DNA of 64,000 bases from Sneathiella sp. (GTDB lineage Bacteria > Pseudomonadota > Alphaproteobacteria > Sneathiellales > Sneathiellaceae). The stretch is taken from NCBI RefSeq assembly GCF_002694385.1, contig NZ_NZMB01000005.1, forward strand, positions 367,739 through 431,738, read 5' to 3'. The translations under genes and the position numbers were made by a program. Below are positions 1-64,000 of this stretch, in pieces (positions within the stretch are counted from its first letter, which is position 1; each line of letters opens with the position of its first letter). The notes under the pieces are model-generated. The model did no database searches and was not told the origin of the DNA. It worked only from the letters and a program-made list of their open reading frames with translations.

Positions 1-324
1 GCGGTGCGCGCCGATGCGGCGCTGAACCGGCTGGAGGTGGACAAGCGCGGACTGGACGCCATGGACCGGCGTTATCTTTCAAGGATAGCGGAGGATTTTG
101 GCGGCGGCCCGGTTGGGGTCGAAACCCTGTCCGCGGCCCTGTCCGAGCCGCGCGACGCCATCGAGGATATTATCGAGCCCTATCTGATCCAGCAGGGCTT
201 TCTGCAACGCACGCCGCGCGGGCGGATGCTGACGCGGGCCGCGTTCGATCATCTGGGGCTCGCCTTTCCAAAGGTGCTGCGCGAACAGCTTTCCCTGATC
301 GAGGATGAGGGGCAGGATGAGTGA
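1..324 (+). CDS. ruvB: Holliday junction branch migration helicase RuvB, C-terminal part (5'-truncated by window edge)
   Basis: C-terminal RuvB winged-helix sequence ([56 protein letters not shown]); open to window start. Confidence 0.95.
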
Positions 325-805
325 GGCAAGAATGCTCGGCCGGTTCGAGCGGGAAGAGGCAGGCGTGCGCCATATCTTCCCCCTTTCCGTTTACTGGGAG
401 GATACGGACGCGGGCGGCATTGTCTATTACGCCAATTATCTCAAATTCATCGAGCGGGCCCGCACCGACATGCTGCGCGGTCTTGGCATCAACCAGCAAC
501 GGATGATGACGGAAGAAGGTGCGAATTTTGTTGTCCGCGCCTGTGAAATCGAGTATCTGCGCCCCGCCATCATGGAAGACGAGCTGGAAATTATCACCCG
601 TGTCACCGATTTGCGCGGGGCGTCCTTGCGTATGGCGCAGGATATTTGCCGCGATGGGGTGCGACTGGTGGAAACAAAGGTGCGAATTGCCTGTCTGGAT
701 GCGGATGGACGGCCACAGCGTCTTTCTTCTGCCATAAATGAAAAGTTTAATGCAATGATCGGGCAGGGGGCCTTGCCCGCGAAGACTGTAGCCGGGGAAG
801 AGTAA
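305..805 (+). CDS. ybgC: Tol-Pal system-associated acyl-CoA thioesterase YbgC
   Basis: 4HBT hotdog motif [29 protein letters not shown]; directly upstream of tolQ. Confidence 0.93.
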
Positions 806-1525
806 ATGGAAAATGATCAGATTGTCGCCACCCAGATGGGGGGCGGGGCTCACGATTTATCTATGGTTGGCCTGTTTGTTCAGGCCGACATTGTTGTGCA
901 GATTGTCATGATTGTGCTGGTGCTGGCGTCCTTCTGGAGTTGGGCGATCATCATTGACAAGATTATCCGTTATCGTCGGGTCAGCGCCGATGCGGATGAG
1001 TTTGAAAATGAATTCTGGTCCGGCGGCAATCTGGAGGATCTGTATCGCCGCGTGGGCACCAGCCCGGACAATCCGCTGGCCATGCTGTTCTCGGCCGCCA
1101 TGAAGGAATGGTCCCGCTCGACCGAGAAGGGCCTTGGCAAGCATACCCATACCGGATTGCAGGCGCGGATCCATCAGGTAATGCGCGTCACCATCGACCG
1201 CGAGGTGGAGCGGCTTGAGAAGTACCTCGGTTTCCTTGCAACGGTTGGCTCAACGGCCACGTTTCTGGGCCTGTTTGGCACGGTCTGGGGCATTATGAAC
1301 AGCTTCCAGTCCATTGCCGCCACGAAAGACACCAGCCTTGCCGTTGTCGCGCCGGGTATTGCCGAGGCGCTGTTTGCGACGGCACTCGGGCTCGTCGCCG
1401 CCATCCCGGCAGTAATCGCCTATAACAAATTCTCCAACGATCTGCAGCGGATTATTACCCGCCTTGAAGGATTTGCGGGGGAATTTTCGGCGATCCTGTC
1501 CCGCCAGCTTGATCTGAGTGACTGA
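806..1525 (+). CDS. tolQ: Tol-Pal system protein TolQ (MotA/TolQ/ExbB proton channel)
   Basis: Conserved FLATVGSTATFLGLFGTVWGIMNSF and APGIAEALFATALGLVAAIPAVIAYN; operon context. Confidence 0.97.
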   Translation: MENDQIVATQMGGGAHDLSMVGLFVQADIVVQIVMIVLVLASFWSWAIIIDKIIRYRRVSADADEFENEFWSGGNLEDLYRRVGTSPDNPLAMLFSAAMKEWSRSTEKGLGKHTHTGLQARIHQVMRVTIDREVERLEKYLGFLATVGSTATFLGLFGTVWGIMNSFQSIAATKDTSLAVVAPGIAEALFATALGLVAAIPAVIAYNKFSNDLQRIITRLEGFAGEFSAILSRQLDLSD

Positions 1526-1527
1526 TC

Positions 1528-2001
1528 ATGGACAGCAATCATTATAAAGCGTTCACGGGCAAGGGCCGCCGCCGTCGCCATACCCAGATGTCGGAAATCA
1601 ATGTGACGCCCTTTGTCGATGTGATGCTGGTGCTGCTGATCGTGTTCATGGTGACGGCGCCGCTGCTGACTGTGGGCGTCCCACTCGATCTGCCGACCAC
1701 GAAGGCGGAAACCGTACAGGGCAACGATGAACCCCTGGTCATCAGCGTCAATGCAGAAGGGCGGGTCTTCCTTGAGGATACGGAGGTACTGCTGGAGGAT
1801 CTGGTGCCGAAGCTGCGGGCGGTGACCGGCGCGAAGCAGGATCAGCGGATTTTTGTGCGGGGCGATACCAATGTGAATTATGGCCGTGTGCTGGCCGTGA
1901 TGGGGGAAATCCATGAGGGCGGCTTTAACCGCGTCGCCATGATATCCGCCGGACCGGGCCGGGCGCCTGCTTCCGGCAACAGCCAGAACAGTAACGAGTA
2001 A
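1528..2001 (+). CDS. tolR: Tol-Pal system protein TolR (ExbD/TolR)
   Basis: MSEINVTPFVDVMLVLLIVFMVTAPLL; operon context. Confidence 0.96.
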   Translation: MDSNHYKAFTGKGRRRRHTQMSEINVTPFVDVMLVLLIVFMVTAPLLTVGVPLDLPTTKAETVQGNDEPLVISVNAEGRVFLEDTEVLLEDLVPKLRAVTGAKQDQRIFVRGDTNVNYGRVLAVMGEIHEGGFNRVAMISAGPGRAPASGNSQNSNE

Positions 2002-2019
2002 CAAGAGGTTCTCCGACTG

Positions 2020-2976
2020 ATGAGAGTGCCAGCCCTAGCTTCGGCCGTTTTGCATATGTTGATCCTCGTGATCATGTATACGGGGCTGCCCTTGTTCACG
2101 GATCCGAAGGAGTTTGAGCCACCGGCCGTTATCAATGTCGAGATTGTTGATATAGCGGATATCACCAATCTGCCGAAACCGGCGCCGGAACCTAAAAAAG
2201 TGGAACCGGAAGTCAAGCCGGAAGCAAAGCCCGAACCCAAACCGGCGCCCAAGCCGGAACCGGCACCCGCCCCGACACCAGAGCCTGAACCCGCCCCGAA
2301 AGCGGAGCCGGAGCCCGCACCACAGCCGCAGCCCGAACCGGAGCCTGCCCCGAAGGCGGAGCCGGAACCGGCAGCCAAGGTTGAGCCGGAGCCTGCGCCC
2401 AAACCGGTGCCGAAGCCCGTTGTGAAACCGACGCCGAAGCCGGCACCGAAGGTGGAGCCGAAACCGGAACCCAAGCCGGAGCCCAAACCCAAACCGAAGG
2501 AAGAGCCGAAGAAACCTGCGTTCGATATGAACCAAATGAAGGCGCTGCTGGACAAGAAAAAGCAGGAGCAATCGCCGCAGACGAGCGAGCCATCCGACAT
2601 AAAAAAGCCCGATTCCGGTGAAAGGGTGCCGAATTCTTCAACCAAGGCGGCGGACGCCTCGCTGCCGATGACCATCAGCGAGCTGGATGCGCTCAAGCAG
2701 CAGGTGCAGAAATGCTGGAATGTGCCGACAGGCGCCGTCAATGCGGAAGACCTGGCGATTACGATCGAAGTGCGGTTGAACCAGGATGGAACCTTGATGG
2801 GACAGCCGCAAATTGTTAATCAGGGAAGATATAAAAGCGACTTCCACCGGATTGCGGCGGAAAGCGCAAAGCGGGCTGTTCTGCAATGCCAGCCCTACAA
2901 GCTGCCGCCGGAGAAATACGAACGCTGGCGTGAGATTACGATGAACTTCGACCCCAGGGAGATGTTTGGGCAATGA
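2020..2976 (+). CDS. tolA: Tol-Pal system protein TolA
   Basis: N-terminal TM, long PEPAPKPEP-type repeat, C-terminal TolA/TonB-like domain; between tolR and tolB. Confidence 0.92.
2180..2515 (+). repeat. Pro/Glu/Lys/Ala low-complexity repeat region within tolA
   Basis: Tandem degenerate PEP(A/K)PKPEP codons (ccggaacccaaaccggcgccc...). Confidence 0.9.
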
Positions 2977-4331
2977 GGATGATGGAAATGCGTAAAGCCC
3001 GGTTTGGGGTGATGTTGATTGCGGCCTTTGCCGCGAGCCTGATAACGGCGTCGCTGGCGCGGGCCGAACTGGTGATTGATATTACCCAGGGCAATATCGA
3101 GCCGATGCCGATTGCCGTAACCGATTTCTTTGCCGATAACGAGGCGACGGACAAGATCGGTAAGCAGATGGCGGCCGTCATCCGCGCCGATCTGGAACGC
3201 TCGGGTCTATTCGCGCCCATTGATCCACGCGCCTATCTGCAGCAGCCGAAAGATTTGCAGGTCACGCCGGTCTTTGCAAACTGGCGTAAAATTGCGGCCC
3301 AGGCCCTGTCCACCGGTCTGGTGCGGGCGCTGGGTGACGGACAGATCAATGTGCAGTTCCGGCTCTGGGATGTCTTTGCCGAGCAGTATCTGACGGGTAT
3401 CCAATATACGACTCCGCCGTCCAACTGGCGCCTTACCGCGCATCTGATTGCCGACGAAATATATAAGCGACTGACGGGAGAACAGGGTTATTTCTCGACC
3501 CGGGTTGTCTATGTATCGGAAAGCGGGCCGGCGGACCGGCGCATCAAACGTCTCGCGGTTATGGACCAGGATGGGGAGAACCATCAGTTCCTGACATCCG
3601 GGAACGAACTGGTGCTGACACCGCGCTATTCACCGACCCAGCAGGTGCTGACCTATCTCTCTTACTTCAATAATCGGCCGCGGGTTTATCTCTATAATCT
3701 GGATACGGGGCAGCAGGAGATTCTGGGCGATTTCCCTGGAATGACTTTTGCGCCGCGCTTTTCTCCGTCCGGTAACCAAGTTGTGATGAGCATGGCACAG
3801 GACGGAAACTCGGAGATTTACGTCATGGATCTGCGGACGCGGGAGATCAAGCGCCTGACCAATCATCCGGGCATTGATACCGCGCCGTCCTTTTCACCGG
3901 ATGGGACGCAGATCACGTTCGAATCCGATCGGGGCGGGCGTCAACAGATTTATGTCATGGGTGCCGATGGCTCGAATGTTCAGCGGATCAGCTTTGGCAG
4001 CGGTAACTACGGTACGCCCGTTTGGTCTCCGCGGGGGGACCTTATTGCCTTTACGAAGCTGACGGGCGGCAAGTTTTCCATCGGGGTGATGCGCACCGAC
4101 GGATCACAGGAGCGCATCCTGACGGAGGGTTTTCACAATGAAGGGCCAACCTGGGCGCCAAATGGCCGCGTACTGATGTTTTTCCGCCAGATTCCGGGAA
4201 AAAATGATGGCCGGAGTGATAAAGTCCGCTTGTGGTCCATCGACCTTACAGGATATAACGAGCGGGAGGTTTTAACGCCGGGGGACGGATCGGATCCTGC
4301 GTGGTCGCCACCGTATAACTTGAATAGGTGA
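2973..4331 (+). CDS. tolB: Tol-Pal system beta-propeller protein TolB
   Basis: WD40-like/TolB repeats ([51 protein letters not shown]); signal peptide; operon context. Confidence 0.97.
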
Positions 4332-4468
4332 GGCCAAACCTTTATAGTTCGGTCGATTATTATCAGTCGGGGATATATTATTTCGTTTTTCAGAGATGTC
4401 ACAGACGCCCTTGTCAGACGTTATGATACCCAAAGTTCAGAGATTCCAAAAGGATGGGAGTTAAGTAC

Positions 4469-5005
4469 ATGCGGTTCAATCTAGGCCTTAAGACCTTAAG
4501 TATTTTCGCGGCTCTGCTTCTTGTCGCAGCTTGCGAAACGGCACCAACAGAAACCGGCGACAGCTCGGGTGGGGGCGCAGCGACCCAGACCAGCGGATCG
4601 GGTTCCTCTTCTTCAACCACAACCGCAACGACGACCACGACGGTCCAGCCTGGCAGTCAGGAAGATCTGGTTCTCAATGTCGGTGATCGTGTCTTCTTCG
4701 GTTTCGATCAGTATGATCTGACGTCTGAAGCTCAGGCAACGCTGCAGCGGCAGGCCGCCTGGCTGAACGCCAATCCGGCAGTTACGCTTCAGATCGAAGG
4801 CCATTGTGACGAGCGCGGTACGCGGGAATACAACCTCGCCCTCGGTGATCGTCGGGCGACGGCCGTAAAGAACTATCTGGTGACCCTTGGCGTTTCTGCA
4901 GACCGTCTGTCGACGATCTCCTACGGCAAGGAACGTCCGGTAGCGCTCGGCCATAACGAAGCCGCCTGGAGCCAGAACAGACGTTCGGTTTCGATGGTAA
5001 ACTGA
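4469..5005 (+). CDS. pal: Peptidoglycan-associated lipoprotein Pal
   Basis: Lipobox LLVAAC; OmpA-like domain FGFDQYDLT..IEGHCDERGTREYNLALGDRRA; ATG at 4469 with GGGAG upstream. Confidence 0.96.
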   Translation: MRFNLGLKTLSIFAALLLVAACETAPTETGDSSGGGAATQTSGSGSSSSTTTATTTTTVQPGSQEDLVLNVGDRVFFGFDQYDLTSEAQATLQRQAAWLNANPAVTLQIEGHCDERGTREYNLALGDRRATAVKNYLVTLGVSADRLSTISYGKERPVALGHNEAAWSQNRRSVSMVN

Positions 5006-5028
5006 TCAGAACTCATAAACCATCCGAG

Positions 5029-5073
5029 GCCCGTTGCCGCGCTAACTTGTTAGCTGCGACAGCGGGCTTTTTC
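5029..5073 (+). terminator. Rho-independent terminator after pal
   Basis: gcccg-ttgccgcgctaa-cttg-ttagctgcgacag-cgggc hairpin followed by tttttcg. Confidence 0.75.
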
Positions 5074-5192
5074 GTTTGATAAATGTCAGGACGCGTTTTG
5101 TTGCGCGGGCCATTATCATAAAATTGCCAATATTTCGGGCAAAATTGGACTGTTGAATAACGACCGAAGGATCGGAGAAAGGGCGTACCGCA

Positions 5193-6281
5193 ATGATGTG
5201 GAATGTTTCGAATGGCGGTAAGGCTTGGGGCCGGATTCCGGCCGGAGCAGGATATATCACCGGCATGGCGCTGTTTGCCGTGATATTGCTCGGCAGCCCT
5301 GTCCTTTCGATGGCCCAGAGCAACAGCGAGGTCAGGGCGCTGGTGGATCGCATCAACCGTCTTGAAAAAGACCTGACGGATATGCAGCGGCAGATGTATG
5401 GCGGCGCATCGGCGCCGCGTCCGGCGCCATCAACGGGTGCGGCTACCCTGCCGTCCGGTTCCGGTTCGGGCAATATCAGCCCCGACGGTCTCAACCTTCT
5501 CATGCAGCGCATCAGCGCTCTGGAAGAAGAGCAGCGCAGCCTGACCGGCGCGCAGGAAGAAAATTCCCATAAGCTGAACCAGATCTCCACCCGTCTCGAC
5601 AAGCTGGTGAAGGATGTGGATTTCCGCCTTTCTGAAATAGAAAGCCGTCTTGCGACATCCGGCAGCGTTTCGGGCGCAGAGGGGTCGGCGATCGGCGGGG
5701 CGTCTGCCGGGGCCGGGACGGGCCCGACTATTATTGACGGTAGCAGCGGCCAATCCGCCTCGTCCGCACAAGGCAGCGGGACTCTTGGAACCCTGTCCAC
5801 AGGCAGCGGTACAGCCGGAACATCTGAGAGCGGGAACACGGCCTCTCTATCCGGTGACGCGACTACAGCTCCAGCCGCCGGGCAGCTTCCGAGCGGGTCG
5901 GCAATGGAGCAGTATAACTATGCCATCTCTCTCATCCGCGATGACCGTTATGCCGAGGCGGAAGTGGCGTTCAGTGATTTTCTCAAAAATCATAAGGAAA
6001 GCGAACTGGCCGGAAATGCGCAATACTGGCTGGGTGAAACCTTCTATGTGCGGGGCGATTATCCCAATGCCGCCTCCGCCTTTTTTGAAGGGTATCAGAA
6101 TTATCCCGACAGCTCCAAGGCGGCGGATAATCTTCTGAAACTGGCCATGAGCCTCGGGCGGATGGATCAGAAGGCGGAAGCCTGCGCGACCTTTGCCCAG
6201 ATGGACAAGCAGTTTGCCCAGGTTCCGGCGCGCCTGCGGCAGACGGCCGACCGCGAGAAACAGAAATACGGCTGTAGCTGA
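5193..6281 (+). CDS. cpoB: Tol-Pal system protein YbgF / cell division coordinator CpoB
   Basis: Signal peptide, coiled coil, Ser/Gly-rich linker, C-terminal TPR (YNYAISLIRDDRYAEAEVAFSDFLKNHKESELAGNAQYWLGETFYVRGDYPNAASAF). Confidence 0.93.
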   Translation: MMWNVSNGGKAWGRIPAGAGYITGMALFAVILLGSPVLSMAQSNSEVRALVDRINRLEKDLTDMQRQMYGGASAPRPAPSTGAATLPSGSGSGNISPDGLNLLMQRISALEEEQRSLTGAQEENSHKLNQISTRLDKLVKDVDFRLSEIESRLATSGSVSGAEGSAIGGASAGAGTGPTIIDGSSGQSASSAQGSGTLGTLSTGSGTAGTSESGNTASLSGDATTAPAAGQLPSGSAMEQYNYAISLIRDDRYAEAEVAFSDFLKNHKESELAGNAQYWLGETFYVRGDYPNAASAFFEGYQNYPDSSKAADNLLKLAMSLGRMDQKAEACATFAQMDKQFAQVPARLRQTADREKQKYGCS

Positions 6282-6291
6282 CAGAAGGCCT

Positions 6292-7641
6292 GTGAAGTCC
6301 TCCCATAATGCCGATAAATTACTAAATGCCTTCGCGGCGGAGATGACAGCCCTGCTGCCATTGCCGCCTGCTCGCGTGGCGATTGCCGTTTCGGGCGGTT
6401 CGGACAGCATGGCCCTCGCGCTGCTCACACAAGAATGGGCAAGACGGGCGGGCGTTGCTCTGCTGGCTTTCAGTGTTGATCATGGCCTGCGGCCGGAAGC
6501 GGCCGCGGAGGCCCGACAAGTGCGGGATTGGCTCGCTATGGCCGGGATTGAAACCGTCATTCTGACATGGACCGGACCGCATCCGCAAAGCGGCGTGCAA
6601 CAGGCGGCGCGGGAGGCGCGCTATGCCTTGATGACGACGGAATGCCGTGCGCGCGGGATTTCCCATCTTTTGCTTGGCCATCAGCTTGAAGATCAGCTTG
6701 AAACCTTTCTGATGCGCCTTTCCAAAGGCAGCGGGCTGGAAGGCCTCGCCGCCATGGAACCGGCCCGCGAACGGAATGGGATCAAATTATTGCGTCCGCT
6801 GCTCGGCATACCGCGGGAGCAGCTGCGACAGTATCTTCAGCAATGCGGGCAAGACTGGATTGATGATCCGGGCAATGACAATCCCGGCTTTACCCGTACG
6901 CGGGTGGGGGGCATCCTTGCGGCGCTGCAGGCGCTGCCGGGGAGCGGGCAGGACAGCATTGCCCTTGCACTTGCCCGGTTACAGCGGGCCGATGACAGTC
7001 TTGAACAGCTTGCGGCGCAGTTTTTGTGGGCAGAGGCGGAGATTGACCCCTTCGGCGCCATTAAAATTGCGGATGCAGCGCTCTGTGCCCTGCCGGAGGA
7101 AATTGCGCTGCGTGCCCTGGCCGCCTCCTTGCGCGCGGTTGGCGGGGGCGCTCATATCCGTCTGGCGGCCGTCGAAGACCTTTATCAGCGGATGCAGGCA
7201 AGCGAAGCAGCCGGTGCGGCGATGAGTGCAACGCTCGGCGGTGCTTATGTGACGCGTAAAAATCATCACTGGTATTTCTGCCGTGAAACGGGGCGGCAGG
7301 GCCTGCCTGAAGTGCCGCTTCAAGATGGCGAAACAGGCTGGAGCTGGGATCAGCGGTTTTATATTCATGATCTGGCCCCGTCGCGAGAGCGTTCTGATAA
7401 TCTTACGCTGCGCGCGCTCGGCCCGGCGGGAGGGAGAGAGGCGGTTCGGCGCGCATTGCTGCCCGCCGAAGCGGCGATGACAGCGAAACAGCGCAACAGT
7501 CTGCCGGGAGTATGGCGGGGCGATCATCTGCTGGCCGTGCCGCTTCCGTCTCGATATATATCCGGCGAAACGTCTGGAAATCAGCGTTTTCGTCTCGATT
7601 TTCGGGCATTTTACTGGATACCCCGCGGGAATTCATGCTAA
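6292..7641 (+). CDS. tilS: tRNA(Ile)-lysidine synthetase TilS
   Basis: PP-loop motif VAIAVSGGSDSMALALL; position between cpoB and ftsH; likely GTG start at 6292. Confidence 0.93.
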   Translation: MKSSHNADKLLNAFAAEMTALLPLPPARVAIAVSGGSDSMALALLTQEWARRAGVALLAFSVDHGLRPEAAAEARQVRDWLAMAGIETVILTWTGPHPQSGVQQAAREARYALMTTECRARGISHLLLGHQLEDQLETFLMRLSKGSGLEGLAAMEPARERNGIKLLRPLLGIPREQLRQYLQQCGQDWIDDPGNDNPGFTRTRVGGILAALQALPGSGQDSIALALARLQRADDSLEQLAAQFLWAEAEIDPFGAIKIADAALCALPEEIALRALAASLRAVGGGAHIRLAAVEDLYQRMQASEAAGAAMSATLGGAYVTRKNHHWYFCRETGRQGLPEVPLQDGETGWSWDQRFYIHDLAPSRERSDNLTLRALGPAGGREAVRRALLPAEAAMTAKQRNSLPGVWRGDHLLAVPLPSRYISGETSGNQRFRLDFRAFYWIPRGNSC

Positions 7642-7770
7642 AGATGGCGTTAAAATTATTGCCCTATTGGAACTTGATGTTAACAGATTATATTTAGATG
7701 TAATCCAGTTCGGCATGCCAGCAAGCGGCGATCGGGCCCGATGGGTCCGCAATGTGAAGGAAACGAATAC

Positions 7771-9696
7771 GTGAATCTTTTCGGCAAAAATATTGTCCTT
7801 TGGGTAATCATTGCATTGCTCGTTGTGGCCCTTTTCAACATTTTCAATGATCCGTCCCCGCGTAATACGGGGATGTCAATGCCATATTCCACCTTCCTTG
7901 AGGAAGTGAAGAGCGGCCGGGTCAAGAATGTCACCATCCAGGGGCCGAATATCAAGGGCATGACCGATGACGGCCGGGCCTTTACGACATATGCGCCTGA
8001 AGACAGTACGCTGGTCAGCAACCTGACCGATCACGGTGTGGTCATTAACGCCGCGCCGCAGGAAGAAGGCAGCATGCTGATGGCGACGCTGCTGTCCTGG
8101 TTCCCGATGCTGCTGCTGATTGGCGTCTGGATTTTCTTCATGCGCCAGATGCAGGGCGGTGGCGGCAAGGCCATGGGCTTTGGCAAATCGAAAGCCAAGC
8201 TGCTGACGGAAAAACATGGCCGTGTCACATTTGAAGATGTCGCCGGTATTGAAGAGGCGAAGGAAGAGCTGGAAGAGGTTGTCGATTTCCTGAGAAATCC
8301 GCAGAAATACCAGCGCCTCGGCGGCAAGATTCCGAAAGGTGTGCTGCTGGTCGGCCCTCCCGGCACGGGTAAGACGTTGCTGGCCCGCTCTGTCGCGGGT
8401 GAAGCGAATGTGCCCTTTTTCACCATTTCCGGTTCTGACTTCGTTGAAATGTTTGTCGGTGTCGGCGCCAGCCGCGTCCGTGATATGTTCGAACAGGGCA
8501 AGAAGAATGCGCCCTGCATCATCTTCATCGACGAAATTGATGCGGTCGGCCGTCATCGCGGTGCCGGTCTCGGCGGCGGCAATGACGAGCGTGAACAGAC
8601 CCTCAACCAGATGCTGGTGGAGATGGACGGGTTTGAAACCAATGAAGGCGTGATCCTGCTGGCAGCGACCAACCGCCCGGATGTGCTGGACCCGGCGCTG
8701 CTGCGCCCCGGCCGTTTCGACCGTCAGGTGGTGGTCCCGAACCCGGATATCATTGGCCGCGAAAAAATCCTGAAAGTGCATATGCGCAAAGTTCCGCTGG
8801 CGCAGGATGTGGACGCCCGCACCATCGCGCGCGGCACGCCCGGCTTCTCCGGTGCGGACCTTGCGAACCTCGTGAATGAGGCGGCGCTGCTGGCGGCGCG
8901 CAAATCCCGCCGTCTGGTGACCCATCAGGAGTTCGAGGAAGCGAAAGACAAGGTCATGATGGGCTCGGAACGGCGCTCCATGGTCATGTCGGAGGAAGAG
9001 AAAAAGCTCACTGCTTATCATGAAGGCGGCCATGCGCTGGTCGGCATGCATATGAAGGCGTCCGATCCGGTGCATAAGGCCACCATCATTCCGCGCGGCC
9101 GCGCCCTCGGCATGGTCATGCGCCTGCCGGAGAAGGACAGCTATTCCCTGCGCCGGGATCAGTGCCTCGCCCATCTCGCCGTCGCCATGGGCGGCCGTGT
9201 GGCGGAAGAGATGATCTTTGGTCATGATGCGGTCACGACGGGCGCCTCCGGTGATATCAAGATGGCGACCGATATGGCCCGCCGTATGGTTACCGAATGG
9301 GGCCTTTCCGACAAGCTGGGGCCGCTCATGTATGGCGCCAATCAGGAAGAGGTTTTCCTCGGCCATTCGGTTGCGCAACAGAAGAATATGTCGGACTCCA
9401 CCGCGCAGCTCATTGATCAGGAAGTGCGCCGTTTCGTCGAGGAAGGCGAAGCGACCGCCCGCAAGATCCTCAATGATCATGTGGAGCAGCTTCACCGCAT
9501 CGCCAAAGGGCTTCTGGAATATGAGACGCTCAGTGGGGAAGAGATCAAGATCCTGATGGAAGGCGGCGACATCAACCGTCCGGAAGATATTGATCGGCCG
9601 GTTGACAAGGGGCCAAGCTCCGCGGTGCCGGAAGCGGACGGGCACAAGAAGCCCGGCGGTCCCGGACTGGAACCGGAACCGCAGCCCGGCGCGTAA
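7771..9696 (+). CDS. ftsH: ATP-dependent zinc metalloprotease FtsH
   Basis: Walker [31 protein letters not shown] (HExxH-like zinc site); likely GTG start at 7771. Confidence 0.98.
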
Positions 9697-9705
9697 GGAC
9701 GCTTC

Positions 9706-10596
9706 ATGAACGATACAACAAAAGGCTCCGCTTTGGTGCGGGGCCTTTCTTCTTTTGCCGATATGAGGACGCCTGAGCAGCGCGCCCGTCCGTTCCGCCG
9801 GCCGCAGATCATGGGCATTGTCAATGTTACCCCGGACAGCTTCTCCGACGGCGGGGTCCATGATGACGCAGCCCGCGCCATTGCTCATGCCCGCAAGCTG
9901 GTGGAGGAGGGGGCGGATATCCTCGATATAGGCGGGGAGAGTACGCGCCCCGGCTCCGACGCGGTGAGTGCGGAAGCGGAGATTGCCCGTATCATTCCGG
10001 TGATTGAGGGGTGCCGCGATCTGGGCGTCCAGATTTCCGTTGATACGCGAAAGCGCGCGGTGATGGCGGCGGCCGTTGCGGCGGGCGCGCATCTGATCAA
10101 TGATGTGAGCGCACTGGAATATGACCCGGAGAGCCTTGCCTATGTTGCCGGAACAGACCTTCCGGTCTGCCTGATGCACAGTCTGGCGGATCCAAAAACC
10201 ATGCAGAACAACCCTGTCTATGACGATGTGCTGGCGGAGGTGACGGATTATCTGGCGGAGCGTGTCCGCATATGTGAAGCGGCGGGTATCGGCCGCGACC
10301 GGATCATCATCGACCCGGGCATCGGCTTTGGCAAGACGGTTGAGCATAACCTGACCCTGATCCGCGGGCTTGCCAGTCTTCATAGTCTTGGCTGCCGGGT
10401 GCTGCTCGGGGCCTCGCGCAAGCGCTTTATTGGCACCCTTACTGGCGAGCCGGTGGCGGATCGTCGCATATCCGGCTCCGTTGCCGTTGCCCTGTATGGC
10501 GCGATGGCGGGGGTGGATATCGTTCGTGTCCATGACGTGCGGGAGACGCGCGAGGCACTGGATGTCTGGCAAGCCATTGAAAGCGCCTCTTTTTAG
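9706..10596 (+). CDS. folP: Dihydropteroate synthase
   Basis: MGIVNVTPDSFSDGG, DIGGESTRPGSD, DPGIGFGKT. Confidence 0.97.
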   Translation: MNDTTKGSALVRGLSSFADMRTPEQRARPFRRPQIMGIVNVTPDSFSDGGVHDDAARAIAHARKLVEEGADILDIGGESTRPGSDAVSAEAEIARIIPVIEGCRDLGVQISVDTRKRAVMAAAVAAGAHLINDVSALEYDPESLAYVAGTDLPVCLMHSLADPKTMQNNPVYDDVLAEVTDYLAERVRICEAAGIGRDRIIIDPGIGFGKTVEHNLTLIRGLASLHSLGCRVLLGASRKRFIGTLTGEPVADRRISGSVAVALYGAMAGVDIVRVHDVRETREALDVWQAIESASF

Positions 10597-10644
10597 CCAT
10601 CTTTTAAAATTTATCTGTTAGAGTGCAGTCCGATCTTTCAAGCT

Positions 10645-12006
10645 ATGAGTACACCGATGACACGCAAGTATTTTGGAACCGATGGCATTCGCGGCACCGC
10701 CAACAAGGAGCCGATGACCGCCGATATTGCCCTGAAAGTGGGAAAGTCCGCGGGCCGTAAATTTGCCGGGCGCGGTGATTTTCGCCACCGTGTTGTCATT
10801 GGCAAGGATACCCGCTTGTCCGGCTATATGGTGGAACCGGCGCTGACGGCGGGTTTCACCTCTGTCGGGATGGATGTGATTCTGGTGGGGCCCATGCCGA
10901 CGCCCGCCATTGCCATGCTGACCCGGTCGCTCCGCGCGGATCTCGGGGTGATGATTTCGGCGTCCCACAATTCCTTTCAGGACAATGGCATCAAGCTGTT
11001 CGGCCCGGATGGCTACAAGCTTTCCGATGATGTGGAGCTGGAAATCGAGGCGGACATTATTGACGACAGCAATATTGTGCTGGCAGAACCGGCGAAGCTC
11101 GGCCGGGCGCAGCGGCTTGATGATGCGCGCGGGCGCTATATCGAATTTGCCAAAAGCAGTTTCCCGCGCAAGCAGCTTCTCAAAGGCCTCAAAATTGTCG
11201 TCGATTGCGCGAATGGCGCGGCCTACAAGGTGGCGCCAACAGTCCTGTGGGAGCTGGAGGCGGAAGTGATCGCCATGGGCGTTGCGCCCAACGGGTTTAA
11301 CATTAACGATGGCTGCGGCTCTACCTCGCCGGAGGCAATGTGCGAACGGGTTGTGAAGGAAGGCGCCGATCTCGGCATTGCCCTTGACGGGGATGCGGAC
11401 CGGCTGCTGATCTGCGATGAAAAAGGCCGCCTCATTGACGGTGACCAGTTGATGGCGCTGATCGCCCGCACCTGGCAGAGCCGGGACAAGCTGCGTGGGG
11501 GTGGGATTGTCTCCACCGTCATGTCCAATATGGGGCTTGAAAAATATCTGGAGGGCCACGGCCTCACACTCGCCCGCACCAGTGTCGGCGATCGTTATGT
11601 GGTGGAGCATATGCGTGAGCATGGCTTCAATGTGGGTGGGGAACAGTCGGGTCATATCGTGCTTAGTGACTACGGTACAACGGGGGACGGGCTGATTGCC
11701 GCCTTGCAGGTCCTCTCGGTGATTGTCGAAAAAGGCCGTCCTGTCAGCGAAATCTGTTATAACTTCGATCCCTTCCCGCAGATACTGAAAAACGTCCGTT
11801 ATGGTTCGCATGATCCGCTTAATATGGAATCCGTGAAAAAGGCGATCCGCGATGGTGAGGCCCGTCTTGGCAAGGAAGGGCGTCTGCTGATCCGTAAATC
11901 GGGAACAGAGCCACTCATTCGTGTGATGGGAGAGGGGGTCAATAATGCCCTCGTAAATGAAATCGTCGATAATATCGTGGATGAAGTGACCGCTTCGGTT
12001 GGATGA
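10645..12006 (+). CDS. glmM: Phosphoglucosamine mutase
   Basis: [48 protein letters not shown] (start may be 10657). Confidence 0.98.
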
Positions 12007-12833
12007 TGCGGATTGAGGGTGAGGGAAGAATGCAGGGACGCGTACTGATCATTGCCGGATCTGATTCCGGCGGCGGCGCGGGTATACAGGCAGATATCAA
12101 GACGGTGACGGCGCTCGATGGTTTTGCCATGACGGCGATCACTGCGCTGACGGCGCAGAATACACTGGGCGTTGAGGGGATTGCTGAGGTCGCCCCGGAA
12201 TTCGTGGTCAAGCAGATCGACATGGTACTGTCGGATATCGGCGCGGATGCCATCAAGATCGGCATGCTGCACCGGAAAGAGGTGGTGGATGCCGTTGCCG
12301 CCTATTTCGATGAAACCGAAGATCTGCCGCCTGTGGTGCTCGATCCTGTGATGATTGCGAAGGGCGGGGCCAACCTGATTGCGGCGGAAGCGGGGGAGGC
12401 CATCAAAAACCGTCTGATTGGCCCACATACATATCTTCTTACTCCTAATATCCCGGAGGCGGAGCAGCTGACCGGCATGACCATCCGGAGCCGGCAGGAT
12501 ATGGAAAAGGCGGGGCGCCGGTTACTCGATCTTGGACCGGTCGCCGTCCTCATGAAGGGCGGTCATGCGGAAGGGGAAACGGTCACCGATCTGCTGATCT
12601 CGCCGCAAGGCGTGGAGACCTTCAGCCATCCCCGGATTGACAGTAAACATACGCACGGGACGGGCTGCACGCTGTCATCGGCCATCGCAACCGGGCTTGC
12701 GCAAGGGCTGTCGGCCGCTGCGGCCGTTGACCGTGCCATTCGCTATGTGGAGATTGCCATCAGACAGGCCCCGGGATACGGGGCGGGGCATGGTCCCATG
12801 GATCATGGCCATCCTGTCATGCCGTTTAACTAG
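12003..12833 (+). CDS. thiD: Bifunctional hydroxymethylpyrimidine kinase/phosphomethylpyrimidine kinase
   Basis: [41 protein letters not shown] (start may be 12030). Confidence 0.96.
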
Positions 12834-12873
12834 AATACCGCCCAGGCATTTGTACCAACTGGAAGGAATTGTT

Positions 12874-13362
12874 ATGAAGTTGAAGTCCGGTCTTATTGCC
12901 ATTGGCATGATCTTTACGCTCGGCATTGGGAATGTCATGGCGGACCCGGCGCGGGAGAAAGCTGTCACGGAGCTTCTGGAAATTACCCGCACGGCAGAAC
13001 AGATCAAAGCCGTCACAATCCAAAGCATCCGCCTGTTTCTGGATCAGGGGTTCCGCTCTCATCCCGATATTGCGGAGGAGGCAAAAGACCGTGCCTACGA
13101 GATTATGGTGGAGACCCTGCAGGAAAATATCGATGGCCTTGTTGATCCATTGAAGAAAGTCTATGCCGACACCTACAGCCTTGAAGAACTCAATGCGATG
13201 ATTGATTTCTACAGCAGCGATATCGGCCAGAAAGTGGTGGAAAAAACCCCGGTTATCGCGCAGCAGGCCGTTGTTATCGGCAGCCAATGGGGCATGACAG
13301 TCAATCGCCAGGTGATGGAGCGTATCCACAAGGACCTCGCCGACAAAGGCTACAAGCTTTAA
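12874..13362 (+). CDS. DUF2059 domain-containing exported protein
   Basis: Signal peptide MKLKSGLIAIGMIFTLGIGNVMA; DUF2059-like YADTYSLEELNAMIDFYSSDIGQKVVEKTP; internal ATG with AAGGA upstream. Confidence 0.82.
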   Translation: MKLKSGLIAIGMIFTLGIGNVMADPAREKAVTELLEITRTAEQIKAVTIQSIRLFLDQGFRSHPDIAEEAKDRAYEIMVETLQENIDGLVDPLKKVYADTYSLEELNAMIDFYSSDIGQKVVEKTPVIAQQAVVIGSQWGMTVNRQVMERIHKDLADKGYKL

Positions 13363-13428
13363 CGGTTACTGCCCGTAACACCATGCAGCTTTGTTTGGCC
13401 CGCCATCTCTATTTTCGGGTATCCGCGT

Positions 13429-14412
13429 TTAGCGATGCCCGGCGACGGCATGCGGGACATAGGCCTCATTCAGCCGGGCGAGATCATCCATTTCCAGCGA
13501 GATATCGAGCGCGGCGACGGCCTCTTCCAGATGGCTCATCTTGCTGGCCCCGACAATGGGGGCGGTGACATGCGGGCTGTGGCAGACCCAGGCGAGGGCG
13601 ATCTGCGCGGGACTGAAACCCCTCTCCTTCGCGATATCCTGCACCACCGACAGCACGTCATAATCTGCATCCTGGCCGATTTTCATGGATTTGATCATGG
13701 CGTCAGAGCGTGATCTTGTCGTTGCCCCATCTTCCCCTTTCTTGCGGTTGCCGGCAAGGAAACCGCGCGCGAGCGGCGACCATGGGATGACACCGATGCC
13801 CTGATCCGCACAGAGGGGAAGCATTTCGCGCTCCTCCTCCCGATAGACGAGATTATAGACATTCTGCATGGAGACGAATTTCGCCCAGCCGTTCTTTTCC
13901 GAAATGGAAAGCGCCTTCATAAACTGCCAGGCGAACATGGAGGAGGCGCCGATATAACGCGCCTTGCCCGCCCGGACAACATCATTGAGGGCTTCCAGCG
14001 TCTCCTCAATCGGGGTGTCATAGTCCCAGCGGTGAATCTGGTAGAGATCGATATAATCGGTGCCGAGACGACGGAGGCTGTCGTCAATGGCATGCAGGAT
14101 ATGCTTGCGGGACAGGCCACCGCTGAGCGGGCTATCGCTCATCCGGTTGAAGACTTTGGTGGCGATGACAATCTCGTCGCGTTTCGCATAATCCCGCAGG
14201 GCGCGTCCGACTACCATTTCCGACACGCCAAGGGAATACATATCGGCGGTATCGAAGAAATTGATGCCGAGTTCCAGCGCCCGGCGGATGAAGGGGCGGC
14301 TTTCCTCTTCGGGCAGGACCCAATCCCGCCATTTCGGATCGCCGTAGGTCATGGTGCCCAGGCAAAGTTCGCTGACTTTGAGGCCGGTTTTTCCCAAACG
14401 CTTCAGATTCAT
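13429..14412 (-). CDS. Aldo/keto reductase
   Basis: MNLKRLGKTGLKVSELCLGTMTYGD, GINFFDTADMYS, IDLYQIHRWD. Confidence 0.93.
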   Translation of the reverse strand: MNLKRLGKTGLKVSELCLGTMTYGDPKWRDWVLPEEESRPFIRRALELGINFFDTADMYSLGVSEMVVGRALRDYAKRDEIVIATKVFNRMSDSPLSGGLSRKHILHAIDDSLRRLGTDYIDLYQIHRWDYDTPIEETLEALNDVVRAGKARYIGASSMFAWQFMKALSISEKNGWAKFVSMQNVYNLVYREEEREMLPLCADQGIGVIPWSPLARGFLAGNRKKGEDGATTRSRSDAMIKSMKIGQDADYDVLSVVQDIAKERGFSPAQIALAWVCHSPHVTAPIVGASKMSHLEEAVAALDISLEMDDLARLNEAYVPHAVAGHR

Positions 14413-14416
14413 TGTC

Positions 14417-15556
14417 TCATCCCCTGATATGTTTTTTGAGCGCCGTGACCAGTTTATCCGTATCCGCGTCATTATTGAAGAGGTGGGGTGTAATCCGCAT
14501 GCTGGAGCCGCGCACCGAGATATGGATATTCTCCGCGGTCAATTTTGCGGGAAGGTCGGCGGGCAGCCCGCCGGTGCATCTGAGCCCCAGAAAATGCCCG
14601 GCGCGAAAGGATTCGGGCAGGGACGTGAAGCCGAACTCCGCGGTCCTGTCCGCGATCTCGCGGGTTTTCGCCGTCAGGGTTTGCTGAATTTCCAGAACGC
14701 CCCAGTCGAGGATTTGCTCAAGGGCGGCGATCGCGGCGGGCATCAGGGCGAAATTCGCCCGCTCTCCCATATCGAAGCGGCGGGCCCCGGCCTGATAGCC
14801 ATCGGCATAATCGACCAGCCCGGCAAAATCTTCGGACCCCTCGCGGTTGAGCCAGTTATATTCCAGTGGCTCGCCGTCATGATATTCCGGGGCGATATAC
14901 ATGAAACCGACGCTATAGGGGCCGAGCAGCCATTTATAGGCGGCGGCCACCATGAAATCCGGCTTGACCGCCGCAAGATCGAGCGGATTGGCGCCGAGCG
15001 ACTGGGTGACATCAAGGACCAGCTTTGCCCCCTGTTTGCGCAAGGCGTCCGCGATAGCAACAAGGTCGATCAGGGCCCCATCGGTCCAGTGATTATGGGG
15101 CAGGGCGGCGATGGCCACATCCTTGTCAATGGCGGATAATATGGCGGCGGTCCAGTCCTGATCAGCGGGTGTTTTAACAGTCAGGATTTTGCCGCCTTTG
15201 CGTCTCGCCAGCTCCCTCCAGCAATAAACATTGGAGGGAAACTGATCTTCCAGCAGCAGGATTTTCTGGCCCCGCTCGAAGGGTATGTTCTTGGCGGCGG
15301 TGGCAAGACCGTAGGAAGCGCTGGAGACGATCGCGATATCGTCAGGGCGCGCGCCAACCAGCGTGGCGAAGAGCGACCGCGCCTTTTCCGATTCGCTGAA
15401 AAAATCGGCCGGACTAACCATCCAGGGCAGGGACTTGCGATCAATCCCCATATGTCCGGCGGCCCGGACCGTTTTCAGAAATGGCCCCATATAGGCGCAG
15501 TTGAAATAGGCGACATCATCAGGGATATCAAACAGGGGGCGCTGGCTGGGAATCAT
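14417..15556 (-). CDS. Aminotransferase class V-fold PLP-dependent enzyme
   Basis: VLDVTQSLGANPLDLAAVKPDFMVAAAYKWLLGPYSVGFMYI. Confidence 0.9.
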   Translation of the reverse strand: MIPSQRPLFDIPDDVAYFNCAYMGPFLKTVRAAGHMGIDRKSLPWMVSPADFFSESEKARSLFATLVGARPDDIAIVSSASYGLATAAKNIPFERGQKILLLEDQFPSNVYCWRELARRKGGKILTVKTPADQDWTAAILSAIDKDVAIAALPHNHWTDGALIDLVAIADALRKQGAKLVLDVTQSLGANPLDLAAVKPDFMVAAAYKWLLGPYSVGFMYIAPEYHDGEPLEYNWLNREGSEDFAGLVDYADGYQAGARRFDMGERANFALMPAAIAALEQILDWGVLEIQQTLTAKTREIADRTAEFGFTSLPESFRAGHFLGLRCTGGLPADLPAKLTAENIHISVRGSSMRITPHLFNNDADTDKLVTALKKHIRG

Positions 15557-15853
15557 CGCATGACCTTTGCAAGACAGGAATATATTCCATTGTCCCGCTC
15601 CCGGCCGGTTTTGGCCAGTTCTTTATTGTCACAGGGACAATCCGGGCGGGTAAAGTCCATGGAGAGGATCGCCGGAAATGGCGCGCCGACGGTTGTTCGG
15701 GAGAGGCGAAGCGGTGGGATTTCCCGGTCACAATGGCCGGCAAATTGTCGCAGTGCATAAATATCCCGTTGACAGAATATCGCAAATCCTGTCTATGGAC
15801 GGCGGGCCACATCCCCCCACCGGGATGCTCTAGACTGGAAGGTTTAGTATATT

Positions 15854-17023
<1,170 letters not shown>

Positions 17024-17044
17024 TCCTGAAGAAGGATCACGAAA

Positions 17045-18622
17045 ATGGTTAAAGTCCTTATCTCTGACAAGATGAGCCCGCGCGCGGCTGAAATTTTCCG
17101 TGAACGCGGCGTTGAAGTTGATGAAATCACCGGCATGACGCCGGAAGAACTGAAAGCCTGCATCGGCGACTATGATGGTCTGGCCGTTCGTTCCGCCACC
17201 AAGGCGACAGCCGAGATTATCGCTGCGGCGACCAATCTCAAAGTCATCGGCCGGGCCGGTATTGGCGTTGATAACGTGGATATCCCGTCGGCGACCGCGG
17301 CCGGTATCTGTGTCATGAACACGCCGTTCGGCAATGCCATTACAACGGCGGAACATGCCATTGCCATGATGTTCGCGCTGGCCCGCCATATCCCGGCGGC
17401 CAATGCCTCCACCCATGCCGGAAAGTGGGAAAAATCCTCTTTCATGGGGGTTGAACTGTATGGCAAGACGCTGGGCGTGATCGGTTGCGGCAACATCGGG
17501 TCCATCGTTGCGGATCGCGGTGTCGGCCTCAAGATGAAGGTGGCCGCCTATGATCCCTTCCTGTCGCCGGAGCGGGCGCTGGAGATCGGCGTTGAAAAGC
17601 TGGAGCTGGACGAGTTGTTCGCCCGTGCCGATTTCATCACCCTGCATACGCCAATCACCGAAGGCACCCGCAATATCATCAACGCGGGCAATATCGCCAA
17701 GATGAAGAAAGGCGTGCGCATCATCAACTGCGCGCGCGGTGGTCTCGTGGTTGAGGCGGATCTGAAGGCGGCGCTGGAATCCGGGCAGGTTGCCGGGGCG
17801 GCCCTCGATGTGTTCGCCGTGGAACCGGCCAAGGAAAATATCCTCTTCGGGTTGGAAAATGTCGTGGCGACGCCGCATCTCGGGGCCTCAACCGATGAGG
17901 CGCAGGTCAATGTCGCCATTCAGGTGGCCGAACAGATGGCCGATTACCTGCTGGTTGGCTCCGTGACCAATGCGCTCAACATGGCGTCGGTCTCGGCCGA
18001 GGAAGCGCCGAAGCTGAAGCCCTATATGCAGCTTGCAACGCAGCTTGGCAGCTTTGCCGGGCAGGTAACGGAAAGCGGCATCAAGAGTGTCCGCATCGAC
18101 TATGAAGGCCATGCCGCGAGCCTGAACACCAAGCCGCTGACCGCGATCATCATTCAGGGGCTGCTGGCCCCTCTGATGGACAGCATCAACATGGTCAATG
18201 CGCCGGTTGTTGCCAAGGAACGGGGCATTGACGTGACGGAAAGCGTGAACGACCGGGAGGAGGATTACCAGACCCTCATCCGTGTCACCATCACGACGGA
18301 AAACCAGACCCGCGATATCGCCGGCACGCTGTATGGCGATAACCGGCCGCGTATCGTCAATATCAAGGGCATCAATATGGAGGCCGAACTGGGTCGGCAT
18401 ATGCTCTATGTCACCAACAAGGACAAGCCGGGCTTCATTGGTGCGCTGGGCTCGGTGCTCGGCAATTCCGGAGTAAATATTGCCACCTTCCATCTGGGCC
18501 GCCACGATGCAGGCGGGGAGGCGATCGCCCTGATTGAGATAGATTCGGACCTTACCGCCGAAACCCTGAATGCGGTCTGTAATCTTCCCAATGTGGAGAA
18601 GGTGAAACTGCTTAAATTCTAG
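17045..18622 (+). CDS. serA: D-3-phosphoglycerate dehydrogenase
   Basis: D-2-hydroxyacid DH fold (GVIGCGNIGSIVADR, NCARGGLVVEADL) plus C-terminal ACT domain. Confidence 0.97.
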   Translation: MVKVLISDKMSPRAAEIFRERGVEVDEITGMTPEELKACIGDYDGLAVRSATKATAEIIAAATNLKVIGRAGIGVDNVDIPSATAAGICVMNTPFGNAITTAEHAIAMMFALARHIPAANASTHAGKWEKSSFMGVELYGKTLGVIGCGNIGSIVADRGVGLKMKVAAYDPFLSPERALEIGVEKLELDELFARADFITLHTPITEGTRNIINAGNIAKMKKGVRIINCARGGLVVEADLKAALESGQVAGAALDVFAVEPAKENILFGLENVVATPHLGASTDEAQVNVAIQVAEQMADYLLVGSVTNALNMASVSAEEAPKLKPYMQLATQLGSFAGQVTESGIKSVRIDYEGHAASLNTKPLTAIIIQGLLAPLMDSINMVNAPVVAKERGIDVTESVNDREEDYQTLIRVTITTENQTRDIAGTLYGDNRPRIVNIKGINMEAELGRHMLYVTNKDKPGFIGALGSVLGNSGVNIATFHLGRHDAGGEAIALIEIDSDLTAETLNAVCNLPNVEKVKLLKF

Positions 18623-18662
18623 GGCATCTGCTAACAAAAACGCGCCTTTCAAGGCGTTCGGG

Positions 18663-18691
18663 AAAGCGGCTGTGAAAATCAGCCGCTTTTT
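18663..18691 (+). terminator. Rho-independent terminator after serA
   Basis: aaagcggct-gtgaaaatc-agccgcttttt hairpin with T tract. Confidence 0.85.
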
Positions 18692-18738
18692 CGTTGTTCT
18701 GGTTGGCGGCGCGGGGGAAATGTGCTTTATAAGCCCAT

Positions 18739-19881
18739 GTGATGAACGACTATTCTGAAAAAGGCCTGTTGCCTGCCGGTCTCGCTGACATGTTGCCGCC
18801 CGCCGCGGCGCGGGAGGCCCGCATTAACCGTACCCTCATGGAGGTGTTCGCGGGCAATGGCTATCAGCAGGTCAAGCCGCCGCTCATCGAATTCGAAGAA
18901 CATCTTCTGGAAGGTGCCGGGGCGGCGCTCGCGTCCAAAATGTTTCGCGTGATGGACCCGGTGTCCCACCGAATGATGGGCATTCGCACGGATATGACGT
19001 TGCAGATCGCCCGTGTCGCCACCACCCGCATGAAGATGGATCCGCGCCCTTTGCGATTGTCTTATTCGGGGCAGGTGCTGCGGGTGCATGGCTCGCAGCT
19101 CAGGCCCGAGCGGCAGTTCGCCCAGACCGGGGTGGAATTGATCGGGACGGAAGCGACCGCTGCCGATGCCGAATTGATTCTGCTGGCGAGTGAGGCGTTG
19201 AACGCGCTGGAAATTGACAACTATTCCATTGATCTCACCCTGCCGACCCTGGTCCCGACTATTTGCGAAGGGCTGGGAATTGCCCCTGATGTGGCGGCGT
19301 CAGCGCGGGAGGCGCTTGATCACAAGGATGCGGCGGCGCTGGAAAGCTACAAGGCGCCGCTTTCGGATATTCTGATTGCGCTGCTGAAAGCGGCGGGTCC
19401 GGCGGAAGCCGCTCTTGCCGCACTGGAAAATCTCTCGCTGCCCGATGCGGCGGCGGCGCAGGTGGCGGCGCTGAAAGAGGTGGTGGCGCAGCTTCATACT
19501 GCTGTTCCCGATTTGCGCTTGACCATTGATCCGGGTGAATATCGCGGCTTTGAATATCAGACCGGCCTCAGCTTTACGGTATTTGCCCGTGGTGTGCGGG
19601 GTGAACTCGGTCGTGGCGGTCGTTACCGACTGATGGACGGGGAACCCGCATCGGGTTTTACCCTGTTTCTCGATAGCCTCATGCGGGCCGTACCCCGGCG
19701 ACCGGCGGATGATCGCCTGTATCTGCCATATGGTACGGATCTCAAAACCGGCTTTGCCCTCCGTCAGGAAGGGTGGAAAACCGTTGCGGGCCTGGCGCCC
19801 GAAAAGGATGTCGAGGCCGAGGCAGGACGGCTTCACTGCGGGCAATATCTCGCGGCCGAAGGCGTCAAGAAACTCTCCTGA
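18739..19881 (+). CDS. hisZ: ATP phosphoribosyltransferase regulatory subunit HisZ
   Basis: HisRS-like fold (PLIEFEEHLLEGAG, MTLQIARVATTRM, RLSYSGQVLRV); followed by purA. Confidence 0.9.
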   Translation: MMNDYSEKGLLPAGLADMLPPAAAREARINRTLMEVFAGNGYQQVKPPLIEFEEHLLEGAGAALASKMFRVMDPVSHRMMGIRTDMTLQIARVATTRMKMDPRPLRLSYSGQVLRVHGSQLRPERQFAQTGVELIGTEATAADAELILLASEALNALEIDNYSIDLTLPTLVPTICEGLGIAPDVAASAREALDHKDAAALESYKAPLSDILIALLKAAGPAEAALAALENLSLPDAAAAQVAALKEVVAQLHTAVPDLRLTIDPGEYRGFEYQTGLSFTVFARGVRGELGRGGRYRLMDGEPASGFTLFLDSLMRAVPRRPADDRLYLPYGTDLKTGFALRQEGWKTVAGLAPEKDVEAEAGRLHCGQYLAAEGVKKLS

Positions 19882-19910
19882 TTTAAAAAGACACTCAAGG
19901 ACAGGATAAA

Positions 19911-21203
19911 ATGGCGAACGTTGCGGTGGTTGGTTCCCAGTGGGGTGACGAGGGCAAAGGCAAGATCGTTGACTGGCTGTCACAGCGCGCCGATGTTGTT
20001 GTGCGTTTTCAGGGAGGGCATAACGCAGGTCACACCCTCGTCGTTGATGGCAAGGTCTATAAACTCAGCTTGCTGCCTTCTGGTATTGTGCGGGGCGGCA
20101 AGATGTCGATCATTGGCAATGGCGTTGTCGTCGATCCCTGGGCGCTGATGAAGGAAATAGAGACAGTGCGCGCGCAAGGGGTGATAGTGGATCACAACAC
20201 GCTGAAGATTGCCGAAAATGCGACGCTGATCCTGCCGCTGCATGGGGAACTCGATGCACTGCGCGAGGATGCCAGCACCGCTGTTAAGATCGGCACCACA
20301 CGCCGTGGCATCGGTCCGGCCTATGAGGACAAGGCGGCGCGGCGCGCCATCCGTGTCTGCGATCTGACTGACGAGGCGCTGCTGAAACGCAAGATTTCGA
20401 CCCTCCTCGATCATCATAATGCGCTCCGCAAGGGGATGGGCGCGGAGTTGGTGGATGGTGATAAGTTGCTCGCGCAACTTATTGAAATTGCTCCGAAGGT
20501 GCTCGAGTTTTCCGATATTGTCTGGCGCCGCCTTGATGAAGCGCGGAAGGATCGCCGCCGGATTCTGTTTGAAGGCGCGCAGGGCGCGATGCTGGATAAC
20601 GACCACGGCACCTATCCTTTCGTGACCTCTTCCAACACGCTGGCCGGACAGGCGGCGGTCGGCAGCGGTATCGGCCCCGGTTCGGTCAATTATGTGCTGG
20701 GCATTACCAAGGCCTATACCACCCGCGTGGGGGAAGGGCCGTTCCCGACGGAACTGTTTGATGACATCGGCGAAGGTCTGGGCGCCCGCGGCCGCGAGTT
20801 TGGGGTTGTTACGGGGCGCAAGCGGCGCTGCGGCTGGTTTGATGCGGTAATGGTGCGTCAGGCCGTCAAGACCGGCGGCATAACCGGCATTGCGCTGACT
20901 AAGCTGGATGTGCTCGATGGCATGGAAGAGCTTAAAATCTGCGTCGGCTATGAGCTGAACGGCCAGAAAATAGATTATTTCCCCGCCAGTATGGCCGATC
21001 AGGCGGCGGTCAAACCGATTTATGAAACCATGGAAGGATGGAGCGACAGCACCTTTGGCGCACGGACATGGGCGGACCTGCCTGCCGCCGCCGTCAAATA
21101 TATCCGCCATGTGGAAGAGCTGATCGAGGCGCCGGTCGCGCTGCTGTCCACCAGTCCGGAACGCGAAGACACCATTCTGGTGCGCGATCCGTTCGAAGAT
21201 TAG
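19911..21203 (+). CDS. purA: Adenylosuccinate synthetase
   Basis: [50 protein letters not shown]. Confidence 0.98.
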
Positions 21204-21242
21204 AATAGTATCATTCTCCGGCGGGCGTGCTAGTTTAGCCGG

Positions 21243-22418
21243 ATGACAAAGGCATCCATCCATATAATGCAGCTTGCCATCGGCGGGCTGCTGGCGCTGG
21301 CCATCGGCCTCGGCATCAGCCGGTTTGTCTTTACGCCGATCCTGCCCTTTATGGAAGCGGGGCTCGGCCTTGACAAGACGCAGGCGGGGCTGATTGCCTC
21401 AGCAAATTTTCTGGGCTACCTCGTTGGTGCCCTGCTGGCAATCCGGCAGTCTCTTCCGGGATCGCTGCGGCTCTGGTTTCTGTCCGCCTTGATGGTCTGC
21501 GCCCTGACGACAATCCTGATGGGGCTGTCGGACAGCATTGGGGTATTTCTTTTTCTGCGGTTTGTGGGTGGAATTGCCTCGGCCTTTGTCATGATTTTCG
21601 GCACCACCCTGATCCTCAACCGCTTCGCGGAGCAAGGGCGTTCTTCTCTTTCGGCGCTGTATTTTGCCGGAGTGGGGGTCGGTATTTCCCTCTCCTCGCT
21701 GCTGATCATGTCGCTGATTGCAATCGGCACAGACTGGCGGGAAATGTGGATTTGGACCGGCTGCCTCTCGGCGGCGATGCTGCTTCCGGTTTTCTGGCTG
21801 GTGCCTGGGGAGGGCAAGGCCGTTGTCATTGTAGAGAGCCCGCCGAAAATGAGTTTCAGCAACCCGCTCAAAGCATTGATCCTGTCCTATTTCCTGCTCG
21901 GCTTTGGCTATATTATCACGGCGACCTTTATTTCGGTTCTGGTGCGGCAAATTCCCGGCTTGCAATGGATGCAGACGCTGGTTTGGCTGGTGGTCGGTCT
22001 TGCCGGAATTCCTTCGGTGGCGATTTGGTCCTGGGTCGGGCGGCGGATCGGCAATCATAACAGCTATGCTCTTGCGAGCCTTTGTCTCGCCATCGGTGTG
22101 GCCGGTAGCGTATATGCCGCGAGTGCGGGCGCGGTTCTTGCGAGTGCAGTGCTGCTGGGCGGCACTTTCATGGGAATGTCCGCCGTCGGGCTTGTTCATG
22201 CCCGTGAGATGTTGCCGGGTAATGCCCGGCAGATTCTGGCCATCATGACACTGGCCTTTGGCCTTGGTCAGACGATCGGGCCGGTTTTTGCAGGCTATAT
22301 TTACGGCATTTTCGGGGATTTCGTTGTGGCATCGCTTATCGCTTCGGCCGGACTGGGGATTGCCGCCTTGCTGACGGCCCTTGGCAAGACCTCAGCTTTG
22401 CAGAATCCGGGGCGGTAA
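21243..22418 (+). CDS. MFS transporter, YbfB/YjiJ-like
   Basis: ~12 hydrophobic segments; GISRFVFTPILPFMEAGLGLDKTQAGLIASANFLGYLVGAL typical of the YbfB/YjiJ MFS family. Confidence 0.88.
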   Translation: MTKASIHIMQLAIGGLLALAIGLGISRFVFTPILPFMEAGLGLDKTQAGLIASANFLGYLVGALLAIRQSLPGSLRLWFLSALMVCALTTILMGLSDSIGVFLFLRFVGGIASAFVMIFGTTLILNRFAEQGRSSLSALYFAGVGVGISLSSLLIMSLIAIGTDWREMWIWTGCLSAAMLLPVFWLVPGEGKAVVIVESPPKMSFSNPLKALILSYFLLGFGYIITATFISVLVRQIPGLQWMQTLVWLVVGLAGIPSVAIWSWVGRRIGNHNSYALASLCLAIGVAGSVYAASAGAVLASAVLLGGTFMGMSAVGLVHAREMLPGNARQILAIMTLAFGLGQTIGPVFAGYIYGIFGDFVVASLIASAGLGIAALLTALGKTSALQNPGR

Positions 22419-22497
22419 CCCGCAAGAGTTTAACGGCATCTTAACGTCATTTTGCGAATGTTGGCCCGGATTTGAGGTAACTGACAGAGCCGCTCGC

Positions 22498-23601
22498 ATG
22501 AGTCTCGCCGAAAAACTGGAAACACCGACTGACGCCGCTCCTGCGGAACGCGGCGCGCTGCTGGCTGGCCGTTTCCGGATAGACCTGTCGCGGCCTGTTG
22601 ATTTCCTTCAGCAGGGGGCAAGCATTGCCGTTGAAGCGGCCGATATTCAGGACCCGACTAACGAACTTGTGGCTGTAATATCAAGCCCTTACAGCTATTA
22701 CCGCAAACCGGTTGCGGACGCCATCAAGAACAGCCGTAACGGCGGAACCCTTGATCTTCTGGCGCATGGCGTCGTGCGTTTTTCCTCTCTCGATATCCGC
22801 TACGCCACAGTGTTTGAACGCCCCCGGGGCGGACCGGTTCATAAAGACGGTCATGGCGGCATGTCTGAGAATCTGATTCTGGAAAAGGTTTTGCCACCCA
22901 TTGCCGCCTGCCTTCTCGATCTCCATCAGGGGGCAATGACGCATCGTGCCATTCGCGCCGACAACCTGTTCTACAGCGATAGCGAGCGTCAGACTATCGT
23001 GTTGGGCGAGGCGATCAGCCAGGCGCCGGGACTGCTGCAACCGACTGTTTATGAACCGCTTGAAAGCATGATGGCGCATCCGGCGGGCCGTGGGGACGGC
23101 GTGCCGGCCCATGATCTCTATGCGGTGGGCATCCTGTTTCTGCATCTGCTCGGCGGGGAAGCGCCGGGCGGTGGAATGAGTGATGAAGAGCTTTATCGCG
23201 GCAAACTTCTGAAGGGCAGTTTTTCCTTGCTGGCGGAAAAGCTGAGCCTGTCGCCGCGGATGTCCGATATCCTGGCGGGCCTGCTGCATGATGACCCGGC
23301 GCGCCGCTGGAATGCGGAAAAGCTGGCAAACTGGCGCGATGTCATCAAGGAGACGCCGCGCCGCGGACGCGGAGATACGCGGGCGCTCGACAAGATCCTG
23401 TTCGAGGAAGTGGAATATGGCTCGCCCCGGCTGCTGGCGCACAATATGATCAGCAAGCCCAAGGCGGCGCTTGATCTTCTGCGCAGTGGCCGACTTGCGA
23501 AATGGATAAAAAACGCCCTGCGCGATGAGGCAACAGCCACAGAAATCTCCCAAATTCAGGGAAGCATTGGGGGGGGCGGCCCATGCACAGGCGCGCAGTG
23601 A
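22498..23601 (+). CDS. Kinase-fold protein, predicted pseudokinase; N-terminal fragment ending at a frameshift
   Basis: Degenerate kinase subdomains: THRAIRADNLFY (HRDxKxxN-like), IVLGEAIS (DFG-like), PAHDLYAVGILFLHLLGGEAP (subdomain IX), LLHDDPARRWNAEKL (subdomain XI); ATG at 22498. Confidence 0.8.
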   Translation: MSLAEKLETPTDAAPAERGALLAGRFRIDLSRPVDFLQQGASIAVEAADIQDPTNELVAVISSPYSYYRKPVADAIKNSRNGGTLDLLAHGVVRFSSLDIRYATVFERPRGGPVHKDGHGGMSENLILEKVLPPIAACLLDLHQGAMTHRAIRADNLFYSDSERQTIVLGEAISQAPGLLQPTVYEPLESMMAHPAGRGDGVPAHDLYAVGILFLHLLGGEAPGGGMSDEELYRGKLLKGSFSLLAEKLSLSPRMSDILAGLLHDDPARRWNAEKLANWRDVIKETPRRGRGDTRALDKILFEEVEYGSPRLLAHNMISKPKAALDLLRSGRLAKWIKNALRDEATATEISQIQGSIGGGGPCTGAQ

Positions 23602-24547
23602 GACCACGGCTGTCACCCATATGCTGCGCCTGCTCGATCCGAAGGCACCACTCTGGTATCGCAATATCTCCTTCTCCCGCAATGCAATCGGTATGCTGAT
23701 GCTGGAGGCATTTCGGCAAGACAATATGGAGATGAAAAAGTCCATCGCTGAATTGTTCGAGAGTGGTCTCTTGCTGAACATCGCCATGACCGAGTTTCGC
23801 GACAAGCGGGAGCGCCGCGCCGACTGGCTGCCCGAAGCCTCGATCACCGGATGTCAGGGTTATATGAAAAATGGCGGCGAGCTTGGCTATGGGCTTGAAC
23901 GCTGTCTTTATGAACTCAGCCCGGAGACACCCTGTCTGAGCACGCTTGTGCTGGGGTCGCATGTGCGTAATATTTCGGAATTTATTGAAGTTGCGGAACA
24001 GAAGCTGCTGGCGTCGAATGGGCATGGCAACCCTTTTGACCGTCATGCGGCGGCCTTCATCGCGACAAAATCACGCGGGCTCGATAAGTTTCTGATATCG
24101 CTGACCCTGTATCCGGCGGGCAGTGTTGAACACGTGCTGGTGGAACTCAAGCTGTTTGCAAAGCTGCAAGCGCTCAGCCATCCTGGACCACTGCCCGGTT
24201 TTGCCGCTTGGGCGGAAGAGATGCTGAAACCGGTCTTCCTGAAAATCCGCTCCCGATTGCGCCGGGAAGTGGTCATACAGCGATTTCGCGAGGCCCGGAA
24301 AAGCGGCGACCTTGGCATGATCCTTGAGGCAACCGACCTGGAGCGGCAACTTGCGCAGGACCGCCGGGAATATGAAGAAGCCCTTGCCGCCGCCGGAGAG
24401 GCGGATCGACTGGCCATCTTCCTGATGAATGGCACAGACGCGCGGCGGGCCGCCGCTGAAGGATATGGCGCCTGGATTACATCTGTTCTTTCAGTTACGG
24501 CATTACTGGCCAGTACGATTCTTTCTGTCTTGTATTTTATGGAATAG
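23525..24547 (+). CDS. C-terminal half of the frameshifted pseudokinase: helical domain with C-terminal TM helix
   Basis: Reads as a continuous extension of 22498..23601 if one G of the G8 tract is removed; C-terminal hydrophobic ITSVLSVTALLASTILSVLYFME. Confidence 0.7.
   Translation: MRQQPQKSPKFREALGGAAHAQARSETTAVTHMLRLLDPKAPLWYRNISFSRNAIGMLMLEAFRQDNMEMKKSIAELFESGLLLNIAMTEFRDKRERRADWLPEASITGCQGYMKNGGELGYGLERCLYELSPETPCLSTLVLGSHVRNISEFIEVAEQKLLASNGHGNPFDRHAAAFIATKSRGLDKFLISLTLYPAGSVEHVLVELKLFAKLQALSHPGPLPGFAAWAEEMLKPVFLKIRSRLRREVVIQRFREARKSGDLGMILEATDLERQLAQDRREYEEALAAAGEADRLAIFLMNGTDARRAAAEGYGAWITSVLSVTALLASTILSVLYFME
23569..23576 (+). other. G8 homopolymer at frameshift junction
   Basis: gcatt-gggggggg-cggcc, where the two ORF frames meet. 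Confidence 0.9.
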
Positions 24548-24550
24548 ACA

Positions 24551-25045
24551 ATGGCGAAGCAGAAAAAGCAGCCTGCAAAAATGGCGGAAAACAGGGTCGG
24601 GCAGGGCATCGCCCTGTTTTGGGTGATGGTCTTTTCCGGGCTTGGAATTGTATTTATTCCGCCAACCATGCTGATTCTCTTTGCCGGATTGATCCCGAGC
24701 CTTGTGGCAATTCTATTGAACACCGGCCGCATTGGCAGCATTGCCACGATGCTTGCTTTCAACCTTGCCGGTATCATCCCGGTTATCGGCATCCTGTGGG
24801 ATCGGGGCCAGACGTTCAACGAAGCGTTCCGGATGCTGACCGATGTTTACATGTGGCTGGCCATGTTTGGCGGGGCGGGGCTGGCGGTTTTTCTGTCCTG
24901 GGCCGTGCCGATTGTTGTTTTCTCCGCGTCTGAATTGCAGGCGAAGGCGATGATCGCCAAACTTCAAAAGCGGCGCATGAAGCTGGTCGAAGAATGGGGC
25001 GGGCAGTTTGTTGCCGATATGAAAGACGGCGCCAGTGGCCGCTGA
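24551..25045 (+). CDS. Small multi-TM hypothetical protein
   Basis: Several hydrophobic helices (GIALFWVMVFSGLGIVFIPPTMLILFAGLIPSLVAILL; MWLAMFGGAGLAVFLSWAVPIVVFSASE); starts 3 bp after the preceding ORF. Confidence 0.78.
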   Translation: MAKQKKQPAKMAENRVGQGIALFWVMVFSGLGIVFIPPTMLILFAGLIPSLVAILLNTGRIGSIATMLAFNLAGIIPVIGILWDRGQTFNEAFRMLTDVYMWLAMFGGAGLAVFLSWAVPIVVFSASELQAKAMIAKLQKRRMKLVEEWGGQFVADMKDGASGR

Positions 25046-25156
25046 TCGCCATTATCAAAGCATTCTCGCCATTCGAACTTTCTATAACGGCTGGCGCATT
25101 GGGCCGCATTTCGGCATAGTGCGGGGCACGAACAAATCATAAAAAAGGAATAAAGA

Positions 25157-25516
25157 ATGACAGGCCATGTCTACTGGATCTACGAGCTGGAGATCAAATC
25201 CGGGCAGTATGAAAAATTCGCCGCTTTGAAAGATGAAATGATCGCGGCAACGAAAGCGGATGAACCGGGCACACTCAATTATGAATGGTCGGTGAATGAG
25301 GACAAGACGGTCTGTCATGTATTGGAGCGATTTGAAAATTCCGATGCGGCACTTGTTCACATGGGCAATTTCGGCAAGAAATTCGCGGCCCGTTTTCTGG
25401 AAGTGCTGACGCCAAAAGTCATGACCCTCTATGGCGATCCGTCAGAGAAGGTGCTGGGTGCGCTGGCCCGGGTCGGGGCGGTGCAGATGCCCTCTGTCGG
25501 CGGGTTCTCACGCTAA
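25157..25516 (+). CDS. Antibiotic biosynthesis monooxygenase (ABM)-like family protein
   Basis: Dimeric alpha-beta barrel pattern: WIYELEIKSGQYEKFAALKDEMIAATKADEPGTLNYEWSVNEDKTVCHVLERFENSDAALVHM. Confidence 0.82.
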   Translation: MTGHVYWIYELEIKSGQYEKFAALKDEMIAATKADEPGTLNYEWSVNEDKTVCHVLERFENSDAALVHMGNFGKKFAARFLEVLTPKVMTLYGDPSEKVLGALARVGAVQMPSVGGFSR

Positions 25517-25535
25517 CCCCTTCTGAGGGAACAAA

Positions 25536-25566
25536 AAAAGGCGCCTGAGATAATCCGGCGCCTTTT
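25536..25566. terminator. Bidirectional rho-independent terminator
   Basis: aaaaggcgcc-tgagataatcc-ggcgcctttt perfect inverted repeat between convergent genes. Confidence 0.88.
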
Positions 25567-25586
25567 GCTGTTGGTTGATATGTGGA

Positions 25587-26465
25587 TCAGCCGATCCGTT
25601 CTTCCAGGACTTTTGCCTTCATGGCCCGTTGCAGCTTTTCAAAGGCGCGCACTTCGATCTGGCGCACCCTCTCGCGGCTGATGTCATAATGCTGGCTCAG
25701 CTCTTCGAGTGTGAGTGGTTCATCGCGTAGCCGCCGTTCGGTGAGAATATGCTTCTCCCGCTCGTTCAGGACATCCATGGCCTTTTCCAGCATGGTGCGA
25801 CGGCGCTTCAGCTCTTCATTCTCCGCATAAACGGTTTCCTGGTTCGGGCTGTCATCTTCCAGCCAATCCATCCATTCGCCTTCACTTTCGGCGCGCATGG
25901 GGGCGTTGAGGCTATGATCCGGCGCCGTCAGGCGGCGGTTCATGCTGACCACTTCCTCCTCGGTCACGCCGAGTTTTTTCGAAATGGTCTTGACCTGATC
26001 GGCCGTCATGTCGCCTTCGTCAATGGCCTCAATCTGCCCCTTGATCTTGCGCAGGTTGAAGAACAGCTTTTTCTGGGCGGCGGTCGTCCCCATTTTAACG
26101 AGCGACCAAGTGCGCAGGATATATTCCTGAATAGCGGCGCGGATCCACCACATGGCGTAGGTGGACAGGCGAAAGCCCTTCTCGGGTTCAAATCGCTTGA
26201 CCGCCTGCATCATGCCGACATTGCCTTCGGAAATCAGCTCGGCAATCGGCAGGCCATAGCCGCGATAACCCATGGCGATCTTTGCCACAAGGCGCAGATG
26301 GCTTGTCACCATCTTGTGCGCGGCATCGGTATCGCCGTGATCTTTCCAGGCCTTGGCCAGCATGTATTCTTCGTCCGCTTCCAACATAGGAAATTTGCGG
26401 ATTTCCTGCAGGTAGCGGGACAGGCCGCCTTCCGGCGTCAATACGGGTAAGGATGATATGCTCAT
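25587..26465 (-). CDS. rpoH: RNA polymerase heat-shock sigma factor RpoH (sigma-32)
   Basis: Sigma70 regions 2 and 4; RpoH-type AAQKKLFFNLRKIKG box; downstream of rluD. Confidence 0.95.
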   Translation of the reverse strand: MSISSLPVLTPEGGLSRYLQEIRKFPMLEADEEYMLAKAWKDHGDTDAAHKMVTSHLRLVAKIAMGYRGYGLPIAELISEGNVGMMQAVKRFEPEKGFRLSTYAMWWIRAAIQEYILRTWSLVKMGTTAAQKKLFFNLRKIKGQIEAIDEGDMTADQVKTISKKLGVTEEEVVSMNRRLTAPDHSLNAPMRAESEGEWMDWLEDDSPNQETVYAENEELKRRRTMLEKAMDVLNEREKHILTERRLRDEPLTLEELSQHYDISRERVRQIEVRAFEKLQRAMKAKVLEERIG

Positions 26466-26578
26466 ATTCAGGACCCTCTCTCTTTCTGGCGCCTGTCTTT
26501 CGTCATTCAGGATGCCCGAAAAACAAGCCCGACAAACTCCTGTCTAGGGGATAATCATGGCGATTTGATGTTGTCGTT

Positions 26579-27550
26579 CTAACCCCTCAGCGCCGCGATC
26601 AACTCCCTCAGATCAGATGGTAAATCTACCTCAAACTTCAAGGGCTTGTCTGTGACGGGGTGCACAAATCCGAGGGTTTCGGCATGCAGCGCCTGGCGGG
26701 AGAAAGCGAGGATCACCGCCTGACGGGATTCCTCAAGGGAGCTGACGCGGCTTTTTTTCTGGCGGCTGTAGAGTGGATCGCCAAGCAGCGGATGGCCGAT
26801 ATGAGCCATATGAACGCGAATCTGGTGGGTGCGCCCGGTCTCCAGTTCACAGGTGACAAGAGCCGCGATGTCGGAGAAATTTTCTTCCAGCCGATAGCGG
26901 GTGAGGGCGGGTTTCCCGCCTTTTGTGACCATTGCCATGCGTTTGCGGTTATGCGGGTCGCGGCCAATGCTGCCTTCAATCTCTCCCGTTGGCGGGTAAA
27001 GGCGGCCCCACACCACGGCCTTGTAGCGCCGTTCGATATCATGGGCGGCAAACAGGGCGGCCAGGCCCTGATGCGCGGCGTCATTCTTCGCCGCCACGAG
27101 AAGACCGCTGGTCTCCTTGTCGATCCTGTGGACAATTCCGGGCCGTTTTACCCCGCCGATACCGGACAGGCTGTCGCGGCAGTGATGCAGCAGGGCATTG
27201 ACCAACGTGCCGGACCAGTTTCCCGCCGCCGGATGCACCACCATGCCGGCGGGTTTGTTGACAACGATCAGATGCTCATCCTCAAACAGGATTTCGAGGG
27301 GAATATCCTCGGGTTCCGGATCGCCTTCCGCCGCTTCCGGGAGGTGAATTTCATAGGACTCTCCCGGTTGCACCCGACGGGACGGATCGGTGACGGCGAC
27401 GCCCGCAAGGGTGACCATACCCCCCTTAATCAGCGGCTTGATGCGGCTTCTGGAAACATCCGGCAGCGCGTCCGCCAGCAGCCGGTCGAGGCGCGCACCG
27501 CGAACGTCTTCTGAAACTTCAACTTGATGTAACCCCGCATTGAATGGCAT
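26579..27550 (-). CDS. rluD: 23S rRNA pseudouridine synthase RluD-type (RluA family)
   Basis: S4 domain, GIVHRIDKETSGLLVAAKND, RTHQIRVHMAHIGHPLLGD. Confidence 0.93.
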   Translation of the reverse strand: MPFNAGLHQVEVSEDVRGARLDRLLADALPDVSRSRIKPLIKGGMVTLAGVAVTDPSRRVQPGESYEIHLPEAAEGDPEPEDIPLEILFEDEHLIVVNKPAGMVVHPAAGNWSGTLVNALLHHCRDSLSGIGGVKRPGIVHRIDKETSGLLVAAKNDAAHQGLAALFAAHDIERRYKAVVWGRLYPPTGEIEGSIGRDPHNRKRMAMVTKGGKPALTRYRLEENFSDIAALVTCELETGRTHQIRVHMAHIGHPLLGDPLYSRQKKSRVSSLEESRQAVILAFSRQALHAETLGFVHPVTDKPLKFEVDLPSDLRELIAALRG

Positions 27551-27592
27551 ACACAGGAACCAGTGTTATTTGCAATCGCCCAAGGTGCCGTC

Positions 27593-27997
27593 ATGACAGA
27601 TGAACCGGACTATGAACCCGGCCCGAATCTTACCCTGCTGAAATGGATTGTCGGGATTCTCGGCTTTCTGATCATCCTGTTTGTCGGCATTATCGGGGTT
27701 ACGTTATATATGCGGATAACGGGATCGAAAAGCGCTAATCCGCCCGCCACGGCGGAGGAAAGCCGTCCGGCCCCCGCAACCGTGGTTGAGGGGAGCGGTC
27801 TTGTCCCGTTGTCCGGCTTCGGCGATGTCGCTATCACGTTGCCCGAGGATATGGATGTAATCAGCCTTTCCTCCGATGGGGCGAGGATGTTCCTGACCCT
27901 TGGAACCGAAGGTACCGCGCGGCGCATACTTGTCTATTCATTGGCCGACGGGCGGGAACTTGGCAGATTTATCCTCGACCGGGCAGTCGTTGAGTAG
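27593..27997 (+). CDS. Single-TM hypothetical protein (DUF6476-like)
   Basis: MTDEPDYEPGPNLTLLKWIVGILGFLIILFVGIIGVTLYMRI; divergent from rluD. Confidence 0.7.
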   Translation: MTDEPDYEPGPNLTLLKWIVGILGFLIILFVGIIGVTLYMRITGSKSANPPATAEESRPAPATVVEGSGLVPLSGFGDVAITLPEDMDVISLSSDGARMFLTLGTEGTARRILVYSLADGRELGRFILDRAVVE

Positions 27998-28042
27998 CGC
28001 AGCCTGTGATTTTCACAGACCCGGAAAAAGGGAGCTCAACAG

Positions 28043-29083
28043 GTGTTGAAAAACGGAATGCCCGTCAATTTCGCCAGTGACAATGCGGCGCCGGTCGCGC
28101 CGAAAATCATGGCGGCACTGCAACGGGCGAACAACGGGGCGGCTCCCAGCTACGGTCATGATGGCCTGACCCGGCAAGTGGAGGACAAACTTCGCGATCT
28201 CTTTGAATGCGACCTCAGGGCTTTTCCCGTAGCGACGGGGACCGCCGCCAATGTGCTTGGTATCAGCAGCTTCTCGCCGCCCTATGGCGCGGTTTTCTGC
28301 CATCCCCTTGCCCATATCGATAATGATGAATGCGGCGCGCCGGAGTTTTATACAGGCGGAGCGAAACTTGTGCCGGTGGCTGGTGCGGATGGCAAGATTG
28401 ATCCGCGGGCGCTGGAAGAGGCTGTTCTGGAAGGCGGGGGCTCCGTTCATCATGTGATGCCATCGGTCATTTCCATCACGCAGGCGACGGAATGCGGGAG
28501 TGTCTATCGCCCGGATGAGATTGCCGAAATCGGTATTCTGGCGCAGAAGCATGGCCTTGCCTTGCAGATGGATGGCGCGCGTTTTGCCAATGCGCTGGCG
28601 TTTCTGAACTGCCATCCTGCTGATATCACCTGGCGGGTCGGGGTCGATGTTTTATCCTTCGGGGCGACCAAGAACGGCGCCATGGGGGTGGAGGCCGTGG
28701 TATTTTTCAATATGGAGAAGGCGAGAGAGTTCGAATTTCGCCGCAAGAGAAGCGCGCATCTCTTCTCGAAAATGCGCTATCTGTCGGCACAGCTTGATGC
28801 CTATCTCGAAGCTGAATACTGGCGGGAACTGGCCACCAATGCGAACCGGATGGCAGAACGCCTTGCCGATGGCATTCGCGGTATTCCGGGCGCGACGATC
28901 TGCTATCCGGTGGAGGCCAACATCATCTTTGCAAAGCTGCCCGAAGCGGCTCTGGAATGTCTCGCGGTTTCCAACATTCTCTATCACCGCCGCGCCAATG
29001 ATACGGATGGGAAAATTCGTCTTGTCACATCCTGGAACACGACGGAGCAGGATATTGACGCTCTCCTCAATGTGATCTCCTGA
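28043..29083 (+). CDS. Low-specificity L-threonine aldolase family PLP enzyme
   Basis: NFASDNAAPVAPKI, LQMDGARFANALAFL, FGATKNGAMGVEAVVFF. Confidence 0.9.
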   Translation: MLKNGMPVNFASDNAAPVAPKIMAALQRANNGAAPSYGHDGLTRQVEDKLRDLFECDLRAFPVATGTAANVLGISSFSPPYGAVFCHPLAHIDNDECGAPEFYTGGAKLVPVAGADGKIDPRALEEAVLEGGGSVHHVMPSVISITQATECGSVYRPDEIAEIGILAQKHGLALQMDGARFANALAFLNCHPADITWRVGVDVLSFGATKNGAMGVEAVVFFNMEKAREFEFRRKRSAHLFSKMRYLSAQLDAYLEAEYWRELATNANRMAERLADGIRGIPGATICYPVEANIIFAKLPEAALECLAVSNILYHRRANDTDGKIRLVTSWNTTEQDIDALLNVIS

Positions 29084-29201
29084 CGCGCGTTATTCCCGGA
29101 ATTTTATCTCCCGAGATTTGATTTTACCGCCATCCCCCGTTATTGATGAGTGGAATTTGGCGGCTGTTTGCCGCCGTTTGAATGTATAGGGCTGATAAAA
29201 A

Positions 29202-30392
29202 GTGCAGAATATAAACGATTTATGGGAAATTGTTAAAGAAGTCTGGAAAGAGGGTTATGCGGGGTTCGACTTCAGTTCCCTGATCATCGCTCTCGGAATC
29301 ATCGCGCTGACCTTACTCATTCGCGGTATCTTCACCCGCTTTGCCATCAACCGGGCGCTGGCCTATGCGTCACGGTCGAGTAACCGGATTGACGATGCGC
29401 TGATCCTGTCCATGAAGGAACCGATCCGCTTCATTCCTATTGTGATCGGTGTTTATTTTGCGCTGTCTGTAGCGGATTTTTCCGATGATCCGGATTTTAC
29501 GGCATTCATCGGGCGGATTGTCCGTTCCCTTATTGTTTTTAATATTTTCTGGGCGCTTTACGCCGCCATCTCGCCGATGACGTTTCTGCTGGGCAAGCTG
29601 GAGCGGATATTTTCCGCCGAGATGGTGGGGTTTCTGGTCAAGATCATGAAGGGGATTGTCATCGGTCTTGGAGGGGCGACGGTGCTGCAACTCTGGGGCA
29701 TCCAGGTCGGGCCGATCATTGCCGGTTTCGGTATTGTTGGTGTTGCCGTGGCCCTTGGCGCCCAGGATCTTTTCAAAAACCTGATCAGCGGCTTTCTGAT
29801 TCTCGCGGAAAAGCGCTTCAAGGTGGGCGACTGGGTGCTTGTCGATAGCGTGGTCGAGGGCACGGTTGAGAAGATCGGCTTCCGCTCGACTGTTATCCGA
29901 CGGTTTGACAAGGCGTTGACCATTGTCCCGAATGCGACCTTCGCTGACAAGGCTGTTACCAACTTTTCCGAAATGACCTATCGGCGCATTTACTGGAAAA
30001 TCGGCGTTGAATATTCCACCTCCGTTGCACAGCTTCAGGAGATTACCGGGAAGATCGGCAGTTATCTTGCGGACAATCGGGATTTCGCCCAGCCGGGAGA
30101 GGCGTTGCAGTTTGTCTATACCGACAGCTTTAACGACAGCAGCATCGATATCATGATCTATTGCTTCACGCGGACAACCAACTGGGGTGAATGGTTGCAG
30201 ATCAAGCAGGATTTTGCCTATGCGATCAAGGGCATTGTTGAGCAGGCGGGAACCGGCTTCGCCTTTCCGTCTGTCTCTGTCTATCGGGGTATTGGCGGGG
30301 CGGAACCCGACCCATTTGTGCCGCCTGCCGATTTCAAGGAGGGGCAGCGAGGCCCGCTTGCCGTTGGGGACGGGCCGAGTGACGTGACCTGA
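29202..30392 (+). CDS. Mechanosensitive ion channel family protein (MscS-like)
   Basis: GFGIVGVAVALGAQDLFKNLISGFLILAEKRFKVGDWV signature. Confidence 0.92.
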   Translation: MQNINDLWEIVKEVWKEGYAGFDFSSLIIALGIIALTLLIRGIFTRFAINRALAYASRSSNRIDDALILSMKEPIRFIPIVIGVYFALSVADFSDDPDFTAFIGRIVRSLIVFNIFWALYAAISPMTFLLGKLERIFSAEMVGFLVKIMKGIVIGLGGATVLQLWGIQVGPIIAGFGIVGVAVALGAQDLFKNLISGFLILAEKRFKVGDWVLVDSVVEGTVEKIGFRSTVIRRFDKALTIVPNATFADKAVTNFSEMTYRRIYWKIGVEYSTSVAQLQEITGKIGSYLADNRDFAQPGEALQFVYTDSFNDSSIDIMIYCFTRTTNWGEWLQIKQDFAYAIKGIVEQAGTGFAFPSVSVYRGIGGAEPDPFVPPADFKEGQRGPLAVGDGPSDVT

Positions 30393-30400
30393 TGTGGTGA

Positions 30401-30640
30401 TCAGCCCGTCACGTTCTTGATGATGATATACTCGAATTTTCCGTCATTTTCTGACGCTTTTTCAAGCAGATAGCCGGTGACATTGCAAAAGTGACGGAAG
30501 TCGATGACGGACGCCGGATCGGTGGCAATAACACGCAGCCGGGCACCTGGCGCAAGGTCGCGCAGCGTCTTTTTTGCACGCAGCACAGGCAGCGGGCATT
30601 GCAGGCCGGATGTATCAAGGAAATGGAGCTGGTCCGTCAT
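30401..30640 (-). CDS. tusA: TusA-family sulfurtransferase
   Basis: LDTSGLQCPLPVLRAKKTLRDLAPGARLRVIATDPAS (CPxP motif). Confidence 0.92.
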   Translation of the reverse strand: MTDQLHFLDTSGLQCPLPVLRAKKTLRDLAPGARLRVIATDPASVIDFRHFCNVTGYLLEKASENDGKFEYIIIKNVTG

Positions 30641-30808
30641 CGCGCCCTTTTACGGATTTTTATCTGTCAGGTTTGCGGCAAGATAGCTCTCCGGTTCGCG
30701 CTGCGCAATTGCTGATTTCTGCCATTTTATAATTAGACCACATGTCTGATTAACGATTTATATACTCTGATCTGCGATTATGATGCGCGAAAACACTCCC
30801 ATTGGAAT

Positions 30809-32137
30809 GTGGATTGGATGGTTGTAGCGAAAGACATGGGACGGGCCGACAGTGGTTCGGAAGATACGGCGCAAATCAGCCCCGATTTCTACAATCAGGG
30901 CCGCCGGACCGGCGATGTAAAGCCTTATCCTGCTGCCCGCGAAGTGAAGCATTACGAAATTGGCGAAGCGACAAGCTTTCTGCGCCCCTTCGGAAAAACC
31001 TATCGGGAAGCCCTTGAAAACCTTGTTACCGGCAGCATCCAGATCATCGGGCTTGATGAGGTCAAGACACGCTATAAGGAGCGATGGGGCGAAATCCGTG
31101 AAAATATTGTAGAAATCGCCGAATCCTACATTGGCCGCAAGCTGGGCAGACATGATATTTTCGTGCCGCTGGATGATGGGCATTTTGCGCTGCTGTTTGC
31201 TAATGCCTCCCGTCAGGAAGCGTTGCAGCGGTCCCGGGCGATTGCCAATGATCTGGTCAACAAGCTGTTTGGCGAATTGCCGGGCGGGGAGCTGATTTCC
31301 GTCGAGGCGGCGATGCTGACGATTGAGGATTTCGAGGGGCTGGACAAAATCCGCTCCCTTGAAGGGCTGGTTTCCTGTTTCCACACGGCCATTCTGAGGG
31401 CGCAGGAGCGCGAAACCCGGGAAGTAAAGTTGCGCGAAGCCGATGTCGGTATTCGTTTTCGCCCCCTGATCAATCGCCGCAAACGCTTTGTCGGGCTGTA
31501 TGAGGCGCTGGATGCCAGTCGGGAGGGGGACATCGCCGCGACGGCGATGCCGGAAGACTTGCGGCAAAGCGGTTCCCACCGGACCCGCGCCGAGCTGGAT
31601 TGCGTGATCCTGACAGAACTTGGCAATATTATCGAAAAGCTGGACATTCAGGGGCGGCGGCCCGCCTTGCTGTTGCCGGTTCGCTTTGAAACGCTGGCAA
31701 ACAGTTATTTCCGCAGCAAATACGCCCGTCTGTTGGCAACCCTGCCAAACTATACGGACCGGCATCTGATCCTCAATGTCCAGGATGTGCCGGATGGCGT
31801 ACCGAACAGCCGTTACCGGCAAATTCTTGGTGCATTGCGACAGCTCGTTCTGGGATTTGCATTTGAAGTGGATATCCGCTGGAAGGATTTTGCGGCCATT
31901 AATGACCTGCCGGTTTTCGCCATTTCACTTGTGGGCCATGAACGTCTTGATCTGGGGCAAATCTCCGCGTTGTTTACGGCAGCGAAAGAGCAGGGGCTTA
32001 AGTGTATCTGGCGATCTCTGGATAATGACGAGCTGGCGCGGGCGGCTTTTAAAATGCAGGTTGACTATGTGAGCGGGCCGATTTTTGGCAGTGCACAGAA
32101 CGCGCCGGCAAAACCCTTCTCCCTGCCTGAAAAATAG
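30809..32137 (+). CDS. Degenerate GGDEF/EAL-like protein
   Basis: FRPLINRRKRFVGLYEALDAS (EAL N-term-like) and MQVDYVSGPIFGS (EAL C-term-like) but catalytic residues missing; N-terminal region resembles a degenerate GGDEF fold; start may be ATG 30818. Confidence 0.65.
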   Translation: MDWMVVAKDMGRADSGSEDTAQISPDFYNQGRRTGDVKPYPAAREVKHYEIGEATSFLRPFGKTYREALENLVTGSIQIIGLDEVKTRYKERWGEIRENIVEIAESYIGRKLGRHDIFVPLDDGHFALLFANASRQEALQRSRAIANDLVNKLFGELPGGELISVEAAMLTIEDFEGLDKIRSLEGLVSCFHTAILRAQERETREVKLREADVGIRFRPLINRRKRFVGLYEALDASREGDIAATAMPEDLRQSGSHRTRAELDCVILTELGNIIEKLDIQGRRPALLLPVRFETLANSYFRSKYARLLATLPNYTDRHLILNVQDVPDGVPNSRYRQILGALRQLVLGFAFEVDIRWKDFAAINDLPVFAISLVGHERLDLGQISALFTAAKEQGLKCIWRSLDNDELARAAFKMQVDYVSGPIFGSAQNAPAKPFSLPEK

Positions 32138-32139
32138 TC

Positions 32140-33402
32140 TTATGCGCGGGTCAGTACCGCGGCCATCTCCACATGGGGAGAGAAGAGAAACTGATCCACC
32201 GGTTGTATGGGGCCGAGTTGATATCCGCCGTCGAGAAGTAGGGCAATATCGCGGGCGAAGGTGACCGGATTGCAGGAAATGGCGACCACAACGGGGATAT
32301 CGGATTTCGCAATTTCGAGGGCCTGTGCCTTTGCCCCGGCGCGCGGCGGATCGAACAGTAACCCGTCAAAGGCATTCAGCTCATCTTTCAGAAGCGGTCG
32401 CTGGAAGAGATCACGGCATTCCGTCGTGACAGGGCGAATGGCACGGTTGGCAGCCATTTGCAGGCCTTTGACAAGCTCCGCATCCCCCTCGACGCCGTGG
32501 ACAGGGGCAAGGGCGGAAAGCGGCAAGGTGAAGCTGCCGACCCCGGCGAACAGATCGACAATGCGCTTCGCCTCCCGAAGGGCATCAAGGGCAAAGGCGC
32601 CAAGGGCTTCCTCACCAGCTTTGGTTGCCTGCAGGAAGCTGCCGGGCGGTAGTATGGCAGGAATGCCGCCCAGCCGGACTTCCGCGGGGAGGCGGGCGGC
32701 GATCGCTTCGGGCGTATCCTGGGGACGGGCGCGCCAGGCAATCCGGGCAAGGGATTGTTCCGCAGCAAAGGCGGACAGCATCTCCCGCTTGTCCAGATCC
32801 ATCGTGAGGTCAGCCGTGATCAGCAGATCGACGCCATTTTCCGTTTCGGTTGCGAGCAGGCGGGCTTCACTGTTGCGGGGTAGCAGTTCAGGTAGCAGGC
32901 TTCGCAGAGGTTTGACGAGGGCGAGCAGGGCGGGGACAATCACCGGGCAATCTCCGATATCGAAAATCTGGTGGCTGCGGCGCAGATGAAAGCCGACCAT
33001 GACCCCTTTCTTGCGTTTTGAGGCAATAAATTCCACCCGCCGCCGACTGCCGGATGGGCTGGTTATTGTTGGCCGGACATGGGCATCTGTTATTCCCGCC
33101 CGCTCAAGGCAGTCGAGAATGCGTTGCCGCTTCCATTCTGCGGTGAAGTCCGGGGAGAGATGCTGCATCGCGCATCCGCCGCACTGGCTGAAATGACGGC
33201 AGGATGGTTTGACCCGTTCCGTGCTTTCCTCAAGGATTTCCACGATGGTGCAGACATTGCCGTCGCCCTTTACATCTTCGGGGCGCGCTGATACCCGCTC
33301 TCCGGGGGCGGTGAAGGGGATATAGTAGGTCTTACCCCGATGGGTGGCGATGCCATCGCCGCCCGATCCGATATGGCTGATGGTAAGTTCAATTGCCGAC
33401 AT
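32140..33402 (-). CDS. Class I SAM-dependent RNA methyltransferase (TrmA/RlmCD family)
   Basis: TRAM-like N-terminus, Fe-S cluster cysteines CRHFSQCGGCAMQHL, DLFAGVGSFTLPL, DPPRAGAKAQ, SCNPVTFARD. Confidence 0.92.
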   Translation of the reverse strand: MSAIELTISHIGSGGDGIATHRGKTYYIPFTAPGERVSARPEDVKGDGNVCTIVEILEESTERVKPSCRHFSQCGGCAMQHLSPDFTAEWKRQRILDCLERAGITDAHVRPTITSPSGSRRRVEFIASKRKKGVMVGFHLRRSHQIFDIGDCPVIVPALLALVKPLRSLLPELLPRNSEARLLATETENGVDLLITADLTMDLDKREMLSAFAAEQSLARIAWRARPQDTPEAIAARLPAEVRLGGIPAILPPGSFLQATKAGEEALGAFALDALREAKRIVDLFAGVGSFTLPLSALAPVHGVEGDAELVKGLQMAANRAIRPVTTECRDLFQRPLLKDELNAFDGLLFDPPRAGAKAQALEIAKSDIPVVVAISCNPVTFARDIALLLDGGYQLGPIQPVDQFLFSPHVEMAAVLTRA

Positions 33403-34138
33403 GCCGCGCCCCCATCAGAAATTCCCGATTGCCATCACTGCCGAGGATGGGGCTCGCCATAGTGCCGAGGGAGCGCCAGCCGGGACGGGCATTGATCCAG
33501 CTTTCCATCTCCATTGGCACCCGGTCCGCGAGGGCCGCGTCCCGGACAATGCCGCCTTTGCCGACATTTCCCTTACCGACTTCGAACTGTGGTTTGACCA
33601 ATGCGACAAGATCCGCCCCCGGCGCCGCGAGATCAAGGACGGCGGGCAACGCCTTGGTCAGCGAAATAAAGCTCACGTCCGCGACAATCAGGTCAAGGGC
33701 ATCGGGGATGAGTGCGGTGTCGAGATCCTTGGAATTGGTTTTTTCCAGATTGACGACGCGCGGATCCTCCCCAACGACAGGATCAAGCTGGTCATGCCCG
33801 ACATCGACGGCATAGACGCGCCGCACATCCCGCGACAATAGAACTTGCGTGAAACCGCCGGTGGAGGCGCCGATATCGGCAGCAATGCGCCCCTTCACGG
33901 AAAGGCCGAAATGATCGAGGGCGGCCAGCAGCTTGACGGCGCCCCGCCCGACCCACTGCATATCGGGGATATCGAGTGTGATATCCGCCGTTTCCGTCAC
34001 CTTGCGATTGGCTTTATCGGCAATTTCGCCATTGACGCTGACGCGCCCCTCCGCGATCAGGCTTTGCGCGCGTGCCCGGCTTTTCACCAGATCGCGGGCG
34101 ACCAGCGCCAGATCGAGCCTTTGCGATGTCTCTGTCAT
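33389..34138 (-). CDS. tlyA: TlyA family rRNA (cytidine-2'-O)-methyltransferase
   Basis: S4 domain; IAADIGASTGGFTQVLLSRDVRRVYAVDVGHDQLD. Confidence 0.93.
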   Translation of the reverse strand: MTETSQRLDLALVARDLVKSRARAQSLIAEGRVSVNGEIADKANRKVTETADITLDIPDMQWVGRGAVKLLAALDHFGLSVKGRIAADIGASTGGFTQVLLSRDVRRVYAVDVGHDQLDPVVGEDPRVVNLEKTNSKDLDTALIPDALDLIVADVSFISLTKALPAVLDLAAPGADLVALVKPQFEVGKGNVGKGGIVRDAALADRVPMEMESWINARPGWRSLGTMASPILGSDGNREFLMGARHVGN

Positions 34139-34147
34139 GCGAGCGGT

Positions 34148-36073
34148 CTAGACGGCGGAAATATTGGGCCGTTTTGCCTTTCCGCCGCCAAGCGCATCGA
34201 GGGCTGTCTTGACAATCTGGTCATGATTGATGCCCGCCTCTTCATACATATCGTCAATTTTCTGCTGGTCTATGAAGACATCCTTCATGCAGAGAGGGCG
34301 CATCTTCAGCCCGTCGTCCAGTAGACCGTTCATTGCCAGGAACTGCATGACATGGCTGCCGAAGCCGCCAACGGCGCCTTCCTCGACCGTGATCAGCACT
34401 TCATGGGAGGCGACAAGATCGCGGATCAGGGCTTCATCGAGCGGCTTGCAGAAACGGGCATCGGCAACGGAGGTTGAGATACCCTTTGCCTCCAGTTCCT
34501 CCGCTGCGATCAGCGCTTCTTTCAGGCGGGTGCCGAAGGAAAGGATGGCAACACGGTCACCCTCCCGGATCATACGGCCGCGGCCGATTTCCAGCACTTC
34601 GCCCTTTTCCGGCAAGTCAAGCCCAACGCCTTCACCGCGCGGATAACGGAAGGCGCAGGGCCCTTCATTATAGGCGGCGGCGGTGGCAACCATATGTTTC
34701 AATTCCGCTTCATCGGCAGGCGCCATCACCATCATGTTGGGCAGCGTTGCCATATAGGTAATGTCGAAGGAGCCCGCATGGGTTGCCCCGTCCGCCCCGA
34801 CAAGTCCCGCCCGGTCGAGCGCAAATCGTACCGGCAAATTCTGAATGGCAACATCATGCACGACCTGGTCATAACCGCGTTGCAGAAAGGTGGAATAGAT
34901 CGCAACGAACGGCTTCAGCCCCTCCGTCGCCATACCGGCGGCAAAGGTGACGGCATGCTGCTCGGCAATGCCGACATCAAAGCAGCGGTCGGCGAATTCC
35001 CCTGCGAACTGGTCAAGGCCGGTGCCATCGGGCATGGCAGCGGTCACGGCGACGATCTTGTCATCATCGCGGGCCTCCTGAATGAGGCTCTGGGCAAATA
35101 CCTTGGTGTAGGAGGGGGCGTTGGGCGTCGCTTTCGCCTGTGCGCCCGTGATCACGTCGAATTTTGAAACCCCGTGATATTTGTCGGCAGCGGCTTCGGC
35201 GGGCGGATAGCCCTTGCCTTTTTGCGTGACGCAATGGATCAGGATCGGCCCCTGCTTGGAATCCCGGGCATTCTTGAGAACGGGGATCAGATGTTCCAGA
35301 TTATGGCCGTCGATTGGCCCGACATAATAAAATCCCAACTCCTCAAACAAGGTTCCGCCCGTGACCATGCCGCGGGCGAATTCCTCCGCCCGCCGCGCGG
35401 TGCGTTCCAGCGGATCGGGCAGGAGAGAGGCGAGCTGCTTCGCCATTTCCCGCAGGCTGCGGTAGGGCTTACCAGATAGCAGGCGGGAGAGATAGGCGCT
35501 CATCGCGCCGACAGGCGGGGCGATGGACATATCGTTGTCATTGAGGATGACGATCTGCCGCGCATCCATGGCGCCGGCATTGTTCATCGCTTCATAGGCC
35601 ATACCGGCACTTAAGGCCCCGTCGCCGATGACCGAAATGACATTGTTCTTGCGGCCCAGCAGGTCACGCCCGACCGCCATGCCCAGACCGGCGGAGATAG
35701 AGGTGGAGGAATGCGCCGCGCCGAAGGGGTCATATTCGCTTTCCGCCCGTTTGGTGAAGCCGGAAAGGCCGCCCGGCTGACGCAGGGTGCGAATACGGTC
35801 CCGCCGTCCGGTCAGAATCTTGTGCGGATAGCATTGATGCCCGACATCCCAGATCAGCCGATCTTCCGGCGTGTTGAAAACATGGTGCAATGCCACGGTC
35901 AGTTCGACCACGCCGAGGCCCGCGCCGAGGTGACCGCCGGTGACGGAAACGGCGCTGATTACCTCCTGACGCAATTCCGCGGCAAGCTGGGTGAGCTGCG
36001 GCAGGGTCAGTTTTCGCATATCCTTCGGATATGTGATGGTGTCAAGCAAGGGTGTTTGCGGTGTCGTCGTCAT
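34148..36073 (-). CDS. dxs: 1-deoxy-D-xylulose-5-phosphate synthase
   Basis: [52 protein letters not shown]. Confidence 0.98.
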
Positions 36074-36088
36074 AATCTGAACCCGTCT

Positions 36089-36979
36089 TCAGTTGCGGCG
36101 GTGAATGGCAAAATGCGCCGCATGTCGTAACAGATCTGCTTTCGGCCCGAAAGGATCGAGATGATCGATTGCCTGATCGACCAGAATGGCGGCATGGACA
36201 CGGGCATCTTCCAGTCCCATGAGAGAAACGAAGGTGGCCTTTCCTGCCGCGGCGTCCTTGCCGGTTGCCTTGCCCATTTCCTCCGCCGTTCCTTCTTCGT
36301 CCAGTATGTCATCTGCAATCTGAAAGGCCAGCCCTAAATCATGGGCGTAAGCTTTGAGCGCCTGCAACTGTGGCGGGGATGCATGCCCGAGGATGCCGCC
36401 CGCCACACAGGCAAAGGAGATGAGCGCGCCGGTCTTCAGCCGTTGCAGGCGCGTAATGGTGGCCATATCGATGGGGTTGCTTTCCGCGTGGATATCCATC
36501 ACCTGACCGCCAACCATGCCCTGTCCGCCAATGGCGCGGGCAAGCCGGGCGGCGAGCTGGATGCGCACCTCGGCGGACGGGTGGGTATCCGCATCGCTGA
36601 CAATTTCGAAGGCGAGCGATTGCAGCGCATCACCGGCGAGAACGGCCGTCGCCTCGTCAAATTTTTTATGGACCGTCGGCAGGCCGCGACGTAGATCGTC
36701 ATCATCCATGCAGGGCAGATCATCATGGATGAGGGAATAGCTGTGGACCATCTCCAATGCCGCCGCCACACGCACGGAATGCAGGCGGGGGACAGCAAAC
36801 AGGTCGGCGGACTGGATCAGCAAAAAGGCGCGTAGCCGCTTGCCGGGGGACAGGACGGCATAGCGCATGGCGTCAAAAAGCCGCTTTTCCAGCCCCTCGC
36901 TTACCGGCAGCAGGGTGCGTAATTCCTTATCCATCAAATCTGCGGTCTGACGGAGGGCTTTGCTGAAATCATCTTCCAT
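36089..36979 (-). CDS. ispA: Farnesyl/geranyl diphosphate synthase (polyprenyl synthetase)
   Basis: HSYSLIHDDLPCMDDDDLRRG and LAFQIADDILDEEG; adjacent to dxs and xseB. Confidence 0.94.
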   Translation of the reverse strand: MEDDFSKALRQTADLMDKELRTLLPVSEGLEKRLFDAMRYAVLSPGKRLRAFLLIQSADLFAVPRLHSVRVAAALEMVHSYSLIHDDLPCMDDDDLRRGLPTVHKKFDEATAVLAGDALQSLAFEIVSDADTHPSAEVRIQLAARLARAIGGQGMVGGQVMDIHAESNPIDMATITRLQRLKTGALISFACVAGGILGHASPPQLQALKAYAHDLGLAFQIADDILDEEGTAEEMGKATGKDAAAGKATFVSLMGLEDARVHAAILVDQAIDHLDPFGPKADLLRHAAHFAIHRRN

Positions 36980-37010
36980 AGAACTGTTCTTGACCCCGCC
37001 TGAGGCATGT

Positions 37011-37268
37011 CTAGTCAATATTCGCCGGTTCGACCGACAGATTGCCGTTGCGGCCGACAATTTTGTCGACCCTTTCCTGGGCGTTTCTAAGACGCGCTTC
37101 GCAATGCGCCTTCAGAAGCGAGCCGCGGGTGTAAATATCAATTGACTGGTCAAGATCGACCTGGCCCGAATCGAGCTTTTCGACAATCTGTTCCAGTTCT
37201 CTCAAGGCCTCCTCGAAGGACATCTTGGCGATATCGTCAGGGACTTTCTGGCTATTGGGATCAGACAT
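37011..37268 (-). CDS. xseB: Exodeoxyribonuclease VII small subunit
   Basis: MSFEEALRELEQIVEKLDSGQVDLDQSIDIYTRGSLLKAHCEARL. Confidence 0.96.
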   Translation of the reverse strand: MSDPNSQKVPDDIAKMSFEEALRELEQIVEKLDSGQVDLDQSIDIYTRGSLLKAHCEARLRNAQERVDKIVGRNGNLSVEPANID

Positions 37269-37299
37269 GATTTCTCCTTTGCCGTCTTATAACGCTCTC

Positions 37300-38226
37300 T
37301 CAGGCCTGGAGCAATGCTTTCACATGAGCATCGACACCTTCCGCCAGCCCTTCAAGATCATAACCGCCTTCCAGTAACGACACCACGCGTCCCTTGGCGT
37401 GCAGATCGGCAACGGCCATCAGGCGACGGGTGATCCAGCGGTAATCCTCACCGGTCAGGTTGATATTGGCGAGCGGATCCTTGATATGGGCGTCAAATCC
37501 GGCGGAAATAAGGAGCAACTCCGGCCGGAAGGCGTTCAGAGCCGGCAGGATAACCATGTCATAAGCCTCGCGGAATTCGCGGGAGCCGGCCCCGGCCGCC
37601 AGCGGGACATTGACGATATTGCCAACCCCCGTTTCGGTGACCGAGCCCGTGCCCGGATAAAAGGGCGCCTGATGGCTGGACGCATAGAAGACATCTGGGT
37701 CATGGGCGAAGATTTCCTGCGTTCCGTTCCCGTGATGAACATCAAAATCGACAATGGCAATACGTTGGAGACCGTGCGCCTTCTGGGCATGACGCGCGGC
37801 GATGGCGACATTGTTGTAAAGGCAAAATCCCATGGCGCGGTCCGTTTCCGCATGATGTCCGGGCGGACGGATGGCGCAGAAGGCATTTGTATTCGCTTCA
37901 CCCATCACAATATTGACGGCGGCAATTGCCGCACCGACGGCTCGGAGAGCCGCAATCTGGGAGCCCGGAGACATAACCGTATCAGGATCAAGATTGATGA
38001 TCCCCGCCATAGGCGCGCTGCTGGCGATATGCTTGATATGCGCGGCGGAGTGGACGAGGGCGATATCCTCCGTTGTGCCGAGCGGTGCATCATGACGGAC
38101 GAGTTCGGGGAAATTATCGCTATCGAGCTGATGCAGCACGGCGCGCAGGCGATCCGCCCGCTCCGGATGGCCGGGGCCGGTATCGTGAAACAGGCAATCG
38201 CGGTGGCTGATGAGATGGGTTGTCAT
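37300..38226 (-). CDS. Histone deacetylase family protein (acetylpolyamine amidohydrolase-like)
   Basis: IRPPGHHAETDRAMGFCLYNNVAIAA; IVDFDVHHGNGTQEIF; LLISAGFDAHIKDPLA. Confidence 0.94.
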   Translation of the reverse strand: MTTHLISHRDCLFHDTGPGHPERADRLRAVLHQLDSDNFPELVRHDAPLGTTEDIALVHSAAHIKHIASSAPMAGIINLDPDTVMSPGSQIAALRAVGAAIAAVNIVMGEANTNAFCAIRPPGHHAETDRAMGFCLYNNVAIAARHAQKAHGLQRIAIVDFDVHHGNGTQEIFAHDPDVFYASSHQAPFYPGTGSVTETGVGNIVNVPLAAGAGSREFREAYDMVILPALNAFRPELLLISAGFDAHIKDPLANINLTGEDYRWITRRLMAVADLHAKGRVVSLLEGGYDLEGLAEGVDAHVKALLQA

Positions 38227-38468
38227 GGTTCCCCGACCGGGTTTTCTGGTTGACGGCTGCCTATTATGTGCAGAATTTCGCACCGTATTTCAAGCGTTGC
38301 GGCGCCATTTGCCATTACTCTCAGGGTATGAAGGCAAAGATATGGGGTAAAAAGACTGATCACGGGATTTTTTATGCCCGGCCGTAATCATTGTTTCAAC
38401 ATGACGTCGGGGCGGCTATGATACCGCGCTTGGGGCTTCTTCGCTGCACATGATAAGGGAATTGGGGC

Positions 38469-39206
38469 ATGGCGGACACGCAGAAGGTTTTATTGCTGAC
38501 CGGGGCGAGCCGGGGCATCGGGCATGCCACGGTCAAGCGCTTCAGCGCGGCAGGGTGGCGGGTGCTGACCGTTTCCCGGCAGGCGTTTTCCGAATATTGC
38601 CCGTGGGAAGGGGGCGAGAAAAATCATCTGCAGATCGATTTGGCAGATATCTCGACGCTGCCAGCCGCCATTGACAATATCCGCGAGCGGCTGAACGGCG
38701 GCCTTCTCCATGCCCTTGTCAATAACGCCGGTATTTCGCCGAAAGGGCCGGATGGCGCGCGCTTTAACACATTGAATTCCGGATATGACGACTGGCTGCA
38801 TGTCTATAATGTCAATCTGTTTGCGCCGCTGATGCTGGCGCAGGGGCTGTTCAATGAACTGGTGGCGGCGAAGGGGGCGATTGTCAATGTTACCTCCATC
38901 GCGGGAAGTCGGGTACACCCTTTCGCGGGCTCCGCTTACGGGACATCGAAAGCCGCGCTATCGGCGCTGACGCGGGAGATGGCGGCGGATTTCGGGCCGC
39001 ATGGCGTGCGCGTCAACGCCATTGCACCGGGGGAGATTGATACCTCCATCCTGTCACCCGGCACGGAAGAGATGGTGAAAGACATTCCGCTGCGCCGCCT
39101 TGGCCGACCGGAAGAGGTGGCCTCCACCATCTATTTCCTGTGCGATGCACCGTCTTCCTACGTCACGGGGGCGGAGGTGCATATCAATGGCGGTCAGCAT
39201 GTCTAG
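38469..39206 (+). CDS. SDR family oxidoreductase
   Basis: LLTGASRGIGHATVKRF; VNNAGISP; YGTSKAALSALTREMA. Confidence 0.93.
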   Translation: MADTQKVLLLTGASRGIGHATVKRFSAAGWRVLTVSRQAFSEYCPWEGGEKNHLQIDLADISTLPAAIDNIRERLNGGLLHALVNNAGISPKGPDGARFNTLNSGYDDWLHVYNVNLFAPLMLAQGLFNELVAAKGAIVNVTSIAGSRVHPFAGSAYGTSKAALSALTREMAADFGPHGVRVNAIAPGEIDTSILSPGTEEMVKDIPLRRLGRPEEVASTIYFLCDAPSSYVTGAEVHINGGQHV

Positions 39207-39209
39207 GGT

Positions 39210-39665
39210 ATGACCGAAGGACCCGTGATCCTGATACATCCGGCCTGTGCCGGTTATGAGAAAATGGCGGCAGAACTGACAGGCCCATACGAGGCGCTTG
39301 CCTTTGAAGACGTTCATGCAGCCTGGATTGACCTGATCCCCGAGCAGCCATCCGACATTCTGGATATCGTCGCCGGTACCGGCCGGGACGCCGCACATCT
39401 GGCTTTCCGGGGACATCGCGTCATGGCTGTGGATCCGACGCCTCATCTCGCCGGGCTACGGCGGCGGGGCGGACGGTTGCTGATATCCCTGCGGCATGGG
39501 CCGTCACCGGCGGTGCGGCCGATGTATGCGGTAGCGGCATCGGACGTTATCTCGGGTGGTAAGGCTGCCGGGCTTACACTTATCAGAAGAAAAAAGATGG
39601 AATCGATTCAGTCCGGCAATCGAGCATTGGGCATCACCTGGACCATGCTTGCTTTTTCAAGCTGA
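39210..39665 (+). pseudogene. Class I SAM-dependent methyltransferase with apparent internal in-frame deletion
   Basis: Motif I (DILDIVAGTGRDAAHLAFRGHRVMAVDPTPHLAGLR) abuts the late motif (RRGGRLLISLRHGPSPAVRPMYAV) with the central region missing. Confidence 0.6.
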
Positions 39666-39822
39666 ACGGTTGTTCCATAATGTAGAAAAAATAGGCAAAA
39701 ATTAAGAAAAGCATAAATTTTGAACATCTTTCCGCTGGATGGACACAAGAATAGGTTGGATTCAGCCAAATATAGGTGGCACTGTTTTTGCTGTGGTCTG
39801 GGGGAACAGCAGGGAAGGTGCA

Positions 39823-40500
39823 GTGGAATTCAGATTTTTTGAAATTTACAGGAGTCCGGAATATCTGTCCTTACTGGCGGAAGGTGCGGGGTTAAGTGCG
39901 GCCCTTGCCATTGGCGGCGGTATCATGGGGCTGCTTCTGGCGACGCTTCTGGCGTCCTTCCGATATTCGAAACTTCCCGTGCTCCGGCAGATATCCGCCT
40001 GCTATACGGAATTCATCCGCAATACGCCGCTGATCGTGCAGCTTTTTATCGTTGCCTTTGGCCTGCCGTTGCTGCTCGGCTATCAATGGCCCTTCTGGGG
40101 GCATGCGCTGCTGGCGTTGACCTTGAATTTCTCGGCCTATTTCTCGGAAATTCTGCGGGCGGGGCTGAATGCGGTGCCGCATGGCCAAATTGAGGCGGCT
40201 TCTGCCCTTGGCCTTAAAAAGACGGTGATCTTCCGCAAGATCATTTTCCCGCAGGCGGTGGCAATGATGTATCCGTCGCTCAACAGCCAGTTCATTTTCC
40301 TGTTTCTCACAACCGGCATCATTGCGGAGGTTGGCGTGCGCGATCTGATGTATGCCGGGCTCTATATTGACAGCCGGACCTTCCGTTCATTCGAGGTCTA
40401 TTTCACCCTGACCGTGATCTATATCCTGATGGCGCTGTTGTTCAAGACGCTGCTGCAACTATTGCATCGCGGCCTGTTCAAATGGAAGGCGCCGCGATGA
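39823..40500 (+). CDS. Polar amino-acid ABC transporter permease
   Basis: His/Glu/Gln/Arg permease signature (YTEFIRNTPLIVQLFIVAFGLP; FSAYFSEILRAGLNAVPHGQIEAASALGL); likely GTG start at 39823. Confidence 0.92.
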   Translation: MEFRFFEIYRSPEYLSLLAEGAGLSAALAIGGGIMGLLLATLLASFRYSKLPVLRQISACYTEFIRNTPLIVQLFIVAFGLPLLLGYQWPFWGHALLALTLNFSAYFSEILRAGLNAVPHGQIEAASALGLKKTVIFRKIIFPQAVAMMYPSLNSQFIFLFLTTGIIAEVGVRDLMYAGLYIDSRTFRSFEVYFTLTVIYILMALLFKTLLQLLHRGLFKWKAPR

Positions 40501-41204
40501 GAGATGTCTTTATCAGCCTGCTCGGCAAACCTTACGGCATTGTTCTCTATCAGCTTCTGGAGGCGACGCAGTTCACTATTTATCTATCGCTGATTGCCTT
40601 TATCGGCGGCGGGATTCTCGCCCTTTTTATTACCCTTGTCAAAACCTCGCCGTCAAAAATCGGCAAACAGGTTGCGACCGGCTATATCTGGACCTTCCAG
40701 TCCGTACCACTGCTGCTGATGCTGTTCCTGCTCGGGCTTGGTGTTCCGCGGCTGTTCGACATCGACATGGACCCCTGGCTTGCCGCCGGAATTGCACTTG
40801 TTCTTTATGCGAGCGCTTATTTGTCCGATGTGTGGCGCGGCGCGGTGGAGGCGGTGCCTGCGGGTCAGTGGGAGGGCGGGCGCTCCCTCGGGTTCAGTTT
40901 TTTGCAGATTATCCGCTTGATCATCCTGCCACAGGCGTTTCGTCTGTCACTCGCGCCGACCGTCGGCTTCATGGTGCAGATCATCAAGGGAACCTCCCTT
41001 GCCTATATCATCGGGTTTCATGATCTGATGAATGTCGGCAAGCGCTGGGCCAATGCGCCGGTGCAGGGGACGGAGCCCTATATCATCTTTCCGATCATGG
41101 CGTTGATCTATTTCTGCCTGTGTTTTCCGCTGTCGCACTGGTCGCGCGTGCTGGAGCGGCGGCTCGGCAGCGTCTCGAAGCGGAAGCTTCCGACACCAAC
41201 CTAA
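40497..41204 (+). CDS. Polar amino-acid ABC transporter permease
   Basis: YIWTFQSVPLLLMLFLLGLGVP; YASAYLSDVWRGAVEAVPAGQWEGGRSLG; ATGA overlap with previous permease. Confidence 0.92.
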   Translation: MRDVFISLLGKPYGIVLYQLLEATQFTIYLSLIAFIGGGILALFITLVKTSPSKIGKQVATGYIWTFQSVPLLLMLFLLGLGVPRLFDIDMDPWLAAGIALVLYASAYLSDVWRGAVEAVPAGQWEGGRSLGFSFLQIIRLIILPQAFRLSLAPTVGFMVQIIKGTSLAYIIGFHDLMNVGKRWANAPVQGTEPYIIFPIMALIYFCLCFPLSHWSRVLERRLGSVSKRKLPTPT

Positions 41205-41242
41205 TACTGACAGGATTTGTATAACAGAGAAGGAGTGAATTC

Positions 41243-42031
41243 ATGCTGAAACAACTGAAAGCGGGCCTTATGGGGCTCGCGCTGGCGGCAACGGCTTTCA
41301 TCGGCCCGGCGTCGGCGGATCTTTCGGAAATTCTGGCGGCCGGCAAGGTCAAGATCGGTATTCCGGAAAACTTCCCGCCTTTCGGCGCATTGGGGCCGGA
41401 AGGGGACTATGTCGGTTATGATGTGGATGTGGCAAAGATGATCGCGGAAGACCTTGGCGTTGAACTGGAACTCGTGCCCGTCACCTCGAAGCAACGCATT
41501 CCATTCCTTGAAACCGACCGGGTGGATCTCGTCATCTCCTCCATGGGGGCAAACCCGAGCCGCGCAAAATCCATCTGGTTTTCAAGCGCTTATGCCCCTT
41601 TCTTCTCCGGAGCTTTTGCGCCTGCCGCGATGGCGATTGAGTCAATGGCGGATCTTTCCGGCAAGAAAATCGGCGTGACGGGCGGTACACTCGAAGATCT
41701 GGAGCTGTCCGAGAAAGGCCCGAAAGATATGGAAATCATCCGCTTCGGTGATAATGCGGCGACATTGTCCGCCTATCTGTCCGGTCAGGTTGAGGTGCTG
41801 GTTACAGGCAACACGGTGGCGGCGCAGCTTTCCGCAGACAACCCGAACCTTGATGTGGAAACCAAATTCATCATCAAGGAAAGCCCGGCCTTTATCGGCA
41901 TCAAGAAAGGCCAGATGGACCTATTACAATGGGTAAATGTCTTTATTCTGCATAAAAAAATGGGTGGTCAGCTCGGCGAACTGTCAGAGAAATGGCTGGG
42001 GCAGGAACTGCCGCCGCTGCCGTCTCTGTAG
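41243..42031 (+). CDS. Transporter substrate-binding protein (SBP family 3)
   Basis: Signal peptide; VKIGIPENFPPFGALGPEGDYVGYDVDVAKMIAEDLGVELELVPV. Confidence 0.94.
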   Translation: MLKQLKAGLMGLALAATAFIGPASADLSEILAAGKVKIGIPENFPPFGALGPEGDYVGYDVDVAKMIAEDLGVELELVPVTSKQRIPFLETDRVDLVISSMGANPSRAKSIWFSSAYAPFFSGAFAPAAMAIESMADLSGKKIGVTGGTLEDLELSEKGPKDMEIIRFGDNAATLSAYLSGQVEVLVTGNTVAAQLSADNPNLDVETKFIIKESPAFIGIKKGQMDLLQWVNVFILHKKMGGQLGELSEKWLGQELPPLPSL

Positions 42032-42051
42032 GTTAAACGGTCAACAGCCGT

Positions 42052-42082
42052 TAAGAGGGGGCTCCGGACCCCTCTTATTCTG
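42052..42082 (+). terminator. Rho-independent terminator after ABC transporter operon
   Basis: aagaggggg-ctccgga-cccctctt followed by attctgtttt. Confidence 0.75.
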
Positions 42083-42104
42083 TTTTCAGTGACAGCAGGC
42101 GGGA

Positions 42105-43505
42105 TCAATCCCAGTTTTCGGCCCTGGCAATGGCGGCGACGGTGTCGAGCCCCTTGGTGAAGCGGTCGAACATCTCGTCGATTTCCGCCTCCGTAATGAT
42201 GAGCGGCGGGCAGAGGGCGAGATTGTCCCCGGCGACAGCGCGGCTGATCACGCCCGCATTCTGCATGGCCTCAGCCGCTTTCGGTGCCGCCTTGCGGGCC
42301 GCATTGAAGGAACGCCTGGTTTTCTTGTCGGCGACCAGTTCCACCGCACCGATGAGCCCCGTGGACCGGACTTCGCCGACCAGTGGATGATCGGCAAGGG
42401 CATGGAAGCGGTCATTGAACCGTCCCGCCACTTTTTGCACATGGCCGACGAGATCCCGTTCCTCCATCAGTTCCATGGTGCGCAGGCCGACGGCGGCGGG
42501 CACCGGATGGCCGGAATAGGTGAAGCCATGGGCGAATGCGCCGTGCTTTTCGCTCTGCTTAACCATGCCCTGGAAGATCTCGTCGGTGATCATGACGGCG
42601 GAAATCGGCAGATAGGCGGAGGACAGGGCCTTCGCGCAGGTGAGGATATCGGGCTGAATGCCGAAGCTTTGAGAGCCCCACATCTTCCCCGTCCGGCCGA
42701 AGCCGCAGATCACCTCGTCAGCAATCATCAGCACGTCGTATTTCTTCAGCACCGCCTGCATCTTCTCGAAATAGGTGGCGGGCGGGATGATGACGCCCCC
42801 TGCGCCCATGACCGGCTCGGCAATGAAGGCGGCAACCGTCTCCGGCCCTTCTTTCAGGATCAACTGCTCCAGATCGGCGGCGCAGCGGGCAGCGAACTCT
42901 TCTTCCGTCTCGCCGTCCTTGCCGAAGCGATAATAATGGGGGCAGGAGGTATGCAGGATATTCTGGATCGGCAGATCGAAGTCGTTATGCAGCGGTGGCA
43001 GCCCGGTCAGGCTGGCCGCCGCGATGGTCACGCCATGATAGGCCTTCTGGCGGGAGATGATCTTCTTCTTATGCGGCAGGCCGCGGCTGTTGTTGTAATA
43101 CCAGACGAGCTTGATAACAGTATCGTTCGCCTCTGATCCTGAATTGGCGAAGAACACCTTCGAAAAAGGCACTGGCGCAATTTCGAGCAGTTTCTCGGCA
43201 AGTCGGATGCTCGGCTCCGTCGATTTGCTGGCGAAGGAATGATAGAAGGGCAGCTTGCGCATCTGGTCAATGGCGGCTTTTATCAGTTCTTCTTCGCCAA
43301 AGCCGAAGGACGCGCACCACAGGCCTGCCAGTCCTTCAATATATTCCCGGCCTTCCTCGTCATAGACATGGACGCCCTTGCCACTCTGGATGATGAGGGG
43401 GCCGTCCTTGAGATGGGTGGACAGGTTGGTATAGGGGTGAATCATGGTCCGCACATCACGGGCGGAAAGGGAATTGCCTTGCTGAAGGCTGGGGCTGGAC
43501 ATCAC
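42105..43505 (-). CDS. Class III aminotransferase (omega-aminotransferase-like)
   Basis: GLAGLWCASFGFGEEELIKAAIDQM; ADEVICGFGRTGKMWGSQSFGIQPDILTCAKALSSAYLPISAV. Confidence 0.94.
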   Translation of the reverse strand: MMSSPSLQQGNSLSARDVRTMIHPYTNLSTHLKDGPLIIQSGKGVHVYDEEGREYIEGLAGLWCASFGFGEEELIKAAIDQMRKLPFYHSFASKSTEPSIRLAEKLLEIAPVPFSKVFFANSGSEANDTVIKLVWYYNNSRGLPHKKKIISRQKAYHGVTIAAASLTGLPPLHNDFDLPIQNILHTSCPHYYRFGKDGETEEEFAARCAADLEQLILKEGPETVAAFIAEPVMGAGGVIIPPATYFEKMQAVLKKYDVLMIADEVICGFGRTGKMWGSQSFGIQPDILTCAKALSSAYLPISAVMITDEIFQGMVKQSEKHGAFAHGFTYSGHPVPAAVGLRTMELMEERDLVGHVQKVAGRFNDRFHALADHPLVGEVRSTGLIGAVELVADKKTRRSFNAARKAAPKAAEAMQNAGVISRAVAGDNLALCPPLIITEAEIDEMFDRFTKGLDTVAAIARAENWD

Positions 43506-43646
43506 AATTTCCTCGAATATGAATGGAACATGTTTACTATTTGTAGGCCCATTCCCGACGGGCTGTCAAAGATGTTTCTCACTGTTCTAATATTCTTGTC
43601 TCCGCTTACGCGCCGTGGCTTAATGGAGTGGGATTAACGGGGATGC

Positions 43647-44585
43647 ATGGCTATGGGGGAGCACTTCAGGTTTGTCGGAGCGGGGGGCATGTCCTTGCAG
43701 GCCCGCCGCTGGGCACGCGCGAAAAAACCAAAGGCGGTTATCCAGATCGTTCATGGCATGGCGGAGCATTCCGCCCGTTATGCCCGCTTTGCCGAGGTAT
43801 TGAACGCTTTCGGCTATCTTGTCTATGCCCATGATGTGCGGGGGCACGGCCTCAATATTCCGGCGGGGACATCGCCCGGTCATCTCGGGGATGAGGATGG
43901 CTGGACATCGGCGGTGGAGGATATTTATCTGCTGAACCGGCATATCGCCGGACATTATCCGGACCTCCCCATCCTGCTGTTCGGTCATTCCATGGGCTCC
44001 TTCATGGTGCAGCAATATATGGCATCCCACGGCAACAGCATCCGGGGTGTCATCCTTTCAGGCACCAACGGTCCGCAGAGGGGCCTCTCCACTCTCAAGG
44101 CGCGGCTTGGCCTCAGTTTTGTCCGGCGCCAGAAACACAAGCTCGGTCCCCGTGCGACCCTTCCGGAACTCGGCCGTATCTTCAAAAGCTTCAACAAACC
44201 GTTTGCCCCGAACCGGACGGAGTTTGACTGGCTCAGCCGTGATGAGGCGGAGGTGGATAAATATATCGCCGATCCATTATGCGGTTTTGACTGCTCCCTC
44301 GCGACCTGGGAAGGGGTGATGGCGGCATTGCTGCAGATTGCCTCTCCTGCGGCACTTGGCCGGATGAAGAAAGACATGCCTGTTCTTGTCTTCAGTGGCA
44401 GCGAGGATCCGGTTGGTGAAAATGAAAGGGGGGGCCGACGGCTTCTCAGTGCCTATGCCCGCCAGGGATTTACAAAGGTTGATCATAAATTCTATGCGGG
44501 CGGGCGGCATGAGATGCTGAACGAGACCAACCGTGACGAGGTGATGACAGATATTGTCGTCTGGGCCAATGGTGTCGTCGACTGA
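43647..44585 (+). CDS. Alpha/beta hydrolase (monoacylglycerol lipase-like, Hydrolase_4)
   Basis: VIQIVHGMAEHSARYARFAEVLNAFGYLVYAHDVRGHG; LLFGHSMGSFM nucleophile elbow. Confidence 0.92.
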   Translation: MAMGEHFRFVGAGGMSLQARRWARAKKPKAVIQIVHGMAEHSARYARFAEVLNAFGYLVYAHDVRGHGLNIPAGTSPGHLGDEDGWTSAVEDIYLLNRHIAGHYPDLPILLFGHSMGSFMVQQYMASHGNSIRGVILSGTNGPQRGLSTLKARLGLSFVRRQKHKLGPRATLPELGRIFKSFNKPFAPNRTEFDWLSRDEAEVDKYIADPLCGFDCSLATWEGVMAALLQIASPAALGRMKKDMPVLVFSGSEDPVGENERGGRRLLSAYARQGFTKVDHKFYAGGRHEMLNETNRDEVMTDIVVWANGVVD

Positions 44586-44661
44586 CAGGGGACAGGGCCG
44601 CAGGACACAAACGAATATCTGACAGAAACAAATATAATCGCTCAACAAAAAGGAAAAACAG

Positions 44662-45675
44662 ATGAGCCGGAGCAGCGGGGAAAGATATACACTCATTGGC
44701 GGTAACGCCTCACCCTATTCGATGAAAATGCGGGCGCTGATGCATTACCGGCGACTGCCCTATGACTGGATATTGCGGTCACTCGCCACCGATCATCTGA
44801 TTGCCGATATGCGGCCGGTTCTGGTGCCTGTTCTTATGTTGCCCGATGGCAGCCGTCACCTCGACAGCACATATCTTATCTATTTGCTTGAAGAACGGCA
44901 TCCACGCGATCGCTCTGTCGTGCCCGACGAGGCGGCGGTGGCTTTTCTTGCCCATCTCGTGGAGGATATGGCTGACGAATGGGTGACCAAGATGATGTTT
45001 CATTATCGCTGGGCCTATGAGCCGGATATCCACTATGCCAGTCACTGGATCGCCGATGACCGTGCCGCGGATAAATCAGCGGAGGAGCGCGAGAAGTTCG
45101 CCCGTTTCTTTGCGGAGCGGCAGATCGGCCGGATGCCGCTGGTTGGCTGCACGCCTGAGAATGCCCCGCTGATCGAGGCTGGCTATCATTTTATCATCGG
45201 CTTGCTGCGAGATCATATCGGCAGTGCGGGTTATCTGTTCGGGACACGCCCGTCCATGGCTGACTTTGGCCTCTATGGACAGCTCCGCACATTATCACAG
45301 GACCCGACGCCGCAATCCATCCTGCGGCGGGAGGCTCAGGCCACAGAAAGCTGGCTGCGGCAGCTGGATGACGCCTCCGGGATTGAGGGAGAATGGCGGG
45401 GGATAGACGATCTTTCCGTCCCGGCAAAAGAGCTAGTCGGCTATGCCGCCCGCATTTACCTGCCGTTTCTTGCCGCGAATGAAGCCGCCACCAAAAAAGG
45501 GGCGGAGAAATTCACGGTATCGCTCGACGGACGGCCTTATGCACAGGGCGTCTTCGGATATCAGGTGAAATGTCTTGAGGAACTGCGACGGCGCTATGCC
45601 GCACTCCCCGATGCGGATCAGCAGAAAATCGATCCGCTGCTCGGGGAGGGGGCCATCGCTATTCTCAAGGGTTAG
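44662..45675 (+). CDS. Glutathione S-transferase family protein
   Basis: GST N-terminal thioredoxin fold: YTLIGGNASPYSMKMRALMHYRRLPYDWI..VPVLMLPDGSRHLDSTYLIYLLEERHP. Confidence 0.87.
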   Translation: MSRSSGERYTLIGGNASPYSMKMRALMHYRRLPYDWILRSLATDHLIADMRPVLVPVLMLPDGSRHLDSTYLIYLLEERHPRDRSVVPDEAAVAFLAHLVEDMADEWVTKMMFHYRWAYEPDIHYASHWIADDRAADKSAEEREKFARFFAERQIGRMPLVGCTPENAPLIEAGYHFIIGLLRDHIGSAGYLFGTRPSMADFGLYGQLRTLSQDPTPQSILRREAQATESWLRQLDDASGIEGEWRGIDDLSVPAKELVGYAARIYLPFLAANEAATKKGAEKFTVSLDGRPYAQGVFGYQVKCLEELRRRYAALPDADQQKIDPLLGEGAIAILKG

Positions 45676-45683
45676 GTCAGCCT

Positions 45684-47111
45684 CTAAACAGAGAAGCCGC
45701 CAAGTTTGGTTTCAAGATATTCCATGATCCCTTCCTTGGCGCCTTCCCGACCTAGTCCGCTGTCCTTCATGCCGCCGAAGGGGGCGGCGGCGCTGGTCGG
45801 GTTAATGTCATTGATGCCGATAATGCCAAAGCGCAGTCCTTCAAACATCCGCATGGCGCGGGAGATGTCCCGCGTATAGACATAGGCGGCAAGGCCATAT
45901 TCGGTGTCATTGGCGCGTTCGAGCACTTCCGTCTCATTATCAAACCGGATAATCGGCGCGACGGGGCCGAAGGTTTCCTCGCGATAGATCAGCATATCTT
46001 CCGTCACATCGGCGAGCACTGTCGGCGCGTAGAAATAGCCCTTGTCGAGACCATTGGATTTGAGCGGAGCGCCGCCTGTGATCAGCCGGGCGCCTTTTGA
46101 AAGGGCGTCCTGGACCTGCCGATCCACCTTATCGACAGCCGTCTGGTTGACGAGTGGGCCGATGGCGACGCCGTCCTCGAACCCGCTGCCCGCCTTCATG
46201 GTGGCAACGCGCGCAGCGAAGGTATCGACAAAGGCGTCATAGGAGCCGTTCTGCACAAAGAAGCGGTTCGGGCTGATGCAGGCCTGACCGGTGTTGAGGA
46301 ATTTGACAAGCGATCCGCCCTTTGCCGCATGGGCCGGGTCAACATCCTCAAACACGACAAAGGGGGCGTGGCCGCCAAGTTCCGCCGAGACGCGTTTCAT
46401 ATTGGCAGCGGCCTGACCGGCCAGCATCTTGCCAACCTTGGTAGAGCCGGTGAAGGTCAGCTTGCGCACTGCGGGGTGATGGGTGAAAACTTCGCCGACC
46501 GGCTTCGGGTCGAGCGCGGTCACGAGATTGACAACTCCTGCCGGAATACCGGCGGCCTCGAAAATCTCGAACATGGCAATGGCGCAAAGCGGGGTCGCCT
46601 CCGCCGGTTTCATAACCACGGTGCAACCGGCGGCGAGGGCCGGACCGACTTTGCGCGTAATCATGGAGATGGGGTAATTCCACGGGGTGACCGCCGCGAC
46701 CACACCCACCGGCTGCTTCAGGACCATGAAACGCTGATCTGCGCGGGAGGAGGGCAGGATTTCCCCGTTGATGCGTTTGGCTTCCTCTGCATACCAGAGC
46801 AGGAAGTCGGCGCCATACTGCACTTCGTTGCGGGCTGCCTTGAGGGGTTTGCCCTGTTCTTCGGTCATGGTGCGGGCGAGGTCCTCTTTTCGCTCCATCA
46901 TGATCTCGTAGGCTTTATAGAGATAGGCCGATCGCTGATAGGCGGTTGTCTGTGACCAGTCGCGGAAGGCCGTATCCGCCGCCTCGATCGCCTGTGTGGC
47001 TTCTGCCGCGCCGCCGTCGGGGACCTGCCGGATCACGTCTCCGGTTGCAGGATTGAGGACATCAAAGCTGCCGCCGCTTGATGCGGCGATCCATTTTCCG
47101 TTTATAAACAT
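45684..47111 (-). CDS. gabD: NAD(P)-dependent succinate-semialdehyde dehydrogenase family
   Basis: ALDH fold; VSAELGGHAPFVVFEDVD; FLNTGQACISPNRFFVQ. Confidence 0.9.
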   Translation of the reverse strand: MFINGKWIAASSGGSFDVLNPATGDVIRQVPDGGAAEATQAIEAADTAFRDWSQTTAYQRSAYLYKAYEIMMERKEDLARTMTEEQGKPLKAARNEVQYGADFLLWYAEEAKRINGEILPSSRADQRFMVLKQPVGVVAAVTPWNYPISMITRKVGPALAAGCTVVMKPAEATPLCAIAMFEIFEAAGIPAGVVNLVTALDPKPVGEVFTHHPAVRKLTFTGSTKVGKMLAGQAAANMKRVSAELGGHAPFVVFEDVDPAHAAKGGSLVKFLNTGQACISPNRFFVQNGSYDAFVDTFAARVATMKAGSGFEDGVAIGPLVNQTAVDKVDRQVQDALSKGARLITGGAPLKSNGLDKGYFYAPTVLADVTEDMLIYREETFGPVAPIIRFDNETEVLERANDTEYGLAAYVYTRDISRAMRMFEGLRFGIIGINDINPTSAAAPFGGMKDSGLGREGAKEGIMEYLETKLGGFSV

Positions 47112-47471
47112 TGGTTTGTCTGAACCCTTTCAGGGGAAATGTTATGTATTCATGATTGTTTACGCAGCAGTCTAATGAAATCTGCGGGGCAGTCAAAGTA
47201 CTTCAGCCATAGCCGTGACCTCTGTCGCGTCACTGATTTGTGCATCCGCAGCATAATGGATCCTAGAAGCGTTTGATTCGCAACGGGATTTACCCGGCTG
47301 CTAAAACTACATGGGTTTTGCGTGAAAAGTAACATTCCAGGCTTCCCGTCACGGGTGAATGGCGCATGGAATGGGTGCGTAATGCAGATGGCTGCCGGGT
47401 CCCTGCGAATAGGCTTTACGTGAAGCGAGGGCGGTTTTATGCTTCAGGAAATGTCTAATATATAAACTAAC

Positions 47472-49112
47472 ATGGGATTTAATATGCTGGGGCTTATTCA
47501 GGATCGGCCATTGCTGATTTCTTCACTAATCGAATATTCCGGTCAATATCATGGGGATGTCGAAATTGTTTCGCGCACTGTTGAGGGGCCCATTCACCGG
47601 ACCAATTATCGCAATATAAACCTGCGGGCCAAGAAATTGGCTCAGGCGCTGGAACGGCTGGGCGTCAAACTGGGCGACAGGATTGGGACGCTGGCCTGGA
47701 ATGGCTATCGTCATATGGAAATTTATTTCGGGGTCTCCGGCATGGGGGCGGTTTGCCATACCATCAATCCGCGGCTCTTTCCCGAACAGATTGCCTATAT
47801 CGTCAATCATGCGGAGGATAAATATATCTTCGTTGATCTGACCTTCATTCCGCTGCTGGAAGCACTCAAGGAGCATCTGACAAACGTCAAGGGGTTTGTT
47901 GTGATGACGGATAAGGCGCATATGCCCGAAACCTCTCTTCCCAATGTCATCTGCTATGAAACGCTGGTCGAGGCGGAGGATGGGAATTACAACTGGCCGC
48001 AGTTTGATGAGATGACGGCTTCCTCGCTCTGCTACACCTCCGGCACGACGGGTAATCCGAAAGGCGTGCTCTATGCCAACCGCTCGACGATGCTGCACAG
48101 CTATTGTGTCTGTGCCAATGATGGTCTTGGTGTCTCCAACCGGGACAGCATTCTTGCCGTGGTGCCGATGTTCCATGCCAATGCCTGGGGGCTGCCGTAC
48201 GCGGCGGCCATGTGTGGCGCCAAAATGGTGATGCCGGGCGCGGCCATGGATGGCGCTTCCCTCTATGAACTGATGGAGGCCGAAGAAGTCACCCTTGCCG
48301 CTGGGGTGCCAACCATCTGGATGATGCTGCTCGGCTATGTAAAAGAGAATAAGCTCAAATTCTCCACCATGCAGCGGACGGTAATCGGCGGTTCCGCCGC
48401 GCCCCGCTCAATGATTGATACCTTTGTGCAGGAGTATGGCGTCGAGGTGATCCATGCCTGGGGCATGACCGAAACCAGTCCGCTCGGCACCACCGGTAAT
48501 CTGCTGAAAAAACATGCGGATCTTTCGGAGAAAGAAAAAACCGACATCCGGGTCAAACAGGGCCGCGTCATTTTCGGCGTCGAACTCAAGATTACCGGCG
48601 ATGACGGCAAGGAATTGCCGCGCGATGGCGTTGCCTTTGGCGATATCAAGGTGCGCGGGCCCTGGATCACCAGCGGTTATTTCAAGGGCGAGGGCGGTAA
48701 AGTGCTGGATGACGACGGCTGGTTCACAACCGGCGATGTGGGTACGCTCGACGCCGATGGCTATATGCAGATCACGGATCGGTCGAAGGATGTGATTAAA
48801 TCGGGCGGGGAGTGGATATCCTCCATTGATGTGGAGAATGAGGCGCTCGGCTGTCCCGGCATTGTCGAGGCGGCGGTGATCGCCGTACCGCATCCGAAGT
48901 GGGACGAGCGGCCACTGGTCATCGCGGTCAAGGAAAAGGGCCATGCCGTCACCAGGGATGATGTGATCCGCCATCTGGAGAACAGCTTGGCCAAATGGCA
49001 GCTTCCGGATGATGTGGTGTTTGTCGATGAATTGCCGCACACGGCGACGGGCAAGCTGCTGAAGACCAAACTCCGCGAAGAGTTCAAGGACTACAAGTTG
49101 CCGGGTACCTGA
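47472..49112 (+). CDS. Long-chain acyl-CoA synthetase (AMP-dependent ligase)
   Basis: [59 protein letters not shown]. Confidence 0.95.
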
Positions 49113-49226
49113 ACGGAACGCTTGGGGCTTATTTGAACAGTCTGACATTTCGTTCACGACGAGGTGTCAGGCTTTCAGTCATTTGCAAGCAGGTGCGATC
49201 AGCAGCAGGCCCGTGCAATATGTTCG

Positions 49227-49640
49227 TTAAAATTTCACGCCGGGCAATAGGCTTGCCTGCTGGATCCAGTCTGTAATCTGGGCCTTATTCCAATCATCAT
49301 TCTCATGGATGTTGACGTAGCGCGTCCCCTCGACTTTTGATGCGACCGGTGGAACGGGGGTTAGAGACGTTCCGCGGGTGAAGGTGAGCTGGACGTATTT
49401 TTTGTAGCAATACATCGCAAAAAACCAGCCATCCGCATTGCCATAAAGCGGTGTGTTCCATTTGACGGCCTTTTGTACGTCCGGGAATACCTGCTCGACA
49501 ATGGCATCTAGCTGTTTGCCAATGTCCTGTTTCCATCCCGGCATGGCGGCAATATAGGCCTGCACCGGCATATCCCCGTCGCCCTTTGGGATTTGCGGAT
49601 TGCCGCTCGAAAGCAGTTTCGGCTTGTCGGTTTCGCTCAT
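49227..49640 (-). CDS. DUF1801 domain-containing protein
   Basis: DAIVEQVFPDVQKAVKWNTPLYGNADGWFFAMYCYKKYVQLTF. Confidence 0.87.
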   Translation of the reverse strand: MSETDKPKLLSSGNPQIPKGDGDMPVQAYIAAMPGWKQDIGKQLDAIVEQVFPDVQKAVKWNTPLYGNADGWFFAMYCYKKYVQLTFTRGTSLTPVPPVASKVEGTRYVNIHENDDWNKAQITDWIQQASLLPGVKF

Positions 49641-49747
49641 CTTATTCCTTTAGCATTAATCTCGGGTGCTGTCGAACGGCAGCCTTGCATTCTGTTCCAC
49701 GATCCGCAACTCTGTTACAGGCGCGGTTTTAACATAAAGGAACACTC

Positions 49748-50764
49748 ATGACGATCATCAACAAGCAGTATCGTCTTGCGGCGCGGCCTCACGGCATTCC
49801 AAAGGACAGCGACTGGGCCTTTACAACGGAGGCGTTGCCGGAAATCGGGACCGGGGAGGTGTTGGTCCGAAATCATTACTGTTCGCTTGATCCGGCGATG
49901 CGCGGCTGGATGAATGAGGGACGGTCCTATATCCCGCCGGTGAAGATTGGCGATGTAATGCGGGCCGGAACTGTCGGAGAGGTGATGGCTTCGAACAGCC
50001 CCGAATTCCGCGCGGGTGATTTCGCCCTCGGGACGCTTGGTATCCAGCAATATGGCAAGGCGGCGGCCAAGGATCTCACAAAGGTGGATCCGTCTCTTGC
50101 GCCGATCGAGCATTTCCTTGGCGGGCTTGGTATGCCGGGGCTGACAGCTTATTTCGGTTTGACGGATGTCGGCGCGGTGAAATCGGGGGATACAGTGCTT
50201 GTCTCCGGCGCGGCCGGGGCGGTCGGTTCCATCGTTGGCCAGATTGCAAAGATCAAGGGCGCCCGGGCCGTTGGTATTGCGGGCGGGGCAGATAAATGCG
50301 CCTATGTGACGGAGGAGCTCGGCTTTGAAGCCTGTGTCGACTATAAGTCTGACCGTTTTCTGGATGATCTGAAAGCCGCCCTTCAGGGGGGCATAGATGT
50401 GTATTTCGACAATGTGGGCGGTGAAATTCTCGACATTGCCCTTGCCCGTATTCGCCGTCACGCCCGTATCGTCATCTGCGGGGCAATTTCGCAATATAAC
50501 AACACTACGCCTATGCGCGGACCGCAGAATTACATCAATTTGCTGGTTCATCATGCCCGGATGGAAGGCTTCGTCGTATTTGACTATCTGTCCCGCTACG
50601 GGGAGGGGACAGAAAAGCTGGCGGCATGGTATTCGGAGGGTAAACTCACATTCCGTAATCATATTGAGGATGGCATAGAAAATTTCCCGGGGGCGCTGCT
50701 TAAGCTGTTCTCCGGCGAAAATAACGGTAAATTGCTGTTGAAGGTAATCGAGACGCCGACATAA
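49748..50764 (+). CDS. NADP-dependent oxidoreductase (MDR/leukotriene B4 12-hydroxydehydrogenase-like)
   Basis: YCSLDPAMRGWMNEGRSYIPPVKIGDVMRAGTVGEV; VLVSGAAGAVGSIVGQIAKIKG. Confidence 0.94.
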   Translation: MTIINKQYRLAARPHGIPKDSDWAFTTEALPEIGTGEVLVRNHYCSLDPAMRGWMNEGRSYIPPVKIGDVMRAGTVGEVMASNSPEFRAGDFALGTLGIQQYGKAAAKDLTKVDPSLAPIEHFLGGLGMPGLTAYFGLTDVGAVKSGDTVLVSGAAGAVGSIVGQIAKIKGARAVGIAGGADKCAYVTEELGFEACVDYKSDRFLDDLKAALQGGIDVYFDNVGGEILDIALARIRRHARIVICGAISQYNNTTPMRGPQNYINLLVHHARMEGFVVFDYLSRYGEGTEKLAAWYSEGKLTFRNHIEDGIENFPGALLKLFSGENNGKLLLKVIETPT

Positions 50765-50852
50765 TTTAACCGGATTTGCCGGTTAATGGGCGGCGCGTCG
50801 AAGATCATCCTGCTGGTGATCAAGCCAGATATGAAAGAGGAAAGAACCGCCG

Positions 50853-52088
50853 ATGGCGTCATTGAGTCTGTTGTTGATTTTTGTGTCCGTGCTCTTTGTC
50901 ATCGGTTGCCTTTTAACGCCAGTTGCCGCCCGCCTCGGGGCTCCTTTCCTGCTTCTCTTCCTCTGTATCGGCATGCTGATGGGAGAGGATGGTCTTGGCG
51001 GTATCCGCTTCGATGATTTTCCTCTTGCTTATGAGATCGGCTCTGTCGCCCTTGCCCTGATCCTGTTTGCCGGCGGGCTGGATACGGACCGGAAAACCCT
51101 GAAGCTCGCAGCCGCGCCCGCCTTTGTGCTGTCCATTGGCGGGGTTGTGGCCACCTCGGCGATCGTCGGCATAGTGATTTATATGTTTTTCAGTATCTCG
51201 CTCGCCGAGAGCCTGCTGCTGGGGGCGGTGGTCGGTTCGACAGATGCGGCGGCCACTTTCCTGCTGCTCGGACAGCGGAACATCAAGCTGAAGCATGACC
51301 TGAGTGAAACCCTGATGGTGGAGGCCGGTATCAATGATCCCATGGCGATCTTCCTCACCATCACCATGGTGGCCATCGTCGATAACAATCTGCCTTTCAC
51401 CATACCGACGCTGGTCTCCTTCCTGCCCGAGCTGGTTATGCAGCTTGGGTTGGGCTTGCTGCTGGGCGGGATTGGCGGCTTTATTGCGTCGGTCCTCATC
51501 AACCGTGTGAAGATGCCGGTCGGGCTGTTCGCGCCATTTGCGACGGCGGCGGCGTTGCTGATTTTCGGCACTACCGCAATTTTCGGAGGAAGCGGCTTTC
51601 TTGCGGTTTTCATTGGCGGGGTGGTGCTGCGGGATCGCATGGCGCATCAGATGGAACGGGTGAGACAGTTTCATGACGGTCTTTCCTGGATCAGCCAGAT
51701 TGTCCTCTTCCTCATGCTCGGGATGCTGGTTGCGCCGCGCGATCTGCTGGATCATATCGCCCTTGGCCTTGGCGTTGCGGTCGTGCTGATGTTTATTGCC
51801 CGGCCAGTGGCGACGGTCCTTTGCCTGGCGCCGTTTCGGATCGGCTGGCGTCAGCAGGCCTTTGTCGGCTGGGTGGGGCTGCGCGGGGCGGTGCCGATCT
51901 TTCTTGCCATTATCCCGGTGATCAGCCCGGGACCCGTCGGCTCCGGATTTTTCGATGTGGTTTTCGTGGTTGTGATTGCCTCCCTGTTTGTGCAGGGCTG
52001 GACAATCTCACTGGTGGCGCGCTGGTTGGGGCTGATCGCCGAGCCTGAAGACGGGCCGGAGTTGCCGCTCGGTAAAGCCAAGGATTGA
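50853..52088 (+). CDS. Cation:proton antiporter (CPA1/NhaP2-type K+/H+ antiporter)
   Basis: LLLGAVVGSTDAAATFLLL, Na/H exchanger TM pattern, GWVGLRGAVPIFLAIIPVI. Confidence 0.93.
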   Translation: MASLSLLLIFVSVLFVIGCLLTPVAARLGAPFLLLFLCIGMLMGEDGLGGIRFDDFPLAYEIGSVALALILFAGGLDTDRKTLKLAAAPAFVLSIGGVVATSAIVGIVIYMFFSISLAESLLLGAVVGSTDAAATFLLLGQRNIKLKHDLSETLMVEAGINDPMAIFLTITMVAIVDNNLPFTIPTLVSFLPELVMQLGLGLLLGGIGGFIASVLINRVKMPVGLFAPFATAAALLIFGTTAIFGGSGFLAVFIGGVVLRDRMAHQMERVRQFHDGLSWISQIVLFLMLGMLVAPRDLLDHIALGLGVAVVLMFIARPVATVLCLAPFRIGWRQQAFVGWVGLRGAVPIFLAIIPVISPGPVGSGFFDVVFVVVIASLFVQGWTISLVARWLGLIAEPEDGPELPLGKAKD

Positions 52089-52201
52089 TTTTTGCCCCTG
52101 AACGGCTTAATTAAACGCGAGCCTGCGAGACGGTTTGTGATCGTGGGTGTTTGAGATTTACGCCCGGAGACCCGCGTGGGATCCGGCCATCAGGACCTAC
52201 C

Positions 52202-53791
52202 ATGACGATGCTGGAAGAACGGGTTGCCAACCGGCGGACCTTTGCAATTATCGCCCATCCGGATGCGGGCAAGACGACGCTGACCGAAAAGCTGCTGCTG
52301 TTCGGCGGCGCCATTCAGCTTGCCGGTGCGGTGAAAACCCGCGGGGAACAGCGGCGCGCGCGGTCCGACTGGATGAAGGTGGAGCGGGAGCGGGGTATCT
52401 CTGTTGCCTCCTCCGTCATGACTTTCGATTATCGCGGCAAGACCTTCAATCTGCTGGATACGCCGGGCCATGAGGATTTCAGCGAGGATACTTATCGCAC
52501 CCTGACGGCGGTGGACAGTGCGGTGATGGTGCTGGATGGCGCCAAGGGTATTGAAAGCCAGACCCGCAAGCTGTTTGAGGTGTGCCGCCTGCGCGATATG
52601 CCGATCACCACCTTCATCAATAAATTTGACCGGGAGGCGCTGGACCCGTTCGATCTCATTGACGATATAGAGCAGACGCTGGCGCTTGACGTGGTGCCAG
52701 CGAGTTGGCCCATCGGCATGGGGCGGAATTTTCTTGGATGTTATGATCTGTTCAATGACCGTCTGGTCCTGGTTTCAAAGGGCAAGGAAAATCATACGGA
52801 TGAAGGGGTGACCTGTAATGGCCTCGATGATCCGAAGCTGGACGAGCTGTTGCCTGCGGAGGCGGTCGCGAAGCTGCGTGAGGATGTGGAAATGGCCCGC
52901 GGCCTCTGCCCGGAGTTCGATATGCAGGCGTTTCTTGACGGGACGCAGACGCCCGTCTATTTCGGCAGTGCCGTCAATAACTTCGGAGTGGAAACGCTGC
53001 TGAACGGTTTGACCGATGCGGCGCCAAGCCCGCGCGCGGCCCCGGCAGGGGGGCGGCAGGTTTCTCCGCTTGAAAGCAAGGTCAGCGGATTTATCTTCAA
53101 AATCCAGGCGAATATGGACCCAAAACACCGGGACCGTATCGCGTTCATGCGGCTGGTGTCGGGCCATTTCAAACGCGGCGCCAAGCTGAAACATGTCCGG
53201 AGCGAGAAAATTCTCAATATTCATAACCCGGTGTTGTTTCTGGCGCAGGACCGGGAGTTGGCAGAGGAGGCTTGGCCCGGCGACATCATCGGCATTCCCA
53301 ACCATGGCAACCTCAGGATCGGCGATGCGCTGACGGAAGGGGAGGAAATCCGCTTTACCGGCATCCCGAGCTTTGCGCCGGAACTGCTCCAGAAAGTGCG
53401 CCCTGTCGATCCGATGCGCGCCAAGCATCTCGGCCGTGCGCTTGTCCAACTGGCGGAAGAAGGGGCGGCCCGCACCTTCAAGACACGGCTTGGTTCCGAA
53501 TGGGTGGTGGGCGTTGTTGGCGGCCTGCAATTCGAAGTGCTGGCCGATCGTATCCGGACGGAATATGATATCCCGGTGAATTTCCAGCAGACGGAGCTTT
53601 ATACCGCCCGCTGGGTCGAATGTGATGATACGCGAGAGATGAAAAAATTCATCGACGCCAATCAGGCCTCACTTGCCGAGGACCATGATGACGCGCCGGT
53701 ATTTCTCGCCCGCAACAGTTGGCATCTTGAACGGGCGGAAAAGGACTGGCCCGCCATCCGCTTCCTCAAAACGAAAGAACAGTCCGCATAG
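52202..53791 (+). CDS. prfC: Peptide chain release factor 3
   Basis: AIIAHPDAGKTTLTEKLLLFGGAIQLAGAVK; LLDTPGHEDFSEDTYRTL; ATG at 52202. Confidence 0.98.
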   Translation: MTMLEERVANRRTFAIIAHPDAGKTTLTEKLLLFGGAIQLAGAVKTRGEQRRARSDWMKVERERGISVASSVMTFDYRGKTFNLLDTPGHEDFSEDTYRTLTAVDSAVMVLDGAKGIESQTRKLFEVCRLRDMPITTFINKFDREALDPFDLIDDIEQTLALDVVPASWPIGMGRNFLGCYDLFNDRLVLVSKGKENHTDEGVTCNGLDDPKLDELLPAEAVAKLREDVEMARGLCPEFDMQAFLDGTQTPVYFGSAVNNFGVETLLNGLTDAAPSPRAAPAGGRQVSPLESKVSGFIFKIQANMDPKHRDRIAFMRLVSGHFKRGAKLKHVRSEKILNIHNPVLFLAQDRELAEEAWPGDIIGIPNHGNLRIGDALTEGEEIRFTGIPSFAPELLQKVRPVDPMRAKHLGRALVQLAEEGAARTFKTRLGSEWVVGVVGGLQFEVLADRIRTEYDIPVNFQQTELYTARWVECDDTREMKKFIDANQASLAEDHDDAPVFLARNSWHLERAEKDWPAIRFLKTKEQSA

Positions 53792-53814
53792 GGACATAGC
53801 CGAAGGAGAGAATC

Positions 53815-54300
53815 ATGCCCTCATTTGATATTGTCTCAAAAACCGATTTGGCGGAGGTGGATAACGCCCTCAACAACATCCGCCGGGAGATCGAGACCCG
53901 CTACGATTTCAAGGGCAGTAATTGCCGCATTGAGCGGGCGGAGGAAGTCATCACCATCCATGCGGATGATGATCTGAAGCTCAAGCAGATGCATGAACTT
54001 CTGGCGGCGCATCTGACTCGCCGCAAGATTGATGCGGGCGTGCTCGACTATAAAACCCCTGAAACAGCAGCCGGGCAGAGTGTGCGGCAGGTGGTTGTTG
54101 TTCGTCAGGGAATTGACAAGGAGCTGGCGAAAAAGCTGGTCAAGGAGATCAAGGGATCAAAGATCAAGGTTCAGGTCGCCATCCAGGGGGATGAACTCCG
54201 CGTGACCGGTAAAAAACGCGATGATTTGCAGGAGACCATCGCCTTTTGCAAGGGGCTGAAACAGGAATTGCCCCTGCAATATGTAAATTTCCGCGACTAG
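53815..54300 (+). CDS. yajQ: YajQ family cyclic-di-GMP-binding protein
   Basis: MPSFDIVSKTDLAEVDNALNNIRREIETRYDFKGS. Confidence 0.97.
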   Translation: MPSFDIVSKTDLAEVDNALNNIRREIETRYDFKGSNCRIERAEEVITIHADDDLKLKQMHELLAAHLTRRKIDAGVLDYKTPETAAGQSVRQVVVVRQGIDKELAKKLVKEIKGSKIKVQVAIQGDELRVTGKKRDDLQETIAFCKGLKQELPLQYVNFRD

Positions 54301-54373
54301 CCCATCGTGACAGGGGCAGGGGAGAGGGACAGGATTAGTCTCTGCACTCGTGCTTTAAGGTGAAATGCCCGGA

Positions 54374-55270
54374 TCAGCCGAGAGAATAAAGCGCGGATGA
54401 GGTTGCGGGGCCATCGGATTTCACTTCGCCCGTATTGATCATATGCAGAATATGAGCGTAGACGGAACGCCCCGCCGCGCCATGCAGATGTTCCGGCACG
54501 TCTTTATACATACGCCGCACCATGTCCGGGATATACATCGGCCCGGATTTGAGACAGCCGCGGATCTGGTCCATCCGCTCCTGCCGGTGGGCAATCAGCG
54601 CTTCGACGAAAGGCTTCGTTTCGGTGATTGCCGGACCATGAGTTGGCCAGTAGACGTCATAGTCAAATTGCAGCAGCTTTTCCAGGCTCTGCATATAGTC
54701 GCTCATATTGCCATCGGGCGGTGAGACGACGGTGGTGGACCAGCCCATCACATGATCGCCGGTAAAAAGGGTTTTTTCCTCGCGCAGGCCGAAACAGACA
54801 TGGTTGGACAGATGCCCGGGCGTATGGATGACATCAACGGTCCAGCCATTGCCAAGAATGACGTCGCCATCCTCCAGCTTGACATCGGGCATAAAGTCCG
54901 TATCGCCGCCTTCCTCCAGCTTGAACTCAGAGACGCCGCCACCATGCGGGCCGAAGCCATAGGTGCGCGCGCCGGTAAGTTGCTTTAGCGGTTCAGCGGC
55001 CGGGGAATGATCGTGATGGGTGTGGGTGATCAGAATATGGGTCACCATCTCGCCTTTCAGCGCCGCCATCAGCGCGCCGACATGCGCACCGTCGAGCGGC
55101 CCCGGATCAACCACGGCCACTTCCCCGTGACCGATGATATAGGTGCCGGTGCCATGAAAGGTGAAGGCGCTGGGATTACGGGCAATGACCCGGCGGATGT
55201 GGGGACTTAGAGTTTCCGAAGTCCCGTATTCGAATGCCAATTCTTTCTTGAAGGGGATCGTGACCGCCAT
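54374..55270 (-). CDS. MBL fold metallo-hydrolase (LACTB2-like)
   Basis: HILITHTHHDHSPAAEPL (HxHxDH), TPGHLSNHVCF, TGDHVMGWSTTVVSPPDG. Confidence 0.94.
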   Translation of the reverse strand: MAVTIPFKKELAFEYGTSETLSPHIRRVIARNPSAFTFHGTGTYIIGHGEVAVVDPGPLDGAHVGALMAALKGEMVTHILITHTHHDHSPAAEPLKQLTGARTYGFGPHGGGVSEFKLEEGGDTDFMPDVKLEDGDVILGNGWTVDVIHTPGHLSNHVCFGLREEKTLFTGDHVMGWSTTVVSPPDGNMSDYMQSLEKLLQFDYDVYWPTHGPAITETKPFVEALIAHRQERMDQIRGCLKSGPMYIPDMVRRMYKDVPEHLHGAAGRSVYAHILHMINTGEVKSDGPATSSALYSLG

Positions 55271-55491
55271 ATTCCTCTTTCCGGTTTTTTGAAGATTGTA
55301 ACCATATGAGCGGGAGCGGCAACAGGAATGTTATCTTATGTGAATTTTGGCGGAAACTGTCAATTAAACTGTCAAGACAGGTGTTTTTATGATCAGAATG
55401 TGGTATTCCCGTTTCTGTTGCGGTCGTCATAGGGTCGCAGCCTTCCGATCATTCGGTGGTTCGGCGATATGTATATGTGGGAGAATGCCGG

Positions 55492-55656
55492 ATGAAAAAG
55501 TTGATTTCGTTGTTCAAGAAGAAGGCGCCGGAATGGGCGTTTCTGCGGGTGGAGAAGCAACGAAACGGGAGATTTCCGGAAACCGGAATGGTTTCCTTCG
55601 CAGGCATGCCTGCGGAAGTCGCCCGATATTCTGCATTTTATTTACAGTATGAATAA
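55492..55656 (+). CDS. Orphan small ORF (54 aa), hypothetical
   Basis: ATG at 55492 with GGGAG upstream; MKKLISLFKKKAPEWAFLRVEKQRNGRFPETGMVSFAGMPAEVARYSAFYLQYE; no recognised family. Confidence 0.4.
   Translation: MKKLISLFKKKAPEWAFLRVEKQRNGRFPETGMVSFAGMPAEVARYSAFYLQYE
55574..55618. repeat. Two adjacent inverted repeats
   Basis: ttccgg-aaa-ccggaa (55574-55588) and cttcgcaggcatgcctgcggaag (55596-55618). Confidence 0.75.
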
Positions 55657-55783
55657 ATCTTACATGCCATAGGGGAGCGCTTTTCGCTGTCTTGAGTCCC
55701 ATGGGATTCATTTGATGTGAACCCGTTTTCCGGGCATTCCACCGGCTTGCCGTTCAAGCCAAATCGACAAAGAGGAGTATGAA

Positions 55784-56410
55784 ATGACATTGAGAATTGG
55801 TGATATCGCCCCTGATTTTGAAATCGAGACAACCAAGGGGAAGATCAGGTTTCATGAATGGGCGGGGGATAGCTGGGTTTTCTTCTTCAGCCATCCGGCC
55901 GATTTTACGCCAGTCTGCACGACGGAACTGGGCCGTACTGCAAAGCTTTCCCAGCAGTTTGCCGATCGCAATGTAAAGGCGCTTGGCCTGTCCACGGATA
56001 CGGTTGAATCTCATCTGAAATGGATCGGCGATGTCAACGAAACGCAAAATGCCGATGTGCAGTTCCCGATCGTTGCCGACTCTGAACTCAAGGTCGCCCG
56101 GCTATACGACATGCTGCACCCTGAGCAGAGTGAAACCCAGACGGTCCGATCCGTATTCATAATTGATCCGAACAAGAAAATCCGTCTCATGCTGACTTAT
56201 CCAATGAGCGTCGGCCGGAATTTCAACGAAATCCTGCGTGTGATCGATTCCATGCAGGCGGGGGACAAAAATACCATCGCGACACCGGCGGACTGGACGC
56301 CCGGCGAGAAGGTCATCATTCCGCCATCCGTCAGCAACGATGCGGCCAAGGAGAAGTTCCCGCAAGGATGGGATGAGGTGCGGCCTTACCTGCGCTATAC
56401 CGAAGTCTGA
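55784..56410 (+). CDS. Peroxiredoxin, 1-Cys Prx6-type
   Basis: FSHPADFTPVCTTELGRTA; LGLSTDTVESHLKWIGD; MSVGRNFNEILRVIDSMQ. Confidence 0.96.
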   Translation: MTLRIGDIAPDFEIETTKGKIRFHEWAGDSWVFFFSHPADFTPVCTTELGRTAKLSQQFADRNVKALGLSTDTVESHLKWIGDVNETQNADVQFPIVADSELKVARLYDMLHPEQSETQTVRSVFIIDPNKKIRLMLTYPMSVGRNFNEILRVIDSMQAGDKNTIATPADWTPGEKVIIPPSVSNDAAKEKFPQGWDEVRPYLRYTEV

Positions 56411-56453
56411 TAGAAGTCCTGTGAAGGTCGTGTCGCTCCTTCGCGCGCGGCCT

Positions 56454-56906
56454 TCACTGTTCTGCGGCGAGTTTTTCAATCTCCGCAAGGAAGAACTCCT
56501 CCGCCTCGTCGAATTTTGTGGTCGACATGGCGTGCATGGCTATGTTTTTCGTCTCGGCGATTGCCCTGATCAGCTTGATGATATTGCCATATCCCGGATC
56601 GTTGGTGACAACAGCGTAGATAACGCGGCGGATGCCATGGTCTGCGAGAATATCGGCAAAATAGACGATATCCTCTCCCGTGAGAGAGAGTTCCTGGCCT
56701 TTGCGATTATCAAGCAAGCAGAGGTAGCTGTCTGAACGTGTGAGATCCAGCGTTGCCTGATACACAGGAAGCCGATCCTCCCGCGTCAGGGCACCGGCAG
56801 GCGTAATGATATGTAGATATTCGCCTTTATACTCCCTGGTTTCAAAAGAAATATTTTCATATTCCCCGGAACCAACTTGCCTCCACGTCATCGGCAAATC
56901 CCGCAA
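56454..56906 (-). CDS. STAS/SpoIIAA-like hypothetical protein
   Basis: Alpha/beta pattern with GEYLHIITPAGALTREDRLPVYQATLDL..; family assignment tentative. Confidence 0.55.
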   Translation of the reverse strand: MRDLPMTWRQVGSGEYENISFETREYKGEYLHIITPAGALTREDRLPVYQATLDLTRSDSYLCLLDNRKGQELSLTGEDIVYFADILADHGIRRVIYAVVTNDPGYGNIIKLIRAIAETKNIAMHAMSTTKFDEAEEFFLAEIEKLAAEQ

Positions 56907-57091
56907 ATTCCCTGCTTTTTGCGGCCTCCCTGTCCTTTACTACAACTTCAAGCAATGAATCTTAGACCTGAAAGTTGTCAATAACAAGTGTCAAACCCGG
57001 CAGGATTGGGAAATATATATGATTTTTCTGTTTCACGCATTAATAGAATTTTATTAAAATTTATCCTTTTTAGGTGCAATGGAGAGAAAAT

Positions 57092-57313
57092 GTGAGAAAA
57101 CTGCCGTTTATACTGATAAAGGTTTTGGGGTGCCTCATTTTTGCGGCGGTACTGCCATATACCGCAGGCGTGTCGATGGCGGGCATGGAGAGAATCAGCG
57201 TCCTGCAGATCGAAGCCGAGACACCGGCGCACGGCGGGGGATGTCGCAAAAGTTCACCTCCCGGCCAATGCTGTCACAAAGACAACAGGACCGGAGAGGT
57301 GCATTGCCATTAG
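57092..57313 (+). CDS. Small exported Cys/His-rich peptide, hypothetical
   Basis: GTG with GGAGAG upstream; MRKLPFILIKVLGCLIFAAVLPYTAGVSMA signal-like segment; tail GGGCRKSSPPGQCCHKDNRTGEVHCH. Confidence 0.6.
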   Translation: MRKLPFILIKVLGCLIFAAVLPYTAGVSMAGMERISVLQIEAETPAHGGGCRKSSPPGQCCHKDNRTGEVHCH

Positions 57314-57387
57314 GCGATACTGCCGATCAGATGAGGGGGCGGGCGAAGAAGCACTAGGTTCTTCCGCGCCTGCTCTCTAATGCGAGA

Positions 57388-58887
57388 TTACTGGATTGGA
57401 TAACAGGGGGTGTCTTTCCCCTCACTCTGCCAGTTGATCCAGAGTTTTTTATCCGTGCCCATGTTGAGTGTAACGAAATTACGCTGGCGGATATATTTGT
57501 CCGAAGCAAAGGGCGTCAGCATGGAAATGCGGATATTCTGATCCTCATCGAGAAATTCCGTATTGTCATTGGTGACCGTCATGATGCCGATCCATTGCAG
57601 ACGGCTTGGTGAGGGATGGACGATGCCCGATGAGACCACCTGGTGCACCTTGCAATTGCGCTTGCTGTCATGAATGACGCCGATACAGCCGATATGCACA
57701 TCGCCCGACAGGATCACGGTCTTATATTTTTCTCCCATCTGCCCCGCGTTGCGTATCTGCGCATTTTCCAGCAGCCAGTGAATGAGCCGGGCGCGTTCTC
57801 CTTCATGGTTTTTTGACCGCCAGTGATCCTTCAGATCATCCGTCAGTTCTTCTTCCCAAGGCGTTGCATCGAATGCTTTTTCCGCGGCTGAAAAATCGCG
57901 GTAAACGACCGGCACGGCGGAGAGGACGAGCAGATGCGCCTTTGTGTCCTCCTTCAGGCAGGCGATGACTTTCTCCCACTGCGCGCTGCTCATCACCTGC
58001 TGCAGAGTGCGCTCCGCCCGGTTGTCGAGGGCGAGAATGCGATAGCCGCGAAAATCCGTCTTGAAGGCATAATGCGCTCCGTCGGGTTCCAGCAGGCTCT
58101 TGTTAAAGCGGGAGCGAATCTGGAATGTCTCGAAATATTTCTTTGCGGTTTCGAAGATATATTGAAAAACCTCGCAGTCCTGCATCGTCTCGGGGAAGCT
58201 GCCCCAGCCATCGAAAATATCGTGATCATCCCACATCATGACAGAAGGGACGCTGGCCAGCATCAGGCTCATGGACGGATCAGTCCAACGGGTCTCGTAA
58301 AGTTTTTCGAAGAACAGGTCGATCTGATTGCGGGTCGTCGGCGGGATCTTGTAGGCTTCCTTTTCCTTCTTTGAATATTTGTTCCAGGTGGCGAGGCCCG
58401 CCACCTCGGTCCAGATACTGTCCGCATAAAGCTGATCTCCGCCCATGAGGAGGAGGGAGAAGGGCGTCTCATCCTTAGCAAAATGCGTTTCCGCCATTTC
58501 CTGCCAGAGGCGGTAGGGCTCTTCCGTCTTGTGCATGAGGTCGAGGGAGGAAAAGCCGTTGCAGGAGCCATAGGCGAAGCGCGCTTCTTCCGTCTTGCCG
58601 GGAACATAGAAGCCCCATTCATCACGGCGGTTCCGGTCGCTCGCCGCCGCCCCGTCAATGATAATCTGATAGGGAACCTGCTTGCCGCCATCACCGCTCG
58701 GCACGGTAATTTTCTGCTCCCCCCGCCAGACCCGCGAATTGGGTGTCTCGGCTATGATCCGGCATTTGGCGCTTTTGCCGCCAAGCTGCCACGTGGTCTC
58801 CGCCACCTCCAGTGCCGTTGAGAAACAGACCGTATATAGATCTTCCCCCTCAAGCCCCAGAACGGGTCCGACTTTCAGCGCCGCCAT
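57388..58887 (-). CDS. PhoD-like alkaline phosphatase/metallophosphatase family protein
   Basis: FAYGSCNGF; LLLMGGDQLYADSIW; VMMWDDHDIFDGWGSF; VILSGDVHIGCIG. Confidence 0.9.
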   Translation of the reverse strand: MAALKVGPVLGLEGEDLYTVCFSTALEVAETTWQLGGKSAKCRIIAETPNSRVWRGEQKITVPSGDGGKQVPYQIIIDGAAASDRNRRDEWGFYVPGKTEEARFAYGSCNGFSSLDLMHKTEEPYRLWQEMAETHFAKDETPFSLLLMGGDQLYADSIWTEVAGLATWNKYSKKEKEAYKIPPTTRNQIDLFFEKLYETRWTDPSMSLMLASVPSVMMWDDHDIFDGWGSFPETMQDCEVFQYIFETAKKYFETFQIRSRFNKSLLEPDGAHYAFKTDFRGYRILALDNRAERTLQQVMSSAQWEKVIACLKEDTKAHLLVLSAVPVVYRDFSAAEKAFDATPWEEELTDDLKDHWRSKNHEGERARLIHWLLENAQIRNAGQMGEKYKTVILSGDVHIGCIGVIHDSKRNCKVHQVVSSGIVHPSPSRLQWIGIMTVTNDNTEFLDEDQNIRISMLTPFASDKYIRQRNFVTLNMGTDKKLWINWQSEGKDTPCYPIQ

Positions 58888-59015
58888 ATAAACCTCCCCC
58901 TGTCTTATAAGCTACAATGACAGCAGGGATTTTAGGCGTCAATGCACGCCGCCGCAAGGCCGCATAAAGCCAGCCTTTTGCGCGTAATTCATTCAAATTT
59001 TAGGGAATTTTTAAA

Positions 59016-59092
<77 letters not shown>

Positions 59093-59216
59093 ACCGGTGC
59101 CGGGCCCGTGGAATGTGGGTCCGGCGAAGCAGATGCGTTATAATCACCTTTGCCTGCCTTCTGCAAGGGCGAAATGAGGGGTGGGCGGATTTTTCCTGAA
59201 AAAGCGGAGAGCCGCG

Positions 59217-60239
59217 TCAGAAAGCCCGCTCGATTGAGAAGTCAACGGCCTCCAGCAAGGCGGATTTGATTTCGCTGTCCTCAAAAATCCCGAGGGCATC
59301 TTTTGCCATGGCGCCATAATGGCGGGCCCGCTCTATTGTATCTTCCAGCGCTGAATGGCGGTTGATGATCTCAATTGCGCGTTCCAGATCGTCGTCTTGC
59401 TGGTCATGGTCTTCGACCACCCGTTTCCAGAAAGCGCGTTCCTCCGCATTGCCACGGCGAAAAGCGAGGAGGATTGGCAGCGTCACCTTGCCTTCGCGGA
59501 AATCATCGCCGATGGATTTACCAAGGGCCTGCTGCTCTGCCGAATAGTCAAGGGCGTCATCGACAAGCTGGAAGGCGATTCCAAGATTGCGGCCATAGCT
59601 CTCCAGCGCCCGCGCTTCCGTTTTGGGCCGCTCGGCCACCACCGCGCCGACCTCGCAGGCGGCGGCGAACAGCGCGGCGGTCTTGGAGGAAATAACTTTC
59701 AGATAGCTGTCCTCTGTGGTGTTGGTATCGCCCACATTCATGAGCTGCATGACTTCGCCCTCCGCAATCACGGCGGAGGCGTTAGAGAGAATCGCCAGCA
59801 CTTCGAGCGAGCCATCCTCGACCATGAGCTGGAAAGAACGGCTGAACAGGAAATCGCCGACCAGCACGCTCGCCTGATTGCCCCAGAGGACATTGGCCGT
59901 TTCGTTGCCGCGGCGCAAATCGCTCTCATCCACCACGTCGTCATGCAGCAGCGTTGCCGTATGGATAAACTCGACGCACGCGGCGAGTTTTTTTGCCCGG
60001 TCGCCCTCATAACCGCAGAGTTTCGCCGCTCCGAGGGTCAGGACAGGGCGCAGCCGCTTGCCGCCCGCCGCAATCAGATGACGCGCCAGCGTCGGGATGA
60101 GATCCACTTCGCTGTGCATACGATCCAGAATGATATCGTTGGTGTCCGCCAGATCCTGCTCCACAATCTCCATCAGACGGGAGATGGAGGCTTTGCCGTT
60201 GCGGTCCTTGCGAGCATCGAGATTTACGATAATAGCCAC
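59217..60239 (-). CDS. ispB: Polyprenyl (octa/decaprenyl) diphosphate synthase
   Basis: FIHTATLLHDDVVDESDLRRGNETAN; LGIAFQLVDDALDYSAEQQALGK. Confidence 0.94.
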   Translation of the reverse strand: MAIIVNLDARKDRNGKASISRLMEIVEQDLADTNDIILDRMHSEVDLIPTLARHLIAAGGKRLRPVLTLGAAKLCGYEGDRAKKLAACVEFIHTATLLHDDVVDESDLRRGNETANVLWGNQASVLVGDFLFSRSFQLMVEDGSLEVLAILSNASAVIAEGEVMQLMNVGDTNTTEDSYLKVISSKTAALFAAACEVGAVVAERPKTEARALESYGRNLGIAFQLVDDALDYSAEQQALGKSIGDDFREGKVTLPILLAFRRGNAEERAFWKRVVEDHDQQDDDLERAIEIINRHSALEDTIERARHYGAMAKDALGIFEDSEIKSALLEAVDFSIERAF

Positions 60240-60361
60240 TTTTTCCTCATGAGGCCGGTTGGTTTGCCGACGAGCATAGCTTAAGATTGCGAAGGGTCAA
60301 GTAAGCGCGATATATTCCCGCCTGGCGCGCGGAATGTGAGAGAGAACCTGATGGAGGATAT

Positions 60362-60580
60362 GTGAAAGAACTGATGCGATGCAATGATCCGGTGCTGATT
60401 TCCTATCTGACGGCGCTGCTGGAAGACGAAGGGATAACGGCAATCCTGCTCGATGAGCATACCTCCATACTGGAAGGAAGTATCGGCGCGATCCAGCGGC
60501 GGATCATGGTGGCGGATGAAGATTTCACGCGTGCCGAGCAGCTTCTTGAAGATATCGGCGAAGGGAAGGCGCGCGAATGA
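60362..60580 (+). CDS. DUF2007 domain-containing protein
   Basis: MKELMRCNDPVLISYLTALLEDEGITAILLDEHTSILEGSIGAIQRRIMVADEDFTRAEQLL. Confidence 0.88.
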   Translation: MKELMRCNDPVLISYLTALLEDEGITAILLDEHTSILEGSIGAIQRRIMVADEDFTRAEQLLEDIGEGKARE

Positions 60581-61386
60581 CGACGGCGGTTCCTGATGTC
60601 GCAGAGCGGGAGGAAGAGCTGAGCCGCGATGAGTTTCTCGGTGGGGCGCTGAAGATATGGCAGCCGCGGCGGGGATTCCGCGCCGGCTCCGATGCGGTGC
60701 TGCTGGGCGCTGCGATTGAGGCGAAGGCGGGCGAGTCGCTGCTGGATGTCGGGGCAGGGGTTGGTACGGCTGGATACTGCGCGCTGCATCGGCTGGCGGG
60801 CACGGCTCTCTGGAGCATTGAGATACAGTCAGAACTTGCCAGCCTTGCCCGGCAGAATGCGGAGCAGAATGGTTTCGCAGACCGGTGTCATATCCTTGAA
60901 GCCAATATCGGGGCGCGGCAAAGCTTCGCCGGTCTTGTCGGGCCGGGCGGAAAACCCCTGCTGGAGGCGGGGTTTGATCATGTCTTCACCAATCCGCCCT
61001 TTTTCGAGCGTGACAGCTCGCAGGCTGCGGGGACGGAGGCCCGCACCTTGGCACGGCGCGAAGCGGATGTACCGCTCGCCGACTGGCTACGATTTTCCAT
61101 TGCGCGGGCGAGATCAAAGGGCACGGTGACGGTCATCCACAGAGCCGAGAGGTTGGGCGAAATTTTGGCTGTGATGGAAGCCCGCTGCGGTCGCCTTCGC
61201 GTCATCCCTCTGTGGGCGGATGAGAAGAGCCCGGCCAAAAGGATCATTGTGCAGGGGGTAAAGGGCGCGAAAAGCCCGCTGCGTCTGATGCGCGGGCTTG
61301 TCCTGCATGGCGCGGACGGGCGGCCGAGCGAGGCGTCGGAAGCCATTCATCGCAACAGCGCGTCACTTGCCCGTTATCTTGATTGA
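60577..61386 (+). CDS. tRNA1(Val) (adenine-N6)-methyltransferase-like (TrmN6/YfiC family)
   Basis: KIWQPRRGFRAGSDAVLLGAAI; LLDVGAGVGTAGYCALHR; FDHVFTNPPFFE (NPPF). Confidence 0.9.
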   Translation: MTTAVPDVAEREEELSRDEFLGGALKIWQPRRGFRAGSDAVLLGAAIEAKAGESLLDVGAGVGTAGYCALHRLAGTALWSIEIQSELASLARQNAEQNGFADRCHILEANIGARQSFAGLVGPGGKPLLEAGFDHVFTNPPFFERDSSQAAGTEARTLARREADVPLADWLRFSIARARSKGTVTVIHRAERLGEILAVMEARCGRLRVIPLWADEKSPAKRIIVQGVKGAKSPLRLMRGLVLHGADGRPSEASEAIHRNSASLARYLD

Positions 61387-61418
61387 AAAGACTTGTACAG
61401 GCCGGTTAAATCCTTACC

Positions 61419-62294
61419 TTGAGAAACATGAAAATAAAGCAACTTATGATGAAAACGCCGCTGAAGCGGTTTTTTGATACAACGCCGGTGGTGGCTGTTC
61501 TGCCGCTTTATGGTGTCATCTCGCCGGGCGGCAACAAGCTCCGGGGGGAGCATCTCAATCTCGCCGGGTTGGCCGAGCAGATCGAGACTGCTTTTTCAAC
61601 GAAGCATCTGGCCGCCGTGGCACTCGCCATCAATTCACCGGGCGGGTCGCCCGTGCAATCGGCGCTGATCTTCGACCGTATTCGCCAGCTTGCCGAAGAG
61701 AAGGATATCCCGGTTTATGGATTTGCCGAGGATGTGATGGCCTCCGGCGGATACTGGCTCGGCCTCGCTGCCGATGAAATCTATATCAACAAAAGCTCGG
61801 TTATCGGCTCCATCGGGGTGGTGTCGGCAGGCTTCGGCTTTCCGGGTCTGATGGAGAAGCTGGGCGTGGACCGGCGGATCTATACGGCCGGGGAGAACAA
61901 GGTGAAGCTGGATGCCTTCAGCCCGGAAAAGAGCGAGGATGTGGAGTGGCTGCTGAAAATACAGGGCGATATTCATGAAAACTTTCGGGAGCTTGTAAAA
62001 TCTCGCCGCGGCGAGAAGCTGAAGAAGCGCAAGGATAAGGAGTTGTTCTCCGGCGATGTCTGGATCGGCGAAAAGGCGGTTGAGCTTGGCCTTGCCGATG
62101 GCATTGGTGATGTGCGTTCTTTCTGTCGTGAACGGTTTGGCGAAAAGGTGCGCTTTACCCGGGTTGAAGGCAAGCAGGGTTTCCTTGCGAAAAAACTCGG
62201 CTTGGGGGCTTCTGCTCATGCTGGCGGAGATGCCGTGCAGGCCATGCTTGAGGCGCTGCAGAGCCGGGCTCACTGGGCGCGGTTTGGCCTGTGA
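61419..62294 (+). CDS. S49 family peptidase (SppA/SohB-like)
   Basis: LAINSPGGSPVQSALIFDRI; DVMASGGYWLGLAADEIYINKSSVIGSIGVVSAGFGF. Confidence 0.94.
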   Translation: MRNMKIKQLMMKTPLKRFFDTTPVVAVLPLYGVISPGGNKLRGEHLNLAGLAEQIETAFSTKHLAAVALAINSPGGSPVQSALIFDRIRQLAEEKDIPVYGFAEDVMASGGYWLGLAADEIYINKSSVIGSIGVVSAGFGFPGLMEKLGVDRRIYTAGENKVKLDAFSPEKSEDVEWLLKIQGDIHENFRELVKSRRGEKLKKRKDKELFSGDVWIGEKAVELGLADGIGDVRSFCRERFGEKVRFTRVEGKQGFLAKKLGLGASAHAGGDAVQAMLEALQSRAHWARFGL

Positions 62295-62337
62295 CAGATT
62301 TGTGATTCGGTCTCATTAACCGACGAAACGGGAGCAA

Positions 62338-62559
62338 TTGTTGTCACCATTCAAGATCATTCTGCTGCTGCTGGCGATCCTCGGCGTTTTTCTGGCCCAT
62401 CGCGTTTATCGCCGCTATATCGAGGACAAGCTTGGTAAACGCCCGAAAAGCGGCGCTTTTAAGGAACAATCGGCGGATAAGATGCTCGATCTCGACCAAT
62501 GCCCGCGCTGTGAGGCGTTCGTTGCCGATCTGGCCGAGCACCGCTGTCAGGATAAATAG
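62338..62559 (+). CDS. Single-TM hypothetical protein with C-terminal CPRC..C zinc-ribbon-like motif
   Basis: TTG start; LSPFKIILLLLAILGVFLAHRVYRRYI.. DQCPRCEAFVADLAEHRC; lies between S49 peptidase and glyQ. Confidence 0.7.
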   Translation: MLSPFKIILLLLAILGVFLAHRVYRRYIEDKLGKRPKSGAFKEQSADKMLDLDQCPRCEAFVADLAEHRCQDK

Positions 62560-62646
62560 TAAAAGCCGCCTGTGGCCGGTTGACCCGCCCGGTACAGCGC
62601 TTTATGTTGCAGCGCAATTATTCTAAAAGCAGTATGGTCTGTAATC

Positions 62647-63540
62647 ATGGCGGGTAATCTGGCCTCCGCGCCATCCAATTCCTTTCAGGATCTGATCCTG
62701 ACCTTGCAACATTACTGGGCGTCGAAAGGATGTGTCATCCTGCAACCCTATGACATGGAGGTAGGGGCAGGGACTTTTCATCCGGCGACAACGCTGCGGG
62801 CGCTGGGGCCTGAGCCCTGGAAGGCCGCCTATGTCCAGCCGTCCCGTCGTCCGACTGACGGCCGATATGGGGAAAACCCGAACCGGACACAGCATTACTA
62901 CCAGTTTCAGGTCCTGCTCAAACCGTCGCCTGACAATATTCAGGAACTTTATCTGGAAAGCATCTATGCCCTCGGCATTGATCCGAAGAACCATGACATC
63001 CGCTTTGTCGAGGATGACTGGGAGAGCCCGACGCTGGGCGCCTGGGGTCTTGGCTGGGAAGTCTGGTGCGACGGGATGGAGGTGAGCCAGTTCACTTTCT
63101 TCCAGCAGGTCGGCGGGTTCGAATGCAGCCCGGTTTCCGGCGAACTCACCTATGGTCTGGAGCGTCTCGCCATGTATGTGCAGGGCGTGGACCGGATGTT
63201 CGATCTGAAATGGAACAGCGAGGGCGTCACCTATGGGGATGTCTTCCTGCAGAATGAGAAGGAATTCTCCGCCTATAATTTCGAACATTCCAATGTCGAA
63301 ATCCTGCTCCGTCATTTTGAGGATGCGGAAATCCAGTGCCAGGAGATACTGGACGCGGGCCTTGCGCTGCCCGCCTATGACCAGTGCATGAAAGCGAGCC
63401 ATCTCTTTAACCTGCTGGATGCGCGTGGCGTCATCAGCGTGACGGAACGCGCCGCATATATTGCGCGCGTGCGCGCGCTTGCCAAGGGCTGCGCCACCCA
63501 ATGGCTGAAGGGCCGCGGTCACCTGCCGGAGGGGGCGTAA
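62647..63540 (+). CDS. glyQ: Glycine-tRNA ligase alpha subunit
   Basis: [48 protein letters not shown]. Confidence 0.99.
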
Positions 63541-63541
63541 C

Positions 63542-64000
63542 ATGGCTGAATTGCTGCTGGAGCTGTTCTCCGAGGAAATTCCTGCGCGTATGCAAAGCAA
63601 GGCGGCGGCCGATCTGGCCCGTCTGGTCGGGGAGGGGCTGAAAGCGGCCGGATTGGATTTTGACCGCTTGGAAGGATTTGCCACGGCCCGGCGTCTTGCT
63701 GTTGTTGTGGATGGCCTTCCGGCGGCCCAGCTCGATACATTCGAGGAACGTCGCGGCCCCCGTGTCGGCGCGCCGGATAAGGCGATTGAAGGCTTCCTGA
63801 AAGGCGCGGGCATCACCCGCGACAAGCTGGAAGAGCGGGAAACCGACAAGGGCAGCTTTTACTACGCGGTGATTGAGACAAAGGGGCGGCCCACCCTTGC
63901 CGTTCTGCCGGAGTTGCTGAATGCGGCCATTTCCGCGCTCTCCTGGCCGAAACCGATGAAATGGGGTGCTTATTCCGCCCGATGGGTGCGGCCGTTGCAC
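63542..64000 (+). CDS. glyS: Glycine-tRNA ligase beta subunit, N-terminal part (truncated by window edge)
   Basis: ATG at 63542: [40 protein letters not shown]..; directly follows glyQ; open to window end. Confidence 0.96.

Follow-up and report, generated by a model that had tools for sequence, protein, structure and literature searches.

A family of tail-anchored pseudokinases in Alphaproteobacteria, apparently unnamed, and its probable membrane-protein partner

Background

A 2025 review (PMC12599244) lists 42 families of bacterial kinases, of which ActPs1-3, DLHK and GLW consist wholly, and CP1 and DYD largely, of pseudokinases, and describes the bacterial pseudokinases as largely unexplored by experiment. 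Two of the systems treated there resemble the protein described here in combining a degraded kinase-like domain with a place in the membrane. EssB/YukC, a component of type VIIb secretion in Firmicutes, is a membrane pseudokinase with a scaffold role, in which the degraded catalytic motifs read YTFVLAPD and TRG, whereas MviN (family ActPs3) is an actinobacterial membrane protein in which an inactive kinase-like domain, with LSIDHPSR replacing the HRD loop and a deletion in the activation loop, is used for non-catalytic recruitment (PMC12599244).

When examining a stretch of 64,000 nucleotides of Sneathiella sp. DNA (hereinafter, the window), we observed a gene (22498..24547, + strand), split here by one frameshift, whose product of approximately 680 amino acids, read across the shift, comprises a degraded Hanks-type kinase domain, an all-helical half and a C-terminal tail anchor. 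The motifs of this protein differ from those of EssB/YukC, neither it nor its orthologue from Sneathiella chungangensis has a family match to EssB/YukC, and the neighbouring genes, which we take to be purA, rpoH and rluD, are not those of type VII secretion. Several other families can be set apart by their traits as well. In the GLW pseudokinases, GLW replaces HRD and the beta-3 motif reads LLLL/W, in contrast to HR(A/S/G) and AL(I/V)C in the 98 sequences of the window family that we counted; ActPs3 is actinobacterial and shows an activation-loop deletion and complete motif loss, whereas the window family is alphaproteobacterial in its spread and retains HR and the catalytic-loop Asn. Of the ActPs2 traits (beta-3 Arg, replacement of the HRD Asp by Asn, deletion of DFG), Arg does not occur among the residues listed at beta-3 positions 60-62, Asn takes the HRD position in only 6 of the 98 sequences, and the DFG segment is present. 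CP1 (no transmembrane region, a link to COG3899) and DLHK (no transmembrane region, HRD Asp kept) contrast with a C-terminal transmembrane segment in 96 of 96 members and no HRD Asp in any of the 98. For ActPs1, which is related to Act1, with the G-helix missing in ~60% and a PQQ domain in many, the comparison was by taxon and domains only, and the window family is not actinobacterial and has no PQQ match. Judged by the published descriptions (PMC12599244), therefore, the family fits neither EssB/YukC nor GLW, ActPs2, ActPs3, CP1 or DLHK; it may belong to another of the 42 families. Literature searches yielded no paper on the family and no experiment on any member, and it is apparently unnamed.

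A kinase-like domain, a helical half and a predicted membrane anchor

The kinase-like domain (approximately residues 20-285; 22555..23352, + strand) consists of a degraded N-lobe and a C-lobe with the catalytic-loop Asn, LGE, YEPLE (the APE counterpart), DLYAVG and RW. The Pfam Pkinase profile matches the window half at E 2.8e-5, under the curated cut-off, and the S. chungangensis orthologue at E 2.6e-8, over the cut-off, and a profile of the family matched MAPKAPK2 among the PDB sequences at E 9.5e-15; the kinase relationship is not due to chance. The AF2 model of the full-length S. chungangensis orthologue, built from a 69-row alignment, has a confident kinase fold (mean pLDDT 90.2, pTM 0.83), and in a Foldseek search it matched many solved kinases, with TM-scores by target length of 0.77 for WNK1 and up to 0.71 for PknB. 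The features of the Hanks-type (eukaryotic-like) superfamily, namely, a bilobal kinase fold, in this case predicted, and significant profile similarity, are thus present. The initial annotation had recognized a kinase C-lobe layout in short strings, all of which we found in the sequence; the comparisons above agree with it, and the structure prediction, which was run as a potential refutation, yielded the kinase fold.

The second half of the protein, from about residue 300 (23395..24475, + strand), harbors the family-invariant motifs G-G-ER-LY..N and D-H. Modelled alone, the C-terminal 383 residues are nearly all helix, with a mean pLDDT of 92.1, and close with a 68-residue helix that contains the anchor. 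What was at first called a helical 'extension' is indeed helical but makes up half of the protein, and its fold is predicted with confidence. A Foldseek search of this half against the PDB returned nothing at E <= 0.001, so that the fold can be called new in the sense of new among solved structures at the sensitivity used, and none of the family libraries searched gave it a named family. The fold search gave no support to profile matches with designed armadillo repeats, which we attribute to helical composition; the signal of internal repeats is weak (E 0.0021, probability 13), and we claim none.

The last ~20 residues are predicted to hold the protein in the membrane. In the window, this tail anchor (ITSVLSVTALLASTILSVLYFME; 24476..24544, + strand) is a hydrophobic C-terminal helix of a kind seen in 96 of 96 members, and the C-terminal attachment proposed from the window sequence is, on the evidence of the alignment and the model, well supported.

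Distribution of the family

An alignment-based scan of GTDB species genomes detected 278 relatives, where a motif scan of genome contigs with the single protein had found no matches. The 80 that we kept come from Sneathiella, Oceanibacterium, Rhodospira, Roseospira, Magnetovibrio, Magnetospirillum, Azospirillum, Oleisolibacter and many other alphaproteobacteria. Of 289 genomes sampled evenly across the class, 99 (about a third) encode the family, some of them only ~1.4-2 Mb in size; most carriers have a single copy, but two to four copies occur in several. When the whole phylum was sampled, full-length matches were confined to Alphaproteobacteria; outside the class lay one ordinary kinase and three distant relatives, which match profile positions 18-390 at E about 1e-28 to 1e-30.

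The three distant relatives (L169:3424-5487 in G542, L170:931-3330 in G557 and L171:2660-5380 in G318) are motif-intact kinases from other proteobacterial classes. What they share with the window family is the kinase domain plus the opening ~100 residues of its helical half; unlike it, they keep the beta-3 Lys, HRD and DFG, with a catalytic loop that reads HRDIKPGNLFF; their C-terminal part differs, and the gene that we describe below as the partner was not detected in the stretches examined. Within L169 and L170, this shared helical segment shows a weak recurrence.

A search of viral contigs found no relatives, and we rejected a viral origin on this ground. Among plasmids, only large replicons of Azospirillum carry the family, so it is not a typical mobile gene. 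A defence role was considered and dropped as well: what PADLOC matched was kinase domains in general, and the NCBIfam MAD6 and LanL matches fall far short of their cut-offs.

Loss of the catalytic residues

Residues were counted in 98 aligned sequences (97 distinct), 78 of which were counted first. In the catalytic loop, HRAIRADN in the window (22942..22965, + strand), the HRD Asp position is occupied by Ala in 51 sequences, Ser in 19, Gly in 17, Asn in 6 and other residues in the rest, and never by Asp. The Ala noted initially in the window copy is therefore real and belongs to a family-wide pattern that came out of an ortholog alignment run as a potential refutation. The Lys two residues beyond is replaced by Arg in 96 of 98, whereas the catalytic-loop Asn is retained in 97. 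Of the residues required of catalytically competent Hanks-type kinases, the beta-3 Lys (sought at positions 60-62) and the HRD Asp both occur in 0 of 98 sequences and the DFG Asp in 34. Another residue, Arg69 (22702..22704, + strand), which adjoins the start of helix C, is retained in 92 of 98; Arg69 and the other retained residues may have functional roles.

The DFG segment reads LGE in the window (23002..23010, + strand), as the initial annotation had it, but in a register that requires correction. The Glu sits on the DFG Asp position, because the family profile aligned to MAPKAPK2 (MK2) pairs LGE with the L-T-D of LTDFG, and the three motif-intact relatives read VGDFG, LGDFG and IADFG at this site; residual metal or nucleotide binding is accordingly less excluded than was first stated. 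The position is Glu in 56, Asp in 34 and Pro in 8 of the 98 sequences, that is, acidic in 90, and the site for metal binding has thus largely kept its acidic character, with the Phe and Gly of DFG replaced in the window copy. One genome (G152) has four copies (L151, L152, L153 and L154), each with Pro rather than Glu or Asp at this position.

Given that the HRD Asp is absent from all 98 sequences and the beta-3 Lys was not found, while the catalytic-loop Asn persists in 97, the alphaproteobacterial family is, by these counts, one of true pseudokinases and not a decayed kinase, and its members would not catalyze phosphotransfer. Since the rare relatives outside the class keep HRD and DFG, the family probably lost catalysis at its base, after parting from the motif-intact kinases; a single basal loss appears to be the simplest reading of a comparison made with three outgroup sequences and without a tree.

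A probable partner gene and its neighbourhood

Three bases past the stop of the pseudokinase gene in the window begins a gene for a protein of 164 amino acids (24551..25045, + strand) with 3-4 predicted transmembrane segments and, at the C terminus, a conserved 'EEWG' stretch. We surveyed this position in 79 loci (78 named loci and the window) and collected a downstream open reading frame in 75. A common profile matched 73 of the 75 proteins at E < 1e-5 and that of L122 at 3.5e-5, and did not match the frame picked in L103; as the profile was built from the same frames that it scored, these values test mutual similarity. Three of the four remaining loci (L068, L073 and L126) stop too early, and one (L140) is long enough but has no frame by the rule used, so that the partner is present in 74 of the 76 loci with enough sequence. 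It mostly starts less than ~35 bases from the pseudokinase stop, and in a few loci, where the choice of start is uncertain, farther away. An independent count comes from genomes with several copies, in which the partner adjoins 16 of 19 copies; the extra copies L159, L165 and L166 have no partner matching the common profile. In L155 and L157, the whole pair is duplicated in tandem.

This small membrane-protein gene, to which no family library searched gave a name, is probably the partner of the pseudokinase. It was overlooked in the initial annotation and is the strongest functional clue.

Upstream of the main copy, a frequent neighbour is a gene that we take, by sequence recognition, to be purA, for adenylosuccinate synthetase (19911..21203, + strand); the gene between it and the pseudokinase, presumably for an MFS-type transporter (21243..22418, + strand), occurs only in one group of Sneathiella relatives. 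Common downstream neighbours are the convergent genes that we recognize as those of an rpoH-type sigma factor and an rluD-type pseudouridine synthase (25587..27550, - strand). In Azospirillum ramasamyi (L168), the pair is not near purA but on a large plasmid record, where its two genes are annotated as 'serine/threonine protein kinase' and 'hypothetical protein'. Upstream of it are phaC and a gene for a sensor histidine kinase, and downstream a gene for a class A beta-lactamase. Second copies lie beside genes that vary by genome and show no common theme (glycosyltransferase 41, pentapeptide repeats, beta-lactamase, ImpA_N).

Possible roles

The reading that we favor, and hold to be fairly probable, is that the protein is a non-catalytic pseudokinase, tail-anchored in the inner membrane, that serves, jointly with the downstream multi-pass membrane protein, as a scaffold or receptor. 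Its body would lie in the cytoplasm, where the kinase-like domain and the helical half would bind a cytosolic client or ligand; the anchor and the helices of the partner would then couple the bound state to the membrane, and the pair would do its work without phosphotransfer. The best-supported step of this proposed working is the gene pairing, in which adjacency shows co-inheritance and not contact; the two proteins would form a physical complex.

Because the Asn is retained and the DFG position is mostly acidic, the protein may bind nucleotide or metal or have an unconventional activity. The main rival, in our estimate unlikely, is accordingly a sensor that binds nucleotide or Mg2+ through the Asn and the Glu/Asp, with Arg69 or the loop Arg perhaps taking over from the Lys, and signals by a change of shape via the partner. 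The conservation of these residues (Asn 97, acidic DFG position 90, Arg69 92 and loop Arg 96 of 98) would suit such a protein, as would the adjacency of purA, an adenine-nucleotide gene, to many members, but the glycine-rich loop and the beta-3 Lys are lacking, the DFG Asp position is Pro in 8 of 98, and the purA linkage, absent in Azospirillum, may only reflect inherited gene order.

Less probable still is a repurposed enzyme, in which the kinase fold runs another ATP-dependent reaction, as in SelO (AMPylation) or SidJ (glutamylation) (PMC12599244). The strong conservation around the former active site is what such an enzyme would show; however, both precedents keep the beta-3 Lys (WHLK/LHLK and VAVK; Table 1 of PMC12599244) that is missing in the window family, and no replacement catalytic residue was identified.

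The reading frame of the window copy

In the window, the gene lies in two overlapping + strand open reading frames (22381-23601 and 23525-24547), the first of which encodes 367 amino acids from the ATG at 22498; the frame shifts in a run of eight G (23569..23576, + strand) that is unique to the window copy among those compared. The N-terminal half was matched in 22 of 24 other Sneathiella genomes, the two without a match being 56% and 66% complete, and in 19 of these 22 the gene is a single frame of 675-703 amino acids at the same place, which bears out the product of about 682 residues, split at the G-run, that had been proposed at the outset. The remaining three comprise two fragments cut off by contig ends and a copy (L025, genome G009), again at a contig end, that has an internal TAG and may be a second broken one.

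Between the window gene and its relatives, third codon positions account for most of the differences in both halves, and the protein identity of the two halves is similar: compared with L061, identity is 0.62 in the first half and 0.67 in the second, and the differences at codon positions 1-3 are 0.25/0.22/0.57 and 0.25/0.16/0.58, respectively. By this measure, both halves are under coding constraint, and the frameshift is for this reason judged to be either recent or a homopolymer error. A programmed frameshift was rejected because the intact relatives use a single frame. That the window copy, which does carry a frameshift, represents an ordinary active kinase gene in decay is very improbable in view of the codon pattern of both halves, the intact relatives and the absence of ordinary kinases from the family, at the level of which this reading is largely refuted.

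Conclusions

Tentatively, we would go further and see in the tail-anchored pseudokinase and its dedicated multi-pass partner an undescribed two-gene module of the whole class, with a helical domain of a fold unseen among solved structures, that serves some basic membrane-associated process of Alphaproteobacteria; this we regard as possible rather than probable. The rare motif-intact relatives provide a reference for the route by which catalysis was lost. Two adjacent genes with clear residues make a tractable handle on pseudokinase function, and the mostly single-copy occurrence, the often conserved chromosomal place and the one partner gene, in organisms such as Magnetospirillum and Azospirillum, would allow a clean test of the role of a bacterial pseudokinase.
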